This document shows, in pieces, positions 1-64,000 of a stretch of DNA of 64,000 nt (the first letter of the stretch is position 1; every line of letters begins with the position of its first letter). Below the pieces are notes generated by a model. It was not told where the DNA came from. It ran no database searches and was given only the letters and a program-made list of their open reading frames with translations. The DNA lies in assembly GCF_030651915.1 (NCBI RefSeq), contig NZ_JAUSBV010000005.1, forward strand, positions 682,001 to 746,000, in the 5' to 3' direction. Origin of the DNA: Parvibaculum sp. (lineage in GTDB: Bacteria; Pseudomonadota; Alphaproteobacteria; Parvibaculales; Parvibaculaceae). Made by a program: the position numbers and the translations under genes.

Positions 1-670
1 CCGGTCTTGTGACAGCGCTGAAAACCGGCAAGCCGCGCGCACGCGCGCGCGCCGCGATCCCGTCCGCCGCATGACCGCGGCCGTTGATGACGATGGCATG
101 CGCGCGTTCGAGGGCGTCGTCAATGCGCTCGCGCAAGGGTCCGGCCGGCAACAAACAGCCATTGCCGACACCGGTCGCCGCGTCGACGACCAGTATCGAG
201 AAATCCTTTGCCAGATGCGGGTTCTGAAATCCGTCGTCCATGACAATGAGCTGTGCGCCACCGCGCACCGCGGCGGCGGCGCCTTCGGGACGCCGCGCCG
301 AGACCCAGGTCGGCGCCACCGCGGCAAGGAGCAGCGGCTCGTCGCCGACATCCGCCGCGCCATGCCGCGCCGGATCGACGCGGATCGGGCCGCGCTCGCG
401 TCCGCCATAGCCGCGTGTCAGGAAGTGAACTTTCTCGCCCGAACCGATGAGGCACTCGGCGACGGTCATGGCCACCGGCGTCTTGCCGGCGCCACCCACC
501 GTCAGATTGCCGATGCAAATGACGGGCACGGCCGCCCGCTCCGGCGTCGCGCGGCGACGCCTGATGTGTCCGGCAAGACCGTAGAGCCAGCCCATGGGCG
601 CGAGCAGGCGCGAGGGCAAAAGCGGCGTTGCACCGCGTCGCGAGGGATACCAGAAGCGCGGCTCACGCAT
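1..670 (-). CDS. lpxK: Tetraacyldisaccharide 4'-kinase LpxK, C-terminus beyond window
   Basis: LpxK phosphorylates the 4' position of the lipid A disaccharide precursor at the inner membrane. The reverse-strand frame from ATG at 670 reads about 223 residues without a stop to the window edge. It shows an N-terminal hydrophobic stretch (about 24-34), a P-loop GNLTVGGAGKTP at 54-65, LTRGYGG near 84-90 and DDGFQNP at 145-151, all LpxK hallmarks. The last third of a usual 330-residue protein is cut off. The start overlaps the waaA stop by 8 bases, indicating translational coupling in the lipid A operon. Identification is firm; only the 3' end is missing. Confidence 0.93.
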   Translation of the reverse strand, partial: MREPRFWYPSRRGATPLLPSRLLAPMGWLYGLAGHIRRRRATPERAAVPVICIGNLTVGGAGKTPVAMTVAECLIGSGEKVHFLTRGYGGRERGPIRVDPARHGAADVGDEPLLLAAVAPTWVSARRPEGAAAAVRGGAQLIVMDDGFQNPHLAKDFSILVVDAATGVGNGCLLPAGPLRERIDDALERAHAIVINGRGHAADGIAARARARGLPVFSAVTRP

Positions 671-1967
671 GGGGGCCATCTCCCCGAGCGTGCAGAAGCG
701 GCAGCAGCGCATCGAAAACACGCGATGTCGCGCCGCTATCCGCACTTGCGGTCGCCTGCGCTGCCGTGCCCATCCGCCGCCGCTCCCTGTCATCGGCAAG
801 GAGCTCCCCGACCGCCGCGGCCAATTGCACCGGATCGGCAATGCGCCGCATCGCCCCTGCTGTCTCGAATGCCGCATAAGCTTCCGCGAAATTGAAATCG
901 GACGGCCCCGCGATCAATGCGGTGGTCAGGCGTGCCGCTTCGAACGGGTTATGCCCGCCCGCCGGAATTAGCGTGCCGCCGACAAAGGCGATCTCGGCCA
1001 GCATGTAATAGAGGCCCATCTCGCCCAATGTGTCACCGAGATAGATATCGGTGGTCGCTTCGATCCTGCCGCTGTGGCTGCGACGCGCGACGTCGAGACC
1101 CAGCGCCTGGCATTCTTTCCCGATCGACGCGCCCCGCGACGGGTGACGCGGCACAATGATCGTCAGGAGTCCGGGATGGGCAGGTGCAAGCCGGCGATGG
1201 ACCTCGGCGGCCGCCGATTCCTCTCCCTCATGCGTATTGCTGGCAAGCCATACCGGGCGGGCGCCGATCTCGGCACGCAAACGTGCAAGCTCGGCGGCAT
1301 CGTGCGGGAGCGCCGGCGCATCGTGTTTGAGATTGCCGGGACACTGCGCCGAAGACGCGCCGAGGGCGCGCAAGCGATCGGCGCTGGCGGCGTCCTGCGC
1401 CATCAACACCGAAAAGCGCGCCAGCAAGCCGGAGATCAACCGCGGCGCGCGGCGCCACTTCCGGAAAGAGTGTTCGGTGATGCGCGCATTCACCAGCGCC
1501 AGCGGCAATCCATGCCGATGGGCGGCGACAACGAGATTCGGCCAGAATTCGGACTCGACCCAGATCGCAAGATCCGGCCGCCAATGGCGGAGGAACCGTT
1601 CGCAATAGTCGGGGTGATCGAGTGGCACGAACTGGTGAACGGCGCGCGGGGGCAATCGTTCGGCCATCAGCTTGGCTGACGTGACGGTGCCGGTTGTGAC
1701 CAGAACCGACATATCCGGCGCCACACCCAGCAAGCGCTCGATCAGCGGCAGAATGGACAGGGATTCGCCGATGCTTGCTGCATGGAACCAGACGAGCCGT
1801 CCCGGCTGCCGCTGTCGCGACGCCAGGCCGAAGCGCTCGCCGAGCCTTGCGGGATCTTCCTTGCCGTTTGCAATCCGGCGCCGCAGCAACAGGGGGGCAA
1901 CAGGCGCCACCGCGCGCGTCAACAAGCGGTAGAGAAGGAGGCCAGGCGATGCCGGGAACGACGTCAT
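663..1967 (-). CDS. waaA: 3-deoxy-D-manno-octulosonic acid (Kdo) transferase
   Basis: WaaA (KdtA) transfers Kdo from CMP-Kdo to lipid IVA at the cytoplasmic face of the inner membrane. The 434-residue protein begins MTSFPASPGLLLYRLLTR, an N-terminal membrane anchor, followed by ERFG (44-47) and WFHAASIGE (60-68), which carries the conserved catalytic Glu of GT30 enzymes. The C-terminal GT-B half includes the glycine-rich FVGGTLIPAGGHNPFEAA segment. The reading frame stays open 87 codons further upstream, but that part is basic and unlike the family, so ATG 1967 is preferred. It sits 16 bases after the DUF374 acyltransferase and overlaps lpxK. Confidence 0.95.
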   Translation of the reverse strand: MTSFPASPGLLLYRLLTRAVAPVAPLLLRRRIANGKEDPARLGERFGLASRQRQPGRLVWFHAASIGESLSILPLIERLLGVAPDMSVLVTTGTVTSAKLMAERLPPRAVHQFVPLDHPDYCERFLRHWRPDLAIWVESEFWPNLVVAAHRHGLPLALVNARITEHSFRKWRRAPRLISGLLARFSVLMAQDAASADRLRALGASSAQCPGNLKHDAPALPHDAAELARLRAEIGARPVWLASNTHEGEESAAAEVHRRLAPAHPGLLTIIVPRHPSRGASIGKECQALGLDVARRSHSGRIEATTDIYLGDTLGEMGLYYMLAEIAFVGGTLIPAGGHNPFEAARLTTALIAGPSDFNFAEAYAAFETAGAMRRIADPVQLAAAVGELLADDRERRRMGTAAQATASADSGATSRVFDALLPLLHARGDGPHA

Positions 1968-1983
1968 GGTCGAAAGGCGCCGT

Positions 1984-2730
1984 TCAACGCACCACCGCCT
2001 CTGTATCCTGCAGAGGCGGCGCGCGGCCGACCAGCCGTTCGGCTTCGGCGGCCACCGCATTGAGGCCGTCTTCGACGCGCTGCCGCGCCGCCTCAATTTC
2101 TTCGGGGCTTGCGTCACGTTCGACATATATCGGCTCGCCCCATACCAGCGCCCCTTTCGAGAAGGGGAGATTGATGGTGAACCGGTCCCAGTTGTCGAGT
2201 TTGATGCGTGCGCGGGTCGTTGCCGCAACCGGCACGATCGGCCGACCGGACAGACGGGCCAGCATGACGATACCTTCTCCGGCCCGCCGTGCAGGGCCCG
2301 GCGGGAGATCGGCTGTCAGGCCGATTGAAATATTCTCGCCCAGCGCGCGCACCATGGCCCGCAAGGCGCCGGCGCCGCCTTTTCCCTTGTGCTTGTAACT
2401 GCGCTCCTCCCCCTTCGGTACGCCCGCACCGCGGATCGTGCTCACGCCCAGATGGTGCATGACGCCGTCGACAATTTCTCCGTCGCCATGCTTCGATACG
2501 AGGATGCGCCACTCCCGCCAGTTGTGCCAGAAGGGCGGCAGGATCAGGTTCTGGCCATGCCAGGTGGCAGCGACAAACGGCTTGTCGACATTCCAGAAGC
2601 TCGCGGCAATGTCGCCGCGTCTGATCTCGAAACGGCAGGTGCGCCGTACCAGACGAATGTACAGCGCGATCAAAAAGGCGATCGTTCCCGTCAGCGCCGC
2701 GCTTTTGAATATCTTCTTCCCGAGCGACAT
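1984..2730 (-). CDS. DUF374 lysophospholipid acyltransferase-family protein
   Basis: This 248-residue protein has one N-terminal membrane segment (about residues 9-27), then a small acyltransferase-like fold with AATWHGQNLILPPF, SKHGDGEIVDGVM and a GLTADLPPGPARRAGEG loop. Together these match the DUF374 family found beside waaA and lpxK in alphaproteobacteria. The family is related to LpxL/PlsC acyltransferases, so a lipid A or phospholipid acylation role is inferred, not shown. ATG 2730 is chosen because it directly follows the msbA stop and has GGGAGAG upstream; a start at 2772 would run far into msbA. Confidence 0.85.
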   Translation of the reverse strand: MSLGKKIFKSAALTGTIAFLIALYIRLVRRTCRFEIRRGDIAASFWNVDKPFVAATWHGQNLILPPFWHNWREWRILVSKHGDGEIVDGVMHHLGVSTIRGAGVPKGEERSYKHKGKGGAGALRAMVRALGENISIGLTADLPPGPARRAGEGIVMLARLSGRPIVPVAATTRARIKLDNWDRFTINLPFSKGALVWGEPIYVERDASPEEIEAARQRVEDGLNAVAAEAERLVGRAPPLQDTEAVVR

Positions 2731-2737
2731 CGACCCT

Positions 2738-4627
<1,890 letters not shown>

Positions 4628-4766
4628 CTGGCCTGTCTCGTTCGGGCCCGTCTGTCTGGTCCGGGATCGCCCGGACCATATCACGGCACGCTATTGGCCG
4701 CCATAAAGGCGGCAAATGGTAAATGCTTCATTCAATTGACCTTTTGACCGATTTGCCGACCGCTCG

Positions 4767-5297
4767 TCAATTCAACAGCGCGATGCCAATCGTCAGATAT
4801 GTGGCAAATAACGTCCAGGCGAGATAGGGCAAAAGCAACAGCCCGGCGAGCCGATCGACTTTCAGAAACGCCATGAACGTCAGAAGGATCGCTCCGTCGA
4901 GCGCCAGAACCACCAAGACGGCGAGAGCCGGACTTTTCAGCCCGAAGAACACGATGCTCCAGGACAGGTTCAACGCAAGCTGAATGCCGAACAGTGCGAG
5001 CTGTCCTCCGGCCTTGTCGAAACTTCCGACCGCCCGCCAGACAAGCCATGCCGAAATTGCCATCAGGAAAAAAAGGAAATTCCAGACTACTGGAAATATC
5101 CATTTGTCCGGGTTGAGCGGCGGCTTGGCGAGCGCCTCGTACCAGTCGCCGACGCTCGTTGCGGTTACCGCGCCGCCGGCCCAGCCGACAGCAAATATGA
5201 CAATCAGAAAGCCAAAAAGGCCGGCCAGTGACAGCAGCGCACCTGGACCGGGCGACACTTTTGCGACAGTGCGGGGCGTCCGGCTTTCAGTGGTCAT
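4767..5297 (-). CDS. tspO: TspO/MBR family tryptophan-rich sensory protein
   Basis: A 176-residue membrane protein with five hydrophobic helices. It has the family's Trp- and Pro-rich signature, seen as WYEALAKPPLNPDKWIFPVVW after the first helix and LNLSWSIVFFG in the middle. TspO proteins bind porphyrins and cholesterol-like ligands and in alphaproteobacteria modulate tetrapyrrole or stress responses. ATG 5297 is preceded by GAGGAGG at good spacing and overlaps the DUF4170 gene by 11 bases, so the two are translationally coupled. An upstream ATG at 5312 is possible but lies deeper in the neighbouring gene. Confidence 0.92.
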   Translation of the reverse strand: MTTESRTPRTVAKVSPGPGALLSLAGLFGFLIVIFAVGWAGGAVTATSVGDWYEALAKPPLNPDKWIFPVVWNFLFFLMAISAWLVWRAVGSFDKAGGQLALFGIQLALNLSWSIVFFGLKSPALAVLVVLALDGAILLTFMAFLKVDRLAGLLLLPYLAWTLFATYLTIGIALLN

Positions 5298-5523
5298 GGT
5301 CACCCTCCTCATCGGGATCGAGAAACCGATGCAGATGCACAATGAAATAGCGCATATGCGCATTGTCGACCGTTCGCTGAGCCGCGGCCTTCCATGCCCG
5401 ATGCGCTTCGGCGTAGCCGGGGAATATGCCGACAACATCAAGGGCGGTCGTATCCTTGAACTCCTTGCCTTCCAGATGTGTCAGCTCGCCGCCGAACACG
5501 AGATGGAGGAGCTGCTTTGACAT
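5287..5523 (-). CDS. DUF4170 family small protein
   Basis: A 78-residue soluble protein containing LVFGGEL, FPGYAEAHRAWKAAAQRTVDNAHMRYF and IVHLHRFLDP. This matches the DUF4170 family, a small alphaproteobacterial family usually located between the inositol-phosphatase gene and the lipid A export genes. Its function is unknown. The C-terminus is acidic and histidine-rich (DPDEEGDHDH). It lies between the inositol-phosphatase-like gene and tspO and probably shares their transcript. Confidence 0.85.
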   Translation of the reverse strand: MSKQLLHLVFGGELTHLEGKEFKDTTALDVVGIFPGYAEAHRAWKAAAQRTVDNAHMRYFIVHLHRFLDPDEEGDHDH

Positions 5524-5601
5524 ATTGGCCTCTGGGGGGAAGGAGCGTCGAACGTGGGGCGAATCCTAGCACGGCGGCAGGGCCCAGCGAAGAAGCGGAC
5601 G

Positions 5602-6411
5602 TCATTCGGGCAGCCGTATGGCGCCCAACTTGGCATATAATGCGCTGTAGAGAGCCGGACCGGCGACGAGCAGGCTCCTGTGGCGCGTATTTTCGCGATT
5701 GTAGATAAATGGCTTGCCATCATGGCTCGTCATCCGGCCTCGCGCCTCATGGACGATGAGATCGGCCGCCGCAAGGTCCCAGTCGCTCTTGCCATTGAGC
5801 GCCAGCGCAGCGTCGGCTGCGCCGCAGGCCACAAGTGCGATTCGGTATGCGACCGAATTGCGCTCCAGAATTTCCATTTCAGGCCAGGGCGCGATGCCGG
5901 CACGGGCCCAGCCGGAATGTTTGAACATCGGCGCAAAGGCAGCAATCCGGCACCCCTCGATCTGAGCGCAATCGCTGACGCGGATCGGAGCGTCGTTGAG
6001 CCGCGCGCCGCCGCCCGACGCGGCTTCGAAGAACTCGTCGGTTGCGGGATTGAAGAGCGCCGCGAGTACCGGCCGCCCTTCCGCCACCAGAGCGACCGAT
6101 ATGACAAAATGGGGCTTGCCCTGAGCGAAGGCACGCGTGCCGTCGATCGGGTCGACCACCCAGGTCAACGGGCACAAAAGACGCGCCGGGTCATCTTCGG
6201 TTTCTTCCGATAGCCAGCCATAGCCGGGCCGCGCACCACTCAATCGCGCCTGCAGGAGGTCGTTGACGGCGATGTCGGCCTCGGTGACCGGGCTGTTGTC
6301 GGAACCTTTCGACCACGCCCTGATGTCGGTCCCGAAATAGCGCATGGCGAGAACGCCGGCCTCCCTGACAGCCTCTATCAGCAGGGCGCGATCGCCGTCA
6401 GGTGCCTGCAA
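5602..6411 (-). CDS. Inositol monophosphatase family protein (CysQ-like)
   Basis: This 269-residue metal-dependent phosphatase carries the family motifs WLSEETED (metal-binding Glu), DPIDGTRAF (metal-binding Asp and Thr) and a C-terminal WDLAAADLIVHEA. Family members dephosphorylate inositol phosphate, PAP/PAPS or fructose bisphosphate; the sequence resembles the CysQ/3'-nucleotidase subgroup. The only workable start is TTG at 6411, because an in-frame stop lies just upstream. It overlaps the end of pmbA by 14 bases, so it is probably translated by coupling. Substrate cannot be decided here. Confidence 0.9.
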   Translation of the reverse strand: MQAPDGDRALLIEAVREAGVLAMRYFGTDIRAWSKGSDNSPVTEADIAVNDLLQARLSGARPGYGWLSEETEDDPARLLCPLTWVVDPIDGTRAFAQGKPHFVISVALVAEGRPVLAALFNPATDEFFEAASGGGARLNDAPIRVSDCAQIEGCRIAAFAPMFKHSGWARAGIAPWPEMEILERNSVAYRIALVACGAADAALALNGKSDWDLAAADLIVHEARGRMTSHDGKPFIYNRENTRHRSLLVAGPALYSALYAKLGAIRLPE

Positions 6412-7774
6412 CGATCATCCCCTCGACGCGAACGGTCGGCGCGTTGGTACCGTGACGGAATTCGAGGTCATCCGCCGGCGTCATATTCAGGAACATATCC
6501 TTGAGATTCCCCGCGACGGTGATTTCGCTCACGGGATAAGCGATTTCTCCGTTCTCGATCCAGAAGCCTGATGCGCCGCGGCTGTAGTCACCCGTTACGC
6601 CGTTGATGCCCATGCCGATCAATTCGGTGACATAGAGCCCCTGTTTGATGTCTGCGATCAGTTCCTTCACGCCGAGGCACCCGGCTTCCATATAGAGGTT
6701 GGTCGATGCGGGCGACGGCGGTCCGCCGGTGCCACGCGCCGCATGGCCGGTCGAAACAAGCCCGAGTTGGCGCGCCGTCGCGCTGTCGAGCAACCAGGTC
6801 GTCAGGCGGCCGTCATCGATCAGCATCATGCGCCCGTTCTTGACGCCTTCGCCATCAAAGGGTTTCGAGCGCAGGCCGCGTTTCATATGCGGATCGTCCA
6901 CGATTGAAATGCCGGGTGCGAAAACAGAGCGACCCATATCGTTCTTGAGAAAGCTGGTGCCGCGTGCGATCGACGCTCCGGAAATCGCACCGGCGAAATG
7001 GCCGACAAGGCCACCCGAGACACGCGGATCGTACACGACAGGAACAGCTTGCGACCGAACCTTGCGCGGATGCAAGCGTCGCACAGCCTTCTCGCCTGCC
7101 CGCCGGCCGATGGCGGTTGCGCCTTCGAGATCGTGCCCGTGTCGCGCGGTCGTGTAATCGTAGTCGCGCTCCATTGCCGTCCCTTCGCCGGCCAGCACCG
7201 AACAGGAGATGGAACAAGATGTGCCCGCATAGCTGCCGGCAAATCCGCCGCCAGCGGATGGACGGGTGACGAGCGCCACGCCCGAGCGCCCCCAGCCAGC
7301 ACCTGCGCCGCTCGAATTGGAGACACCTTTTACGGCAAGCGCCGCTTCCTCAGCCTCGGCGGCGAGGCCGGCAAGCTGTTCAGCGGTCGGCGGTACACCC
7401 GTGTCCTCAATATCGAGATCCGGCCAGTCCCGTGCCAGCAGCGTCGCATCGGCCAGCCCACAATACGGGTCTTCCGGCGCGGCGCGCGCCATCGCCACCA
7501 CACGTTCGATCATCGGCGCGAGCGACGCCTCCGACAAATCGGTGGTGGAAACGCTTGCCTGATGCTTGCCGATAAAGACACGCAAGCCGACATCGCAACC
7601 TTCGGAGCGCTCGACATCCTCGAGCTTGCCCAGCCGCCACGAGACGCCAAGCGAAATGCCTTCCATGGCGATCGCTTCGGCAGCCTCTGCGCCTGCCCGC
7701 AAGGCGCGGTCGACCAAGGACGCAGCCATATCGAGCGTCGACAATCGCTTATCGGCCTCCGCCGGTCTTGTCAT
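6398..7774 (-). CDS. pmbA: TldD/PmbA (TldE) family metalloprotease subunit
   Basis: A 458-residue PmbA/TldE-like protein. TldD and PmbA form a heteromeric protease that in E. coli matures microcin B17 and degrades CcdA. The PmbA partner lacks the HExxxH zinc motif, and none is visible here. Typical segments include GVSWRLGKLEDVERSEG near the N-terminus, the glycine-rich middle TGHAARGTGG, and a C-terminal GASGFWIENGEIAYPVSEITVAG. ATG 7774 gives the expected length; 28 extra codons upstream look noncoding. It is followed by, and overlaps, the inositol phosphatase gene. No tldD is present in this window. Confidence 0.92.
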   Translation of the reverse strand: MTRPAEADKRLSTLDMAASLVDRALRAGAEAAEAIAMEGISLGVSWRLGKLEDVERSEGCDVGLRVFIGKHQASVSTTDLSEASLAPMIERVVAMARAAPEDPYCGLADATLLARDWPDLDIEDTGVPPTAEQLAGLAAEAEEAALAVKGVSNSSGAGAGWGRSGVALVTRPSAGGGFAGSYAGTSCSISCSVLAGEGTAMERDYDYTTARHGHDLEGATAIGRRAGEKAVRRLHPRKVRSQAVPVVYDPRVSGGLVGHFAGAISGASIARGTSFLKNDMGRSVFAPGISIVDDPHMKRGLRSKPFDGEGVKNGRMMLIDDGRLTTWLLDSATARQLGLVSTGHAARGTGGPPSPASTNLYMEAGCLGVKELIADIKQGLYVTELIGMGINGVTGDYSRGASGFWIENGEIAYPVSEITVAGNLKDMFLNMTPADDLEFRHGTNAPTVRVEGMIVAGT

Positions 7775-7803
7775 GATTGTCGTTCCCGCAATCGAGTTAC
7801 CAA

Positions 7804-8208
7804 CTAGATGAACACATAGTAGAGGCAGGCGACGCCGGCAACGAGCTGCCCGATCCATGTCAACAATGTCCCGACAAGCCGGGGCGGCGTCGAAGCGCCG
7901 GTGCGCGAGACGCCGATTGCATGCAGCACGCGACCGATCGTGAGCGCGAGGCCAACAAAATGCAGCACATAGATCGAGGCCGACAGCATATGCAGCACGA
8001 CGAGGCCGATCAGCCCGATCGGCGTGTACTCGACATTCGTCACATGAGCACGGCTGGCGTTGTACAGCTTCTCGTCGTCACCGGTGCCGGTCATTACATT
8101 GGTGCGCACGCGATTGGCCGAGACGCGATAGGCCAGAAACAGGTTGATGAGAATGTTGAGGCCGGCATAGACGCCGACGATCGCCAGCGAGATTGAATAG
8201 AATGTCAT
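7804..8208 (-). CDS. MAPEG family membrane protein
   Basis: A 134-residue protein with four hydrophobic helices and the MAPEG pattern: an N-terminal helix, RVSANRVRTNVMTG, then RAHVTNVEYTPIGLIGLVVL. MAPEG proteins (membrane-associated eicosanoid/glutathione metabolism) often act as membrane glutathione transferases or peroxidases; specificity here is unknown. ATG 8208 has GGAGGG nearby. An upstream in-frame ATG at 8286 lacks a good ribosome site. It lies 29 bases ahead of pmbA on the same strand. Confidence 0.9.
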   Translation of the reverse strand: MTFYSISLAIVGVYAGLNILINLFLAYRVSANRVRTNVMTGTGDDEKLYNASRAHVTNVEYTPIGLIGLVVLHMLSASIYVLHFVGLALTIGRVLHAIGVSRTGASTPPRLVGTLLTWIGQLVAGVACLYYVFI

Positions 8209-8326
8209 CGGGGCACCCTCCCTTTGGCCTGACATGGCATGATTCTTCGTGTCAGCCGCAAAGCTAGCACGGGCGGCATCCTGCATGACAGCACAGGAAA
8301 GACATCTTTACAGTGGAAATCCTATC

Positions 8327-8752
8327 TCAATCGTCGGTCGATGGGCGCCCGCCGCGAAGCCGCTTGGTTGTGCCGCGCTTGACCTTTTCCTCGACGCGCT
8401 TCTGCCTGGCCGCACGGCTCGGCTTTGTCGGCACCCGAAACTTCGGCTGATGCGCCGCCGCCGCGATCATCTCGACAAGCCGCTCGATGGCGTCGCGGCG
8501 GTTTGCCTCCTGGGTGCGGAATCTGCTGGCCGTTATGACGATGACACCATCCTTGGTCAGCTTCGCGCCAGCGATGCGTTCGAGCCGCGCCTTGACGCGC
8601 GCATTCAGCGACGGCGTGTTACGTACGTCGAAGCGGAGCTGCGCTGCCGTCGACACCTTGTTGACGTTCTGGCCGCCTGGCCCGCCCGCGCGAATGAAGC
8701 TGATCGAGATTTCACCTTCCTCGATGACAAGCTTGTCGGTGACGGGGATCAT
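8327..8752 (-). CDS. arfB: Alternative ribosome-rescue factor ArfB (peptidyl-tRNA hydrolase)
   Basis: A 141-residue class I release-factor-like protein without codon-recognition domains. The catalytic GGQ sits at 26-28 within RAGGPGGQNVNKV, and the C-terminus is the basic tail (KPSRAARQKRVEEKVKRGTTKRLRGG) that enters the mRNA channel of stalled ribosomes. It frees nascent chains on non-stop ribosomes. It starts 4 bases after the stop of ubiD on the same strand, so co-transcription with ubiD is likely. Confidence 0.95.
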   Translation of the reverse strand: MIPVTDKLVIEEGEISISFIRAGGPGGQNVNKVSTAAQLRFDVRNTPSLNARVKARLERIAGAKLTKDGVIVITASRFRTQEANRRDAIERLVEMIAAAAHQPKFRVPTKPSRAARQKRVEEKVKRGTTKRLRGGRPSTDD

Positions 8753-8756
8753 GAAC

Positions 8757-10283
8757 TCACTTCCAGATCGGCTTGCCCGTGCCCGGCAGGCCGAGCTTCG
8801 ACCATTTCTTCGTCACCGTGTCGATCACGTCCTGGTCCATGCGGATCTGACGGCCCCATTCGCGCTTCGTTTCCGGCGGCCATTTGTTGGTGGCATCGAG
8901 GCCGATCTTGCCGCCGAGGCCCGACTCCGGCGAGGCGAAGTCGAGATAGTCGATCGGCGTGTTCTCGATCAGCGTCACGTCGCGCACCGGGTCCATCCGT
9001 GTGCTGATCGCCCACATGACGTCTTTCCAGTCGCGCGCGTCGATGTCGTCATCGACCACGATCACCCATTTCGTGTACATGAACTGGCGCAGATAGGACC
9101 ACGCCCCCATCATCACGCGCTTGGCGTGGCCGGGATAGGCCTTCTTCATCGAGATGACAGCGATGCGATAGGAGCAGCCCTCAGGCGGCAGCCAGAAATC
9201 GACGATCTCGGGGAATTGCTGCTGCAGCAGCGGAATGAAGACTTCGTTGAGCGCTTCGCCCAGCACAGAGGGCTCGTCGGGCGGGCGGCCGGTGAAGGTC
9301 GAGAGATAAATCGGGTCCTTGCGCATGGTGATGGCGCTGACGGTGAAGACCGGGAACTTTTCGACCGAGTTGTAGTAGCCGGTGTGATCGCCGTATGGGC
9401 CTTCGTCCACGTAGTCTTCCAGCGAGACATGGCCCTCGATGACGATTTCGGCTTCGGCCGGCACTTTCAGCGGCACGGTCTTGCAATCGACAAGCTCGAC
9501 CTTCTGTCCGCGCAGCAGGCCGGCGAACTGATATTCCGAAAGCGTGTCGGGAACCGGCGTCACCGCGGCAAGAATGGTGCCGGGATCGGCGCCGATGACG
9601 CATGCCGCCGGCAGCGGCTCGCGCTTCTCGGCTTTCCAGCGCTGGTGGTGCTGCGCGCCGCCGCGATGCGCGAGCCAGCGCATGATCGTCTTGTCGCGGC
9701 CCAGCACCTGCATCCGGTAGATGCCGAGATTGAAATCGTCCTCGCGTCTCGTGCCCGGCCCCTTGGTGACCACGAGCGGCCAGGTGATCAGCGGCGCGGG
9801 CTCGCCCGGCCAGCAGGTCTGGATCGGCAGATCGTGGAGATTGATGTCGCTGCCTTTCAGCACGACTTCCTGGCAAGGCGCGGACGAGAGCGTCTTGGGC
9901 TTCATCGCCATCACGGTCTTCAGCAGCGGGAGCATTTCAAACGCTTCACGGAAGCCGCCCGGCGGTTCCGGCTGCCGGAGGAACGCCAATGCTTCGCCAA
10001 CCTCGCGCAGGTCTTTCGCGTGGCGACGCTCCACGCCCCCCATCGTGACCGCCTGCGCCACCCGTTCCACGGTGCCGAAGAGATTGACCAGAACAGGCAT
10101 CGGCGAGGCCCGGCCGTCGGCCATCAGCGCCTGCTCAAAGAGCACTGCCGGGCCCTGCTCGGCCAGAAGCCGGGTCTGGATTTCGGTCATCTCCAATACG
10201 GTCGAGACCGGCTCCCGGACGCGCGCCAGGTCGCCGGACGCATCCAATTTCGACAAAAATTCGCGCAGCGAGGCGTAGGACAT
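8757..10283 (-). CDS. ubiD: UbiD family decarboxylase (3-polyprenyl-4-hydroxybenzoate carboxy-lyase)
   Basis: A 508-residue UbiD-family enzyme, which uses prenylated FMN from UbiX to decarboxylate the ubiquinone precursor 3-polyprenyl-4-hydroxybenzoate. Recognisable segments are [40 protein letters not shown], the [13 protein letters not shown] active-site region and the C-terminal [17 protein letters not shown]. The frame remains open for 68 more codons, but [10 protein letters not shown] at 10283 is the typical family start. ubiA, the preceding pathway step, lies at 25464-26381; ubiX is not in the window. Confidence 0.95.
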
Positions 10284-10413
10284 CGGTTTTCCGGGCTTTT
10301 TCGCGGTTTTCCGGGGCGGAGGCGTCCGGGCGCGCAGAATGCCGCATTCCCGCATTCCTGCCAAATTGGCCCGATCCGTTAACAGGGCGCCAACCGTTCG
10401 GCGCTTACGCTCA

Positions 10414-11046
10414 ATGCCGGAAGCCAAGGCAGGAGTGAGTTGTTTGATTACGGACGGAACAGCATCCCGGCGACACGCCCCGCGCATCTGGCGCGGCGGC
10501 GAGATCGACGCCGACCCGTTTCACCTGCCTCAGTATGTCGCCGTCGCGGCAACGGAATTTTTGCCGCGTGCCTTCGGTTTCATCCGCTTTGCGACCATCC
10601 ATGCCGATGCCGTGACCGCAAATGACTCGTCGCCCATTCTCGGCGTCTTCGAGTGGTCCGAACCGATCAATGCCTATGAGGGCGTCGCGCTGCGGGTCGT
10701 GGCGCGCGATCGGCGCGGCGCCGACAAGGTCCTTCTGGTCGAGCTCACCCACGCCACGAATGCAAAGCGCAATCTTGTCGTTCATGCCTCGCATGACGGT
10801 CTCGATGCTCCGGCGCGCTGGCGGTCATGGGGGCGGGTGCTCCACCTGCCGCTGCTGATCGAGGACCGCGAAGGAACGCTCCATCCGGCCGAACGCCGGC
10901 TTGGCGCGCTCCATGTCGGCGATCCACATCCCCATTCGGGCGCCAATCCGCTTTCGGCTCGCCGACCGCTTTCCTTCGGTCAGTCAGGCCAGCCGCGCCT
11001 GTGGGGCGAGCGCCTCGTCGGCGGCGCACGTCCGCCGGCCTATTGA
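10414..11046 (+). CDS. DUF6101 family protein of unknown function
   Basis: This 210-residue protein resembles the alphaproteobacterial DUF6101 family in its order of blocks: DPFHLPQYV near the start, then [43 protein letters not shown] and a basic C-terminal ARRPLSF. No catalytic motif or membrane segment is visible and no function is known. The start is uncertain: ATG 10414 is given, but TTG 10444 has a better ribosome site (GGAG, 8 bases away). It is divergent from ubiD, and its stop is 3 bases from the end of the convergent hydratase gene. Confidence 0.7.
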
Positions 11047-11049
11047 GCC

Positions 11050-11838
11050 TCAGCCGACCTTCGAGAAATCCGGCGCGCGCTTTTCAAAAAAAGCGCTGAT
11101 CGCTTCTTTTACTTCGTCGGAACGAAGCTGCGCCCCGAAGACGCGGGCCTCGGCCTCACGCGCTTCGCCGACCCGCGGACGATCATTGTCCTTCAGCAGC
11201 GCCTTGGTTGCCCGCACCGCATTGGGTGCCTTCGCGGCAAGCGCCTTGGCGCGCGCAAGCGCTTCCACGGGCAATTCGTTGTCAGGGAAGACATCGGCGA
11301 CGAGTCCGATGGCTTCTGCTTTTTCCGCGCCAATCTTCTTGCCGGTGAGGAAAAGATCGGCCGCCTTTTGAAGACCGATCTGACGCTGCAGCAGGAAGGT
11401 TGAGCCCGCTTCCGGCACGAGGCCGAGATTGACGAACGGCATCTGGAAGGTCGCGCTCGCGCCCGCATAAACGAGATCGCAATGCAGCAGCATGGTGACG
11501 CCGACGCCGACGGCAAGCCCGTTCACCGCCGCCACGACGGGCTTTTCGGCATTGGCGAGGTTTTCGAGGAAGCGCGTCACATGCGGCTTTTCCTTCGGCT
11601 GTTCGCTCACGGGCGTCGTGCCCGCCTTGGCGAAGTCGGCAAGATCGTTGCCCGCCGTGAAGGAGCCGCCGGTGCCGGTGTAGTAGGTGACGCGGATTTT
11701 CGGATCGGCATCGGCCGTCTCGATCGCGTCGGCCAGTACCTTGTACATCTCCGCCGTCAGCGCGTTTTTCTTGTCCGGGCGGTTGATGGTGACGATCTGG
11801 ACACCGTCTTCGACGGTCACGAGTACATGATCGGTCAT
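11050..11838 (-). CDS. Enoyl-CoA hydratase/isomerase family protein
   Basis: A 262-residue crotonase-fold protein. It contains NRPDKKNALTAEMY, the oxyanion-hole region SFTAGNDLADF, AVNGLAVGVGVTML for CoA binding, and PEAGSTFLLQRQIG with the catalytic acid position. Crotonases hydrate or isomerise enoyl-CoA thioesters, most often in beta-oxidation; the GNDL form of the first oxyanion motif is common in the enoyl-CoA hydratase/isomerase subgroup. Substrate cannot be fixed. It has its own 142-base upstream gap, so it may be transcribed separately from the ribF cluster. Confidence 0.9.
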   Translation of the reverse strand: MTDHVLVTVEDGVQIVTINRPDKKNALTAEMYKVLADAIETADADPKIRVTYYTGTGGSFTAGNDLADFAKAGTTPVSEQPKEKPHVTRFLENLANAEKPVVAAVNGLAVGVGVTMLLHCDLVYAGASATFQMPFVNLGLVPEAGSTFLLQRQIGLQKAADLFLTGKKIGAEKAEAIGLVADVFPDNELPVEALARAKALAAKAPNAVRATKALLKDNDRPRVGEAREAEARVFGAQLRSDEVKEAISAFFEKRAPDFSKVG

Positions 11839-11980
11839 CGGGCGATCCTTCGATTGAGCGTTGCAATTATGTCAGTAAGTTCTTTTTCGGAATTTACGGC
11901 CCGGCGCCACCGCGCGCAAAGCCAATCCACGCAAATCGCTGTGCGCAGGACAAGGGTCGTCTGAACCAATTTGAACAGCC

Positions 11981-12631
11981 TCAATCGGCCAGCACCCGCC
12001 ATACACTGGTGTTGCGGACGTCGGTATCCTCAAGCTCCCGTGTCGTTTTCACCGCATAGGAGACCAGTTTTTCCATCCCCGTTTTCGGCAAGTAGGTGCG
12101 CCCCGGATCGCCGATCAGCACCGGCAATTCCTCGCCGGCAAGCGTACGAAGCCACGCTTCGATGCGCGCCGAAAGCGGCCCTTCGTAGCACACATCGCCG
12201 ACAAGAACGATGTCCCAGCCGCGATTGCCGACGCCGATGAGATCGTCCATTGTCACCGCAATAACGACACCATTCGTCGCCGCGTTGAGTGCAATTGCAG
12301 CGGCCGCGAAGGCGTCGATATCGGCGGCAAGCACCGAAGCCGCACCCGCCTTCATCGCAGCGATGCCGACAAGCCCCGAACCGGCGCCGAAATCGAGCAC
12401 GTGACGGCCATGCACGATCTCGGGATTGTCGAGAATATAGCGCGCCAGCGCCTGTCCACCCGCCCAGGCAAAGGCCCAGAAGGGCGGCGGCAAGCCGCTC
12501 TTTTCGAGTTCCGCCTCGGTCATCTGCCAGATCGGCACGATCTCGCTGGCGAGGTGCAGCCTGATTTCGGGAATGAGTGGCGGCTCGAGAAGCCCGGTGT
12601 TCTCGCGAATGAAGCGCGCGGGATCGTTCAT
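11981..12631 (-). CDS. ETF-beta-type protein lysine methyltransferase (MTF16 family)
   Basis: A 216-residue class I SAM methyltransferase with SAM-binding motif LDFGAGSG at 79-86, acidic motif AADID at 103-107 and a post-II GDVCY at 145-149. The last is the DxxY signature of the METTL16-21/ETFBKMT group. Bacterial relatives of human ETFBKMT methylate the recognition loop of electron transfer flavoprotein beta, the electron acceptor of acyl-CoA dehydrogenases. This specificity is inferred from motif and family, not proven. The start overlaps the ribF stop (ATGA), so it is coupled to FAD synthesis. Confidence 0.8.
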   Translation of the reverse strand: MNDPARFIRENTGLLEPPLIPEIRLHLASEIVPIWQMTEAELEKSGLPPPFWAFAWAGGQALARYILDNPEIVHGRHVLDFGAGSGLVGIAAMKAGAASVLAADIDAFAAAAIALNAATNGVVIAVTMDDLIGVGNRGWDIVLVGDVCYEGPLSARIEAWLRTLAGEELPVLIGDPGRTYLPKTGMEKLVSYAVKTTRELEDTDVRNTSVWRVLAD

Positions 12632-13578
12632 TCGCCGGCGGAGAGCGCCGCGAGAACCGCGCGCGCTCTTTCGCTGTCCTTCGCGATCTGCGCCTTCAGG
12701 CTGTCGAGGCCGTCGAACTTCTGTTCCGGACGCAGATATTCGATGAAAGACACCGCCGCGTGCACACCATAAATGTCGCCATCGAAATCGAAAATATGGG
12801 CCTCAAGCAAGACATCCTGCTTGTCGAAGGTCGGACGCCGGCCGACATTCGCGACGCCGTCATAGAGGCCTTTGTGCTCTCCGTCCTCGATCTCGACTCT
12901 CACCGCATAAACGCCAAGTGCCGGTTCCACATGATCTTCGAGCGGCAGATTCGCGGTCGGAAAGCCGATCGTGCGGCCCCGCCGATCGCCCGGCTGAACA
13001 TGCGTTTCGACCGTCCACCAGTGGCCCAGCAGCTTGGCCGCACCACGCGGGTCGCCGCTGGCGAGAAGTTCGCGGATGCGCGTCGATGAATAGGCCTCGC
13101 TGCCATCACGCACCTCCTCAACGATGCTGACGCCCAGGCCTTCCATCTCGCCCATATAGGAAAGCGTTGCCGCGTCGCCGCCGCGCCCCTTGCCAAAGCG
13201 GAAATCATACCCGGCCACCACATGAACCACACGAAGTCCATCGACCAGCACGTCGAGAACGAATTCCGGCGCGAGTTTCTGCGACATGCGCTGGTCGAAT
13301 GGCAGCGCTGCCAGAATGTCGACGCCCAGTTTCTCCAGCAGCCGTGCCTTGGCGCGGAAGGGAGTCAGCCGGAAGAAGGGACGGTCGGGGAAAAAGAATT
13401 GCTGCGGATGCGGTTCGAAGACGAGCACGCCAATTGGCACGCCGAGCTCATTCGCCACCCGTGCCGCTTCGCCGATCACCTTCCGGTGGCCGAGATGCAC
13501 GCCGTCGAAATTGCCGAGCGCGTAGACGCCGCCTTGCAGGCCGGGCGGCACTTGCTCGTGATGGCGGATGATCTGCAT
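12628..13578 (-). CDS. ribF: Bifunctional riboflavin kinase/FAD synthetase
   Basis: RibF converts riboflavin to FMN and then FAD. The 316-residue protein has an N-terminal nucleotidyltransferase domain with GNFDGVHLGHR and a YSSTRIRELLASG motif, then a C-terminal riboflavin kinase domain with RGRTIGFPTANL and GVANVGRRPTF. ATG 13578 (MQIIRHHEQVP) is the family-like start; the 36 codons upstream look noncoding. It lies downstream of rluB, rsmD and the HAD gene and overlaps the methyltransferase by four bases. Confidence 0.96.
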   Translation of the reverse strand: MQIIRHHEQVPPGLQGGVYALGNFDGVHLGHRKVIGEAARVANELGVPIGVLVFEPHPQQFFFPDRPFFRLTPFRAKARLLEKLGVDILAALPFDQRMSQKLAPEFVLDVLVDGLRVVHVVAGYDFRFGKGRGGDAATLSYMGEMEGLGVSIVEEVRDGSEAYSSTRIRELLASGDPRGAAKLLGHWWTVETHVQPGDRRGRTIGFPTANLPLEDHVEPALGVYAVRVEIEDGEHKGLYDGVANVGRRPTFDKQDVLLEAHIFDFDGDIYGVHAAVSFIEYLRPEQKFDGLDSLKAQIAKDSERARAVLAALSAGE

Positions 13579-13675
13579 CTCAGGGGGTCGAAGCTCCGGG
13601 GTATCCGTTTGGATAAAGGTGATGGCGGATCGGTCCCCATGCGTCAAGTGCGGGGGCAGACAGGCGCCTTGTGCA

Positions 13676-14539
13676 TTACCAGACAAGCCGCGGCATGGCG
13701 CTGACCGCCGTCACGCCGGCCCGTGCCAGAACGACGGCGACGCGAGGGGCTTCCGGCGTTTCGGGCGTGGGCCCGCAATCTGCGGCGGTGATACCGCCGG
13801 TGATGAAAAGCGCGTCGACCCCGGCGTCATTGGCCCCCATGATGTCGGTCATCGGACCATCGCCGACGGCCAGAATGCGCGCATCGGCGACGGGCGTACC
13901 GGCAATTTCCGCCAGACGGCGGCGCGCCACCTCGTAGATCGGCCGGTGCGGCTTGCCGAAATAGACGACCTCGCCACCCAGTTCCTCGTAAAGCGCCGCC
14001 AGCGCACCGGCGCAATAAATGTGTTTCGTGCCGCGCTCGACAATGATGTCAGGATTGGCGCAGATCAGCGGCAACTTGCGCGCGACGAGTCTTTCGAATT
14101 GCGCGCGGTAGTCTTCCGGTCCCTCCGTTTCGTCGTCGAACGGTCCCGTCACCAGAATGAATTCGCCATCCGCTTCGCCAACACACACAACGCCCGTTCC
14201 GTCGAAGAGGTTCAGATCGCGGTCGGGTCCGATGTAGTAACAGGCCGCGCCCAGCGTCTTGCTCGCCAGATAGGTGCGCGCCGCGTCGCCCGATGTCAGA
14301 ATGCCGTCATAGACATCGTGGGGGATGCCCATGCGTTCGAACATCTGCGGCAGCGCTGTCGACGGGCGCGGTGCGTTGGAGAGCAACAGTACATGCCCGC
14401 CCTTCGCCTGGAAATTCGCCAGCGCCTCGGCGACACCGGGGTACGCCTCGCGTCCGTTGTGAAGCACGCCCCAGACATCGCAAAGCAGCGCGTCGTATTT
14501 GTCGGCAATGGCGGAGAGACCGGAAATCAGCAACGGCAC
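13676..14539 (-). CDS. HAD-IIA family phosphatase (TIGR01459-like)
   Basis: About 287 residues of HAD subfamily IIA. The nucleophile motif is LLCDVWGVLHNG (first Asp is the nucleophile), followed by LLLSNAPRP with the motif II Ser, a cap domain, YFGKPHRPIYEVA with the motif III Lys, and AVGDGPMTDIMGAN with the metal-binding acids. Relatives include NagD-like and phosphoglycolate-type phosphatases; substrate unknown. No ATG fits: GTG 14539 is given, and TTG 14533, which has GAAGGAA at better spacing, is equally possible. Part of the rluB-rsmD-ribF run. Confidence 0.85.
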   Translation of the reverse strand: MPLLISGLSAIADKYDALLCDVWGVLHNGREAYPGVAEALANFQAKGGHVLLLSNAPRPSTALPQMFERMGIPHDVYDGILTSGDAARTYLASKTLGAACYYIGPDRDLNLFDGTGVVCVGEADGEFILVTGPFDDETEGPEDYRAQFERLVARKLPLICANPDIIVERGTKHIYCAGALAALYEELGGEVVYFGKPHRPIYEVARRRLAEIAGTPVADARILAVGDGPMTDIMGANDAGVDALFITGGITAADCGPTPETPEAPRVAVVLARAGVTAVSAMPRLVW

Positions 14540-14562
14540 GTTCCTTCGGCAACGAATGAGTG

Positions 14563-15132
14563 TCAGGTGGGCGCCCGCATGAAAACGATCTCGGTGACGC
14601 CATAGCGGCGACGGTCGAGTTCCTCGAAGCCATCGGGTGCGACGAAATCGGAGGTCACGGCTTCTTCGACAACGCAAAGCGCACCGGGTTCCAGCCAGTC
14701 GCCGTCATGTGCCGATGCGAGCGCCGCTTCACCGAGCTTCCGCCCATAGGGCGGATCGGCGAAAACAAGCGAGAAGGCGGGGCCGACGCTGCCCGGCCGC
14801 GGGCCGAGCACGATCGCGTCGCGCTTGTAGAGCTTCGCGTGGCCATTGAGGCCGAGATGCTCGAGATTTTCGCGAATGGCGGCACGGCTTTCGGCGTGGT
14901 CATCGACAAAGAGCGCAAAAGATGCGCCACGCGACAAGGCTTCGAGCCCCAGCGCGCCCGAACCGGCGAAGAGATCGAGCACGCGCGCGTCCTGGAGTTC
15001 GAACTGGCCGAAATCGGCATGGGCGAGAATGTTGAACAGCGCCTCGCGCTGGCGTTCTCCGGTCGGGCGTACGCGGTCGCCTTTCGGCGCGGCGATGGCC
15101 CGGCCCTTATGGGCGCCGCCGACGATCCGCAT
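14563..15132 (-). CDS. rsmD: 16S rRNA (guanine966-N2)-methyltransferase RsmD
   Basis: A 189-residue RsmD with the typical [18 protein letters not shown] start, [18 protein letters not shown] site [19 protein letters not shown] and catalytic ADPPYG. It methylates G966 of 16S rRNA in the assembled 30S particle. Its first 26 bases overlap the end of rluB, showing tight coupling of two ribosomal RNA modification genes. Family and function are clear. Confidence 0.95.
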
Positions 15133-16063
15133 GGCGCGCCTTTCCCTTGCCGGCCGCGTCGGCCTTTTTTGTCCGGAAGGTTTTCAGCCTCGGCTTCGTG
15201 CCACCCGGTTTTCCTGCGGTCTTTCCGTCCTGTTTCTTGACGGGGCCTGCGGCGGGCTTCTTCTCCGCTGCCCGGGCGGGTGACGCTTCGGCTGATGTGA
15301 ACTTGTCGGCATGCGCGCCGAGTTGGTCCATCAGCACCCGGTTCGGCACTTGGGCGACCTCACCCTCGGCAAGATCGCCGACCTGAAACGGTCCGAAGGA
15401 AAGCCGGATCAGCCGATTGACCTTGAGGCCGAGTGCGCCAAGCACACGCTTTACCTCGCGATGTTTACCTTCCTTCAAACCGACCGTCAGCCAGACGTTA
15501 GAGCCCTGTACCTTGTCGAGCTTGGCCTCGATCGCGCCGTAGCGAACGCCATCAACGGTAATGCCGTCTTTCAGCTTGTCGAGATCGGCCTGCGTGATCG
15601 CGCCCCAGGCGCGCACGCGATAGCGCCGCGTCCAACCGGTGGCCGGCAATTCGAGCAGCCGCGCCAGCTCGCCGTCATTTGTCAGCAGAAGAAGCCCCTC
15701 GGTATTGATATCGAGGCGGCCGACCGAGACGACGCGCGGCATGCCGGCGGGCAGGCGCTCGAAAACGGTGGTGCGGCCCTCGGGGTCTTTTGCCGTCGTC
15801 ACGAGGCCGGCCGGCTTGTGGTAGCGCCAGAGCCGCGTCGGCTCCTGCTTCGGCAATGCCTTGCCGTCGACGACGATCGCTTCGCGGCCGGTCACGTTGA
15901 GCGCCGGACTTTGCAGCACCTTTCCGTCAACCGTCACGCGACCGTCGACGATCAGTTGTTCTGCCTCGCGGCGCGAGCAGATACCTGCCCGCGCGATCAC
16001 TTTGGCGATGCGTTCGCCCTGGGGCGTTGTCTCGGAAGCTGGAGCTTTGGGGCGAGCGTTCAT
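15107..16063 (-). CDS. rluB: Ribosomal large-subunit pseudouridine synthase, RluB family
   Basis: A 318-residue RsuA/RluB-type pseudouridine synthase. It has an N-terminal S4 RNA-binding domain ([22 protein letters not shown]) and a catalytic domain with [18 protein letters not shown], whose Asp is the nucleophile, plus [11 protein letters not shown]. The last 75 residues are a Lys/Arg/Ala-rich tail probably binding RNA. RluB modifies U2605 of 23S rRNA; sibling specificities (RluE, RsuA) are not excluded but are less likely. Divergent from tadA across an 80-base shared promoter gap. Confidence 0.9.
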
Positions 16064-16143
16064 GCCCCCTCTTTATCAGGCGCTTTGCCGAACCGAAAGC
16101 CACTGCTTGACGGAACCGCCGCCGCGCGGGCAGGGTCCCGCCC

Positions 16144-16617
16144 ATGACTGCCGATGCGACCACCCAGCCCCCGCCGCGCCCCATGGATATGGCATTTGCC
16201 GAGGCCGAGGCCGCGGCCGCGCGCGGCGAGGTGCCGGTGGGCGCGGTGGTGGTCGATGCGGCCGGCATGATCCTCGCCCGAGCCGGCAACCGGACGCTGG
16301 AACTGAAAGATCCAACCGCCCATGCCGAAATGCTGGCGATCCGCGCGGCCTGCGCGGCTCTCGGCTCCGAGCGGCTCATCGGCTGCGATCTCTATGTAAC
16401 GCTGGAACCCTGCCCGATGTGTGCAGCAGCGATCTCGTTTGCGCGATTGCGCCGGCTTTACTACGGGGCAGCTGACGAAAAGGGCGGCGGCGTCGACCAC
16501 GGTCCACGCATTTTCGAGCATCCGACCTGCCACCATCGGCCGGATGTCTATGGCGGCATAGGCGAAATGCGGGCAGCCGCGCTTTTGCGTGTGTTTTTTG
16601 CGGCGCGGCGAGATTGA
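16144..16617 (+). CDS. tadA: tRNA-specific adenosine deaminase TadA
   Basis: A 157-residue zinc deaminase that converts A34 to inosine in tRNA-Arg(ACG). It has the cytidine-deaminase-fold zinc site: HAE at 60-62 and PCPMC at 89-93. The spacing LYVTLEPCPMCAAAISFARLRRLYYGA matches TadA rather than free-base deaminases. The first 14 residues are a variable, Pro-rich lead; ATG 16183 or 16189 would also give a full domain. Transcribed divergently from rluB. Confidence 0.94.
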   Translation: MTADATTQPPPRPMDMAFAEAEAAAARGEVPVGAVVVDAAGMILARAGNRTLELKDPTAHAEMLAIRAACAALGSERLIGCDLYVTLEPCPMCAAAISFARLRRLYYGAADEKGGGVDHGPRIFEHPTCHHRPDVYGGIGEMRAAALLRVFFAARRD

Positions 16618-16744
16618 AAGGCCTTAGCGGCCCTCGCGGCTTTCCGCGTGATTTGCGCGCGCCAACCCGTTAGAGTGCCTCCATTCGTCATTGAGATGGA
16701 GGCCCAAAGCCTCCAACCCACAAGAAATACGAAGGGGAGACCTC

Positions 16745-17983
16745 ATGAATTTCGAACATACAGACAAGGTCAAGGAACTGCTCGCCCGGCTGGAGCGGTT
16801 CATGGACAAGCACATCTATCCGAACGAAAAGACCTATGACGACCAGATGAAGGCATTCCGCGATGCCGGCAATCCCTGGCAGGTGCCGCAGATCCTCGAG
16901 GACCTGAAGCCGAAAGCCCAGGAAGAAGGCCTGTGGAACCTGTTTCTGCCGGAATCCGAGCGTGGTGGCGGGCTCACCAACCTCGAATATTCGTCGGCCT
17001 GCGAAATCATGGGCCGCGTCGGCTGGGCGTCGGAAGTCTTCAACTGCTCCGCGCCCGACACCGGCAACATGGAAGTGCTGGAGCGTTACGGCAACGAACG
17101 TCACAAGAAGGAATATCTGGAGCCGCTGTTGCAGGGCAAGATTCGCTCCGCCTTCCTGATGACCGAGCCGGACGTTGCATCCTCGGACGCCACGAACATC
17201 GCGACGCGGATCGAACGCGACGGCGACGAATATGTCATCAACGGCCGCAAGTGGTGGTCGTCGGGCGTCGGCGACCCGCGCTGCAAGATCGCGATCGTCA
17301 TGGGCAAGACCGACCCAAAGGCCGACACCTATCGCCAACAGTCGCAGATTCTCGTGCCGCTCGATGCCAAGGGCGTCAAAGTCGTGCGCATGCTGCCGGT
17401 CTTTGGCTATGACGATGCGCCGCACGGACACGCTGAAGTCATTCTCGACAATGTTCGTGTGCCCGCCGAAAACCTGTTGCTCGGCGAAGGCCGCGGCTTC
17501 GAGATCAGCCAGGGCCGCCTCGGGCCTGGCCGCATTCATCACTGCATGCGCACGATCGGCGTTGCCGAGCGCGCGCTTGAGAAAATGTGCCAGCGCCTGC
17601 TGACGCGCGAAGCCTTCGGCAAGAAGATCGCCGATCACTCCGTGTGGGAGCAGCGCGTCGCCGAAGCACGCACAGAGATCGAGATGTGCCGCCTGCTGAC
17701 ACTGAAGGCCGCCTACATGATGGACACGGTCGGCAACAAGGTTGCCCGCACCGAGATCGCCATGATCAAGGTTGCCGCGCCCCGCATGGCTTTGAAGATC
17801 ATCGACGATGCCATTCAGGCCCATGGCGGCGGCGGCGTTACCACCGATTTCGGTCTTGCCAAGATGTATTCGGGTATTCGCACTCTGCGTCTGGCCGACG
17901 GTCCCGACGAGGTCCACAACCGGACCATCGCGAGACTCGAGTTCAAGAAGTACCAGGAAAAACTTCGCGCGGCGGCCGAGTGA
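16745..17983 (+). CDS. Acyl-CoA dehydrogenase (ACAD10/11-type)
   Basis: A 412-residue FAD enzyme of the acyl-CoA dehydrogenase family. It contains [17 protein letters not shown] for flavin binding, [14 protein letters not shown], a middle beta domain with [15 protein letters not shown], and a C-terminal helical domain ending [19 protein letters not shown]. The [16 protein letters not shown] and [14 protein letters not shown] segments resemble the dehydrogenase part of ACAD10/11. This fits the ACAD11-type phosphotransferase at 20954-22030. ATG 16745 follows AAGGGGAGA. A strong terminator follows the gene. Confidence 0.93.
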
Positions 17984-18041
17984 TCGCGACGCGCGCAAAT
18001 ATCGCTCGCGGGTACTGCGCCTGCGGCTGATATAAATCCGG

Positions 18042-18075
18042 AACGGCCGGCCCTGTAAAACGGGGCCGGCCGTTT
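18042..18075 (+). terminator. Intrinsic terminator after acyl-CoA dehydrogenase
   Basis: Inverted repeat AACGGCCGGCCC and GGGGCCGGCCGTT around a TGTAAAAC loop, followed by a short T run. It lies 58 bases after the dehydrogenase stop and should separate it from the GST gene. Confidence 0.88.
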
Positions 18076-18129
18076 TCGCGACCGCCCGGCGGGCGAGATC
18101 GAAAAACGAAGAGTAGCGGAACGCAGCCC

Positions 18130-18786
18130 ATGACGTCTTCCCCGATGAAACTATACAACGCGCAGCTCTCGCCTTTCGCGGCACGGTGTCGCCTGTCGAT
18201 CTATGCAAAAGGTGTCGACGTCGAGATGATCGATGTCGGACCGGGCGCCGTGCCGCCTGAGCTCGATACGCTGACGCCAATGCACAAGGTGCCGTTGCTG
18301 GTGCATGGCGATGTGGTGGTTCCGGAGTCGGAAACGATTTGCGAATACCTGGAAGATCTCAACCTGGGCGCATCACTGCGCCCGGAAGGCGCGGCCGCAA
18401 TGGCACATATGCGGCTGCTTGCGCGTATCGGCGATCTCTACATCATGGAGCCGATGGGCGAGCTGTTCGGGCAAATCAACCCGCAAGGCCGCGATCAGGC
18501 ACTCGTCGATCGCGAAATGGCCGAGCTGGTGAAGGGCATCGGCTGGCTGGAGCACTATCTCGATGGTTCGCCCTTCGCTGTCGGCGACCGTCTGAGCCTT
18601 GCCGATTGCGCTTTGGTGCCGATGCTGTTTTTTTTCGATCGGATCGGTCCGATGTTCGGCGAGGCGAGCCCGCTGAAGAAGTTTCCTTCGACGAACGCTT
18701 ACTACCAAGGCATCCAGAACCATCCGGCAGCAGCAAGAGTCATCGCCGAGCTTGACGCAGCTTTGCGCCGCATGATGGGAAGCTAG
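18130..18786 (+). CDS. Glutathione S-transferase family protein
   Basis: A 218-residue cytosolic GST. The N-terminal thioredoxin-like domain starts KLYNAQLSPFAARCRLSIYAKG and contains HKVPLLVHGDVVVPESETICEYLED, with the cis-Pro and the glutathione-binding ESETI. The C-terminal helical domain carries FAVGDRLSLADCALVP, the N-capping/hydrophobic staple motif. The class and substrate are not clear. It is preceded by a terminator and its stop is 3 bases from the end of the convergent histidine kinase gene. Confidence 0.92.
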   Translation: MTSSPMKLYNAQLSPFAARCRLSIYAKGVDVEMIDVGPGAVPPELDTLTPMHKVPLLVHGDVVVPESETICEYLEDLNLGASLRPEGAAAMAHMRLLARIGDLYIMEPMGELFGQINPQGRDQALVDREMAELVKGIGWLEHYLDGSPFAVGDRLSLADCALVPMLFFFDRIGPMFGEASPLKKFPSTNAYYQGIQNHPAAARVIAELDAALRRMMGS

Positions 18787-18789
18787 CGC

Positions 18790-20805
18790 TCAACCGCCAG
18801 CCAGATTAGCGAGAGCGCGATTGCTCAGCGGGTCGTTTGTCGGGCGTTCGTCCGGATCCATGTGTGGCACCGGCACGATGCAATGCGGTGTGAGCGGCAG
18901 CGTCACGGTCACGACCGTGCCCCGATCGACCTCGCTTTCGATCACCATGGCCCCGCCGTGGAGTTCAGCCAGCGAACGCACCAGCGCAAGGCCAAGGCCG
19001 GTGCCTTGCTTGCTCAAGGCAGCATTTGTCGCCACCTGCTCGAAGGGTTTCCCCAATCGCGCGATCTGGTCGTGCGGAATGCCGCGTCCGTTGTCTGACA
19101 CGGCGATGCTTATTCCGATTGTTGTTTCCTTCACCGACACCGACACCTTGCCGCCCGAAGGCGTAAACTTGATCGAGTTCGAGAGCAGATTGAGCATGAT
19201 CTGCTTCAGTGCACGCTCGTCGGCAACAATCTCGTCGACCATCAGATCGGGTGCCACATTCATAGTGAGCCCGATGCCGTTCTCCTCGGCGCGACCGCGC
19301 ACAAGGCGCAGGCTCGAATCCAGCAGGGAACGCAAGTTCACAGGCTCCAGATGGAGGTTGTATTTTCCAGCCTCAATCTTGGACATGTCCAGAATGTCGC
19401 TGATGAGATCGAGAAGCAGCGCGCCGCTTTCATTGATGAGTTGCGCATATTCGAGATAACGCGCATGGCCAAGCTGGCCGAACATCTGCATCCGCAGAAT
19501 TTCCGAGAAGCCGATAATCGCGTTGAGCGGCGTCCGGAGTTCATGGCTCATATTGGCGAGAAAGCGCGATTTGGTGCGATTGGCCGCTTCGGCGTGCTCA
19601 CGCGCGTCCATCAGCTCCTTTTCATGCCGCTTGCGTTCGCCGACATTGCGGCTGATGCCAACGATCTCGGTCGTTCGTTGACCGGCCGCGTCGCGCGCGG
19701 CGCTCATCGTCGTTTCAAGCCACACGTAGGTGCCATCCGCGTGCAGGAAACGATAGTCGAACTGTACCTGGCGACCCTTGACGGCACACTCGATGAAGGC
19801 AGACCGGACGCGCGGAAAATCGTCCGGATGAATCATTGCCTCTTCGATGGGATTGCCGATGAATTCCTCAGGGGCCCGGCCCAGGATCGACTCGACGACC
19901 GGCGAAATGAAAATGACGCGCGCCTCCGTGTCGTAATGCGCGACGATGTCCGATGCTTGCTCGGTCATCAAGCGGTACCTGGCTTCGTTGGCTCTCAGCG
20001 CGAGCTCGGCTTCGATTTCCTCCGTCACATCTTCCGCAAGTCCTACCAACGCGCCGATCTCACTGTGGGCGTCGCCCTCGGCATAGGCATGGGTCTTGAT
20101 ATAGCGATAGTCGCCGTCGTCGGCGCGGAACCGCGTGACGCAGTTGACCGGCTCCTGCGTTTCGAAGGCATCGAGAAATTTCGACAGCAGTTCGTCGCGG
20201 TCGTCGGGATGCACGAGATGCTCGTACCAGTCGCCGCCACGCGGCAACTGCGTTTCGCCGCGCCCGAGTATGCGGGCAACGCCCCGCGACCATTGTGGCG
20301 CCGGTTCGCCCTTGACCCAGCGCCAGATTCCGAATCGCGCCAACTGCTCGGCTTCGCGCAATTGACTCTCCAGCCGGTGTGTTTCCGTGACGTCGCGTGA
20401 ACAGCAGAGAATGCCCGCGACGTCCGGATCAGCCAGCAAATTTCGGGCGCGCACTTCCATGCGGCGCCATGTGCCATTCGCATGCGGCAGACGAACAATC
20501 TCCATGGTGGAAGATTCGGATACACGGATACATTCTTCGAATCGTTTTTGCAGCCGTTCACGATCATCGGGATGGACCAGATTGAAAATGGAGTACCCGA
20601 TCAGATGTTTTTCCGAGGCGCCCACGACTTCGCGAACCGCGGGACTTTGGTACGTGATTAGGCCATCGCGATCCAGAATCGTCAGGATGTCGCCGGCGTT
20701 CTCAACAAGGGCGCGATAGAATCGTTCGACGGAGCGCGGGCCATCGCCGGTGCATGCCGAGATGCGCCCGTCGTTAGCCGGCTCCTCCTCGGCGGAACGA
20801 TCCAT
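18790..20805 (-). CDS. Soluble three-PAS sensor histidine kinase
   Basis: A 671-residue hybrid of three PAS domains (about 27-145, 150-270, 275-395) with VHPDDRE or IHPDDFP PAC-type motifs. A HisKA domain follows with the phospho-acceptor in SHELRTPLNAIIGFSEI, then a complete HATPase: NLLSNSIKFT (N box), SDNGRGIP (G1), GTGLGLALVRSLAELHGG (G2). No membrane helix or receiver domain is visible, so it probably senses an internal cue and passes phosphate to an unlinked regulator. The PAS domains lack the LOV photoreceptor cysteine motif. It has its own 148-base upstream region. Confidence 0.92.
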   Translation of the reverse strand: MDRSAEEEPANDGRISACTGDGPRSVERFYRALVENAGDILTILDRDGLITYQSPAVREVVGASEKHLIGYSIFNLVHPDDRERLQKRFEECIRVSESSTMEIVRLPHANGTWRRMEVRARNLLADPDVAGILCCSRDVTETHRLESQLREAEQLARFGIWRWVKGEPAPQWSRGVARILGRGETQLPRGGDWYEHLVHPDDRDELLSKFLDAFETQEPVNCVTRFRADDGDYRYIKTHAYAEGDAHSEIGALVGLAEDVTEEIEAELALRANEARYRLMTEQASDIVAHYDTEARVIFISPVVESILGRAPEEFIGNPIEEAMIHPDDFPRVRSAFIECAVKGRQVQFDYRFLHADGTYVWLETTMSAARDAAGQRTTEIVGISRNVGERKRHEKELMDAREHAEAANRTKSRFLANMSHELRTPLNAIIGFSEILRMQMFGQLGHARYLEYAQLINESGALLLDLISDILDMSKIEAGKYNLHLEPVNLRSLLDSSLRLVRGRAEENGIGLTMNVAPDLMVDEIVADERALKQIMLNLLSNSIKFTPSGGKVSVSVKETTIGISIAVSDNGRGIPHDQIARLGKPFEQVATNAALSKQGTGLGLALVRSLAELHGGAMVIESEVDRGTVVTVTLPLTPHCIVPVPHMDPDERPTNDPLSNRALANLAGG

Positions 20806-20953
20806 GCCTGCTCCCTAAATCCGGCTCCTGCCGGCCACCGTCACACGACCGATCGGCTCAAGCGTGACGGGTAGATGCTAGGCTGATTTGTTTAACGTTC
20901 TCTTCTGTCGGACTTGCAGATTCACGCGATCTTAACCGTGTTTTGTGGCCGCT

Positions 20954-22030
20954 TCAGTCCGTCCGCTGCACAATCTCCCAGGCGTGGTCCGCCAACATGC
21001 GGCAGGCATCGCCCATGGTTTTTGCGCGCTCCGAGCTTGCGTTGCCGTCGAGGCCGCGCTTGTAGACACCCTGCGCGATGGCCGCGAGGCGGAAGATTGA
21101 GAAACCGACATAGAAATTCCAGTCCGCGATTCCGTCACGGCCCGTCCGCCGGCAATAGTCGGCGACATAATCCTTTTCGCGCGGGATGCCGCTCGTCTCG
21201 AAATCGACGCCGACCAGCGTGCCGGCCGTGCCTGTGTGATAGAGCATGCAATTATAGCCAAGATCGGCCAGCGGATGGCCGATGGTCGACAATTCCCAGT
21301 CCAGCACCGCGATCATCCGCGGTTCGGTCGGATGATACATGCTGTTTTCGAGCCGGTAGTCGCCATGCGCGATGCTGGTCGAATCGTCGGCCGGAATGTG
21401 ATCCGGCAGATAGGCGATCAGTTGTTCCATCGCCTCGACATTGTCGGTCTGCGAGCCGCGATACTGTTTGATCCAGCGTCCTATCTGGCGCTCGAAATAG
21501 TTCCCCGGCCGTCCATAGTCGGCAAGGTCGATCGCCGCATAGTCGACATTGTGCAGCCGCGCGAGATTTTCGTTCATGTTGTCGTAGATCGCGGCGCGCT
21601 CTTCGCGGCTCATGCCCGGCAGCGTCGGGTCGCGGAAGATGCGGCCTTCGAGAAATTCCATGATGTAGAAGGACGTACCGATGACGCTTTCGTCCTCGCA
21701 GAGCGCATACATATGCGGCACGGGCACGTCGGTTTCGGCAAGCGCCTTCATCACGCGATACTCACGGTCGACCTGATGGGCGCTTGCCAGCAATTGTCCC
21801 GGCGGCTTCTTGCGCATCACATAGCGCTTGCCACCGCCCGCGCCCGCCGTCGTCAACATGAATGTGGGGTTGGATTGCCCGCCTTCGAACTGACGCACTT
21901 CGAGCGTGCCGCCAAAGCCCGCCACGGCGTCGCGACACCAGGTTTCGAGACGCTTCACATCAAAGCGATGTGCCTCGCGGATTGCCGTCGTTTCGTCGGC
22001 GGCCTGATTTGAGACCTCATTGTCGGCCAT
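20954..22030 (-). CDS. ACAD10/11-type phosphotransferase (APH family)
   Basis: A 358-residue kinase-fold protein of the APH/choline kinase superfamily. It shows RQFEGGQSNPTFML (nucleotide loop), RKKPPGQLLASAHQVDREYRV, the catalytic SIAHGDYRLENSMYH (Asp base) and VLDWELSTIGHPLADLG (metal-binding Asp). These blocks match the kinase domain fused to acyl-CoA dehydrogenase in ACAD10/11, which acts on 4-hydroxyacyl-CoA. A role in hydroxy-fatty-acid breakdown is therefore inferred. ATG 22030 follows GGGGAGACAAC. It lies 78 bases downstream of the desaturase on the same strand. Confidence 0.88.
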   Translation of the reverse strand: MADNEVSNQAADETTAIREAHRFDVKRLETWCRDAVAGFGGTLEVRQFEGGQSNPTFMLTTAGAGGGKRYVMRKKPPGQLLASAHQVDREYRVMKALAETDVPVPHMYALCEDESVIGTSFYIMEFLEGRIFRDPTLPGMSREERAAIYDNMNENLARLHNVDYAAIDLADYGRPGNYFERQIGRWIKQYRGSQTDNVEAMEQLIAYLPDHIPADDSTSIAHGDYRLENSMYHPTEPRMIAVLDWELSTIGHPLADLGYNCMLYHTGTAGTLVGVDFETSGIPREKDYVADYCRRTGRDGIADWNFYVGFSIFRLAAIAQGVYKRGLDGNASSERAKTMGDACRMLADHAWEIVQRTD

Positions 22031-22108
22031 GAGCGTTGTCTCCCCTCTTCCGAATAACTGTTGGGAGAGACTTAGCATGCAGGCCCGGATGGGCAAAGAC
22101 AGTGTGCC

Positions 22109-23128
22109 TTAGGCGGCGTCCTCGGCGGGCTTGAAACCCTCGCCCATCGTGCCGTCGACCCGGCGCTTGCGGGCATTATGCACGAGGTCGCCCGGGCGAT
22201 CGTCGGTGTCCGGGCGCGACGTCGCCATGCGGATCACGTCGGCGTAGCTTTCCTTGGTCTCGATCCGCGGTCCATAGCCGTTGGCGATCAGAAAGGCACG
22301 GGCCTTGGGCAGATTGTAGCAAGGCACCCACATCATCAGATGATGCTCGACGTGATAGTTGACCCAATAGGGCGCAACAATGGCGCGCGCAAGCCAACCT
22401 GCCTTTGTGGTGCGGGCCTGACGGAACGGGTCATTGTCGTCGGGCACCATGGCATGTTCGGCGATGTTGCGGATGCGCGTGATCGCCTGCTGCCAGGTCA
22501 GGAAGGGCACCAGCCAGAGAATGAAATAAAGATACCAGTGGCCTGCCGCGGCCAGCACCGCGAAGATCGCAAGCTGCGCCGCCGTCGCGCGGCCAAGCTT
22601 GCTCCAATAGTGCTGCAGACGCTGCTTGAGCGGCCATTCGGACTTGCCGAGCGCATTGAGAATTTGCGCCTTGCGCTGCTGATAACCGGTCTGGCCCGTC
22701 AGGTCGCGGATCATCTTGCGGCGGAAGCTCTTGCGCGTGATCGGGAACGGGGCGGACAACACAAGGTCGGGGTCTTCGGGTTGCTGCGTATGTGCGTGAT
22801 GCTGCAGGTGATAGCGGCGATAGGCCAGCGTCTCTGCCATCATCGGATAGGCGCAGAGCCACTGACTCAGAAACATGTTGAGCTTCTGGTTGTGCGTCAG
22901 GATGCCGTGGGCGCCGTCATGCATCAGGATCGCGAGGCCGAGCTGGCGCGCGCCGATGATCATGACCGCGAGGATGTAGGTCAGCGGATTGGGAAAGGCG
23001 ACGAAGACCGCCATCGCGCCGAAGATGACGGTCCATGCGTGCACGACCTGAAAGGTACCGCGCCAGTCCGAACGGTGCCGGACGATGGCAAGCTGCGCGG
23101 GGGTGAAAAGTTCTTTCGCCGTGCTCAT
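22109..23128 (-). CDS. Fatty acid desaturase
   Basis: A 339-residue integral membrane di-iron desaturase. It has the three histidine boxes HDGAH (70-74), HLQHHAH (107-113) and HVEHH in the C-terminal third, and two pairs of hydrophobic helices. Regiospecificity cannot be read from sequence. The ATG overlaps the stop of the upstream TetR gene (ATGA), so it is translated with its probable regulator. The C-terminus (RRVDGTMGEGFKPAEDAA) is an unusual hydrophilic tail. Confidence 0.93.
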   Translation of the reverse strand: MSTAKELFTPAQLAIVRHRSDWRGTFQVVHAWTVIFGAMAVFVAFPNPLTYILAVMIIGARQLGLAILMHDGAHGILTHNQKLNMFLSQWLCAYPMMAETLAYRRYHLQHHAHTQQPEDPDLVLSAPFPITRKSFRRKMIRDLTGQTGYQQRKAQILNALGKSEWPLKQRLQHYWSKLGRATAAQLAIFAVLAAAGHWYLYFILWLVPFLTWQQAITRIRNIAEHAMVPDDNDPFRQARTTKAGWLARAIVAPYWVNYHVEHHLMMWVPCYNLPKARAFLIANGYGPRIETKESYADVIRMATSRPDTDDRPGDLVHNARKRRVDGTMGEGFKPAEDAA

Positions 23129-23781
23129 ACCGTTGCTCTCCGTTCGATCTTTCTGGCTTTCCGGTCGGGCTGTGCCACGCCGACGCCGGCGAGGCAGAAG
23201 GCGACAATTTCGTCGACGATGCGTTCGGGGTCTTTGTCGAGGTCCTGCGATTGCGGCGCCAGCGGACCGATCAATGCCGTCGGGATGGCGCCGGCGATGC
23301 AGGCGGCGGCGATCTTCGCATTCATCGGCGGCAGCTCGCCGGCCTCGATCCCGTCTTCGAGGATGCGGGAAAAAATTTCGGCATGGGTGCGGCGGAAGAA
23401 GGCGCGCTCCTCGGCCAGATTGGCGTCGACCGGTTCGGCCAGCAGCGCATAGGCAAGCCTGCGCCCCTTGACAGCGCGGCCCGCGAATGTGCGCAGGACT
23501 TTCACAAGGCGCGTTCGCGCCGGCTCGTCGCCGCTCGCGATGGTCGCCAGCAGACCCATCTCCTGCGACGAGACCTCGCGAAAGATCTGGCGGCAGAGCT
23601 CTTCCTTGGACGAGAAGTAGCGATAGATCGTGCCGGTGGCGACGCCGGCGCGGCGCGCCACTTCGCTCACCTGCGCGGCGGCGAAACCGCCTTCGGATAC
23701 GAGATCGCGCGCGGCATCGAGAATGCTGCGCCGCGTGTCGGCAAGCCGGGCTGAAACCTTGTCTGTCTGGCGATAGGCCAA
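23125..23781 (-). CDS. TetR family regulator of the desaturase operon
   Basis: A 218-residue TetR regulator with an N-terminal helix-turn-helix (SILDAARDLVSEGGFAAAQVSEVARRAGVATGTIYRYFSS) and a variable ligand domain. The only suitable start is TTG at 23781, preceded by TGAGG at 8 bases. Since the desaturase follows with ATGA overlap and a palindromic site lies just upstream, autorepression and control of the desaturase are likely. The ligand may be an acyl-CoA or fatty acid, by analogy with other TetR-desaturase pairs; that part is inference. Confidence 0.93.
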   Translation of the reverse strand: MAYRQTDKVSARLADTRRSILDAARDLVSEGGFAAAQVSEVARRAGVATGTIYRYFSSKEELCRQIFREVSSQEMGLLATIASGDEPARTRLVKVLRTFAGRAVKGRRLAYALLAEPVDANLAEERAFFRRTHAEIFSRILEDGIEAGELPPMNAKIAAACIAGAIPTALIGPLAPQSQDLDKDPERIVDEIVAFCLAGVGVAQPDRKARKIERRATV

Positions 23782-23795
23782 GATATGAACCTCAA

Positions 23796-23823
23796 TTCAT
23801 TTCAAGAAATGAACCATGGTTCA
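23796..23823. promoter_or_regulatory. Double palindromic operator upstream of TetR-desaturase operon
   Basis: Two adjoining inverted repeats. TTCATTTC and GAAATGAA are separated by AA (23796-23813), and a perfect 14-base palindrome TGAACCATGGTTCA overlaps it (23810-23823). The set lies 15-42 bases before the TTG start of the TetR gene, where a repressor would block transcription. Confidence 0.7.
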
Positions 23824-23861
23824 CGCCCCCCTGTCAAGCGTTCGGGGAGCGTCGATAGAGC

Positions 23862-24032
23862 TCAATCGGCCGCGCGCAGGACCGGGCCGAAGCCGCTCAA
23901 GGGCTTGTTCTGTTTGGCTTTTTCCGGCGCAACCTGCCGCACCTCAACAAGATCTGCCCAATGGGGCTGACCGCTGAAGGCGGCCGCGGCGATGGCGGCC
24001 TGATGGAGCCATTCTCTCAGCATCCTGTTCAT
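23862..24032 (-). CDS. Small protein of unknown function (56 residues)
   Basis: A short gene starting MNRMLREWLHQAAIAAAAFSGQ, with a strong ribosome site (TAAGGAGG, 6 bases before the ATG). The N-terminus is a short amphipathic or weakly hydrophobic helix and the rest is polar (VEVRQVAPEKAKQNKPL). No family recognised. The good ribosome site and clean frame support a real gene. It lies convergent to nothing: upstream is the divergent MFS gene, downstream the TetR operator region. Confidence 0.6.
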   Translation of the reverse strand: MNRMLREWLHQAAIAAAAFSGQPHWADLVEVRQVAPEKAKQNKPLSGFGPVLRAAD

Positions 24033-24192
24033 CGATGCCTCCTTATGTTGCGTTGCAGCATATCTAACCATGCAGTGCAGAAATTCAAGTGGCACGGACT
24101 GCGTCAAAAGCGCATATCGGGTTGCACGGGAAAGGCAGCGACTCGCTTATGGTTCTGCGGCATAACCCGGAACTCCGAATGCCGGTCCGCCC

Positions 24193-25467
24193 ATGAACCC
24201 CGCCGCGCCCGATCATCCGTCTACAGAAGAGGACAGTGCCGCCGCGCTGTTCCGGCTGCGCGATTTCCGGTTTTACATTTCGGGGCGTTTCCTCGGCACG
24301 CTGGCGATGATGATCCAGTCGGTGGCGGTCGGCTGGCAAGTCTACGACATGACCGAAAGCGCGATGGCGCTCGGCATGGTGGGGCTGGCGCAATTCCTGC
24401 CGATGGTGCTGATCACCCTGCCCGCCGGCGACGTTGCCGACCGCGTCGACCGGCGGTTGATCGTCGCGGTGGCGGCGGCTCTGGAAGCGGCGGCGGCCGG
24501 CTGGCTGATCGTGCTCTCGCTGCTCGGCACGAATGAGGTGATCTGGTTCTACGCGGCGCTGGCGCTGTTCGGCACCGGCCGCGCCATCATGGCGCCGGCC
24601 TCGCGCAGCTTCGTGCCGCTGATCGTTTCGAGCCGGCAGATGCCGCGCGCCATCGCGGTCAGCTCGTCTTCGTTCCAGATATCGGTGATCGCCGGGCCGG
24701 CGCTGGGCGGCTTTCTCTACCTCTTCGGACCGGTGGCGGCCTATGGCACCGCCTTTACCGGTTTCCTGATCGTCGCCGTCGCCTTCCTTGCGATGAAGGT
24801 ACGGCCGGCGCCGCTGCCGGAAGGGCCCGCCGTCTCGGCCATTCACCGGCTGACGGCCGGGATTTCCTTCATGCGCCGTTCGCCGATCGTCTTCGGCGCG
24901 ATTTCGCTCGATCTCTTCGCGGTGCTGCTGGGCGGCGCGACGGCGCTCTTGCCGATCTTTGCGCGCGACATTCTGGCGGTCGGACCGCAAGGGCTCGGCA
25001 TCATGCGAGCGATGCCGGCGGCGGGCGCCATCGTCGTCAGCCTGCTGCTGATCTGGCGGCCGATCCGCGCGCGCACCGGACATGTCATGTTCGCCTGTGT
25101 GGCGGTGTTCGGCATTGCCACCATCGCCTTCGGCCTGTCGCGCGATTTCGGATTGACGCTGATGGCGCTGGCGCTGATGGGCGCCTCCGACATGATCAGC
25201 GTCAATATCCGTTCGACGCTGGTGCCGCTGGCAACGCCGCAGCCGATGCTGGGCCGCGTGTCGGCGGTCGAGATGTTGTTCATCGGCGCTTCGAACGAGC
25301 TTGGCGAGTTCCGTGCCGGCGTGTCGGCGGCGCTGTTCGGCACGGTGCCGGCGGTGCTGATCGGCGGTATCGGTACGCTTGGCGTCGTCGGCCTGTGGAT
25401 GTGGCTTTTCCCGGCGCTGCGGACGGTCGACAAGTTCGAGGACGTCAAACCGAAGCAGAGCGGCTAG
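24193..25467 (+). CDS. MFS transporter (EntS-like)
   Basis: A 424-residue major facilitator with 12 predicted helices. It has the loop 2-3 motif GDVADRVDRRLIV (MFS motif A) and a second-half repeat near RPIRARTGHVMF. The N-terminal RLRDFRFYISGRFLGTLAMMIQ and the QVYDMTESAMALGMVGLAQFLP stretch resemble the EntS/enterobactin-exporter-like branch often annotated as DUF894. Substrate unknown. Its end overlaps the convergent ubiA end by 4 bases. Confidence 0.9.
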   Translation: MNPAAPDHPSTEEDSAAALFRLRDFRFYISGRFLGTLAMMIQSVAVGWQVYDMTESAMALGMVGLAQFLPMVLITLPAGDVADRVDRRLIVAVAAALEAAAAGWLIVLSLLGTNEVIWFYAALALFGTGRAIMAPASRSFVPLIVSSRQMPRAIAVSSSSFQISVIAGPALGGFLYLFGPVAAYGTAFTGFLIVAVAFLAMKVRPAPLPEGPAVSAIHRLTAGISFMRRSPIVFGAISLDLFAVLLGGATALLPIFARDILAVGPQGLGIMRAMPAAGAIVVSLLLIWRPIRARTGHVMFACVAVFGIATIAFGLSRDFGLTLMALALMGASDMISVNIRSTLVPLATPQPMLGRVSAVEMLFIGASNELGEFRAGVSAALFGTVPAVLIGGIGTLGVVGLWMWLFPALRTVDKFEDVKPKQSG

Positions 25468-26381
25468 AGGAATTGTCCGGCGACGATGGCGGCAAAGAGG
25501 ATGAAGCCGAAGTCGCGGTTGCTGCGAAAGAGCTGCAAACAAAGGGACGGATCGTCGATGTCGAGACGCCGGATCTGGCGGACGAGATGCGCCGCGGCAC
25601 CCGCCAGACCGATCCAGAAAAGAATTCCGAGGCCTGCCAGCGCGCCGGCGGCCGCGAAGCCCAGAAGCGCCGCGCCGTAGAAGAGCCACATCCATTTGTA
25701 TGTTGCGGCACCGAGCCGAAGCGCGCTCGAACGGACGCCGACGATCGCATCGTCTTCGCGGTCCTGATGGGCGTAGATGGTGTCGTAGCCGACGGTCCAG
25801 AAGACCGCACCGAGATAAAGCGCGACGGGCGCCAGCGAAAGCCCGCCCGTCACCGCCGCCCATCCCATCAGCGCGCCCCAGTTGAAGGCGAGGCCCAACA
25901 CGATCTGCGGCCAGTCGGTGAGGCGTTTCATGAAGGGATAGATCGCGACCAGCGCCAGCGAGGCGAAACCGAGCCATATGGCATAAGCATTGAGCGCGAG
26001 CAGCACGGCGAGGCCGACAAGACATTGTGCGACAAGGAACGCCCATGCGGCGGGCAACGAAATCGCGCCCGACGGCAAGGGCCGCGACCGCGTGCGCGCA
26101 ACGGCGGCGTCGATGTCGCGGTCGACGATGTCGTTATATGTGCAGCCGGCGCCGCGCATGACGATGGCGCCGAGGGCGAAAAGCGCCAGCAGCCAGGCGT
26201 TTCGCCAATCCTCCGTGGCCAGAGCAACCGACCACCAGCAGGGCAGCAGCAAGAGCCAGGTGCCGATGGGACGGTCGGCGCGGGCCAGGCGCAGAAAGGG
26301 GCGCGCGAAGGCGGGCGCGCTTGTGTCGACCCAGTTTTCGGGCGGCGCATCGGCGACGGGAGCGGGAGCGGAATCAGTCAT
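25464..26381 (-). CDS. ubiA: 4-hydroxybenzoate polyprenyltransferase UbiA
   Basis: A 305-residue integral membrane prenyltransferase of ubiquinone synthesis. The first Asp-rich motif is NDIVDRDID, the second YDTIYAHQDREDD, and the RPIGTWLLLLPCWW region after the N-terminus is typical of UbiA. About eight to nine helices follow. ATG 26381 gives the usual length; a start at 26420 would add 13 residues. The upstream noncoding region holds CTGTCAC repeats described separately. Works in the same pathway as ubiD at 8757-10283. Confidence 0.95.
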   Translation of the reverse strand: MTDSAPAPVADAPPENWVDTSAPAFARPFLRLARADRPIGTWLLLLPCWWSVALATEDWRNAWLLALFALGAIVMRGAGCTYNDIVDRDIDAAVARTRSRPLPSGAISLPAAWAFLVAQCLVGLAVLLALNAYAIWLGFASLALVAIYPFMKRLTDWPQIVLGLAFNWGALMGWAAVTGGLSLAPVALYLGAVFWTVGYDTIYAHQDREDDAIVGVRSSALRLGAATYKWMWLFYGAALLGFAAAGALAGLGILFWIGLAGAAAHLVRQIRRLDIDDPSLCLQLFRSNRDFGFILFAAIVAGQFL

Positions 26382-26446
26382 CGGACACTCGGCTGGGGCT
26401 TCGATTCGGCATGCCGGCATGATGCCACGGCGCGCCCGAACGGGGA

Positions 26447-26548
26447 TTTGTGACAGCGATTGTGACAGCGGAATCGGGCTCAGACCCCCCCTCTGTCACG
26501 AAACTGTCATAAAACTGTCACAAACGGATTTATCCCCGACTTATCCCG
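26447..26548. promoter_or_regulatory. Tandem Pho-box-like repeats with TTATCCCC units, copy 1
   Basis: In the 326-base gap between ubiA and the Nudix gene, CTGTCA begins at 26493, 26504 and 26515, an exact 11-base period with A-rich 4-base spacers as in PhoB sites (7-base repeats plus 4). Two reverse-oriented GTGACAG units precede them (26450 and 26462). TTATCCCCG (26530) and TTATCCCG (26541) follow, also 11 bases apart. The block from CAGAC and the C run through the third repeat is nearly identical to copy 2 near 54867. The rest of the gap (26549-26707) shows no gene. Confidence 0.6.
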
Positions 26549-26707
26549 CAAACGGCGCCAAATTCATGCTGCAGTGCAGCGCGGAGGTTCGACACGGCGC
26601 GAACTTCATTTTCGATGGTTTGCCGTGAAGGCAACAGGTGGACGCATATTCGAGAGTCGATTTGCACCCACGGCAATGAAATTTGCATTGCCGGGGCGGC
26701 AAGTTTC

Positions 26708-27202
26708 TCATGGGTCGATCCGGATGAGGCCCGACGGGGGAGCGGATTCGAGCAGCGCCGGCAGGTGACGCTTCAGCGACGAGGGAAAAAAGATATCCCC
26801 GCTCGCCTGGAGGGCCGGCAGCGCCCACCAGCGCAGCTCGCGGATCACCTCGCGCTCGAGACCGGTCCAGCCGGCGGTGGCGAATTCCGATTTGTCGGTA
26901 TGGGCGACGAAGAAGGTCTCCTGCAGCAGCCGCTTCTCGCCGCGGACGGTCAGAATATGTTCCGTGTACCACACGGGGCGCCCGAGGCGGGCGTCAGCGA
27001 GGCCCGTTTCCTCGGTGAGTTCGCGGCGCGCCGCCACTTCGAGCGCTTCGCCGGGCTCGACGGCGCCGCCGATCGTCACCCAATAGGCGTCGCGCAAGAC
27101 CGCGCCGTCGGCGCCACCGACCGCGGGGTCGTGCATGCGGATCAGCAGCAGGCGCTTTGCAGCGTCGAAGAGCAGGATGCGGGCGGTGAGACGGGGGCGC
27201 AT
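26708..27202 (-). CDS. Nudix hydrolase
   Basis: A 164-residue Nudix protein with the complete box GGAVEPGEALEVAARRELTEETG: Gly, the Glu seven residues on, then REL-EE-G. Nudix enzymes hydrolyse nucleoside diphosphates linked to other moieties. The C-terminal ELRWWALPALQASGDIFFPSSL resembles the common unassigned Nudix group with an extended C-terminus, so substrate is unknown. TTG 27208 is also in frame; ATG 27202 is preferred. Confidence 0.9.
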   Translation of the reverse strand: MRPRLTARILLFDAAKRLLLIRMHDPAVGGADGAVLRDAYWVTIGGAVEPGEALEVAARRELTEETGLADARLGRPVWYTEHILTVRGEKRLLQETFFVAHTDKSEFATAGWTGLEREVIRELRWWALPALQASGDIFFPSSLKRHLPALLESAPPSGLIRIDP

Positions 27203-27344
27203 GGGCAAGACGGTAACGAAGTTGGGCGGGCAAGGGTATGTGGAAGAAGAAAGGGGTTCACGCAGAGACGCAGAGGGGTTTTGGTTCTATATACGTCATT
27301 GCCTTGCTTGCACGCGCAATGACGATCCATGAAAACGACGCCCC

Positions 27345-28139
27345 ATGACCCGCCCCGCCGACCCCGACACTGACGACAATCCGCGCTGTGCCAGCGGCAA
27401 GGCGCGGCTTTTTGTCGAGGGGGAATTGCGCGCGGGTGCGGCGCTGACGCTCGACGCCGATCAATCGCATTATCTCATCAATGTGCTGCGCATGGGCGCG
27501 GGTGACGGCGCGCTGCTGTTCAACGGGCGCGACGGGGAATGGGCGGCGCGGATCGCGCAAGCGCACAAGAAGCATTGCGTGCTGGAGCTCACCGCGCGGA
27601 CGCGGGCGCAGGAACCCCTGCCCGACATCTGGCTGCTCTTTGCGCCGGTCAAGAAGGCGCGGCTCGATTTCATCGCCCAGAAGGCGACCGAGATGGGGGC
27701 CGCCGTCATCCAGCCCGTCGTCACGGCGCGAACCGTGGTGACGCGGCTGAAGGATGAGCGGCTGCAGGCCAATGCGGTGGAGGCGGCCGAGCAATGCGGG
27801 CTTGTGGCGGTGCCGGAGGTGCGCGGGGCGGCGAAGCTTGGCAGCCTGCTGGAGCGCTGGGACGCGATCGCGCCGGGGCGGCGCATTCTCTTCTGCGACG
27901 AGGGCACGGCGCCCGGCGGCGCGCGGGCGGCGCTCGAGCGGCTTGCGGGCGACGGCTGGCGCGGGACGCCGCTGGCGGTGCTGGTGGGGCCCGAAGGCGG
28001 GTTTTCGCCGGAGGAGCGGGAGATGCTCCGCTCTCGGAGCGATACGGTGGCGCTGTCGCTCGGGCCCCGCATCATGCGCGCCGACACGGCGGCCATCGCG
28101 GCGCTGGCGGTGGTGGGGTTGATGCTGGGGGACTGGTGA
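27345..28139 (+). CDS. rsmE: 16S rRNA (uracil1498-N3)-methyltransferase RsmE
   Basis: A 264-residue SPOUT methyltransferase that methylates U1498 in the 30S decoding region. It shows the N-terminal PUA-like domain (ADQSHYLINVLRMGAGD), LFAPVKKARLDFIAQKATEMG, and the trefoil knot with VGPEGGFSPEE and LGPRIMRADTAAIAAL. Two inverted, near-identical hairpin elements follow in the downstream gap and may end its transcript. Divergent from the Nudix gene. Confidence 0.95.
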   Translation: MTRPADPDTDDNPRCASGKARLFVEGELRAGAALTLDADQSHYLINVLRMGAGDGALLFNGRDGEWAARIAQAHKKHCVLELTARTRAQEPLPDIWLLFAPVKKARLDFIAQKATEMGAAVIQPVVTARTVVTRLKDERLQANAVEAAEQCGLVAVPEVRGAAKLGSLLERWDAIAPGRRILFCDEGTAPGGARAALERLAGDGWRGTPLAVLVGPEGGFSPEEREMLRSRSDTVALSLGPRIMRADTAAIAALAVVGLMLGDW

Positions 28140-28166
28140 GAAAAAATTGGTCGGCGTGGCCCGGTA

Positions 28167-28353
28167 TCCCACCCGCCCCTGGGGGGCGGGTCGAAAAATT
28201 CGAGCTTGCGAAGAATTTTTCGGGGAGGGGGAAGCGTTGTGTCGCAGAATATCTCGCGCGCGCCGAACATGACGCATGCGCCGCGCCCCCGCCCCGAAAT
28301 TTGTTTCGCTGACGCTCCACAAATTTCGACCCGCCCCCCAGGGGCGGGTGGGA
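28167..28353. repeat. Pair of inverted GC-rich hairpin elements
   Basis: The 300-base gap after rsmE holds two copies of one palindromic element in opposite orientation. The 30-base outer arms 28167-28196 and 28324-28353 are exact inverse complements (core CCCCTGGGGGGCGGGTCGAAA). Each arm continues inward into a second hairpin ending TTTCGGGG, then G-rich. The layout resembles a paired REP/BIME-like intergenic repeat, which may also terminate rsmE. Confidence 0.7.
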
Positions 28354-28439
28354 CGTGACTGCCGACCTGCGAGCCCCTACTCTCCTCTTCGCTTCCTGCC
28401 CCTACTCTTTCGTTTTCCTCCAACCCGCCGACAGAGAAA

Positions 28440-29612
28440 ATGACATCCATCCAATCCCTCACCATTGCCGTTGCCGGACTGGGGCAGCGGATTGCGACCG
28501 TGATCCGGCATCTTCATGCGGCGGCGCCGGGGGTGCGCGTTGCCGGTTATTGCGATCCGGCGCCGGTGGGCCTCAAGTCGCTCGAAAAGCGCGGCATTGC
28601 GGCCGGCGAAAGTTTCGCCAGCGTCGAGGCGATGCTGGCGGCGGTGAAGCCCGACCTGCTGATGGTCGGCTCGCCCAATCATCTGCATCTTCCGCATATC
28701 AAGGCGGGGCTTGCGGCCGGTGTGCGTATCTTTTCCGAAAAGCCGGTGGTGCGCAGCGAGGAGGAGACTTGGGAGCTGGCGCGGCTGCTCGCGGGTCATG
28801 GCGAGGCGTCGGTGATTGTCGGGCTGGTGCTGCGTTCCTCGCCGCTGGTCGCCGCCGTGCGCAAGCGGCTGTCGGAGGCGGCGTTCGGACGGCTGGTCAG
28901 TTTCGAGGGCAACGAGCATCTGCATCCCGAGCATGGCGCCTTCCTGATGCGCGACTGGCGGCGGCACGAGCGCCACGGCGGTTCGTTCCTGCTCGACAAA
29001 TGCTGCCACGATTTCGATCTCTACCGGCTCTTTGCCGGGGCGCTGCCGGCGCGCGTCGCCAGTTTCGGCGGGCGGTCGATCTTCACCCCCGACAATGCGG
29101 GGATGGCCGAGCGGCGCTATGCGAGCGGCGATCCGGCCTATGCGCAGTGGCGCGCCGGCTGGAACAGCGGCAATGACGCCTTTGCATCGGACGCCGATGT
29201 CGCCGACAACCAGGTGGCGCTGGTCGAATATCAGAACGGCGTGCGGCTTGCCTTTCACGCCAACACGCATGCGGGGCTGATGCAGCGGCGCTGGTATTTC
29301 GCCGGCACGGGCGGGGCGATGGAGGCCGATCTCGTCACCAATCGCCTCACCTTCCGCGACGCGCTGGGCGCCGACGATCCGCAGACGGAAGATATGGGGC
29401 TCGGACCGGAGGCACATTACGGCTCCGACCCTGCGATGGGGCGCGACCTTGCCGCGCATCTCCTTGAGGGCGCGCCCTTCCCGGTGCAGGTGCGCGACGC
29501 GATGGTGGCGGGGCTGACCGTGATGGCGGTCGACCGTGCGATGCGCGAAGGGACGGTGGTCGATTGCGGGGCGCTGTGGGAGAGGCTGGCGACGGAGATG
29601 GGGCGGGGGTGA
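28440..29612 (+). CDS. Gfo/Idh/MocA family oxidoreductase
   Basis: A 390-residue NAD(P)-dependent oxidoreductase. The Rossmann motif is AVAGLGQRIATVIRHL (close to GxGxxG), followed by EKPV, the conserved catalytic Lys motif seen as FSEKPVVRSEEE, and a second domain with GSFLLDKCCHDFDLYRLFAG. Family members act on sugars, inositols or related alcohols; the substrate is unknown. It begins 87 bases after the last arm of the paired repeat and has no obvious operon partner. Confidence 0.88.
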   Translation: MTSIQSLTIAVAGLGQRIATVIRHLHAAAPGVRVAGYCDPAPVGLKSLEKRGIAAGESFASVEAMLAAVKPDLLMVGSPNHLHLPHIKAGLAAGVRIFSEKPVVRSEEETWELARLLAGHGEASVIVGLVLRSSPLVAAVRKRLSEAAFGRLVSFEGNEHLHPEHGAFLMRDWRRHERHGGSFLLDKCCHDFDLYRLFAGALPARVASFGGRSIFTPDNAGMAERRYASGDPAYAQWRAGWNSGNDAFASDADVADNQVALVEYQNGVRLAFHANTHAGLMQRRWYFAGTGGAMEADLVTNRLTFRDALGADDPQTEDMGLGPEAHYGSDPAMGRDLAAHLLEGAPFPVQVRDAMVAGLTVMAVDRAMREGTVVDCGALWERLATEMGRG

Positions 29613-29636
29613 GATTTTCGGGCGGCGGGTGGTCGT

Positions 29637-29999
29637 CTAGTCGAATGCCGGAAGAAGATCGTTCCGCGGTTCTCTCAACGCATGCCAGATCGTTTCGACA
29701 ATCTCGTCTGTCTTGAGCAGCACGTCATTGTTCCAGAAACGCAGCACCGCATAACCCTCATTGTTGAGCCAATTCGTTCGGCGCGCATCGCGCGCAAGGC
29801 CCGTCGGCTCATTGTGCTGTCCGCCGTCGACTTCGATGACAAGCTTGCGCTCGAGACAGACGAAATCCGCGACGTAATTTCCGATACGATGCTGGCGTCT
29901 GAAATGGAATCCCAGCGCGTTGCTCCGCAATCGGCTCCAGAGGCGGCGCTCCGCGTCCGTCATACTTTTTCTGAGATGACGTGCCTGTGCATCGGGCAT
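29637..29999 (-). CDS. DUF559 endonuclease-like protein
   Basis: A 120-residue DUF559 protein with a Vsr/PD-(D/E)xK-like nuclease core. TDAERRLWSRLRSNALGFHFRRQHRIGNYVADFVCLERKLVIEVDGGQH carries the D...E-x-D pattern, followed by RTNWLNNEGYAVLRFWNNDVL. Such genes are common single genes in bacteria; a DNA repair or mobile role is unproven. It lies in a short gap-rich stretch with a palindromic repeat just upstream and is the likeliest mobile-associated gene here, though no element ends are seen. Confidence 0.88.
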   Translation of the reverse strand: MPDAQARHLRKSMTDAERRLWSRLRSNALGFHFRRQHRIGNYVADFVCLERKLVIEVDGGQHNEPTGLARDARRTNWLNNEGYAVLRFWNNDVLLKTDEIVETIWHALREPRNDLLPAFD

Positions 30000-30011
30000 G
30001 TCGTCAATCTA

Positions 30012-30036
30012 CCACCCTCCCCTTGGGGGAGGGTGG
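30012..30036. repeat. Palindromic CCACCCTCCCC/GGGGAGGGTGG intergenic repeat
   Basis: Perfect 11-base arms around TTG, between the DUF559 gene and the PLP enzyme gene. The sequence type recurs between genes in many alphaproteobacterial genomes. It may serve as a terminator for the minus-strand gene that ends at 30069. Confidence 0.6.
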
Positions 30037-30068
30037 AAGTGAAGTTCAGCGGAGACTTTGTGACGCCC

Positions 30069-31223
30069 TCACGCGCTTCGGCCCCGCGCCTCGATGGGCC
30101 AGATGTCGACGAGGGTGTCGCCGCGGACGACGTGGTAGGCGTCGTAGAGGTTGACGGTCGGGTCGCAGTGCGGGGTCATGGCCGTCAGTGTACTGCCGAT
30201 TTCGAGCCGGGTGCCGTCGGGGAGCAGGATGCCGCCCTGTTCGTCGCCGAAGAAGAAATAGCCCGCCCCTTCCGGCGCGCCGGAGAGCAGTATGGGCGGG
30301 TCGGCGTCGGTCGAGAAGGATTTGAAGCCGGCATCCGTCGTCGCCAGGTTTTTCGTGTTGGCGGAGACCACCGTCATCTGCACCGAGAGCGCGGTTTCGA
30401 AGGGGAAGCTCGCGCCATTGCCCTGCGCGACGTCGTGATACTGCTTGTCCATGAAGATGTAGGAGCCGCCCTGCAGCTCGGTCAGCACATTTGCTTCCGG
30501 GTCGATGTTGTAAGTGCCGGTGCCGCCGCCCGAGACGATGTCGCAGGGCAGGCCCTTTTCCTTCAGCATGTCGCGCATCTCGCCCAGCACCTTCATCGCG
30601 GCCAGCGATTTTTCGCGGCGCTCGGCGAAGTCGTGAATATGCATCAGGTGGCCGGCATAGGCCTGGAGGCCTTTCAGTTCGAGCGTGTCGGCGGCGTCGG
30701 CCAGTTCGGCCAGCGCCAGCGCGTCGGCGCCGGGGCGGATGCCGGTGCGGTGCAGGCCGACATCGAGATCGATCAGCAGTTTCAACGGGCGGCCGGCTTC
30801 CGCCGCGGCGGCAGCCAGCGCGCGGACATTGAGCGGATTGTCGACGACGACCATGAGGTCTGAAATTTTTCCGTTGAGCGCCATCAGCCGTTCGATGGCT
30901 TGCGCGGTGACGACCGGCGAGGTGATCAGGATGCTTTCAATTCCGCCTTCCTTGTCTTTTGCCGCCATCGCTTCGGCCTCGCCGAGCTTGGCGCAGCAGA
31001 TGCCGATGGCGCCGGCGGCGATCTGTGCCTTTGCCACCGCCAGCGATTTATGCGTCTTGGCATGAGGACGGATCGCCAGGCCCGCGGCCTTGCCGTGTTC
31101 GGCCATGCGGGCGACATTGCGCTCGAAGGCGTCGAGATCGAGCACGAGGGCCGGCGTCGCCAGCTTCGCGCGCGATCCCGGCTTGCCAATCAGGGCCCTG
31201 TTCGTTTCCAATGCGCCGTTCAT
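30069..31223 (-). CDS. PLP-dependent alanine racemase-fold enzyme (D-threonine aldolase-like)
   Basis: A 384-residue fold-type III PLP protein. The N-terminal barrel carries LATPALVLDLDAFERNVARM and RPHAKTHKS, whose Lys binds PLP, and the C-terminal domain has the metal-type TPHCDPTVNLYD motif of D-threonine aldolase/DSD1 (His and Cys metal ligands). This points to a D-threonine or D-3-hydroxyaspartate aldolase or dehydratase rather than an alanine racemase. ATG 31223 follows GGGGAGAA; codons upstream read as noncoding. Divergent from the small Cys protein gene. Confidence 0.88.
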   Translation of the reverse strand: MNGALETNRALIGKPGSRAKLATPALVLDLDAFERNVARMAEHGKAAGLAIRPHAKTHKSLAVAKAQIAAGAIGICCAKLGEAEAMAAKDKEGGIESILITSPVVTAQAIERLMALNGKISDLMVVVDNPLNVRALAAAAAEAGRPLKLLIDLDVGLHRTGIRPGADALALAELADAADTLELKGLQAYAGHLMHIHDFAERREKSLAAMKVLGEMRDMLKEKGLPCDIVSGGGTGTYNIDPEANVLTELQGGSYIFMDKQYHDVAQGNGASFPFETALSVQMTVVSANTKNLATTDAGFKSFSTDADPPILLSGAPEGAGYFFFGDEQGGILLPDGTRLEIGSTLTAMTPHCDPTVNLYDAYHVVRGDTLVDIWPIEARGRSA

Positions 31224-31389
31224 GCCGTTCTCCCCCGCCGGTTGCCGGGGCATCCTAAGGGGGGCGCGGGCGCGGCACAAACGGGCGCTGCCGGTGTGGA
31301 TGCGGGAATTCCGGGCCTGCCGGTTTTGGCCTGCCATGTGCAAAAATGTTAGCGTCGGGCGGTTGTCCATTCGAAGGGGGAGACAAATC

Positions 31390-31623
31390 ATGGATACGAT
31401 CACGCTGCCGGCCCTGATGGTGCTGGCCTCGCTTTCGGCCGGGGCGCCGGAAGCCGAGATCAGCAAAATACCGGCGCCGCAGCAGTTCGCTTCGGCAACC
31501 TGTTCGCTGAGCGGCCAGCAACGGGTGGGCCCGCGCAAATACTGCTATTACGATTGTGGCGGGACGACGCGCACCATCGTCGTGGCCGCCGGGCGCACCT
31601 GCGCCTTCACCATCCGGCGATAG
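31390..31623 (+). CDS. Small cysteine-containing, probably exported protein
   Basis: A 77-residue protein starting MDTITLPALMVLASLSAGAP, a short hydrophobic N-terminus that could be a weak signal peptide. The mature part has four cysteines (ATCSLSG, KYCYYDCGG, RTCAF), consistent with two disulfides. CYYDCGG resembles small rhizobial secreted proteins of unknown role. A GGGGGAG site precedes the ATG. The TetR gene starts 15 bases after its stop, so they may share a transcript. Confidence 0.65.
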   Translation: MDTITLPALMVLASLSAGAPEAEISKIPAPQQFASATCSLSGQQRVGPRKYCYYDCGGTTRTIVVAAGRTCAFTIRR

Positions 31624-31638
31624 GCCAGACGAAAGATC

Positions 31639-32247
31639 ATGGCAAAAGCTCAAGGCGCGGCGGCGCAAAAGGCGGCGGGACCGGACAAGCGGGAACTCAT
31701 TGTCTCGGCCGCGCTCGACCTTTTTCGCCATTACGGCTACCGGCGCACCTCGATGGAGGATATTGCGCGGGCCGCCGCCGTCGCCAAGGGCACGCTCTAT
31801 CTCTATTTCAAAAGCAAGGACGAGCTTTTCGAGGCGATCTGCCGCTCGCTGGCCGAACAGATCGCCGAGGGCGTGACGGCGGCCGAGGCGCTTGAGCTGC
31901 CGCTGGAGCCGAAACTGACCGCGCTGATGGAGGCGAAATTCGGTTTCGCCTATCGCTGGGTGCTCTCAAGCCCGCATGCGGCAGAACTGATGGAATCGAG
32001 CAGCCGGCTTTCGACCGATTTCTTCGAACCGGTGACGCAGCAGTTCCGCAATGCGGTGCTGAAGCTGATCCGCGAGGGCACGGCACGCGGCGAACTCAAC
32101 CCGAAAGCCGCCGGCCTCACCCAGGAAGCCGCCATGGACGCCCTGATCGCGGCGGCCTATGGCGCCGAGAAGTCGCCCGACGAGGCCACATTCAAGGCGC
32201 GGCTGGCCGCCATCATGCGGCTGACGCTGCGCGGCCTCAGGGCCTGA
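31639..32247 (+). CDS. TetR family transcriptional regulator
   Basis: A 202-residue TetR protein. The DNA-binding part is ELIVSAALDLFRHYGYRRTSMEDIARAAAVAKGTLYLYFKSKDELF, and a helical ligand domain follows. A 17-residue Ala/Lys-rich lead precedes it. It lies directly downstream of the small Cys protein gene and convergent with aat, overlapping it by 11 bases. No palindromic operator was obvious upstream. Target genes unknown. Confidence 0.9.
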   Translation: MAKAQGAAAQKAAGPDKRELIVSAALDLFRHYGYRRTSMEDIARAAAVAKGTLYLYFKSKDELFEAICRSLAEQIAEGVTAAEALELPLEPKLTALMEAKFGFAYRWVLSSPHAAELMESSSRLSTDFFEPVTQQFRNAVLKLIREGTARGELNPKAAGLTQEAAMDALIAAAYGAEKSPDEATFKARLAAIMRLTLRGLRA

Positions 32248-33118
32248 GGCCCTGTGCGGGCTCCCAGCCCGCGACATCGAGTTCGGGATTGACGGCCCAG
32301 CGGCCGGGCGCCCGGCCCGCTTCGCGATGGGCCTTCAGGACAGCGGTGAATTCGTCGCGCGGAATTTCGCGCATGCCGAGGGCCGCCAGATGGCCGGTCA
32401 TCGCCTTGCCGTCATTGAGGACGAAGCCCCATTCGGCGAGATGGCGATTGAGGGTCACGAAGGCGATCTTCGAGGTGTCGCGGGCATGCGCGAACTGGCT
32501 TTCGGTGAAGAATGTGCCGCCCGAAGCGACGCCATAGAGCCCGCCGGCCAGATTTCCCTCGTCGTCCCAGACCTCGACCGAATGCGCATGGCCGGCGCGA
32601 TGCAGCGCGCTGTAGGCAGCCATGAAGCGCGGCGTGATCCAGGTCAGCACCGGTCGGCCCGGCCGCGGCGCGGCGCAGCCTCGCATCACCGCGTCGAAGG
32701 CGGTGTCGAAGGTGACGGTGAATTTCTTCTGGCGCAGCACGCGGCGCAGGCTTTTCTCGATGCGGCTTTCGCCAAGGAAGAGGACCGCGCGGCGCGCCGG
32801 CGTCCACCACTTGACCGGGCCGATGTGGCACCAGGGATAGATGCCCTCGGCATAGGCCGCGACAAGGCGATCAACCGACATCGGCCCGCCGATATCGACC
32901 AGGCCGTCCGGCAGGGTCAGCGCCTTGTCGGGCCGGCGCTGGAAGGGCGCACCGGGGACATGGACCAGCTTTTCGGCCGCCAGGCGCAGAAAGCCCAGCG
33001 GATGGGCCAGGCGGTGCGGCCGCGCCGCATAGGCCAGCGCCATCACTCCGTTGACGAGCGGTTTCAGGACATCGGCCCGGTCCATCCGTTTCAAAGTGAC
33101 ACGATCGATCGCCTGCAT
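32237..33118 (-). CDS. aat: Leucyl/phenylalanyl-tRNA-protein transferase
   Basis: Aat attaches Leu or Phe to N-terminal Lys/Arg of proteins, marking them for ClpS-ClpAP. The 293-residue protein contains LVAAYAEGIYPW, a WWTPARRAVLF segment, LTWITPRFMAAYSALHRAGHAHSVEVW and GVASGGTFFTESQF, the GNAT-like core. The N-terminal 70 residues (MQAIDRVTLKRMDRADVLK) extend well beyond the E. coli form (234). An internal start could shorten it, but the extension is clean in frame. Confidence 0.92.
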   Translation of the reverse strand: MQAIDRVTLKRMDRADVLKPLVNGVMALAYAARPHRLAHPLGFLRLAAEKLVHVPGAPFQRRPDKALTLPDGLVDIGGPMSVDRLVAAYAEGIYPWCHIGPVKWWTPARRAVLFLGESRIEKSLRRVLRQKKFTVTFDTAFDAVMRGCAAPRPGRPVLTWITPRFMAAYSALHRAGHAHSVEVWDDEGNLAGGLYGVASGGTFFTESQFAHARDTSKIAFVTLNRHLAEWGFVLNDGKAMTGHLAALGMREIPRDEFTAVLKAHREAGRAPGRWAVNPELDVAGWEPAQGLRP

Positions 33119-33185
33119 GGCTGGCCTCCAAATTGCTCCCCGTATCCATTCAAGAGCGAGGCCACTTCAAGGGGGCAAGGACAGC

Positions 33186-33908
33186 ATGACAAAGGCACGG
33201 AGCGATCCCGAACAGGTAAACGCCGTGTGGCTGCGGCCTTTCCGGCTGTCGGTGCTGCTGTGGCTCGCCTCCTTGGCCGTGATCGCGGCTGGAATTTTCC
33301 GCGAATGGTATGTGTTCCAGTTCGGGACCGAGAGTTTCCTGAAAGATCTCCGGCATATCGCGCTCAATGCCGAATATTGCCTGCCGGCCTGGTATTCCTC
33401 GCTGCTGCTGATCGCGGCGGCCGGGTTGCTGGCGCTGGCAACCGCCTCGGCGGCGCGCAACCGCGAGCGCTACCTGTTCCACTGGGCGGTGCTGGCGATC
33501 ATGTTTGTCGGCCTGTCGGCCGACGAGGCGACCGGCGTGCACGAGGTTCTGATCGAACCGATGCACGCGGAGATGGGTCTCAGCGGCATCTTCCATTTCG
33601 GCTGGGTGATCCCCGGCGCGATCCTGGTGGGCCTGGTGGGGCTTGCCTATCTCCCCTTCCTGCTGGCCCAGCCCGGCCGGACGCAGGCCGTCTTCTTTGT
33701 GGCCGGCGCGCTTTATGTCGGCGGGGCGCTCGGCATGGAGATGGTCGGCGGCTATCTGCTGACGCTGTATGGCGAGACAAGCCTGGCCTATATCGCCGCC
33801 TTCACGGTCGAGGAGAGCCTCGAAATTCTCGGCGCGACGCTGTTCGTGACCGGGCTGATGGGACATCTCAAGCGACAGTATGGCGGCGCGGGGCTGGTTA
33901 TTGCCTGA
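33186..33908 (+). CDS. Multi-spanning membrane protein of unknown function
   Basis: A 240-residue protein with about six hydrophobic segments, a first helix near 19-38 (LSVLLWLASLAVIAAGIF) and a short C-terminal tail. Acidic residues sit inside the membrane region (DEATGVHEV after the third helix, EESLEILGA near the last). I do not recognise a family. It starts 67 bases after aat on the opposite strand and precedes the groES promoter region. Function cannot be assigned. Confidence 0.75.
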   Translation: MTKARSDPEQVNAVWLRPFRLSVLLWLASLAVIAAGIFREWYVFQFGTESFLKDLRHIALNAEYCLPAWYSSLLLIAAAGLLALATASAARNRERYLFHWAVLAIMFVGLSADEATGVHEVLIEPMHAEMGLSGIFHFGWVIPGAILVGLVGLAYLPFLLAQPGRTQAVFFVAGALYVGGALGMEMVGGYLLTLYGETSLAYIAAFTVEESLEILGATLFVTGLMGHLKRQYGGAGLVIA

Positions 33909-33962
33909 CCTCGGCCTGACCGCCCCCCCCCCTGAATCGGGCCGCAGGCGCCGCGGCGGCGC

Positions 33963-33991
33963 TTGACAGCGGGCCCGCGGGCTCCTATCTG
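33963..33991 (+). promoter_or_regulatory. Candidate groESL promoter
   Basis: TTGACA at 33963-33968 and TATCTG at 33986-33991, with a 17-base spacer. It ends 12 bases before the CIRCE element, the usual arrangement for HrcA control. A 10-base C run (33923-33932) lies just upstream. Confidence 0.65.
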
Positions 33992-34003
33992 TCCTTTGCG
34001 CCT

Positions 34004-34030
34004 TTGGCACTCATTGCGTCTGAGTGCTAA
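34004..34030. promoter_or_regulatory. CIRCE element (HrcA operator)
   Basis: TTGGCACTC, 9 spacer bases, GAGTGCTAA: one base from the consensus inverted repeat TTAGCACTC-N9-GAGTGCTAA. HrcA binds this DNA in non-stressed cells and lowers groESL expression. It lies 63 bases before groES. Confidence 0.95.
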
Positions 34031-34092
34031 CAGAGCCAAAAAATCAAGAATTTTCCGCAGTTTAGCGGTTTGAGATACAGGAGAAGCCAGAG

Positions 34093-34407
34093 ATGAAATT
34101 CCGTCCTCTGCATGACCGCGTCGTCGTTCGCCGGGTCGAGGAAGAATCCAAGACCGCCGGCGGGATCATCATCCCGGACTCGGCGCAGGAAAAGCCCTCG
34201 CAGGGCGAAGTGATCGCGGTGGGCCCGGGCGCCCGCGGCGATGACGGCAAGATCATCGCGCCGGACGTCAAGGTCGGCGACCGGGTGATCTTCGGCAAGT
34301 GGTCGGGCACCGAGGTCAAGATCGACGGGGAAGACCTGTTGATCATGAAAGAGTCCGACATCATGGGTGTGCTGGAAGGCGCGGCCAAGAAGAAAGCCGC
34401 TGCGTAA
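34093..34407 (+). CDS. groES: Co-chaperonin GroES
   Basis: A 104-residue GroES with the expected [18 protein letters not shown] start, a mobile loop near [18 protein letters not shown], the roof region [10 protein letters not shown] and a final [10 protein letters not shown]. It caps the GroEL ring in ATP-driven folding. Directly follows the CIRCE element and precedes groEL by 89 bases. Confidence 0.98.
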
Positions 34408-34408
34408 G

Positions 34409-34442
34409 GCTCGCAACCGGATACCGGTCGCGGGCTTTTTTT
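34409..34442 (+). terminator. Terminator-like hairpin between groES and groEL
   Basis: A short imperfect stem (CCGG-ATA-CCGG core with flanking GC pairs) followed by seven Ts, starting 2 bases after the groES stop. It has intrinsic-terminator form and could attenuate groEL transcription or mark an RNA processing point. Confidence 0.5.
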
Positions 34443-34475
34443 ATGGCCCTCGCGACCGCTCGTTCCGTTTCATGA

Positions 34476-36155
<1,680 letters not shown>

Positions 36156-36184
36156 GTCCGGCACTCAAACGCCTCGGAAATGCG

Positions 36185-36212
36185 AAGGGCCGGTGGAAAC
36201 ACCGGCCCTTTT
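36185..36212 (+). terminator. Intrinsic terminator after groEL
   Basis: AAGGGCCGGTG and CACCGGCCCTT form a perfect 11-base stem closed by a GAAA tetraloop, followed by TT. The GNRA loop makes it very stable. Confidence 0.9.
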
Positions 36213-36274
36213 GCTTTGCGACGGACGGCCGCTAGACTGCCGCCAACAGAAATTCAAACCGGGGTGGCCGCCAG

Positions 36275-37456
36275 ATGGACTTCTCCTTCTCCGAACAGGA
36301 CGAACAGTTCCGCATCAAGGTGCGGGACTTTTTCGAACATGAATATCCGCGCGCGACCGTCGAGAAGATGGCGCGCGGGGCGTCGCCGGCGAAAGCCGAT
36401 TACCAGACATCCGAACGCGCCATGGCGGCGAAGGGCTGGCTCGCCGTCAACTGGCCGAAGGCCGATGGCGGCACCGGCTGGACGGCAAACCAGAAATATA
36501 TTTTCGACGAGGAGCTCGAGCGCGCGGGAGCGCTGAACGTCGTGCCGATGGGCCTCCTCTATGTGGGGCCCGTGATCTATACGTTCGGCACCGAGGAACA
36601 GAAGCAGCGCTTCCTGCCCGGCATTCTCGACAGCAGCATCTTCTGGGCGCAGGGCTATTCCGAACCCGGCTCGGGCTCCGACCTCGCCTCGCTGCAGGCC
36701 AGTGCCGTGCGCGCGGGCGCGGACTACATCGTCAACGGCACCAAGATCTGGACCAGCCTGGCGCAACATGCTGACTGGATTTTCTGCCTGCTGCGCACCT
36801 CCCACGAAGAAAAGAAGCAGGAGGGCATCAGCTTCCTCCTGATCGACATGAAAACGCCGGGGATCACGGTGCAGCCGATCATCACCATCGACGGCAAGCA
36901 TTCGCTCAACAGCGTGACGTTTGAAAATGTGCGCGTGCCGGCCGAGAACCGCATCGGCGAGGAAGGCAAGGGCTGGCATTACGCCAACTACCTGCTGGGG
37001 CATGAGCGCACGTCCTACGCGCATGTGGCCGGCAAGCGGGCGCAGCTTGCCGATATTCGCGCCGCGGCACAGGCGCGGGGGCTGCTCGACGATGCGGCTT
37101 TCGCGCGCAAGCTCGGCGATCTTGAAACGCGGCTCGACGCGCTTGAAATCACCGTGCTCAGGACGCTCTCCTCGGTTGCCGAGGGCGGCGCGCCGGGAAA
37201 CGAATCCTCGATCCTGAAAATTATCGCGACCGAGCTGGCGCAGGACATCACCGAGCTTGGCATGGAGGCTTACGGGTTCTATGCCCTGCCCGCCTTCCCC
37301 GATGCGGTGGCGCCCGACTGGACCCACAACACGGCGTTGCCGGCCGGCGCGGCGCCATCCGTCGCGCGCTATCTCGGGGCGCGGGCGCAATCGATCTATG
37401 GCGGCTCCAACGAAATCCAGAAGAACATTATTGCGAAGCGGATTTTGGGGCTTTGA
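36275..37456 (+). CDS. Acyl-CoA dehydrogenase (pimeloyl-CoA dehydrogenase-like)
   Basis: A 393-residue FAD dehydrogenase. It has GYSEPGSGSDLASLQ for flavin binding, TKIWTSLAQHADWIFCLLRT, the middle domain IIDMKTPGITVQPI-like segment LLIDMKTPG, and the C-terminal domain ending YGGSNEIQKNIIAKRILGL, where the substrate-binding SNEIQ motif is typical. The overall pattern resembles the large subunit of pimeloyl-CoA dehydrogenase and related short/branched substrates. The catalytic base cannot be placed with confidence. It starts 62 bases after the groEL terminator. Confidence 0.92.
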   Translation: MDFSFSEQDEQFRIKVRDFFEHEYPRATVEKMARGASPAKADYQTSERAMAAKGWLAVNWPKADGGTGWTANQKYIFDEELERAGALNVVPMGLLYVGPVIYTFGTEEQKQRFLPGILDSSIFWAQGYSEPGSGSDLASLQASAVRAGADYIVNGTKIWTSLAQHADWIFCLLRTSHEEKKQEGISFLLIDMKTPGITVQPIITIDGKHSLNSVTFENVRVPAENRIGEEGKGWHYANYLLGHERTSYAHVAGKRAQLADIRAAAQARGLLDDAAFARKLGDLETRLDALEITVLRTLSSVAEGGAPGNESSILKIIATELAQDITELGMEAYGFYALPAFPDAVAPDWTHNTALPAGAAPSVARYLGARAQSIYGGSNEIQKNIIAKRILGL

Positions 37457-37522
37457 GGCGAGGGAATTGACTCGCGGCGCGCGCGGGTCTTAACTCCCCT
37501 CACTTCCGGTCGTACATATCTT

Positions 37523-37596
37523 CCGCGCGACTGGCGATATCAGATGGGTCACCATCGGGGAGCGCGGAGACTGATCTTCAGCCGATCGCCTGGGCA
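37523..37596 (+). promoter_or_regulatory. ZTP riboswitch (pfl motif) upstream of glyA
   Basis: CCGCGC (37523-37528) and GCGCGG (37562-37567) form stem P1. Between them lie GACTGGCGA and an ATGG/CCAT hairpin leading to CGGGGAGCG, and the 3' part has GCCTGGGCA near 37588-37596. These conserved pieces in this order match the ZTP/ZMP aptamer. It senses AICAR phosphates that build up when 10-formyl-THF is low, and commonly controls glyA or purH/folate genes. Here it precedes glyA, which feeds one-carbon units. Confidence 0.92.
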
Positions 37597-37630
37597 GCAC
37601 TTCAAGATGCTGGCCGGGCGTTTTTGTTTT
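37588..37630 (+). terminator. ZTP riboswitch-linked terminator before glyA
   Basis: GCCTGGGCAGCA pairs with TGCTGGCCGGGC across a short loop, with one mismatch and one wobble, followed by GTTTTTGTTTT. The 5' arm reuses the aptamer's GCCTGGGCA, so aptamer folding and terminator folding exclude each other. This predicts a ligand-ON switch: ZTP binding lets transcription enter glyA. Confidence 0.88.
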
Positions 37631-37651
37631 CAGGCTCGAAGGAGACGACCC

Positions 37652-38914
37652 ATGACCGCCTCACCCGAACGCGCAAGACTGGCGCAATCCGACAACGAGA
37701 TTTTCCTGGCGCTGAAAGGCGAAGAGGCGCGGCAGCGCGCCGAGCTCGAACTGATCCCGTCGGAAAACTACGCCTTTCCCGAAGTGCTGACGCTGCTCGG
37801 TTCGGCCTTCACCAACAAATATTCGGAAGGCTATCCGGGCCGGCGCTACTATGGCGGGCAGGAATTTACCGACCGCATCGAAAACCTCGCCCGCGACCGC
37901 GCCAGGGCCCTTTTCCGCGCCGAACACGCCAATGTGCAGCCCTTGTCGGGCTCGCCGATGAACCAGGCGGTTTATCTGGGGCTGCTCGAACCCGGCGACA
38001 CAATTCTGGCAATGGATCTTTCGCATGGCGGGCATCTGACGCATGGGGCGCCGGTTTCCCATATGGGCCGGATCTTCAACTTCGTGCGCTACAAGACCGA
38101 TCCTTCGAGCGGCGCCATCGATTTCGAAGCGCTGCGCGATGTTGCCCGCGCGACGCAGCCGAAGCTCGTCGTCTGCGGCTATTCCTCCTATCCGCGCGAT
38201 TACGACTATGCCGATTTCAAGCGCGTGGCGGATGAGGTGGGCGCGCTGACCATGGCCGATGTTTCGCATATCGGTGGGCTGATCGCGGCCAATGTGGTGC
38301 GCAATCCGCTCGATGCCGGCTTCGATGTGATGACGACGACGACGCACAAGTCGATGCGCGGTCCGCGCGGCGGGCTCATTCTCTGTAAAGAGCAGTTCGC
38401 CAAAAAGATCGATGCCTCGGTGTTTCCGGGCTTGCAGGGCGGCCCGCACATGAACCAGGTGGCGGCGACCGCGCTGACGCTGAGGCTCGCGGCGATGCCG
38501 GCCTTCCAGGATTATGCGCGCCAAGTGCTGACGAACGCCAAGGCGCTGGCCGCCGCGCTGATGGACCGGCAGGTCAAGCTCGTCACCGGCGGCACCGACA
38601 ATCATCTGCTGGTGATCGACACCGTGCAGAGTTTCGGTCTCGACGGCGCCAAGGCCGAAGCGGCGCTCGACCGCGTCGGCCTGACCGTCAACAAGCAGGT
38701 GATCCCCGACGACCCCAACCCGCCGATGCGGCCCTCGGGCGTGCGGCTCGGCACGCCGGCGCCGACGACACGCGGCATGGGGCAGACGGAAATGGAAGAG
38801 ATTGCCGCGATCATCGCCGAGACGCTGGCGGCGGGTGGCGAGGCGGCGGCCGAAACGAAACTCGCCGCCCGCACGCATGCGCTGACAGCAAGGTTTCCGG
38901 TGCCGGGGCTTTAG
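37652..38914 (+). CDS. glyA: Serine hydroxymethyltransferase
   Basis: A 420-residue PLP enzyme that interconverts serine and glycine with tetrahydrofolate, providing one-carbon units. It contains ELIPSENY, NKYSEGYPGRRYYGGQ, the PLP-Lys motif TTTTHKSMRGPRGG (Lys 233) and LGTPAPTTRGM near the C-terminus. ATG 37652 follows GGAGACGACC; a longer frame upstream overlaps the riboswitch and is not used. Regulation by the upstream ZTP riboswitch terminator is predicted. Its end overlaps the convergent TetR gene by 4 bases. Confidence 0.97.
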   Translation: MTASPERARLAQSDNEIFLALKGEEARQRAELELIPSENYAFPEVLTLLGSAFTNKYSEGYPGRRYYGGQEFTDRIENLARDRARALFRAEHANVQPLSGSPMNQAVYLGLLEPGDTILAMDLSHGGHLTHGAPVSHMGRIFNFVRYKTDPSSGAIDFEALRDVARATQPKLVVCGYSSYPRDYDYADFKRVADEVGALTMADVSHIGGLIAANVVRNPLDAGFDVMTTTTHKSMRGPRGGLILCKEQFAKKIDASVFPGLQGGPHMNQVAATALTLRLAAMPAFQDYARQVLTNAKALAAALMDRQVKLVTGGTDNHLLVIDTVQSFGLDGAKAEAALDRVGLTVNKQVIPDDPNPPMRPSGVRLGTPAPTTRGMGQTEMEEIAAIIAETLAAGGEAAAETKLAARTHALTARFPVPGL

Positions 38915-39531
38915 GCGGACAGAAACCCGCCGACTTCGCCCTGCAGCAAACGGCGATATTCGGCCAGCAGCCGGTCGCCCTCCTTGCGCTCGACGGCGAT
39001 CGCAAGGCGGACGGCGGCGCCGGTCAGTTGCATGGTCAAAAAGCAGACGGTGGAGAAGCGCGCGCGCTCCTTGCGCGGCACCAGATGTTTCAGTGCTTCG
39101 GCGACGACGCGCGCATTGGCGCGGCTGTCCTCGATGTCGAGCGCCTGCAGCGCCTTGTCGGACTGCGTGCCCGACCAGATGTCGCGCACCACCGGCTCGT
39201 CGAGAAAAATCGCGTAATAATCGACGAGCAGACGGTCGAGGCGCAGGAGCGCCTCATCGCGCGTGGCGACGTTTGCCAGGCTTTCGGCAATGCCGGCGCG
39301 CACGCGCTCGGTGATGCGCTCGGCCAGCGTTTGCAGGATCGCCGCCTTGTCCGGGAAATACTGATAGAGCGAGCCGATGGGCACGCCGGCGCGCTCGGCG
39401 ACCTCGGTCATGCGGACCGCATCGCTGCCGGTTTCGGCGATCAGATCGCTGGCGGCGGCCAGAATCCGCTCGACGCGTTCCAGCGCCCGGGCCTGGGTCG
39501 GCTTGCGGCGCCGGGCTGTGACCTCGCTCAT
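38911..39531 (-). CDS. TetR family regulator, divergent from FMO-SDR
   Basis: A 206-residue TetR regulator with RRKPTQARALERVERILAAASDLIAETGSDAVRMTEVAERAGVPIGSLYQYFPDK as its DNA-binding domain and a helical ligand domain. ATG 39531 with GGAAA upstream is preferred; an ATG at 39585 would cover one copy of the direct repeat. It is divergent from the flavin monooxygenase and dehydrogenase genes, its likely targets. Confidence 0.9.
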   Translation of the reverse strand: MSEVTARRRKPTQARALERVERILAAASDLIAETGSDAVRMTEVAERAGVPIGSLYQYFPDKAAILQTLAERITERVRAGIAESLANVATRDEALLRLDRLLVDYYAIFLDEPVVRDIWSGTQSDKALQALDIEDSRANARVVAEALKHLVPRKERARFSTVCFLTMQLTGAAVRLAIAVERKEGDRLLAEYRRLLQGEVGGFLSA

Positions 39532-39566
39532 GCTGGTTTCCGTTTTCACTTTGCGCTTGCGCGCCA

Positions 39567-39613
39567 AAATATGAGGGTCTATCACTTATCACAAATATGA
39601 GGATTATTCACTT
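39567..39613. promoter_or_regulatory. Direct repeat in TetR/FMO intergenic region
   Basis: AAATATGAGGGTCTATCACTT (39567-39587) is repeated at 39593-39613 with 17 of 21 bases identical, 26 bases apart. It covers the divergent promoter gap and includes the GTGATAAGTGATA-like segment between copies. Probable TetR operator or paired promoter elements. Confidence 0.5.
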
Positions 39614-39629
39614 TATTCGGGAGCGGGCG

Positions 39630-40973
39630 ATGAGCGAAACAGGCCGGGTTTGCGTGATCGGCGGCGGACCGGCGGGGCTCGCCCTGGCGCGGAGCTTCCT
39701 GCGCCACAGCATTCCCTTCGACGTCTATGAGCGGCATTCGGATGTCGGCGGCTTGTGGGACCGGACCAATCCCGGCTCGCCGGTCTACGATTCGGCGCAT
39801 TTCATTTCGTCGAAAACGCAGTCGCATTATCACGACTTCCCGATGCCCGAGAGCTATCCCGACTATCCCTCGGGGAAACAGATTCACAGCTATATGCGCG
39901 ACTTCGCCGATGCCTACGGGCTTCGCGATCACATCCGCTTCGGCGTCTCGGTCGAGCAGACCGCGCTGCAGCCCGACGGCTCATGGCAGGTGACGCTGTC
40001 GAGCGGCGAGACGAAGCGCTACGCGGCGCTGGTCTGCGCCAATGGCACCAACTGGCATCCGTCGATGCCCGACTATCCGGGTCATTTCACCGGCGAGATG
40101 CGGCACGCCGTCACTTTCAAGTCGATGGACGAATTCAAGGGCAAGCGCGTGCTCATCATCGGCGCCGGTAATTCCGGTTGCGACATCGCCTGCGATGCGG
40201 CGAAGGCCGCCGACAAGGCTTTCATCAGCCTGCGCCGCGGCTATCACTTCCTGCCAAAGCATCTTTTCGGCATTCCGGCCGATGTTTTCGCGCATGAGGG
40301 GCCGCATCTGCCGATGTGGCTGACGCAGCGCATCTTCGGCCTCATATTGCGCATCCTCAATGGCGACCTGACGCGGCTCGGCTTGCAGAAGCCCGATCAC
40401 CGGTTGTTCGAGACGCATCCGATCCTCAACACGCAATTGCTGCATTATCTCGCGCATGGCGACATCGCGGCCAAACGCGACGTGGCGCGCTTCGAGGGCA
40501 AGACCGTTCATTTCCAGGACGGCACGTCGGAAGAAATCGACCTCATCATCTGCGCCACCGGCTACACTTGGAAAGTGCCTTATGTCGACCCGGCACTCTT
40601 TTCGTGGAAGGGCGGCAAGCCCGATCTCTATATGAACCTGTTCAGCCGCACGCAGCCGACGCTTTACGGCCTCGGCTTCATGGAAACCAATGGCGGCGCC
40701 TACAAGCTCTTCGACGAAATGGCCGATCTGATCGCCCGCACCATCATGGCGCGCGCGCAAGGCAATGCGGCGCTCGACACGCTGATCGCAAGCGACCGGC
40801 CGGACCTTACCGGCGGCATCAAATTCGTCGGCTCGGACCGCCATGCCACCTATGTCGAGATCGACGCCTACCGCAAACAGATGACCCGGATCCGCAAGCG
40901 CTTCGGCTGGCCCGACCTCGCGGATGGCTGCTTCGACGGCTTGCGCGTTCGCGGCGCAAAGCAGGCGGCATGA
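39630..40973 (+). CDS. Flavin-containing monooxygenase
   Basis: A 447-residue FAD/NADPH monooxygenase. The FAD site is VCVIGGGPAGLALARSF, the NADPH site VLIIGAGNSGCDIACDAA, and between them is an FMO-type EMRHAVTFKSMDEFKGKR segment. Such enzymes oxygenate amines, sulfides or ketones; substrate unknown. ATG 39630 has GGAGCGGGCG upstream. The SDR gene overlaps by four bases, so both act in one pathway, probably oxidising and then dehydrogenating a substrate. Confidence 0.9.
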   Translation: MSETGRVCVIGGGPAGLALARSFLRHSIPFDVYERHSDVGGLWDRTNPGSPVYDSAHFISSKTQSHYHDFPMPESYPDYPSGKQIHSYMRDFADAYGLRDHIRFGVSVEQTALQPDGSWQVTLSSGETKRYAALVCANGTNWHPSMPDYPGHFTGEMRHAVTFKSMDEFKGKRVLIIGAGNSGCDIACDAAKAADKAFISLRRGYHFLPKHLFGIPADVFAHEGPHLPMWLTQRIFGLILRILNGDLTRLGLQKPDHRLFETHPILNTQLLHYLAHGDIAAKRDVARFEGKTVHFQDGTSEEIDLIICATGYTWKVPYVDPALFSWKGGKPDLYMNLFSRTQPTLYGLGFMETNGGAYKLFDEMADLIARTIMARAQGNAALDTLIASDRPDLTGGIKFVGSDRHATYVEIDAYRKQMTRIRKRFGWPDLADGCFDGLRVRGAKQAA

Positions 40974-41779
40974 AGGCGCTGGTCACCGGGGCGGGCGGCG
41001 GCATCGGCGCGGCGATTGCGCGCGCGCTCGATGCGCGCGGCTGCCGCCTGATCCTTGTCGACCGCGAGATGGCGCTGCTCGATACAGTGGCCGCCGGGCT
41101 GAAGACGCCGCCTGAGAAGCTCACCTGCGACCTCTCCTCGCGCGACAGCGTCGAGATGCTTTGCGCCGCGATCGCGCGCGATCACGCCGATCTCGACGTG
41201 CTGATCAACAATGCCGGCATCGGCATACCGGGCGCCGTCGCCGATCTCGATCAGGACCTGCTCGACCGCCATCTTGAAATCAACCTGCGCGCGCCGGTGC
41301 GGCTGATGCGTGCGGTGGCGCCCCTGATGATCGCGCGGGGCAAGGGTGCGATGGTTGCGACCGTCTCGCTTGGCGGCATCATTTCGCTCAAGGACAGCGC
41401 CATCTATTCGGCCTCGAAATTCGGGTTGCGCGGGTTTCTTGCCGGCTTCCACCAGGAAATGACCGCGCATGGCGTCAAGGTGTCGGGCGTCTATCCGGCG
41501 GCGGTCGACACGCCGATGCTGCATCACGAGGCGCTGCATGGCGGCTCGGTGCTGAACTTCGTCGACAAGGTGATGACACCGGAGGCGGTGGCTGCGGCGA
41601 CATTGCGCGCCATCGACAGCGGCAAGCTCGAAATCTATGTGCCGTGGAGCGCCAGCATTCTCGCGCGCTTCTTCGGCACCTTCCCCTGGATGATCAAGCC
41701 GCTGCTGCCGCTGATGGAAAGGATCGGCGAGAAGGGCCGCCTAAAATTCATCGCGCGCAAGGGTTTCTCAGCCGACTAG
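40970..41779 (+). CDS. Short-chain dehydrogenase/reductase
   Basis: A 269-residue SDR with cofactor motif TGAGGGIG, NNAGIGI, and the catalytic YSASK (Tyr and Lys) preceded by Ser-rich ATVSLGG. The C-terminal FMGTFPWMIKPLLPLMERIG-type stretch (here FFGTFPWMIKPLLPLMER) is an unusual hydrophobic tail for an SDR and may bind membrane or a lipid substrate. Starts within the stop of the FMO gene (ATGA). Confidence 0.9.
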   Translation: MKALVTGAGGGIGAAIARALDARGCRLILVDREMALLDTVAAGLKTPPEKLTCDLSSRDSVEMLCAAIARDHADLDVLINNAGIGIPGAVADLDQDLLDRHLEINLRAPVRLMRAVAPLMIARGKGAMVATVSLGGIISLKDSAIYSASKFGLRGFLAGFHQEMTAHGVKVSGVYPAAVDTPMLHHEALHGGSVLNFVDKVMTPEAVAAATLRAIDSGKLEIYVPWSASILARFFGTFPWMIKPLLPLMERIGEKGRLKFIARKGFSAD

Positions 41780-42517
41780 CAGCGTCAACCCGCGCGCGAT
41801 CAGAATGGCGCCGAGCACGAAGAGGATGTAGCGGCTCCAGCTCTTGAACTGGCCGTCATTCATGCGGTCGAGCGCGATCTTGCCGAGCGTCGTGCCGAGC
41901 ATGGCGAGTGGCGCGACCATCACATAGACCCACCACGGCAATCCGGCTTCGGGCAGCAGATGCACGGCCAGCGCGCCGAAATAAAGCAGCTTGGTCAGAT
42001 GCTGCAGCGTCTGCGTGACGGCCTTGGTGGCGACGATCTGGTGGCGCGTCAGCGGACTGCGGACAAAGAAGACATCGAGGATCGGCCCGGCGACGCCCGC
42101 CGTCAGCGTCAGCGCGGTGACGACGAAACCGCTGGCGACCGAAACCATGCGCTTTGTCACGTCGAGGCCCCAGCTGGCCGGGATCGCAAAGGCGACAAAG
42201 GGGATCGCGCCCAGCACCAGCAGCACCGTCGCCTCGTCGGGCACGAAGCTCACCAGCAGGAAGAGCGCCAGCGCCGCGGCGGCGCCCACCATGTTGGTCG
42301 CAACGATCGACCAGACAATGTCGCGCCGGTTGATGACCGCGCGGTAGCCATTCGACACCGCCTGGGTCACGCCATGCAGCATCATCGCCGCGCCGACCGG
42401 GAAGGCGATCACCAGAAAAGCCATCAACACCATGCCGCCCGCCATGCCGAAAATGCCGGATAGCGTCGCCGTCACGAGGACCACAAGGGCGGTGACGGCG
42501 GCAAGCATGGGTGTCAT
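41768..42517 (-). CDS. TSUP family transporter (sulfite exporter TauE/SafE)
   Basis: A 249-residue membrane protein with seven to eight helices in the two-repeat TSUP pattern: ATLSGIFGMAGGMVLM (repeat 1, with the conserved GMAGG) and FVVTALTLTAGVAGPILDVFF (repeat 2). Members export sulfite, sulfonates or other anions. Last gene of the hisS-hisZ-hisG run, 5 bases from hisG, with a reason not clear from sequence. Overlaps the convergent SDR by 12 bases. Confidence 0.88.
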   Translation of the reverse strand: MTPMLAAVTALVVLVTATLSGIFGMAGGMVLMAFLVIAFPVGAAMMLHGVTQAVSNGYRAVINRRDIVWSIVATNMVGAAAALALFLLVSFVPDEATVLLVLGAIPFVAFAIPASWGLDVTKRMVSVASGFVVTALTLTAGVAGPILDVFFVRSPLTRHQIVATKAVTQTLQHLTKLLYFGALAVHLLPEAGLPWWVYVMVAPLAMLGTTLGKIALDRMNDGQFKSWSRYILFVLGAILIARGLTLLVG

Positions 42518-42522
42518 TCAGG

Positions 42523-43500
42523 TCAGCTCCGGGATTTCAGCCGTTCGAGCAACCGTTCGCGCAACGGGTTTTTCGCTTCAAAGACATAATCGGCGCGGGC
42601 GGCGGTCACGGTTTCGCGGCCCTTCGCATTGAGGTAGGCGACGAGATCGTAGAGCCGGTCTTCCGGGCAGTGGACGATGCGCACCGGCGCAGCACCGGCA
42701 CCGAAAGGCACGCTGGTGGCGAAGCGCTTTTCGAGATCGGCCAGCAGCTTCGCATCGTCGCTGCCGCCGGCAAAACGCACCTCGACGGTTTTCGCGGCGC
42801 GCGCCTGGGCCGAAACGCGATCGAGAATTTCGCCGGCCGCCGCAAGCGCCGTCTCGCTCCAGTCGGCGCCGAGCGCGGCGACCAGATTGGCCTGGCTTTT
42901 CAGTATCGTGCCGTCGTCGAGCACTTTCAGATTGTTGGCGACAAGCGTCGCCCCGGTCGAGGTGATGTCGACAATCACTTCGGCCGTGCCGGCCGCCGGC
43001 GCGCCCTCGGTGGCGCCGAGGCTTTCGACGATGCGATAATCCGTCAGCCCGTGGCTGGCGAAAAAATCGCGCGTCAGGTTGAAATATTTGGTGGCGACGC
43101 GCAGCCGCCGTCCGCGCCTGGTGTGGAAAGCCAGCGCCACATCGTCGAGATCGGCCATGGTGGCGACATCGATCCAGCTTTGCGGTACCGCGACCACGAC
43201 ATCGGCGTGACCGAAGCCGAGCGGCAACAGCAATTCGACATCGCGTTCGGGCGATGACAATTTTTCGCGGATCAGATCCTCGCCGGTGACACCGAGGTGA
43301 ATGATGCCCTGCTCCAACTGTCCGGCGATTTCGGAAGCCGACAGGAAAGCAATTTCGACATTGGCGACGCCGTCGAGACGGCCGGTATAGCCGCGGCCGC
43401 CATCCTGCCTGACTTTCAGCCCGGCACGGGCGAAGAAGGCGCTGGCGTTTTCCTGCAGGCGGCCCTTTGAGGGCAGGCCGATCGTCAGTTTGCCGCTCAT
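42523..43500 (-). CDS. hisG: ATP phosphoribosyltransferase HisG
   Basis: HisG catalyses the first histidine step, PRPP plus ATP. The 325-residue protein contains [30 protein letters not shown], the PRPP loop [15 protein letters not shown] and [15 protein letters not shown]. HisZ-dependent HisG is usually about 210-230 residues, so the C-terminal 100 residues ([20 protein letters not shown] onward) are extra and do not match the long-form regulatory domain. The gene overlaps hisZ by 4 bases, supporting an HisG-HisZ complex. Confidence 0.95.
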
Positions 43501-44672
43501 TTGCCCGCCTCCCGGTTGAGGGCCATCAGCAGGCGTTCGATGCCGACCGCGCAGCCGACCGCCGGCACCGGCGCCTTGGCGCCGAGCGCCCCGAGCAGGC
43601 GGTCATAGCGGCCGCCGCCACAGATCATCGCGTCTTCGCCCAGCGCCGCGACGCGGAACTCGAAAACGAAGCCGGTGTAATAGGCCATGTTGCGGCCGAA
43701 GCCGGTGGCGAAACGCGCGCGGGAGAGATCGAGCCCGGCCTTGCCGATCAGATCGAGACGGCGCTCGAAACGCGCGATTGCCGCATCGAGCGAGACGCCG
43801 GCGGCCTTGGTCAGTTTGGCGATGCGGGCGATGCTGTCGGCGGGTGCGCCCGAGACGGCAAGGAAATCCGAAATCAGCTTCGCCGCTTCGCGGGGCACGC
43901 TGCTCGCCGCAAGCTCGGCCTGTTCGAGCAGACGCTCGGCAACCTCGCCCACCGTGCGGCCGCCGACCGGCGCGATGCCGGCCAGTTTCAGCACATCCTC
44001 GATCACTTCGCGGGCGCTTTCCTCGTCGAGGCCGGCAATGGCCGAGATCAGCGCCGCGCGGTCGCCGGTTTCGTCCTTGACGCCGCCTTCCGCAAGTTGA
44101 TCGAGCAGCTCGTGGAAATAATCCGGCCGCCAGAAGTGACGCTTCAACCGCGCCCGCCAGCCCGGCGGCAGGCCGAGCGCGTCGACCAGCGCGTCGAACA
44201 ACGCCAGGTCGCCCATTTCGATCTCGTAGTTTTTCAGCCCGGCATCGGCCAGCGCCTTGGCGGCCAGCCCGACCACCTCGGCATCGCCGGCTTCGGCATC
44301 CGCCGTCCCCAGACATTCGAGGCCGGCCTGCGTGAATTCGGTCAGCTTCGCCGAGCCGCGCTTCTGGTAGCGATAGACCGCGCCCAGCGAACAGAGGCGT
44401 TGCGGACCGCCGCCACTTTCGAGATAGAGACGGCAGACCGGGATCGTCAGTTCGGGGCGCAGGCAAAGCTCGTTGCCGCCCGGATCGGCGAAGACATACA
44501 TGCGGCGGCGAATATCCTCGCCCGACATATCGAGAAAGATATCGGCCGGCTGCAGGACCGGCGCGGCGACGGGTGCATAGCCGGCGCGCTCGAAACCGGC
44601 GCGCACATCAGCGCCCAGCGCCTCGCGGGCGCGCAAGCTTTCGCCTTCCGTTGCTGCAATCGATGGCGGCAT
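43497..44672 (-). CDS. hisZ: ATP phosphoribosyltransferase regulatory subunit HisZ
   Basis: A 391-residue HisZ, a catalytically dead HisRS paralog that activates HisG and carries the histidine feedback site. It has the class II tRNA synthetase fold with [26 protein letters not shown] (motif 2-like) and [16 protein letters not shown], but lacks a complete tRNA-binding C-domain. ATG 44672 follows GGAAGG; ATG 44723 is also open. Lies between hisS and hisG. Confidence 0.94.
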
Positions 44673-44761
44673 CTGAATAACCTTCCGGGCCTCCGCCGTT
44701 TCCGGCGCGCCCCTGTCTAGCATGAAAATGGTAAATATCGGGAAGCGGGAATTGCTGCGGC

Positions 44762-46285
44762 TCAGCCGCGATGGAACCCCGAATGGAGGCCGTGCCGGGC
44801 GAGGATCGCCTTCACTTCTTCCACCAGCCGGGCACGCGGCACGGAAACCTGCGCCGGCTGGCCTTCGCGCCAGGCCGTGTTGTCGGCGATTTCCTTCGAC
44901 ATTTCACTGCCGAGGATCAGGTCCTTCAGCGTGATTTCGCCGGTCGCCCGCTCGTCCTCGCCCTCGATGACGGCGACGGGGGCGCCGCGCTTGTCGGCAT
45001 ATTTCATCTGCGCCTTCATGCCCGAACCGCCGAGATACATCTCGGCGCGGATGCCGACTTCGCGCAGTTCGCTGACCATCTGCTGATAATCGGCCATGCG
45101 GGCGGCGTCGAGCGTCAGCACGACGACGGGGGCCGCCACCGCTTCGAGGTCGAGCTTGCCGAGCAGTTCGAGGGCGGCCTGCAGGCGGCTGACGCCGATC
45201 GAAAAACCGGTCGCCGGAACCTTGACGCCCTTGAAGCGTTCGACGAGGCCGTCATAGCGCCCGCCGGAGCCGACCGAGCCGAAGCGCACCGGATTGCCGG
45301 CGTCGTCCTTCACCTCGAACAAGAGATCGGATTCGAAAACCGGGCCGGTGTAATAGCCGAGGCCGCGCACGATCCATGAATTGAATTCGATACGGTCGAG
45401 ACCGTAGCCCGCCGCCTCGAACAGCGCGTCCATTTCGGCAAGCTCGTCGAGACCTTCGGCGCCGATGGCGCTGGCGCCGACGATCTTGCGCCAGCTTTCG
45501 AGCACCAGCCTCCGCGTCGTCGCGCCTTCGCCAAGGCCGGACTCGACATAGTCGGCAACGGCCGTGATCTGCGAGGGCGAGAGCCCCGCGCCTTTGGTGA
45601 AGTCGCCGGACTCGTCCTTGCGGCCCGCGCCCAGCAGCAATTCGACGCCCTTGCGGCCGAGCTTGTCGAACTTGTCGATCGAGCGCAGCACGGTCGCGCG
45701 CGTCAGTTCATTGGCGTCGCCGCCAAGGCCGATGGTTTCGAGCAAGCCGTCCAGCACCTTGCGGTTGTTGACGCGGATGCGGTAGTCGCCGCGCGGAATG
45801 CCGAGCGCTTCCAGGCAGTCGGCGCCCATCATGCACATCTCGGCATCGGCCGCGACGCCGGGGGCGGCCACCGTGTCGGCGTCGAACTGCGTGAACTGGC
45901 GGAAGCGGCCCGGCCCCGGCTTCTCGTTGCGCCAGACGGAGCCGGTTTGATAACGGCGGAAGGGCTTGGGCAGGCCGTCGTAATTCTCGGCGACGTAACG
46001 GGCCAGCGGCGCCGTCAGATCGTAGCGCAGCGACAACCATTGTTCGTCGTCGTCCTGAAAGGAAAACACGCCTTCATTGGGACGGTCTTCATCCGGCAGG
46101 AACTTGCCCAGCGCATCGGCATATTCGATGGCGGATGTCTCCAGCGGGTCGAAGCCGTAGCGCTCATAGACCTCGCGAATGCGCGCAAGCATCCGCAGCT
46201 CCGCCCGGACCATGCCGGCGGAGAGGTCGCGCAACCCCTTCGGCACGCGCGCCCTGGGGCGAAAGGTCTTCGGGCTCTTGCTCAT
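44762..46285 (-). CDS. hisS: Histidyl-tRNA synthetase, alphaproteobacterial type
   Basis: A 507-residue class IIa synthetase. Motif 1 region [17 protein letters not shown], motif 2 [17 protein letters not shown] followed by TQFDADTV, HisA-like YYTGPVFE near 290 and a C-terminal anticodon domain. The motif 2 form is the one seen in alphaproteobacteria whose tRNA-His lacks the usual G-1, so identity relies on other bases. The long insert and 507-residue length fit that group. First gene of the hisS-hisZ-hisG-TSUP run. Confidence 0.96.
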
Positions 46286-46590
46286 CTTTCGTCTGGATTC
46301 TCAAGGGCTTCCGGGCGCTTCGGGCCCGTATTTGCGCGAAGGATCCGGCGCGGGCGCATACCTAGCCCATCGCCTCTCCCGGAACAAGCAGGCCTTTAAC
46401 GGTGCCCATTAGTGCCTGCCCCGGAATGGAACCACCAAATCCGGTGCTCCTTTACCTTCTGTTTACCAAATGAGCGGATTCTGGACACAGACAAGACTGG
46501 AATGATTCGCGCCGGTCTACGTGTCTGGTTGCCGAGGCCCTTTGGGGGGGCAGAGAGAGTGAGTTGAACGTGGCACGTCAAGGTATCGCC
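46286..46590. promoter_or_regulatory. hisS/kinase divergent gap with CtrA-like half-sites
   Basis: A 305-base noncoding gap. It holds TTTACC at 46451 and again at 46462, 11 bases apart, matching the spacing of CtrA sites (TTAA-N7-TTAA) with one mismatch per half. A 7-base G run lies near 46544. No small gene is visible. Confidence 0.35.
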
Positions 46591-48117
46591 ATGAATCGGC
46601 AAATCGGTCCCCTCGACGCCAGCGGCAAGCGGCCGCTGCCGCCGCTTGCCGTCCATGTCGTCAGCATTTCGACGCCGCTGTGCAATTCACTGCGCGGTCT
46701 TGCCGCCTCCGGCGCCGCCGGGCCGATCAACTTCAGTTTCTCCCATCCCGAAGACGGCATCGACCCGTTGCTGGCGCCGGGCATCGACGCGCTGATCGTC
46801 GATATCGGCGCCGGCGAGCCGGCGGCACTCGACTTCCTGCGCCGCGCCGTCACGCTCGGCCCCAACGCGCCGGTGCTTGCCGTCGGCCATGAAGATGCGG
46901 CGCTGCAAGCCGATGCCATCGAGGCGGGGGCGGAAGATTGCCTCGCCGCCGACACCGACACGCCGCGCGCGCTCGGTCTCGCGCTGCGCCGCGCGATCAA
47001 GCGCCGGCTGGCGCGGGACGAGCGCCCGGTATCCGCGCGTATCGATGCCGAGGCCCGGCCGCGCGTCACGCTGGTTCAGGAAACGCCCGAGGCCATCGTC
47101 ATTCTCGACAGCGCCGGGCTGGTGCGCTTCGCCAACAATGCGGCACGCGAGCTGCTCGGCCGCGACGGCGACGATCTGATCGGCCGGCCTTTCGGCCTGC
47201 CCAGCGATCCGGGCGAGCACGATCTTTCGATCACCCGGCCCGACGGCGATAACCGCTTCGTCGAGATGCGCGTCATCGACACGCGCTGGGGCGGCGTGCC
47301 GGCGCGCGTCGCGGCACTCAACGACGTGACGGTGCGGCGCAAGCTCGAAAGCACCATGCAGGCGGCCGAGGCACAGAGCCACGAGACGCGGCGGCGCAGC
47401 CAGAGCTTCTTTTCCAACGTCAATCATGATCTCAGGACGCCGCTGACCCATATCATCGGCTTTTCGGAGATGATGAAGAACGAGCGCCTCGGGCCGGTCG
47501 GCACCGAGCGCTACAAGGAATATGCCAGCGACATCTATTCGAGCGGCACCATGTTGCTCGACATGATCGAGGATCTGCTCGGCATCGCCGAAGCCGAAAT
47601 GGACCAGATCGAGCTCACCAACGAGATCTGCAACCTTGCTCAGCTCGCCGAGATCGCGGTCGCCAGCCAGCGTCAGCATGCGGCAAGCGAAGGTGTGACG
47701 ATCGAGGTCGATTGTCCGCCGCACCTGCCGGGCCTCAGGGGCGATGCCAAGCGCCTCAGGCAAGGGCTTTTCCGCCTGCTGGCCGAAGCCGTTCATTGCG
47801 CGCATCGCGGCTCGACCGTTCACCTCGCCTTGCGGGAAGAAGATGGCGGCCTTGCGGTGACGCTCAGCGAACGGCGCAACCGGACCGCCGAACAGAGTGC
47901 GCTTCCCTGGATGACCGAGATCGACGATCCCTTTGTCAGCGCCGAGGACAGCGGCGTGCCGCGCGAGGAAAGTCTCGCCCTGTCGCTGACGCGCAAGGTG
48001 ATGGAGCTGCATGGCGGCAGCCTCGATATCCACCGCGCCGAGGGCACGGCCGGCGGCGCGGTGGAAGCGGGCATGGAAATCGCGCTGCGTTTTCCGCTCG
48101 ACAGGGTGATGCGCTGA
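46591..48117 (+). CDS. PAS histidine kinase with degenerate ATPase domain
   Basis: A 508-residue protein. The N-terminal 120 residues look like a receiver fold (LIVDIG, LAVGHED) without a clear phospho-Asp set. A PAS domain follows, then HisKA with the phospho-acceptor in NHDLRTPLTHIIGFSEMM. The ATPase part has RLRQGLFRLLAEAVHCAH, where the N-box Asn is absent, and no DxGxG G1 loop; only the final GG-type segment near the end resembles G2. It is likely a pseudokinase or phosphotransfer/scaffold protein. ATG 46591 is used; TTG 46564 and GTG 46570 are also in frame. Confidence 0.75.
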   Translation: MNRQIGPLDASGKRPLPPLAVHVVSISTPLCNSLRGLAASGAAGPINFSFSHPEDGIDPLLAPGIDALIVDIGAGEPAALDFLRRAVTLGPNAPVLAVGHEDAALQADAIEAGAEDCLAADTDTPRALGLALRRAIKRRLARDERPVSARIDAEARPRVTLVQETPEAIVILDSAGLVRFANNAARELLGRDGDDLIGRPFGLPSDPGEHDLSITRPDGDNRFVEMRVIDTRWGGVPARVAALNDVTVRRKLESTMQAAEAQSHETRRRSQSFFSNVNHDLRTPLTHIIGFSEMMKNERLGPVGTERYKEYASDIYSSGTMLLDMIEDLLGIAEAEMDQIELTNEICNLAQLAEIAVASQRQHAASEGVTIEVDCPPHLPGLRGDAKRLRQGLFRLLAEAVHCAHRGSTVHLALREEDGGLAVTLSERRNRTAEQSALPWMTEIDDPFVSAEDSGVPREESLALSLTRKVMELHGGSLDIHRAEGTAGGAVEAGMEIALRFPLDRVMR

Positions 48118-48127
48118 GGCGGGCGCC

Positions 48128-48820
48128 TTATTCCCCGGTCAGTTCGAAAACAATCGGCTGTACGACTTCAAGCGATACGGCGTTGAGGCCCGGCGGGAAA
48201 GGCGGCAGGGGCGCGGCGCGCGTGACCGTCGCCGACAGCTCGCGGTCGAGAACGACCGAGCCGGTGCCACGCACAATCCTGAAATCGATCAGCGTGCCAT
48301 CGCGCGCGACGTGAATGAGCACATGGCCCTCGCCCTCGATCCTCTGGCGTTTTGCCATGCGCGGATATTGCTTGTGGCGCGCAATCCAGGCCGCGAGCGT
48401 CGCGAAATAATCCGCCTCGATCGTTTCCTGCCCGACGCCGGTTTCGGCGGCGCCCTCGCGCGCGAGGCCGGCCGGGCCGGCGGCGGCGCTTTGCGGTGGC
48501 GCCGGTACTTCTTCGGCCTGCACCTCCGCCGGTTTCGGCTCTTGCGGCGCGGCGCGGCGCACCGGCGCGGGCTCCGGTTTCGGCGGTTCGACCTTTGGCG
48601 TTTCGGGTTCCGGCTGCGGCACGTCCGCCTGCGGCGCATCACTATAGGCCGCGAGGCTGACCGTCGTGGCGCTCGCCCCCGCACTCGGTCGCTCAAGCGC
48701 GGCGACATACCATTTCAGCGCCGCTGCGGCGGCAAAGCCATGCAACGCAAGCGCGATGCCGAGAGCGATCCAGAGATCGCGCGGGCGCGTTTCTGTAATG
48801 GCGATAGTGTCGGTGCGCAT
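48128..48820 (-). CDS. TonB family protein
   Basis: A 230-residue TonB-like protein: one N-terminal helix (LWIALGIALALHGFAAAAAL, about 15-35), a Pro/Glu-rich periplasmic linker, and a C-terminal domain with YPRMAKRQRIEGEGHVLIHVARDGTL that binds outer-membrane receptor TonB boxes. It would transmit the proton motive force from ExbBD, which is not in the window. ATG 48820 begins 8 bases after the end of the ScfR-like gene. Confidence 0.85.
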   Translation of the reverse strand: MRTDTIAITETRPRDLWIALGIALALHGFAAAAALKWYVAALERPSAGASATTVSLAAYSDAPQADVPQPEPETPKVEPPKPEPAPVRRAAPQEPKPAEVQAEEVPAPPQSAAAGPAGLAREGAAETGVGQETIEADYFATLAAWIARHKQYPRMAKRQRIEGEGHVLIHVARDGTLIDFRIVRGTGSVVLDRELSATVTRAAPLPPFPPGLNAVSLEVVQPIVFELTGE

Positions 48821-48827
48821 CGGACTG

Positions 48828-50273
48828 TCACGCGCTCCTTGCCGGCATGCCGAAGGGCGAAATGCCGCGCACATGGTCCTCGACCGTCAGCCGGTGCTTC
48901 AGCGGCGGGAAGGCGCGCTGCGAACAGTCGAGCCTTTCGCACAAGCGGCAATTGACGCCGATCGGCATGGCGGCGCGTTCGTCGGCGAGATCGTAGCCCT
49001 GGCTGTAAACGAGGCGCGGCGCATGGGCGATCTCGCAGCCCAGCCCCACCACATACTGGTCGCCGGGCACGCCGATGCCGGAGCCGGCGCGGCTCACCGT
49101 GCGGGCGATCGAGAAATAGCGGGTGCCGTCTTCCATCTGGACTATCTGCGTGTAGATCTGGCCCGGAACGCGGAAGGCATCATGCACATTCCAGCGCGGG
49201 CAGGTACCGCCAAAGCGGGCAAAGTGGAAGCCTGCGGCAGAAAACCGCTTCGAGACATTGCCGGCATTGTCGACGCGGATCAGAAAGAACGGAATGCCGC
49301 GGGCGCCGGCGCGTTGCAGCGTGGTTAACCGGTGGCAGACCTGCTCGAAACTGGTGCCGAAGCGGCGCCCGAGCAGGCGGATGTCGTAGCGCGTCGCTTC
49401 CGCCGTCTTGTGGAAGGCCCCATAGGGCATCAGCAGCGCGGCGGCGAAATAATTGGCCAGCGAGACGCGGCAGAGGCGCTTGGCCTCGTCGCTGTCGAGG
49501 CCCGAGGCTTCGACAATATCCTCGATGGCGCGCGACTGTTCGAAATAACCGAGCTGATAGGCAAGCTGGAACGAACGGCCCGGCTGGTCGAGCAGTTCGG
49601 AGAGAAAGATCGTCTGGCGGTGGCGGTCGTAGCGCCTGAGTTCCTGCGGCATCATGTCGGCCGGCACGACGCGGGTCGAGACGCCATGCATGTCGCGCAG
49701 CGTATTGCGCAAGCTCACATAGGGCTCGTCGGCGCCGAGGCCCATTTGCAGATAGAGCCGCTCGGCCGCGTCGTCGAGTTCGGGGAAGTGATTGTTGCGG
49801 CTGTTGATGAAGTCGCGCACCTCTTCCAGCGGCAGACCCGGCGCCTCGGCGCCGTCCGACAGGTCGCGGTCGGCCAGGCGCTCGGCCAGCATCGAGCCGT
49901 TGCTGACGCTTTCCTGATAGGCCCGGTAAAGCCGCGCCACCGCATCGGCGGCCACCGGGCTTGCGCCGGCCATGTCCTGCAGGTCCTGCGCCGCCAGTCC
50001 GGCGTCGCGAAACAGCGGGTCGGCAAAGACCTCGCGCAGCGCCGTCAGCGCGCGGGCCTCGTCGTCGCCGCCCAGCGTCCGGAGCTCGACGTCATAGACG
50101 TCGGCCAGCTTCAGCAGGATCTGCACCGAGACCGGGCGCTGGTCGCGCTCGATCAGGTTGAGGTAGCTCGCTGAAATGCCGAGATCGGCTGCCATGCGCG
50201 CCTGGGTCAGTCCGCGCTCGCGCCGGAGCCGCCTAATGCGCGGGCCGGCAAAGACTTTTTTGTCCGAAGCCAT
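48828..50273 (-). CDS. ScfR/RamB-type XRE regulator (DUF2083)
   Basis: A 481-residue regulator. The N-terminal XRE helix-turn-helix is RIRRLRRERGLTQARMAADLGISASYLNLIERDQRP; the middle is an IrrE/DUF955-like region (RQTIFLSELLDQPGRSFQLAYQLG), and the C-terminal domain is DUF2083 with conserved cysteines (CRLCERLDCSQR). ScfR family members such as RamB, MccR and PccR respond to acyl-CoA and control acetate or propionate use. Divergent from aceB-aceA, so it is the probable glyoxylate-cycle regulator. Confidence 0.92.
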   Translation of the reverse strand: MASDKKVFAGPRIRRLRRERGLTQARMAADLGISASYLNLIERDQRPVSVQILLKLADVYDVELRTLGGDDEARALTALREVFADPLFRDAGLAAQDLQDMAGASPVAADAVARLYRAYQESVSNGSMLAERLADRDLSDGAEAPGLPLEEVRDFINSRNNHFPELDDAAERLYLQMGLGADEPYVSLRNTLRDMHGVSTRVVPADMMPQELRRYDRHRQTIFLSELLDQPGRSFQLAYQLGYFEQSRAIEDIVEASGLDSDEAKRLCRVSLANYFAAALLMPYGAFHKTAEATRYDIRLLGRRFGTSFEQVCHRLTTLQRAGARGIPFFLIRVDNAGNVSKRFSAAGFHFARFGGTCPRWNVHDAFRVPGQIYTQIVQMEDGTRYFSIARTVSRAGSGIGVPGDQYVVGLGCEIAHAPRLVYSQGYDLADERAAMPIGVNCRLCERLDCSQRAFPPLKHRLTVEDHVRGISPFGMPARSA

Positions 50274-50308
50274 ATCCGATATCTCCCGGTTTCCAGGCAG
50301 CCTAATTT

Positions 50309-50364
50309 ACAAGATTTACATAATCAACAGAATCGCACAGGAATCTTGTGAAGTTCTTTACTTC
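50309..50364. promoter_or_regulatory. Candidate ScfR/RamB operator in aceB upstream region
   Basis: ACAAGATT at 50309-50316 and AATCTTGT at 50342-50349 are exact inverse complements, and CACAGGAATCTTGTG is itself nearly palindromic. GAAGT-N5-ACTTC follows at 50350-50364. The 194-base gap is the most AT-rich stretch in this part of the window. Confidence 0.5.
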
Positions 50365-50467
50365 AATAATTTCAATCACTTAGGAAATATTGGACAAGCC
50401 GGTGTCGAGATTGTATGACCGCGCGCATTGGAACCCCGTCAAGACCGGCCAACGGAGGCAAGCGAGC

Positions 50468-52093
50468 ATGAGCACAAGCGCAGCCACGAAGATTGCCGAC
50501 GGCATCGCCGTCAAGGGCGCGATGAAGCCGGGCTATGAGCGCGTGCTGACGCCGGACGCGCTGGCCTTTGTCGCCGCGATCGAACGCAAGTTCGGCGCGC
50601 GCCGCCGCGAGCTGCTGGAGGCCCGTGCCGAACGGCAGAAGAAGTTCGACGCCGGCGCGCTGCCCGACTTCCTGCCCGAGACCAAGGCGATCCGCGAAGG
50701 CGACTGGAAGGTCGCGCCGATCCCGAAGGACTTGCTCGACCGCCGCACCGAGATCACCGGCCCGGTCGACAACCGCAAGATGGTCATCAACGCGCTCAAT
50801 TCCGGCGCGCAGTCCTACATGACCGACTTCGAGGACGCGGCGGCGCCGACCTGGGACAATATGATCGGCGGCCAGATCAACATGATGGCCTATTGGGACA
50901 AGGAGATCGGCTTCACCGACGAGAGCAACGGCAAGCGCTACGACGTGGTGGCGAAGCCGGCGACGCTGATCGTCCGCCCGCGCGGCTGGCATCTGGAAGA
51001 AGCCCATGTCGAAATCGACGGCAAGCCGATGTCGGGCAGCCTCTTCGATTTCGCGCTCTACTTCTTCCACAACGCCAAGCGCCAGATCGCATCCGGTTCC
51101 GGCCCCTATTTCTATCTGCCGAAGATGGAGAGCCACAAGGAAGCCCGGCTCTGGAACGATGTTTTCGTTCATGCGCAGAAAGAGCTTGGCATCAAGAACG
51201 GCACCATCAAGGTCACGGTGCTGATCGAGACCCTGCCCGCCGCCTTCGAGATGCACGAAATTCTCTATGAGCTGAAGGACCATATTGTCGGCCTCAATTG
51301 CGGCCGCTGGGACTACATTTTCAGCTACATCAAGCGGCTCGGAAAGAACCCCAACTTCATCCTGCCCGACCGCGCGCAGGTGGTGATGGGCGACGCCTTC
51401 CTCAACGCATATTCGCTTCTCCTCGTGAAGACCTGCCACGAGCGCGGCGCCTTCGCGATGGGCGGCATGGCGGCGCAGATCCCGGTCAAGGGCGACGAGG
51501 CCGCCAACCAGGCAGCCTTCAACAAGGTCCGCGCCGACAAGGAACGTGAAGCCACCAACGGTCACGACGGCACCTGGGTTGCGCATCCCGATCTCGTCGC
51601 CGTGGCGATGGAGATTTTCGGCAAGCTCGAAGGGCCGAACCAGCTCGCCCGCCAGCGCCAGGACGTCAATGTCGGCCAGAAGGAACTGCTGACGCCGCAC
51701 AAGGGCGAGCGCACCGAGCACGGGATGCGCGAATGCTGCCGCGTCGGCGTCCAATATATCGAGGCCTGGATCGGCGGCCGCGGCGCCGTGCCGCTCTACA
51801 ATCTGATGGAAGACGCCGCCACCGCCGAGATCAGCCGCACACAGATATGGCAATGGATTTATCACGGCGCGGCACTCAGCGATGGCCGCAAGGTCACGCC
51901 CGAACTTTTCGACGACGTGCTGGCCGATGAAATGAAGACGCTTCGCGAAACGCTGGGCGAGGCGCGCTGGAACGACGGTCATTTCGAGGAGGCGATCGAT
52001 CTCTTCTCGACCATGACCAAGGCGCAGGATTGCGAGGAATTCCTGACGCTGCCTGCCTATCGACTCATTCTCGAAAACGAAAACCATCCTTGA
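50468..52093 (+). CDS. aceB: Malate synthase A
   Basis: A 541-residue malate synthase that condenses glyoxylate and acetyl-CoA. It has SGAQSYMTDFEDAAAPTW (metal and catalytic region), RPRGWHLEEAHV, AMGGMAAQIPVKGD and the C-terminal TRQIWQW-type segment (RTQIWQWIYHGA). The 541-residue form A is typical when the gene is next to isocitrate lyase. ATG 50468 follows GGAGG. Second enzyme of the glyoxylate shunt, 48 bases before aceA. Confidence 0.96.
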   Translation: MSTSAATKIADGIAVKGAMKPGYERVLTPDALAFVAAIERKFGARRRELLEARAERQKKFDAGALPDFLPETKAIREGDWKVAPIPKDLLDRRTEITGPVDNRKMVINALNSGAQSYMTDFEDAAAPTWDNMIGGQINMMAYWDKEIGFTDESNGKRYDVVAKPATLIVRPRGWHLEEAHVEIDGKPMSGSLFDFALYFFHNAKRQIASGSGPYFYLPKMESHKEARLWNDVFVHAQKELGIKNGTIKVTVLIETLPAAFEMHEILYELKDHIVGLNCGRWDYIFSYIKRLGKNPNFILPDRAQVVMGDAFLNAYSLLLVKTCHERGAFAMGGMAAQIPVKGDEAANQAAFNKVRADKEREATNGHDGTWVAHPDLVAVAMEIFGKLEGPNQLARQRQDVNVGQKELLTPHKGERTEHGMRECCRVGVQYIEAWIGGRGAVPLYNLMEDAATAEISRTQIWQWIYHGAALSDGRKVTPELFDDVLADEMKTLRETLGEARWNDGHFEEAIDLFSTMTKAQDCEEFLTLPAYRLILENENHP

Positions 52094-52141
52094 ATCGAAA
52101 CAAGCCTGAACCCCATCCTGACCCCGTCTGAGGACAGTCCC

Positions 52142-53440
52142 ATGAGCAAGAAGACCTTCTACGATCTGATCCCGAGCGCGCCCAAGGGCCGCTTCGACAA
52201 TGTGAAGCGCAACTACAGCGTCGAAGACGTCGAGAAGCTGCGCGGCTCCTTCCCCATCGAGCACACGCTGGCGACACGCGGCGCCAACAAGCTCTGGGAA
52301 CTGCTGCACACGACCGATTATGTGCATTCGCTGGGCGCGCTTTCGGGCAACCAGGCCATGCAGATGGCGCGTGCGGGCCTGAAGGCGATCTATCTTTCGG
52401 GCTGGCAGGTTGCCGCCGACGCCAACACGGCCGGCGCGATGTATCCCGACCAGTCGCTCTACCCGGCCAATGCCGGCCCGGAGCTGGCCAAGAAGATCAA
52501 CCGCGCCCTGAAGCGCGCCGACGAGATCGAGCATTCGGAAGGCGGCGCCAAGCGCGACTGGTTCGTGCCGATCGTTGCCGACGCCGAAGCCGGCTTCGGC
52601 GGGCCCTTGAACTGCTTCGAGATCATGAAGGCCTATGTCGAAGCGGGTGCCTCGGGCGTTCACTACGAAGACCAGCTGGCCTCGGAAAAGAAGTGCGGCC
52701 ATCTCGGCGGCAAGGTTCTGATCCCGAGCCGCGCGCATGAGCGCAACCTCAACGCCGCGCGCCTCGGCGCCGACGTCATGGGCACGCCGACGCTGATCAT
52801 GGCGCGCACCGACGCGGAGAGCGCCAACCTGATCACGTCGGACATCGACGAGCGCGATCACGAGTTCATCGATTTCGACAAGGGCCGCACCATCGAAGGC
52901 TTCTACCGTCTGAAGCCGGGCACGGGCGTCGATCATTGCATCAAGCGCGGCCTCTCCTTCGCGCCTTATGCCGACCTGTTGTGGTGGGAAACTTCCAAGC
53001 CCAACCTCGACGACGCGAAGCGCTTCGCCGAAGCGATCCGCAAGGAATATCCCGACCAGCTTCTGGCCTATAACTGCTCGCCGTCCTTCAACTGGGAAGC
53101 CAATCTCGACAAGGCGACGATTGCGAAGTTCCAGAAGGAAATCGCGGCGATGGGCTACAAGTACCAGTTCGTCACGCTGGCCGGTTTCCACCAGCTCAAC
53201 CACGGCATGTTCGAGCTGGCGTCGGGCTATCGCGACCGCGGCATGGCGGCTTACTCCGAGCTGCAGCAGGCCGAGTTCGCCTCGGAAGCCAAGGGCTACA
53301 CCGCGACCCGCCACCAGCGCGAAGTCGGCACCGGTTATTTCGACCTCGTCGCCATCGCGGCGGCCGGCGGCGAAAGCTCCACCACGGCGCTCGGCGACTC
53401 GACCGAAGCCGACCAGTTCAAGACCGGCACACACCACTAA
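52142..53440 (+). CDS. aceA: Isocitrate lyase
   Basis: Isocitrate lyase splits isocitrate into succinate and glyoxylate, letting cells grow on acetate and fatty acids. The 432-residue protein has the catalytic KKCGH at 183-187, [10 protein letters not shown], and [10 protein letters not shown]-type metal region ([10 protein letters not shown]). Family length is as expected. It is the last gene of the aceB-aceA operon and is followed by a strong terminator. Confidence 0.98.
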
Positions 53441-53467
53441 GCCGTTCTTGCTACGGACGATACGCAA

Positions 53468-53497
53468 AACCGCCGGGGGAAACCCCGGCGGTTTTTT
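53468..53497 (+). terminator. Intrinsic terminator after aceA
   Basis: AACCGCCGGGG and CCCCGGCGGTT form a perfect 11-base stem with a GAAA loop, followed by TTTT. Same GNRA-loop design as the groEL terminator. Confidence 0.93.
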
Positions 53498-53518
53498 GTG
53501 TGGCAACAGGGCCTCGCG

Positions 53519-53911
53519 TCAGCCCGCCCGACGCACGCCGAGGAATTGCAGTTCGGCGAGGATCGCGACCGCCACCGCCTGCGCGATCACGAAGGCGACG
53601 CCCAGCGCGTTGAGGTCGAAGACGCCTAGGACGAGCACCGCAATGGATGCCACCACCCAGAGCGCGTTGCCGGCGATCACCGCCTCGACGGCGCCGGCGG
53701 CGGGGGGTTCGGCCCGGCCGATCAGCACGAGCGCCGCCACCCAGGGCATGAAGGCGATACCGAGCCAGAAGAGGAAGCCGGCGGGCAGCCCCGTCAGCTG
53801 GGCGACGAGGCCCGAGGCGGCGATGAACAGCGCGGCCATGGCGGCGCTGGCGACGGCATCGGCCAGCACGGCCTGGCGCGCGGAAATGGAATTGACGATT
53901 GCGAGGGCCAT
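53519..53911 (-). CDS. Small integral membrane protein of unknown function
   Basis: A 130-residue protein with four hydrophobic helices (starting ADAVASAAMAALFIAASGLVAQL) and an Arg-Ala end. I do not recognise a family. ATG 53911 has GGAG upstream; the frame extends upstream with basic, unlike sequence. It is divergent from the XRE/MmyB gene and downstream of the aceA terminator on the opposite strand. Confidence 0.7.
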   Translation of the reverse strand: MALAIVNSISARQAVLADAVASAAMAALFIAASGLVAQLTGLPAGFLFWLGIAFMPWVAALVLIGRAEPPAAGAVEAVIAGNALWVVASIAVLVLGVFDLNALGVAFVIAQAVAVAILAELQFLGVRRAG

Positions 53912-54021
53912 TCGAGGTCTCCTTCTTTCTGCGGGTTGGGTCTTGTTTCGGCTTCGGTATCCGCTTGCCCGCCATAATTGGGGCGCGCCTCGCGCCAAGT
54001 CGATTACGCGGCAGGTAATTG

Positions 54022-54034
54022 TTGCGCGGCGCAA
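54022..54034. promoter_or_regulatory. Palindrome TTGCGC-G-GCGCAA upstream of XRE regulator
   Basis: A perfect 6-1-6 inverted repeat 20 bases before the regulator's ATG, in the divergent gap with the membrane protein. A likely operator for the XRE protein, by position only. Confidence 0.5.
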
Positions 54035-54054
54035 GGGCGCATAGGCTCTTTCCC

Positions 54055-54846
54055 ATGAACATGCACACCCCGCCCGTTGGCGAGCGCCTGCGCGAATGGC
54101 GCCAGCGCCGCCGCCTCAGCCAGCTCGCCTTTGCCTGCGACGCCGATATATCGGCGCGGCATTTGAGCTTTCTCGAAACCGGCCGCGCGCGGCCGAGCCG
54201 CGACATGCTGCTGCATCTGGCCGAACTGCTCGATGTGCCCTTCCGCCAGCGCAACGAGCTGCTGCTCGCCGCCGGCTTCGCGCCGGTCTATTCCGAGGCC
54301 GGGCTCGACAGTCCGGATGCGGCCGCCGCGCGGCGCGCGGTCGATCTGGTGCTGAAGGGGAGCGAGCCCTATCCGGCGCTCGCCGTCGACCGGCACTGGA
54401 ACCTCGTCGCCGCCAACGATGCCGCCGGTCTCTTCCTGCAAGGGGTCGATCCGGCACTCCTCGAAGCGCCGATCAATGTGCTGCGCCTCAGCCTCGACCC
54501 GCGCGGGCTGGCGCCGCGCATCGAAAATCTCGCCGGCTGGCGCAGCCATATCTTCATGCGGCTCGAACGCCAGGTGGCGCAGACGGCCGACGACGGACTG
54601 GCGGCATTGCTCGAAGAGTTGCAGGCGATGCCGGGCGGCACGGATGAAAGCGACGCGGACGAATATGGCGGGCTGATCGCACCGCTGAAGCTGCGGACGG
54701 AGGGGGGTACCCTGACTTTCTTTACCGCCACCACCGTTTTCGGCACGGCGGTCGATATTTCCTTCTCGGAACTGGTGATCGAGTCCTTCTTTCCGGGCGA
54801 CGCCTTTACCGCCGCGGCAATGCGCGCGGCGATGGACGACGCCTGA
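54055..54846 (+). CDS. XRE family regulator with MmyB-like ligand domain
   Basis: A 263-residue regulator. The helix-turn-helix is ERLREWRQRRRLSQLAFACDADISARHLSFLETGRARPSRDML; the C-terminal domain contains HWNLVAANDAAGLFL and matches the MmyB-like PAS-related domain that binds acyl or other small ligands. ATG 54055 is preferred over an upstream start at 54019. Probably controls the divergent membrane protein and itself. Confidence 0.92.
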   Translation: MNMHTPPVGERLREWRQRRRLSQLAFACDADISARHLSFLETGRARPSRDMLLHLAELLDVPFRQRNELLLAAGFAPVYSEAGLDSPDAAAARRAVDLVLKGSEPYPALAVDRHWNLVAANDAAGLFLQGVDPALLEAPINVLRLSLDPRGLAPRIENLAGWRSHIFMRLERQVAQTADDGLAALLEELQAMPGGTDESDADEYGGLIAPLKLRTEGGTLTFFTATTVFGTAVDISFSELVIESFFPGDAFTAAAMRAAMDDA

Positions 54847-54866
54847 ACGACAGCAAAAGGGCCTCA

Positions 54867-55002
54867 AGACCCCCCCCTCTGTCACTAAACTGTCAAAAAA
54901 CTGTCACAAATCTCCCACGGGACGACTTATCCCCGGGGGGCGGAGCCAGTTATCCCCGGGGCCGGCGGCAGATATCCCCGCCGGCAAAAAAACTTGTCCC
55001 CG
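54867..55002. promoter_or_regulatory. Tandem Pho-box-like repeats with TTATCCCCG iterons, copy 2
   Basis: Between the convergent ends of the XRE and monooxygenase genes. CTGTCA occurs at 54879, 54890 and 54901, exactly 11 bases apart, preceded by CAAGAC and a C run as in copy 1. TTATCCCCG occurs at 54927 and 54950, with variants ATATCCCCG at 54972 and TTGTCCCCG at 54994 (spacing 22-23, about two helix turns each). A GCCGGCGG/CCGCCGGC hairpin (54961-54983) overlaps. There is no gene start near, so its role is unclear. Confidence 0.6.
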
Positions 55003-55022
55003 GTTTTGGGGCCGCTTCGGAC

Positions 55023-56549
55023 CTATTCAGCGGCCGCGACCGGCGTTCCGATGCCGTCGGCGTTGCCTTGCGCGCTCGCCGTCCGTGTACGGAGGTTGAA
55101 CTCGGCGAAGTTCGGCCGCCGCACCCGCCACCAGTATTTGAAGGTGTAGTTGGCCCAGTTGTTGGTCACCTTGCCCGACGCCGTCTTGTACCAGCTCGTG
55201 CAGCCGCTCGCGAAAACCGAGTTGGCATTGTCGGCCTGCACGCTTTCGTTGGAGGCGCGCTGCACTTCCGGCTTCACGTCGAGATAAAGCAGGTCGTCGT
55301 TGCGCAGCTTCTTCACGCATTGCGTGATGTAGTTCGCCTGGCACTCGATCATGAAGATAATCGAGTTGTGACCGAGATTGGTGTTCGGTCCGTAGAGCAT
55401 GAAGAAATTCGGGAAGCCCGCGACCGTCATGCCGTGATGGGCTTCGGCGCCGGTCTTCCAGGCATCTTTCAGGTCGCGGCCGGCCAGACCCTTCATCGTC
55501 ATCGGCCCGAGGAAATGCGTCGTGTCGAAGCCGGTGCTGTAGATCACGACATCGAAGTCGCGTTGCGCGCCGTCCTTCGTGCGGATACCGGACGGCACGA
55601 TTTCGTCGATTCCGTCGGTGACGACGTCGACATGATCCATGCCCATGGTCGGCCACCAGTCATTGGCGAACAACACGCGCTTGCAGCCGGGTTCGTAATC
55701 CGGCGTCAGTTTCCTCTGCTTTTCGGGATCGGAGAGGTAGAGCTTCATCTCGTCGATGCCCATCTGCTTCAGCTTGTCGCCGGAGGTGCGGAAGGAGCGA
55801 AACAGCAGCTCGCCGAACCAGTAGATCTTCCAGCGCTGAATGTTCATCGTCCAGGGCAGCGCCTTGTAGATGGCGCGTTCCCAACCGTAAAACTCGCGCT
55901 GCGGGCGCGGCAGCACCCAGCTCGCCGAACGCTGGAAGACAGTGACACTGCCCGCTTCCTTCGCGATCTCCGGTACGAACTGGATGGCGGAGGCGCCATT
56001 GCCGATGACGGCGATGCGCTTGCCCTTCAGGTCGACATTGTGGTTCCACTGCGCCGAATGCCAGCTGTCGCCGGCGAAGCTGTCGCGGCCCTTGATGTCG
56101 GGCCGGACCGGACGGTGCAACTGGCCGGTGCCCGCCGCCACGACATGGGCGGTGAAGCTGCGGTCGCCGGATTTCAATGTCCAGGCGCCGCTCGCCTCAT
56201 CGAAACGCGCATCGTCGATTTCGGTGTTGAAGCGGATGTGACCGCGCAGACCGTATTTGTCGACGACGGATTCGAGATAGGCCTTGATGTCGGCTGAGAA
56301 GACGAACTTCTTCGTCCAGTCGGGCCGCATGTCGAAGGAGTATTGATACATGTGCAGCGGCACGTCGCAGGAACAGCCCGGATAGGTGTTGTCGCGCCAG
56401 GTACCGCCGATCTCGGCAGCCTTTTCATAGATGGTGAAATCGGTGAAGCCGGCCTGCTTCAGCTTGATCGCCGTGCAGATGCCGGCCACGCCCGCGCCGA
56501 GAATGGCGACCGTGGGGCCGGACGCCGGTTTTGCCTGAGCCAGTGCCAT
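55023..56549 (-). CDS. Baeyer-Villiger-type flavin monooxygenase
   Basis: A 508-residue FAD/NADPH monooxygenase. FAD motif [16 protein letters not shown] at 15-30, the BVMO fingerprint [11 protein letters not shown] at 158-168, and NADPH motif [16 protein letters not shown], all in the expected order. These enzymes insert oxygen next to a ketone carbonyl, useful in degrading cyclic ketones or terpenoids; the substrate is unknown. It is divergent from the RraA-like gene, which itself precedes an esterase, suggesting lactone processing. Confidence 0.9.
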
Positions 56550-56744
56550 GGGTTCCTCCCGTCCGGTTCGGCAGCGGCTCCCTCAAACCCCTGCCATCCG
56601 GTGTTTTCCGATATTTGCGGCGGAAGCCTAGCGGGTTTCGGGCGCGCGCGGAACCGCCCGAAGGAAGGGCGACAAAGCCATGGCCTTCCGCCCCACCCTC
56701 TCGCTATAAGAGGCGCCGACATTGCCGCAAGGGAACCGCCACCG

Positions 56745-57236
56745 ATGACGACCGCAGCCTCGCCCGCCACCACCGATCTTTCCGACGCCCATCCCGACCG
56801 CGTGCGCCACGCCGCGCCGGTCTTTCGCGACTATGGCGGACGGATCGCCTTTTCGGGACCGGTGGCGACGCTGCGCGTGCATAACGACAACGCGCTGGTG
56901 CGCAAGGCCGTCGAAGGCAAAGGCCACGGCCGCGTGCTGGTGGTCGACAATGCGGGATCGATGGAATGCGCGCTGTTCGGCGGCAATCTCGGCAAGCTTG
57001 CCGAAGAGAATGGCTGGGCCGGTGTTGTCGTCATCGGCTGCGTGCGCGACACGATGGAGTTGAAGGACTGTTCCATCGGCATCAAGGCGCTGGCCGCCCA
57101 TCCGAAACGGAGCGCGCGTGCAGGGGCCGGCGAGGCCGATGTGCGGGTCGAAGCGGCCGGAACGGTCTTTGCGCCGGGCGATTGGCTTTATGCCGATGCC
57201 GACGGTATCATTCTTGCCGAAACAAAACTGACCTGA
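56745..57236 (+). CDS. RraA family protein
   Basis: A 163-residue RraA-fold protein. It keeps the G-X20-R-D-X2-E/D motif (second Gly of LFGGN to RDTME) used by HMG/CHA aldolases and oxaloacetate decarboxylases. RraA itself inhibits RNase E. The retained aldolase motif leaves an enzymatic role open. Starts 195 bases from the divergent monooxygenase and 66 bases before the esterase. Confidence 0.88.
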
Positions 57237-57302
57237 GGCCGGTCCGCGGACGGAGCATCTCCACCCGCTGCCGCGCCGGGCGACATTCCCAGGGGGCATG
57301 AC

Positions 57303-58448
57303 ATGTCGGACGCCGCAACCGCCGTCGAAATTCACGGCACCTGCGCCAGAGGTTTCGAGCCGGTGCGCGATACATTCGCCGCGCATTTCGTCGGCGCCGG
57401 CGAAGTGGGCGCGTCGGTTGCCGTCGTGCGCGACGGCGAGGTCGTGGTCGATCTCTGGGGCGGTGCGGCGGATCAGGCGCGCACGCGGCCCTGGAGGCGC
57501 GACACGCTGGCCAATGTGTGGTCGACGACCAAGGGAATGGGCGCGCTGGTCTGCGGCATGCTGGTCGAGCGCGGCCTCATTGCCTATTCGGACAAGGTGT
57601 CGAAGCACTGGCCGGAGTTTGCGGCGCAAGGCAAGGGCGACATCACCATCGGGCAGATGCTGTCGCATCAGGCCGGACTGTGCGGACCTGCCGTTCCGAC
57701 CACGGCGGAAGAGATGTGCGATCACGCCTTGATGGCGCAGCGCCTTGCGGCACAGGCGCCGATCTGGGCGCCGGGTTCGCGGTCGGGGTATCACGCGCTC
57801 ACCGTCGGCATTCTGGCCGGTGAACTCGTCAGCCGTGTCACCGGCAAGAGCATCGGCACCTGGTTTCGCGAGAATGTCGCGCAACCCTACAAGGTCGATT
57901 TTCACATCGGCCTGCCGGCCTCGGAGGATGTCCGCGTCGCCGAAATGATCCCGGCGGCAAAATCCAACATGCCGCCGCCCGAAACGCTCAACATTTCGCA
58001 GATCGCCGCTCTCGGCAATCCGGCGCCCGATGCGCGCGTTCCCAACGAGCGTTTCTGGCGCGGCGCCGAATTGTCGTCGGCCAACGGACAAGGCACGGCG
58101 GCGGCGATCGCGCGCGTCTATGGCGCACTGGCCGGCGACGGCCGGATCGACGGCAAAGTGCTGGTGAAACCGGAGACGATCCGTGCCATGACGGATCTGC
58201 AGATCGAGGGCCATGACGAGGTGCTGGCCATGCCGGCACGCTGGGGGGCGGGGTTCATTCTCAATGTCGGCGGACTTTACGGCCCCAATGACGCGGCCTT
58301 CGGCCATTCGGGCTGGGGCGGGTCGTTCGGGATGGCCGATCCCAAGACCGGCCTTGCCATCGCCTATGTCATGAACCAGATGGGACCCGATCTTGCCGGC
58401 GACGCGCGCGCCAATGCACTGATTGCAGCCAGCTACGCTGCGCTTTGA
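57303..58448 (+). CDS. EstB-like serine hydrolase (beta-lactamase family)
   Basis: A 381-residue protein of the class C beta-lactamase/DD-peptidase fold. The nucleophile motif is STTKG (Ser 74, Lys 77), the second motif is SGYHALT (Tyr), and HSGWGGS the third. The lack of an obvious signal peptide suggests a cytoplasmic esterase, like EstB. Placed after a BVMO and an RraA-like gene, it may hydrolyse a lactone ester, but that is inference. Confidence 0.9.
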   Translation: MSDAATAVEIHGTCARGFEPVRDTFAAHFVGAGEVGASVAVVRDGEVVVDLWGGAADQARTRPWRRDTLANVWSTTKGMGALVCGMLVERGLIAYSDKVSKHWPEFAAQGKGDITIGQMLSHQAGLCGPAVPTTAEEMCDHALMAQRLAAQAPIWAPGSRSGYHALTVGILAGELVSRVTGKSIGTWFRENVAQPYKVDFHIGLPASEDVRVAEMIPAAKSNMPPPETLNISQIAALGNPAPDARVPNERFWRGAELSSANGQGTAAAIARVYGALAGDGRIDGKVLVKPETIRAMTDLQIEGHDEVLAMPARWGAGFILNVGGLYGPNDAAFGHSGWGGSFGMADPKTGLAIAYVMNQMGPDLAGDARANALIAASYAAL

Positions 58449-58463
58449 GGCCGGCTGGCAAAA

Positions 58464-58655
58464 TCAGACGATAACCAGCTCGACCAGTTTCCAGAGGCCC
58501 AGCGCCGATATCGAGACCGAGGCGACGAGACCGGCACCGACGATCAGAAAATCGGATGTATACGGAGCTTCAACGGTGATGCGCGAGTCCTCCGACGGCC
58601 TCGCCTTCGACCGGTCGTAGCCGGTCGGATCGTTTCCGTCCCAAACCTGGGTCAT
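58464..58655 (-). CDS. Small single-helix protein of unknown function
   Basis: A 63-residue protein with a charged N-terminus (MTQVWDGNDPTGYDRSKARPSED) and a single C-terminal hydrophobic helix (FLIVGAGLVASVSISALGLW). Possibly a membrane-anchored small protein. GGCAGG lies close before ATG 58655. It sits between the convergent esterase and speE; the 179-base gap to speE shows no other gene. Confidence 0.55.
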   Translation of the reverse strand: MTQVWDGNDPTGYDRSKARPSEDSRITVEAPYTSDFLIVGAGLVASVSISALGLWKLVELVIV

Positions 58656-58834
58656 CCTGCCCGAACTCCCTGTTTTAGTTGCCCGGCACACCCTCCGGAC
58701 AAACGACGGGATTTATTGATCAGCGAATCATGGCTTGCCGATTCGTGCAAAAGAAAAATGGCACGAAGGGCATGACCGGTTACGCCGCCAGGCTCCATGC
58801 TGGCCGCAAGTCATTGCCAAAAGATGAATCGGGT

Positions 58835-59710
58835 TCAGGCGTTCTCGACCAGATCGAGCACATAACGCGGCAGCGCGAAAGCTGCCTTGTGCGTGTCGGG
58901 CGTGTAGTAGCGCGTTGCGAAGCCCGCAGCGGCAAAGCGTTTCGTCAACTCCTCGACCGTGAGCGCGGCAAGGCTCGCATCATCCGTACCCCAACCCATC
59001 GCCATCGGCCCGCCGACATAGGTCGGGATGGTGGCCATGTAGCAGGTGGCGACACGGAAGAGGCGGCGGAACTTGCCGATGGTGCTCGTCAGCTCGGCAC
59101 CCTGCATGAAGGGCACGCCGTTCTGCGTGACGAGGACGCCGCCCGGCGTCAGGCGCGCCTTGATCGCGCGATAAAATTCCTCGCGGAACAGCACTTCGCC
59201 GGGGCCGATCGGGTCGGTCGAATCGACGATGACGACATCGTAGCTGTCGCCTGTTTGCTCAACGAATTTCGCGCCATCGGCGAAGATGAGTTCGAGGCGC
59301 GGGTCGTCGAAAGCGCCGGCCGAGACCTGCGGCATGTGCGCTTTCGCGAATTCGGTCACGGCCGGGTCGATCTCGACCATGGTGACTTTCCCGATGTCCT
59401 TGTGGCGCAGGACTTCACGCAGAATACCGCCGTCGCCGCCGCCGATGATCAGGACATGACGCGCGCGCCCATGGGCCAGGATCGGCACATGAGTCATCAT
59501 CTCGTGATAGATGAATTCGTCGCGCGCCGTCACCTGGGTGATGCCGTCCAGCGTCATCATCCGGCCGAACAGCGCATTGTCGAAAATCACCAGATGCTGC
59601 TCGGCCGTGCGCTCTTCGTGCAGCACACGGTCGACGCGGAAGGCGCAGGTGAACCCTTCGCTCTTGTAAAGCGTTTCGGTCACCCAGCGCTCTTCCTTGT
59701 CGTCGCTCAT
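58835..59710 (-). CDS. speE: Spermidine synthase
   Basis: A 291-residue polyamine aminopropyltransferase. Substrate region YHEMMTHVPILAH, SAM-binding GGGDGGILREVL, and catalytic Asp in IVDSTDPIGP. It makes spermidine from putrescine and decarboxylated SAM. ATG 59710 overlaps the speD stop by a base (TGATG), fixing the start and the operon order speD-speE. A longer in-frame reading upstream lies inside speD and is rejected. Confidence 0.97.
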   Translation of the reverse strand: MSDDKEERWVTETLYKSEGFTCAFRVDRVLHEERTAEQHLVIFDNALFGRMMTLDGITQVTARDEFIYHEMMTHVPILAHGRARHVLIIGGGDGGILREVLRHKDIGKVTMVEIDPAVTEFAKAHMPQVSAGAFDDPRLELIFADGAKFVEQTGDSYDVVIVDSTDPIGPGEVLFREEFYRAIKARLTPGGVLVTQNGVPFMQGAELTSTIGKFRRLFRVATCYMATIPTYVGGPMAMGWGTDDASLAALTVEELTKRFAAAGFATRYYTPDTHKAAFALPRYVLDLVENA

Positions 59711-60225
59711 CAGACCATGTCCTTGCCGCGCCGGTGCTCGCCGACACGGATGTCGGAGGGCGTGAAGGCCTCGCGCAGCACTTCGATGGCGTTGTGCGGT
59801 TCGGCTTCGCCGCACATGAAGATATCGAGCGCTGCATAATTGGCCTCCGGCCAGCTATGGATCGAGATATGGCTCTCCGACAGCACGGCAACGCCCGACA
59901 CGCCGCCATTGGGTGTGAAATGATGCAGATGGATATGCAACAGCGTCGCCTTCGAGACCTCGACACAACGCCGGAGCGTTGCCTCGATATGCGCGAGATC
60001 GTCCAGGCGGCTGGCGCCGACCAGATCGATGATCAGATGCGTGCCGGCGAAACGCTCGCCGTCGCGCTCGATGAAAAAGTCCGTGCGTTCATCGGTCGAG
60101 GTGTAAGGCGCGGCCTTGACCTCTTTCGAATGGGCAATCGGGAACTCGAGTACTTCCGCCTGGGTGCTGCTTGAAACGCTGTTCAAGTCGATCCCCAATT
60201 GGAAGAGGGCATTGGATTCGGACAT
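59710..60225 (-). CDS. speD: S-adenosylmethionine decarboxylase proenzyme
   Basis: A 171-residue proenzyme. Self-cleavage at LSESHISIHSWPE (between Glu 117 and Ser 118) makes the pyruvoyl group; the enzyme provides decarboxylated SAM for spermidine synthase. Prokaryotic forms are often 115-130 residues, so the roughly 50-residue lead (MSESNALFQLGIDLNSVSSS) is unusual. A long hairpin-containing leader precedes it. Confidence 0.95.
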   Translation of the reverse strand: MSESNALFQLGIDLNSVSSSTQAEVLEFPIAHSKEVKAAPYTSTDERTDFFIERDGERFAGTHLIIDLVGASRLDDLAHIEATLRRCVEVSKATLLHIHLHHFTPNGGVSGVAVLSESHISIHSWPEANYAALDIFMCGEAEPHNAIEVLREAFTPSDIRVGEHRRGKDMV

Positions 60226-60725
60226 GTGCCTCTCCCCAACCAGTAGATGGACCGGGCGCCGGGTGCGGACAGTTTGTCCGCGGGTCCGAAGCCCCTGGAT
60301 GTCATTGATACGTGAACTGAATATGCGAAGGCCCGAAGGCTTGCGCGCTCAAAGTGGCTGCCGATTGCGGGGCGATAGCTCGCCCGACATGCATGCGTTC
60401 GAATTTGCCTGGAAAGGCGCCTTCGCGACGTTGGCTCGGCTTGATCCGGGGCGTCAGCCCCTCGGACTAGAACCGGACATATGCAATCTCCCTCGAAACC
60501 CGGCGGAGGTACCTGAAACGATGTCCCGGGTGGGACATGCCGCCGAAATTGTCCAAAGAGACGCGTACGCCGTTACATAACCGGTTCGGCCAGTGGCACG
60601 TGCGATTGCGTTCGGGGCCGTGTGTAGAGGCCGCATTGCGGCATGTCAATAAAAACCAAGGCTTTCCGCGAAAATTTCACGTTCCCATAAGCCGGTACCC
60701 CGCCTCGGCCATTGTATTTTTTATT
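60226..60725. other. Structured speD leader and divergent promoter gap
   Basis: About 500 bases without a supportable gene between speD and the unknown gene at 60793. Near speD, GCGGACA-GTT-TGTCCGC (60265-60281) is nested inside GGACC/GGTCC, and other short hairpins follow (GGGCGA/TCGCCC around 60379-60394). This could be a regulatory leader for the polyamine operon; no known riboswitch pattern was recognised. Confidence 0.5.
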
Positions 60726-60740
60726 TGCGAGTCATTCGCA
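60726..60740. promoter_or_regulatory. Fur-box-like inverted repeat
   Basis: TGCGAGT-C-ATTCGCA: a 7-1-7 inverted repeat with 6 of 7 arm positions matched, the Fur-box geometry in the TGCGAAT variant used in several proteobacteria. It lies 53 bases before the unknown gene and near an AT-rich stretch (ATTGTATTTTTTATTTG). Confidence 0.6.
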
Positions 60741-60792
60741 TTTGCATCATCCTCCACTTCCGCAACTGTATTGCGATTGCCCGAGGACCATC

Positions 60793-61305
60793 ATGAAACC
60801 AGCCGAAGCCGCCATTCCCGCCCGCTCCGTCTCCACCTACGCGCCCGACCAGCCGCTGGGCGAGCTCGGCTTTGCCGAGCAGTTCGTCGTCTGGTGCCTG
60901 CGGGTGCAGTGGCGCATCGCCGAGAACGGCGCGCCCCCTTCGCTGCTGGTGCAGCGGGCTTTCGACGCGCTGGAGCTGCCGGGCGGCGCCGAATTGGTGG
61001 CCGACCTCGCCGCGGCGCTGACGCGCAGCATCGGGCGGCCGCTCTCGATCCCCTGTCCGCATTGGCGCGTGCTGACCAATGACGAGGCGCGCATTCTCGA
61101 CTTGATGGCCGGGTTGCAGGGCCAAACACCGATGGCGCCGGTCCGCTTCGGGCGCGGCGGGCACGCAGCACCCTGCGGTGCCTCGCCGGTCTGGGCGCCG
61201 GCGCAACGGCTGGCATTGGCGCTTTCCGCCGCCGGACTGACGCTCGGCAACGGCCTGCAGCCGGGCGCCGCCTTTCCCCAGGCGATGCCGCGGCTGCTGC
61301 ATTGA
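60793..61305 (+). CDS. Unknown protein behind a Fur-box-like site
   Basis: A 170-residue protein with no recognised family. It has a central helical region (LGFAEQFVVWCLRVQWRIAENG), two CPHWRV/Cys-containing stretches and a Gly/Ala/Pro-rich end. No signal peptide or membrane helix is clear. ATG 60793 follows GAGGA. The iron-type operator suggests an iron-related role; otherwise function is unknown. Its stop is 3 bases from the convergent monooxygenase end. Confidence 0.6.
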   Translation: MKPAEAAIPARSVSTYAPDQPLGELGFAEQFVVWCLRVQWRIAENGAPPSLLVQRAFDALELPGGAELVADLAAALTRSIGRPLSIPCPHWRVLTNDEARILDLMAGLQGQTPMAPVRFGRGGHAAPCGASPVWAPAQRLALALSAAGLTLGNGLQPGAAFPQAMPRLLH

Positions 61306-61308
61306 GCT

Positions 61309-62247
61309 TCAGCCGAAATTCTTCGCCGTGCCGAGCGCGCCCATGCGCGCGGTGATGGCGAAGAATTCGGCCACCGTCTCCTCGATGATGTCCCTTGCCG
61401 ATTTGATCGAGGTGATCAAGCCCGCCGTTTCGCCGGCCAGGCCGACGGCCGCTTCCATGTCGCCGCCGAAATAGAGATCGAGGATGCGCGCGAACGTATC
61501 CGGCGGCATCAGGCCTTCCTCGTGGATCGCCGCCGTGCGCTGTGTTTTCAACGCACGGATGCAGGGCGTCGACTTCTTGTTCAGCACATAGGTGCCGGTC
61601 TCTTTCGCGTCGACAATCGCCTGCTTGTAATTGATATGGACCGGGCTTTCGGCGCAGCTGACGAAGCGCGTTCCCATCTGCACCGCTTCGGCGCCGAGCG
61701 CAAAGGCGGCCGCCATGCCCTTGCCGTCACAGATGCCGCCGGCCGCGATCATCGGAATGTCGGATCTGGCGCGGATCGCCTGCAGCAGCACCAGCGTGCC
61801 GACTTCTTCGGGGTTCTTGAAGCCGCCGCCTTCCGTTCCCTCGACGACCAGACCGTCGATACCGGCATCGACGCATTTCATCGCCGCATCGACCGTCGGC
61901 ACCGCGTGATAGACGGTGATGCCCGCATCGTGCAATGGCGCGATGAACTTCGCCGGGCTGCCGGCCGAGGTGGTGACGAATTTGACGCCGGCATCGCAGA
62001 CGAAACGCAGCATCGCATCGTCCTTCAGGAAGCGGATCGGCAGGTTGACGCCGAAAGGCGCGTCGGTCAGCTCGCGCATCTTCAGGATTTCGGCCTTGCA
62101 GGCTTCGGTCTCACCCGAGGATGTCTCGATGATGCCGAGACCGCCGGCCTTGCAGACGGCGGATGCCAGTTGCGAGCGGGCAATCCAGCCCATCGGCGCC
62201 TGGACGATCGGATATTTCGCGCCGGTATGGGCGAGCACGCGGTTCAT
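61309..62247 (-). CDS. Nitronate monooxygenase family protein
   Basis: A 312-residue FMN enzyme of the nitronate monooxygenase/FabK-like family. FMN-binding segments are YPIVQAPMGWIARSQLASAVCKAGGLGII and AAGGICDGKGMAAAFALGAEAVQMGTRF. These oxidise nitronates or, in relatives, act as enoyl reductases or dioxygenases; the exact substrate is unclear. ATG 62247. A terminator-like hairpin lies upstream, between this gene and the histone-like gene. Confidence 0.88.
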   Translation of the reverse strand: MNRVLAHTGAKYPIVQAPMGWIARSQLASAVCKAGGLGIIETSSGETEACKAEILKMRELTDAPFGVNLPIRFLKDDAMLRFVCDAGVKFVTTSAGSPAKFIAPLHDAGITVYHAVPTVDAAMKCVDAGIDGLVVEGTEGGGFKNPEEVGTLVLLQAIRARSDIPMIAAGGICDGKGMAAAFALGAEAVQMGTRFVSCAESPVHINYKQAIVDAKETGTYVLNKKSTPCIRALKTQRTAAIHEEGLMPPDTFARILDLYFGGDMEAAVGLAGETAGLITSIKSARDIIEETVAEFFAITARMGALGTAKNFG

Positions 62248-62345
62248 GGGTCACTCCCTGTTTGCGGTATTTCGGCAATAACGATGCCGGAAGTAGGCCC
62301 CAGCCGGTTGCCCGGCGCAAGAAGAGGGACAAGAAAAAGCGGCAA

Positions 62346-62374
62346 GAAAAAGGGCGGGCTCTCCTGCCCGCCCT
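62346..62374 (-). terminator. Intrinsic terminator after the histone-H1-like gene
   Basis: AGGGCGGGC and GCCCGCCCT (9-base arms), followed on the minus strand by TTTTTC. It ends the transcript of the gene at 62395-62847. Confidence 0.85.
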
Positions 62375-62394
62375 CTGCCGAATTCGCAGCTCGA

Positions 62395-62847
62395 TTATTT
62401 GAAGTGGCCGTAAGCCCGGACCACTGCGTCGGAGAGTTCCTTGTAGGCGCCTTCGACACCCGTCTTGATTTCGTCAAAGGCTCCCTCGCCCTGACGCGCG
62501 AGTTCGCCGGCACGCTTCACCAGACGGGCGCGATCGGTCTTCAACTGCTTCAACACGCCCGAATAGCGCTTCTCGGTTGCCTTGAGCGTCTTCTTTGCTT
62601 CCTTCTCGGCCTTGTCGACCTCGCGGGAAAGTGTGGCGATCTGCTTTTCGAGCTGTTTGCGCAAGGCTTCCCTTTCGGGTGTCAGTCCGGACGCCTTCTT
62701 CTTTTTGGCCGGGGCCTTTTTTGCAACCGCCTTGCGGGCAGGCGCCTTCCCTGCCGGGCGCGCGCTTGTCCGCCGCGCTGCGGCGCCGGCGCGGGGTGCC
62801 GATTTGCGGCCACCCGCCGTTCCACGTTTTCCAGTACTTCCTGCCAT
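62395..62847 (-). CDS. Histone-H1-like Lys/Ala-rich coiled-coil protein
   Basis: A 150-residue protein in two halves. The first 53 residues are Lys/Ala/Pro-rich (APARKAVAKKAPAKKKKA), like histone H1 tails and bacterial Hc1/HupS-type nucleoid proteins. The second half is a charged coiled coil (QIATLSREVDKAEKEAKKTLKATEK). DNA binding is inferred. ATG 62847 has GGAGAGG upstream; the frame extends further but that part looks noncoding. Followed by its own terminator. Confidence 0.7.
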   Translation of the reverse strand: MAGSTGKRGTAGGRKSAPRAGAAARRTSARPAGKAPARKAVAKKAPAKKKKASGLTPEREALRKQLEKQIATLSREVDKAEKEAKKTLKATEKRYSGVLKQLKTDRARLVKRAGELARQGEGAFDEIKTGVEGAYKELSDAVVRAYGHFK

Positions 62848-63079
62848 GATCCAGTGCCTCTCCATGAATATCGGCCAAATCGACCGCTTGCCGCCACAGC
62901 CCCTCGCCGATGCAGGGAGAGTGGCGCGATCGCCCGATCCGATCAAGGCCCTGCGTCGGCCGGCCGCCGGCTTCGTTATTGGTGATTTTGTAAGACCTTT
63001 GAGTGTTAATGCGAGACGGCGCCGCGGCGGGGCACAAGGCAACCGGCGCCACCTTCAGGGAGGCAGGGCCGTTTCGACA

Positions 63080-63958
63080 ATGCGGATTTCAGACCATCAA
63101 CAACCCATCGAGCGCGCGGCGGGCACCGTGATGCTCATTCACGGCATGTGGAGCCGGCCCCAGGTGTGGCAGGGTTTCAGGGAATTTCTCGAAGCACGCG
63201 GTTATCGCGTGTTGACGCCCGCGCTGCGCCACCATGACCGCGAACCGGGCGACGCGCCACATCCCGAGCTCGGGCAAACCAGCCTTGCCGACTATGTCGC
63301 CGATCTTGCCGCCGAAATCGCGACGCTCGGCCACAAGCCGCTCGCCGTCGGTCATTCGATGGGCGGCACGCTGGCACAGATGCTGGCTGCGCGCGGACTT
63401 GTCGAGGCCGCGGTCGCGCTGGCGCCGGCGCAATGTGCGGGTACATTCAATTTCGATCTGCGCTCAATCTGGATCTTCCGCCGCGAATTCGCACGCTACG
63501 GCTTCTGGCAGAAGCCGCAACTGCCCGCCTTCGATGCGATGCGCTTTGGCGTGTTGAACGGCTTGCCCGGCGACGAACAGGAACGGCTTTATGCGACGCT
63601 GGTCCCGGAATCGGGGCGGGCCGCCTTCGAGATCGGCTGGTGGTTTCTCGACCGCCAGCGGACCACGTGGATCAATCCGGCCGATGTCGCCTGCCCGATG
63701 CTGTTCCTGACCGGCGACCGCGACAAGCTGACGCCGCTCTGGCTGGCGCGCCGGACGGCCGCTATTTACGACGGCAAGGCCCGGTTCGAAGAACTGGGCG
63801 GCCACGCGCATTGGCTGATTTCCGAGCCCGGCTGGGAAGCTGTCGCCGAACGCTGCGCCGATTATTTCGAGCGCGAAGCCGGGGCCCATGCCACCGCGAT
63901 CCGGGAGCGGCACGCCCCTTTCCGCGCCCCGTCCGTTCTCGCGCCCGCCGGCAACTAG
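63080..63958 (+). CDS. Alpha/beta hydrolase
   Basis: A 292-residue hydrolase with the oxyanion HGMW motif near 21-24, nucleophile elbow GHSMGG (Ser 93), acid in TGDRDKLTP and His in GGHAHW. This is the full catalytic triad of the family. Substrates are likely esters or lipids but are not defined. ATG 63080 is chosen; the ribosome site GGGAGG is far upstream, so an internal start is possible. A 13-base inverted repeat follows the stop. Confidence 0.88.
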   Translation: MRISDHQQPIERAAGTVMLIHGMWSRPQVWQGFREFLEARGYRVLTPALRHHDREPGDAPHPELGQTSLADYVADLAAEIATLGHKPLAVGHSMGGTLAQMLAARGLVEAAVALAPAQCAGTFNFDLRSIWIFRREFARYGFWQKPQLPAFDAMRFGVLNGLPGDEQERLYATLVPESGRAAFEIGWWFLDRQRTTWINPADVACPMLFLTGDRDKLTPLWLARRTAAIYDGKARFEELGGHAHWLISEPGWEAVAERCADYFEREAGAHATAIRERHAPFRAPSVLAPAGN

Positions 63959-63994
63959 AGCGGTTCATCGTTTCACGGAATCGATGAACCGCTC
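63958..63994. repeat. Palindromic repeat or terminator after hydrolase
   Basis: GAGCGGTTCATCG and CGATGAACCGCTC, perfect 13-base arms with an 11-base loop, beginning in the stop codon. This form recurs in alphaproteobacterial intergenic DNA and may end the transcript. No T run is visible before the window end. Confidence 0.7.
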
Positions 63995-64000
63995 CAACCT

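Follow-up and report, generated by a model that had tools for sequence, protein, structure and literature searches.

DnaA boxes follow the consensus TTATCCACA. ParR/parC and plasmid iterons consist of 11- or 22-bp direct repeats that give rise to a protein lattice. The Pho box, in the account of PMC4415409, is likewise made of 11-nt direct repeats, with CTGTCAT as the repeat in E. coli. E. coli PhoB also binds intragenic and inert sites away from promoters, most of which are reported not to be conserved (PMC10294691). Among proteins with many dispersed chromosomal sites, Noc is credited with about 70 and SlmA with 24 to 52; these sites are palindromic and thinned out in the terminus, as outlined in PMC4726725.

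The block described here, at positions 54867 to 55002 of the window (the whole 64,000-nt stretch of Parvibaculum sp. DNA that was analyzed), has features of several of these systems. We propose that it is one node among about 45 to 75 fixed, polar, and roughly evenly spaced chromosomal sites. An OmpR/PhoB-type regulator, most likely PhoB, would bind its CTGTCA array head to tail; a stand-alone DnaA-domain-IV protein would bind the adjacent TTATCCCC boxes; and both would line one face of the DNA. More tentatively, the nodes may serve the whole chromosome, not nearby promoters, in folding, segregation, or replication control, perhaps linked to phosphate state. To this whole chain, namely, nucleoprotein nodes for chromosome organization or replication control that probably involve PhoB and the small DnaA-IV protein, we assign a probability of about 40%, judging from sequence.

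Within the block, a C-run (54870 to 54877) is followed by CTGTCA at 54879, 54890, and 54901, in 11-bp steps, and then by four boxes (Table 1). An earlier note had described the boxes as four TTATCCCCG-type units at 22 to 23 bp; the spacings are indeed 23, 22, and 22 bp, but only two of the four units are exact TTATCCCCG. The same note had called the block a second copy. The other copy lies at 26493 to 26549, and the two are part of a set of about 72 arrays, so that "second" understates the family. TTATCCCCG occurs 3 times in the 64 kb against 0.22 expected, and at least 3 occurrences were seen in 1 of 100 shuffles. The flanking genes (one for an HTH regulator that has an MLTR_LBD domain, the other flavin monooxygenase-like) converge on the block as the note had stated, one ending at 54846 (+) and the other at 55023 (−); by a rough gene call, gaps between convergent genes make up 5 of the 36 gaps of at least 60 bp in the window. 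A promoter scan of positions 54700 to 55200 found none, and a terminator scan of the same interval returned a single terminator-like stem, at shuffle level and outside the block. Elsewhere in the window, a ZMP/ZTP riboswitch was detected at 37517 to 37602 (+), scoring 73.4 bits against a cutoff of 39.

Table 1. Features of the two array copies in the window; lattice values are distances in bp from the array start
Feature	Position	Strand	Remark
Inverted CTGTC half-site GACAGC, 5' of array	54849..54854	+	Enriched here in other copies
Array prefix, C-run plus T	54870..54878	+	Consensus in G000 ACCCCCCT
Three-unit CTGTCA array, 11-bp steps, CACAAA at end, Pho-box grammar	54879..54910	+	
Box 1, TTATCCCCG	54927..54935	+	Lattice +48
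Box 2, TTATCCCCG	54950..54958	+	Lattice +71
Box 3, ATATCCCCG, weak	54972..54980	+	Lattice +93
Box 4, TTGTCCCCG	54994..55002	+	Lattice +115
First window copy, CTGTCA x3 array, C-run before	26493..26524	+	
First window copy, TTATCCCCG	26530..26538	+	Lattice +37
First window copy, TTATCCCGC	26541..26549	+	Lattice +48

The genome from which the window comes (G000; 3,498,796 bases in 11 contigs) contains 73 exact matches to CTGTCA-N5-CTGTCA-N5-CTGTCA. With overlapping matches merged and five one-mismatch places added (two-mismatch matches were left out), these give 76 places, of which 72 have CCCC inside the nine bases preceding the array and are treated here as core arrays. L008, L046, L081, and L083 have no C-run and were excluded from the core set and from the spacing tests; L062 was kept, although its CCCC stems from a TTGTCCCCGG. 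L007 and L008 (contig C4, 65912 to 66064) are a pair of CTGTCA triples that lie 125 bp from each other at a single place. The triples at L046, L062, L081, and L083 have nonstandard prefixes. That of L046 is situated at a leucyl aminopeptidase gene (3' end), and that of L062 extends over the 3' end of a gene of the RNase E/G family, an arrangement common to genome G001 (L123); L083, 5' of a pstS-like gene, is plausibly a Pho box.

The 72 core arrays share the consensus ACCCCCCT-CTGTCACAAAACTGTCAtAAAACTGTCACAAA, which carries more than 1.3 bits at most positions (the high values of the six-base units being partly a search effect, since the units were the query) and fades out on either side. Arrays have three, sometimes four, units. 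The 100-bp bin directly 5' of the 72 arrays holds 47 copies of the inverted half-site GACAGC, compared with 0 to 7 in each other 100-bp bin. Of 135 copies of TTATCCCCG in the genome, 111 fall 0 to 299 bp downstream of the core arrays (79 forward and 32 reverse). The reversed array pattern has 80 matches with two mismatches and 1 with none in G000, and 12 to 26 with none in G001, G013, and G022; its value as a control is low, since ACTGTC x3 coincides in part with the repeat at any array whose spacers end in A and that has a fourth unit close by. A TCCGTGTACGGA-like palindrome also recurs by arrays (e.g., L070, L066, and L132), and GTGTACGGA is found in the first 100 bp after arrays five times each in G000 and G001. 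That the block belongs to a genome-wide family of sites is near certain, and it is very probably a composite protein-binding site maintained by selection.

Arrays and boxes keep a common register. Forward TTRTCCCS boxes start mostly 37, 48, 60, 71, 82 to 83, 93, 104 to 105, and 115 to 117 bp from the array start, and both window copies fit this series. The best period is 11.2 bp (R = 0.85; n = 154 forward TTRTCCCS boxes 30 to 140 bp from the array start). The first box alone gives R values of 0.94 in G000 and 0.85 in G001, reverse boxes lie on the same lattice (R = 0.80; n = 68), and none of 2,000 jittered sets matched any of these values. Direct boxes are mostly 11 to 12 or 22 to 24 bp apart, and facing pairs mostly 14 to 15 bp. 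At least one box lies within 350 bp of 61 of the 72 arrays in G000 and 45 of the 54 in G001; the remaining 11 and 9 arrays have none in that range. Because arrays and boxes share one 11.2-bp lattice, both kinds of site should face one side of the DNA. The suggestion in the earlier note that this DNA organizes protein binding thus gains support at the level of sequence, and the 11/22-bp spacing, for which it had proposed a comparison of related genomes, recurs in relatives.

The boxes resemble clusters of DnaA boxes in being 9-mers that start with TTATCC, in their helical spacing, and in the presence of one such site in the promoter of a DnaA-domain-IV gene. They differ in forming some 70 clusters and in sequence, reading TTATCCCCG or TTGTCCCCG and not the DnaA-box consensus. 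A DnaA C-terminal domain besides dnaA itself is encoded in 25 of 27 Parvibaculum genomes, mostly in frames of 120 to 240 aa. At all 18 orthologous loci examined (L255 and L257 to L274 without L270, from 17 genomes of the genus and G027 of another genus), one TTATCCCC followed by G or A lies 113 to 244 bp 5' of a conserved codon. The DnaA_C genes at L256 (G000) and L270 (G019), which were judged to encode different, nonorthologous proteins and were left out of the 18, have no TTATCCCC site; L287, of another family and also judged not to be an ortholog, has no site 5' of the gene, and small DnaA_C genes of other families at L285 and L286 have TTATCCTC at the corresponding place.

The domain of the small protein matches E. 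coli DnaA domain IV (chain 1j1v; E = 6e-10), and the nearest NCBIfam models carry only the name "hypothetical protein." The small protein reads GRDRTT in 18 of 18 cases, where DnaA, compared in three genomes, has GRDHTT; by inference from structural work, this change may shift the box preference from TTATCCACA to TTATCCCCG. Neither TTRTCCAC nor TTRTCCCC was found in two G014 stretches around dnaA. A divergent HTH gene, recovered by a frame search, shares the promoter at 13 of the 18 loci, and the TTATCCCC site there could equally be an operator of that gene; the L255 locus in G000 also encodes DUF6456 and ROS/MUCR proteins. We consider it somewhat probable that a DnaA-IV protein occupies the TTATCCCC boxes. 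The "DnaA-like proteins" guessed at in the earlier note would then have a candidate, to which the TTATCCCC site 5' of its gene at 18 of 18 loci points indirectly.

Boxes also occur without arrays. The array pattern is absent or single in 12 of the 27 Parvibaculum genomes, and 8 of these (G002, G003, G004, G006, G007, G016, G018, and G019) have the small DnaA gene with TTATCCCC, so the boxes are not dependent on the array. ACTTATCCCCG is also enriched in some Parvibaculum genomes that lack the array pattern, such as G016 (31 versus 1), and in members of the family from outside the genus, such as G027 (16 versus 0). Two TTATCCCC boxes about 73 bp apart at L181 and L183, in species without the array pattern (G002 and G012), likewise indicate that boxes occur on their own. 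Of 15 CTTATCCCCG places examined in G017, 4 have a three-unit array, 2 have two units and a decayed third, and 9 (L290 to L295, L298, L303, and L304) have no array; these nine were taken as chance occurrences and were not used. In G014, 22 of 40 places examined carry a three-unit array.

The pattern MYGTCA-N5-MYGTCA-N5-MYGTCA has 11 to 74 matches in 15 of the 27 Parvibaculum genomes, a single match in three, and none in nine, and it is absent from all 44 genomes searched outside the genus. An apparent restriction to a few species was an artifact of demanding CTGTCA at all three units and gave way to the 15 genomes under this wider pattern. The narrower CTGTCA/CTGTCA/CYGTCA has one match, in a genome of another family, among 119 genomes from outside the genus. 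Three GTCA units with TTATCCCC were found in 68 stretches of a species-genome collection, from which the records nearest the window were possibly left out: 44 stretches from Parvibaculum, 7 from Rhodobiaceae, 13 from Alphaproteobacteria (HGW), and 4 from scattered other taxa. The composite pattern had no match in a viral collection, and when the block was searched together with its flanks against plasmids, there was a single weak match, confined to the HTH gene.

As in the Pho box, the array consists of 11-nt direct repeats with a CTGTCA-type half-site, a grammar that the earlier note had not recognized, and it is similar to the box at pstS in G000. There, CTGTCACAAAACTGTCATGCAACTGTCG lies 5' of the pstS-like gene, which adjoins a phoR-like kinase gene; both genes score just below the model cutoffs. 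In G000, G026, G001, and G013, the pstS box has CTGTCA units and a first spacer like that of the arrays. Eight OmpR-family proteins are encoded in G000, of which only L278 passes a PhoB cutoff and L281 passes CtrA; the remaining six reach no cutoff among the listed models. The arrays differ from a Pho box in their number (about 70), even spacing, frequent location between convergent genes, three to four units, C-run, and lattice-phased TTATCCCC boxes. They share an off-promoter location with the intragenic PhoB sites of E. coli but hold their positions from one species to another, whereas the E. coli sites are reported to be mostly not conserved (PMC10294691). A protein of the OmpR/PhoB type is a somewhat probable occupant of the array.

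The positions of the arrays are conserved. Of the 54 arrays in G001, 51 pair with a G000 array at the same place, as judged from flanking DNA with a register of 250 bp or less; 38 pair on both flanks in the same orientation, and orientation is kept in 50 of the 51, with one inverted. In the more distant G014, 15 of 23 examined arrays (of 47) match a G000 array with a register of 400 bp or less. The array of the block is among these shared places: the same monooxygenase gene adjoins it in G014, with the array inverted relative to the gene. The arrays at L064/L121 and at L060/L205 occupy the same place but are inverted between species relative to a common flanking gene. Orthologous arrays share 32 of 101 box positions, compared with an average of 8.7 and a maximum of 21 in permuted pairs.

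Array sequence behaves differently from array position. The six-base units are identical between orthologous arrays because of the way in which the arrays were picked. Spacer identities in orthologous versus random pairs are, for example, 0.26 versus 0.25, 0.58 versus 0.52, and 0.40 versus 0.35, with a slightly larger difference after CACA. Since orthologous spacers are barely more alike than random ones, each site mainly follows the consensus of its own species. For G001 the consensus is CTGTCATCGAaCTGTCAAAAAaCTGTCACaaa; inspection by eye gives CTGTCATCGAACtGTCAcnnAACCGTCA for G014 and CCGTCATCGAAACGTCAtcnAAACGTCA for G017, which G025 resembles. Arrays in G017 and G025 are mostly CC/AC/AC-GTCA or CT/AC/AC-GTCA, having moved to ACGTCA units, while the pstS box reads CTGTCA/CCGTCG in G017 and GTGTCA/CCGTCG in G025.

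This divergence means that PhoB may not be the array binder in those two species, and it leads to an alternative hypothesis in which the same dispersed nodes are read by a dedicated binder of 11-bp direct repeats other than PhoB, with a preference that drifts between species. Spacers that track the species more than the locus fit such a protein. The array-like pstS box in four genomes does not, nor does the presence in G000 of one OmpR-family protein out of eight that passes a PhoB model cutoff, and we regard this hypothesis as possible but doubtful.

PhoB as the most likely binder leaves the role of the arrays to be considered, and here gene context is informative. By a rough gene call, 27 of the 72 G000 arrays lie between convergent genes, 32 between tandem genes, and 10 between divergent genes, while 2 are intragenic and 1 is unclear; 14 of the 72 face genes running the opposite way. 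The promoter position of a Pho box is thus not the rule, and with so many arrays in convergent gaps and with these gene orientations, a promoter role is unlikely for many of them. The remark in the earlier note that the block is "not a normal promoter" therefore extends, within the accuracy of that gene call, to many copies.

Spacing and polarity point in another direction. On a single 3.59-Mb contig of G001, the 54 arrays follow one another at 66 kb on average with a coefficient of variation (CV) of 0.58, and none of 20,000 random sets was equally even; for the 47 arrays of G014 the average distance is 83 kb (CV, 0.59; P = 5e-5). Within G000, evenness was found on contigs C8 (26 arrays; P = 0.001), C7 (P = 0.002), and C5 (P = 0.017) and was not significant on C10 (P = 0.12); the G000 and G001 values are not independent, as the species have common ancestry. 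Arrays lie on the G-rich strand at 50 of 72 loci in G000 and 39 of 54 in G001 (P = 0.001 each), and the bias is also present where both flanking genes oppose the array (11 of 14 and 7 of 10); that the G-rich strand is the leading strand is an assumption. A two-breakpoint split of orientation accounts for 42 of 54 arrays in G001 (P = 0.0035), being the best of all such splits, with a 1.3-Mb segment that need not be a replichore. In G014 the split was not significant (35 of 47; P = 0.16), and a runs test on orientation gave a P value of 0.008. Taken together, even spacing, fixed places, and polarity suggest a chromosome-level role, to which we give about an even chance.

The same observations bear on the hypothesis of an unusually large Pho regulon, in which the arrays would be PhoB-activated promoters of mRNAs or antisense RNAs and TTATCCCC the site of a coregulator. 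The Pho-box grammar of the arrays agrees with it, and some arrays lie directly 5' of genes, ispH and era among them. It accounts poorly for the arrays in convergent gaps or facing opposing genes, for the even spacing, and for places that are kept while half-sites change; moreover, no conserved sequence follows CACAAA, and the block in the window has no promoter-like site. We therefore consider a regulon of this kind improbable.

A further hypothesis is that these are nucleoid-occlusion-like sites, whose bound protein would keep the cell from dividing across the nucleoid, in the manner of Noc or SlmA. The arrays match those systems in being dispersed over the chromosome in similar copy numbers, as far as PMC4726725 describes them. 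They are polar, composite, and evenly spaced, and they consist of direct repeats with boxes in either orientation instead of palindromes. The largest gap between arrays is smaller than expected by chance in both G001 and G014, so array positions by themselves give no hint of a depleted terminus. Such a function seems to us quite improbable.

The comparison of orthologous genes shows how an array can arise. In G000 (L138), G001 (L140), and G013 (L139), an array lies in frame inside the coding sequence of a MobA-like gene (PF12804; loci L012 and L138 to L141), and G022 (L141) has a slightly changed copy. Among 23 orthologs compared (a weaker G021 hit and paralogs were left out, and G026 gave a paralog only), the 19 others in the genus have ordinary codons there (VTFVHNPDYAEGLSTSLRTGLAALP in G011 and similar elsewhere). 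Nearly all are equal in length to the array version, VTKLSNNCHKEGLSTSLRVGINGLP, with G003 one residue longer. As the lengths agree without an insertion, the array and the GGGGATAA a few codons on must have arisen by base replacement, and insertion of an array into this gene was ruled out by the alignment. The place 5' of ispH was compared in 25 genomes of the genus, and four of them have the array there (G000, G026, G001, and G013).

These comparisons weigh on the idea that the family is a mobile or REP/MITE-like repeat spread by copying, which its dispersed, multicopy, and orientation-biased distribution might otherwise suggest. Empty sites were sought in the MobA-like gene and 5' of ispH, and in the former the array replaces codons that the rest of the genus conserves, with no insertion; the 72 aligned copies have no unit borders beyond the core, the same places are occupied in other species, and spacers shift species-wide, all of which make copying very improbable. 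An RNA gene, attenuator, or terminator, as in the "unannotated RNA" of the earlier note, is hardly credible: inverted CGGGGATAAGT/ACTTATCCCCG pairs are present, but the block has no Rfam match at the gathering threshold (two weak ones at a relaxed threshold), it and the first copy fold no better than shuffles (z-scores of −0.27 and −0.62 and of 0.68 and 0.38, respectively), and boxes in both orientations occupy one helical lattice.

The label "iteron-like," in the sense of replicon iterons, does not suit a sequence with some 70 copies in the genome. A plasmid iteron origin was rejected given the 76 places in G000 and the flanking of the block by the HTH/MLTR_LBD regulator and flavin monooxygenase-like genes, not rep. 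The likeness to ParR/parC repeats and plasmid iterons is confined to direct repeats of 11 or 22 bp that yield a protein lattice; copy number and neighboring genes set the arrays apart.

We return to the reading of the arrays as chromosomal nodes that PhoB and a small DnaA-IV protein would occupy. In its most specific form, the proposal is of a previously undescribed chromosome-wide system in which a phosphate-response regulator lines up with a stand-alone DnaA-domain-IV protein on 11.2-bp-phased nodes about every 45 to 85 kb, which point with replication, keep their places across much of the genus, and have their consensus rewritten jointly at all sites in each species. We advance this full version only tentatively and think it unlikely to hold in every part. 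The open-licence literature searched contained no account of such an element.

Few dispersed chromosomal site systems have been described, and every one of them has opened up an area of chromosome biology. The array system has a clear grammar, a joint change of consensus across the genus, and two named candidate binders, and is therefore directly testable, in an environmental bacterium that is harmless. The small DnaA-domain-IV proteins of these bacteria would gain a likely DNA target. If PhoB is the binder, the nutrient state of the cell would be tied to chromosome architecture; if it is not, a new protein that binds 11-bp repeats is to be found.
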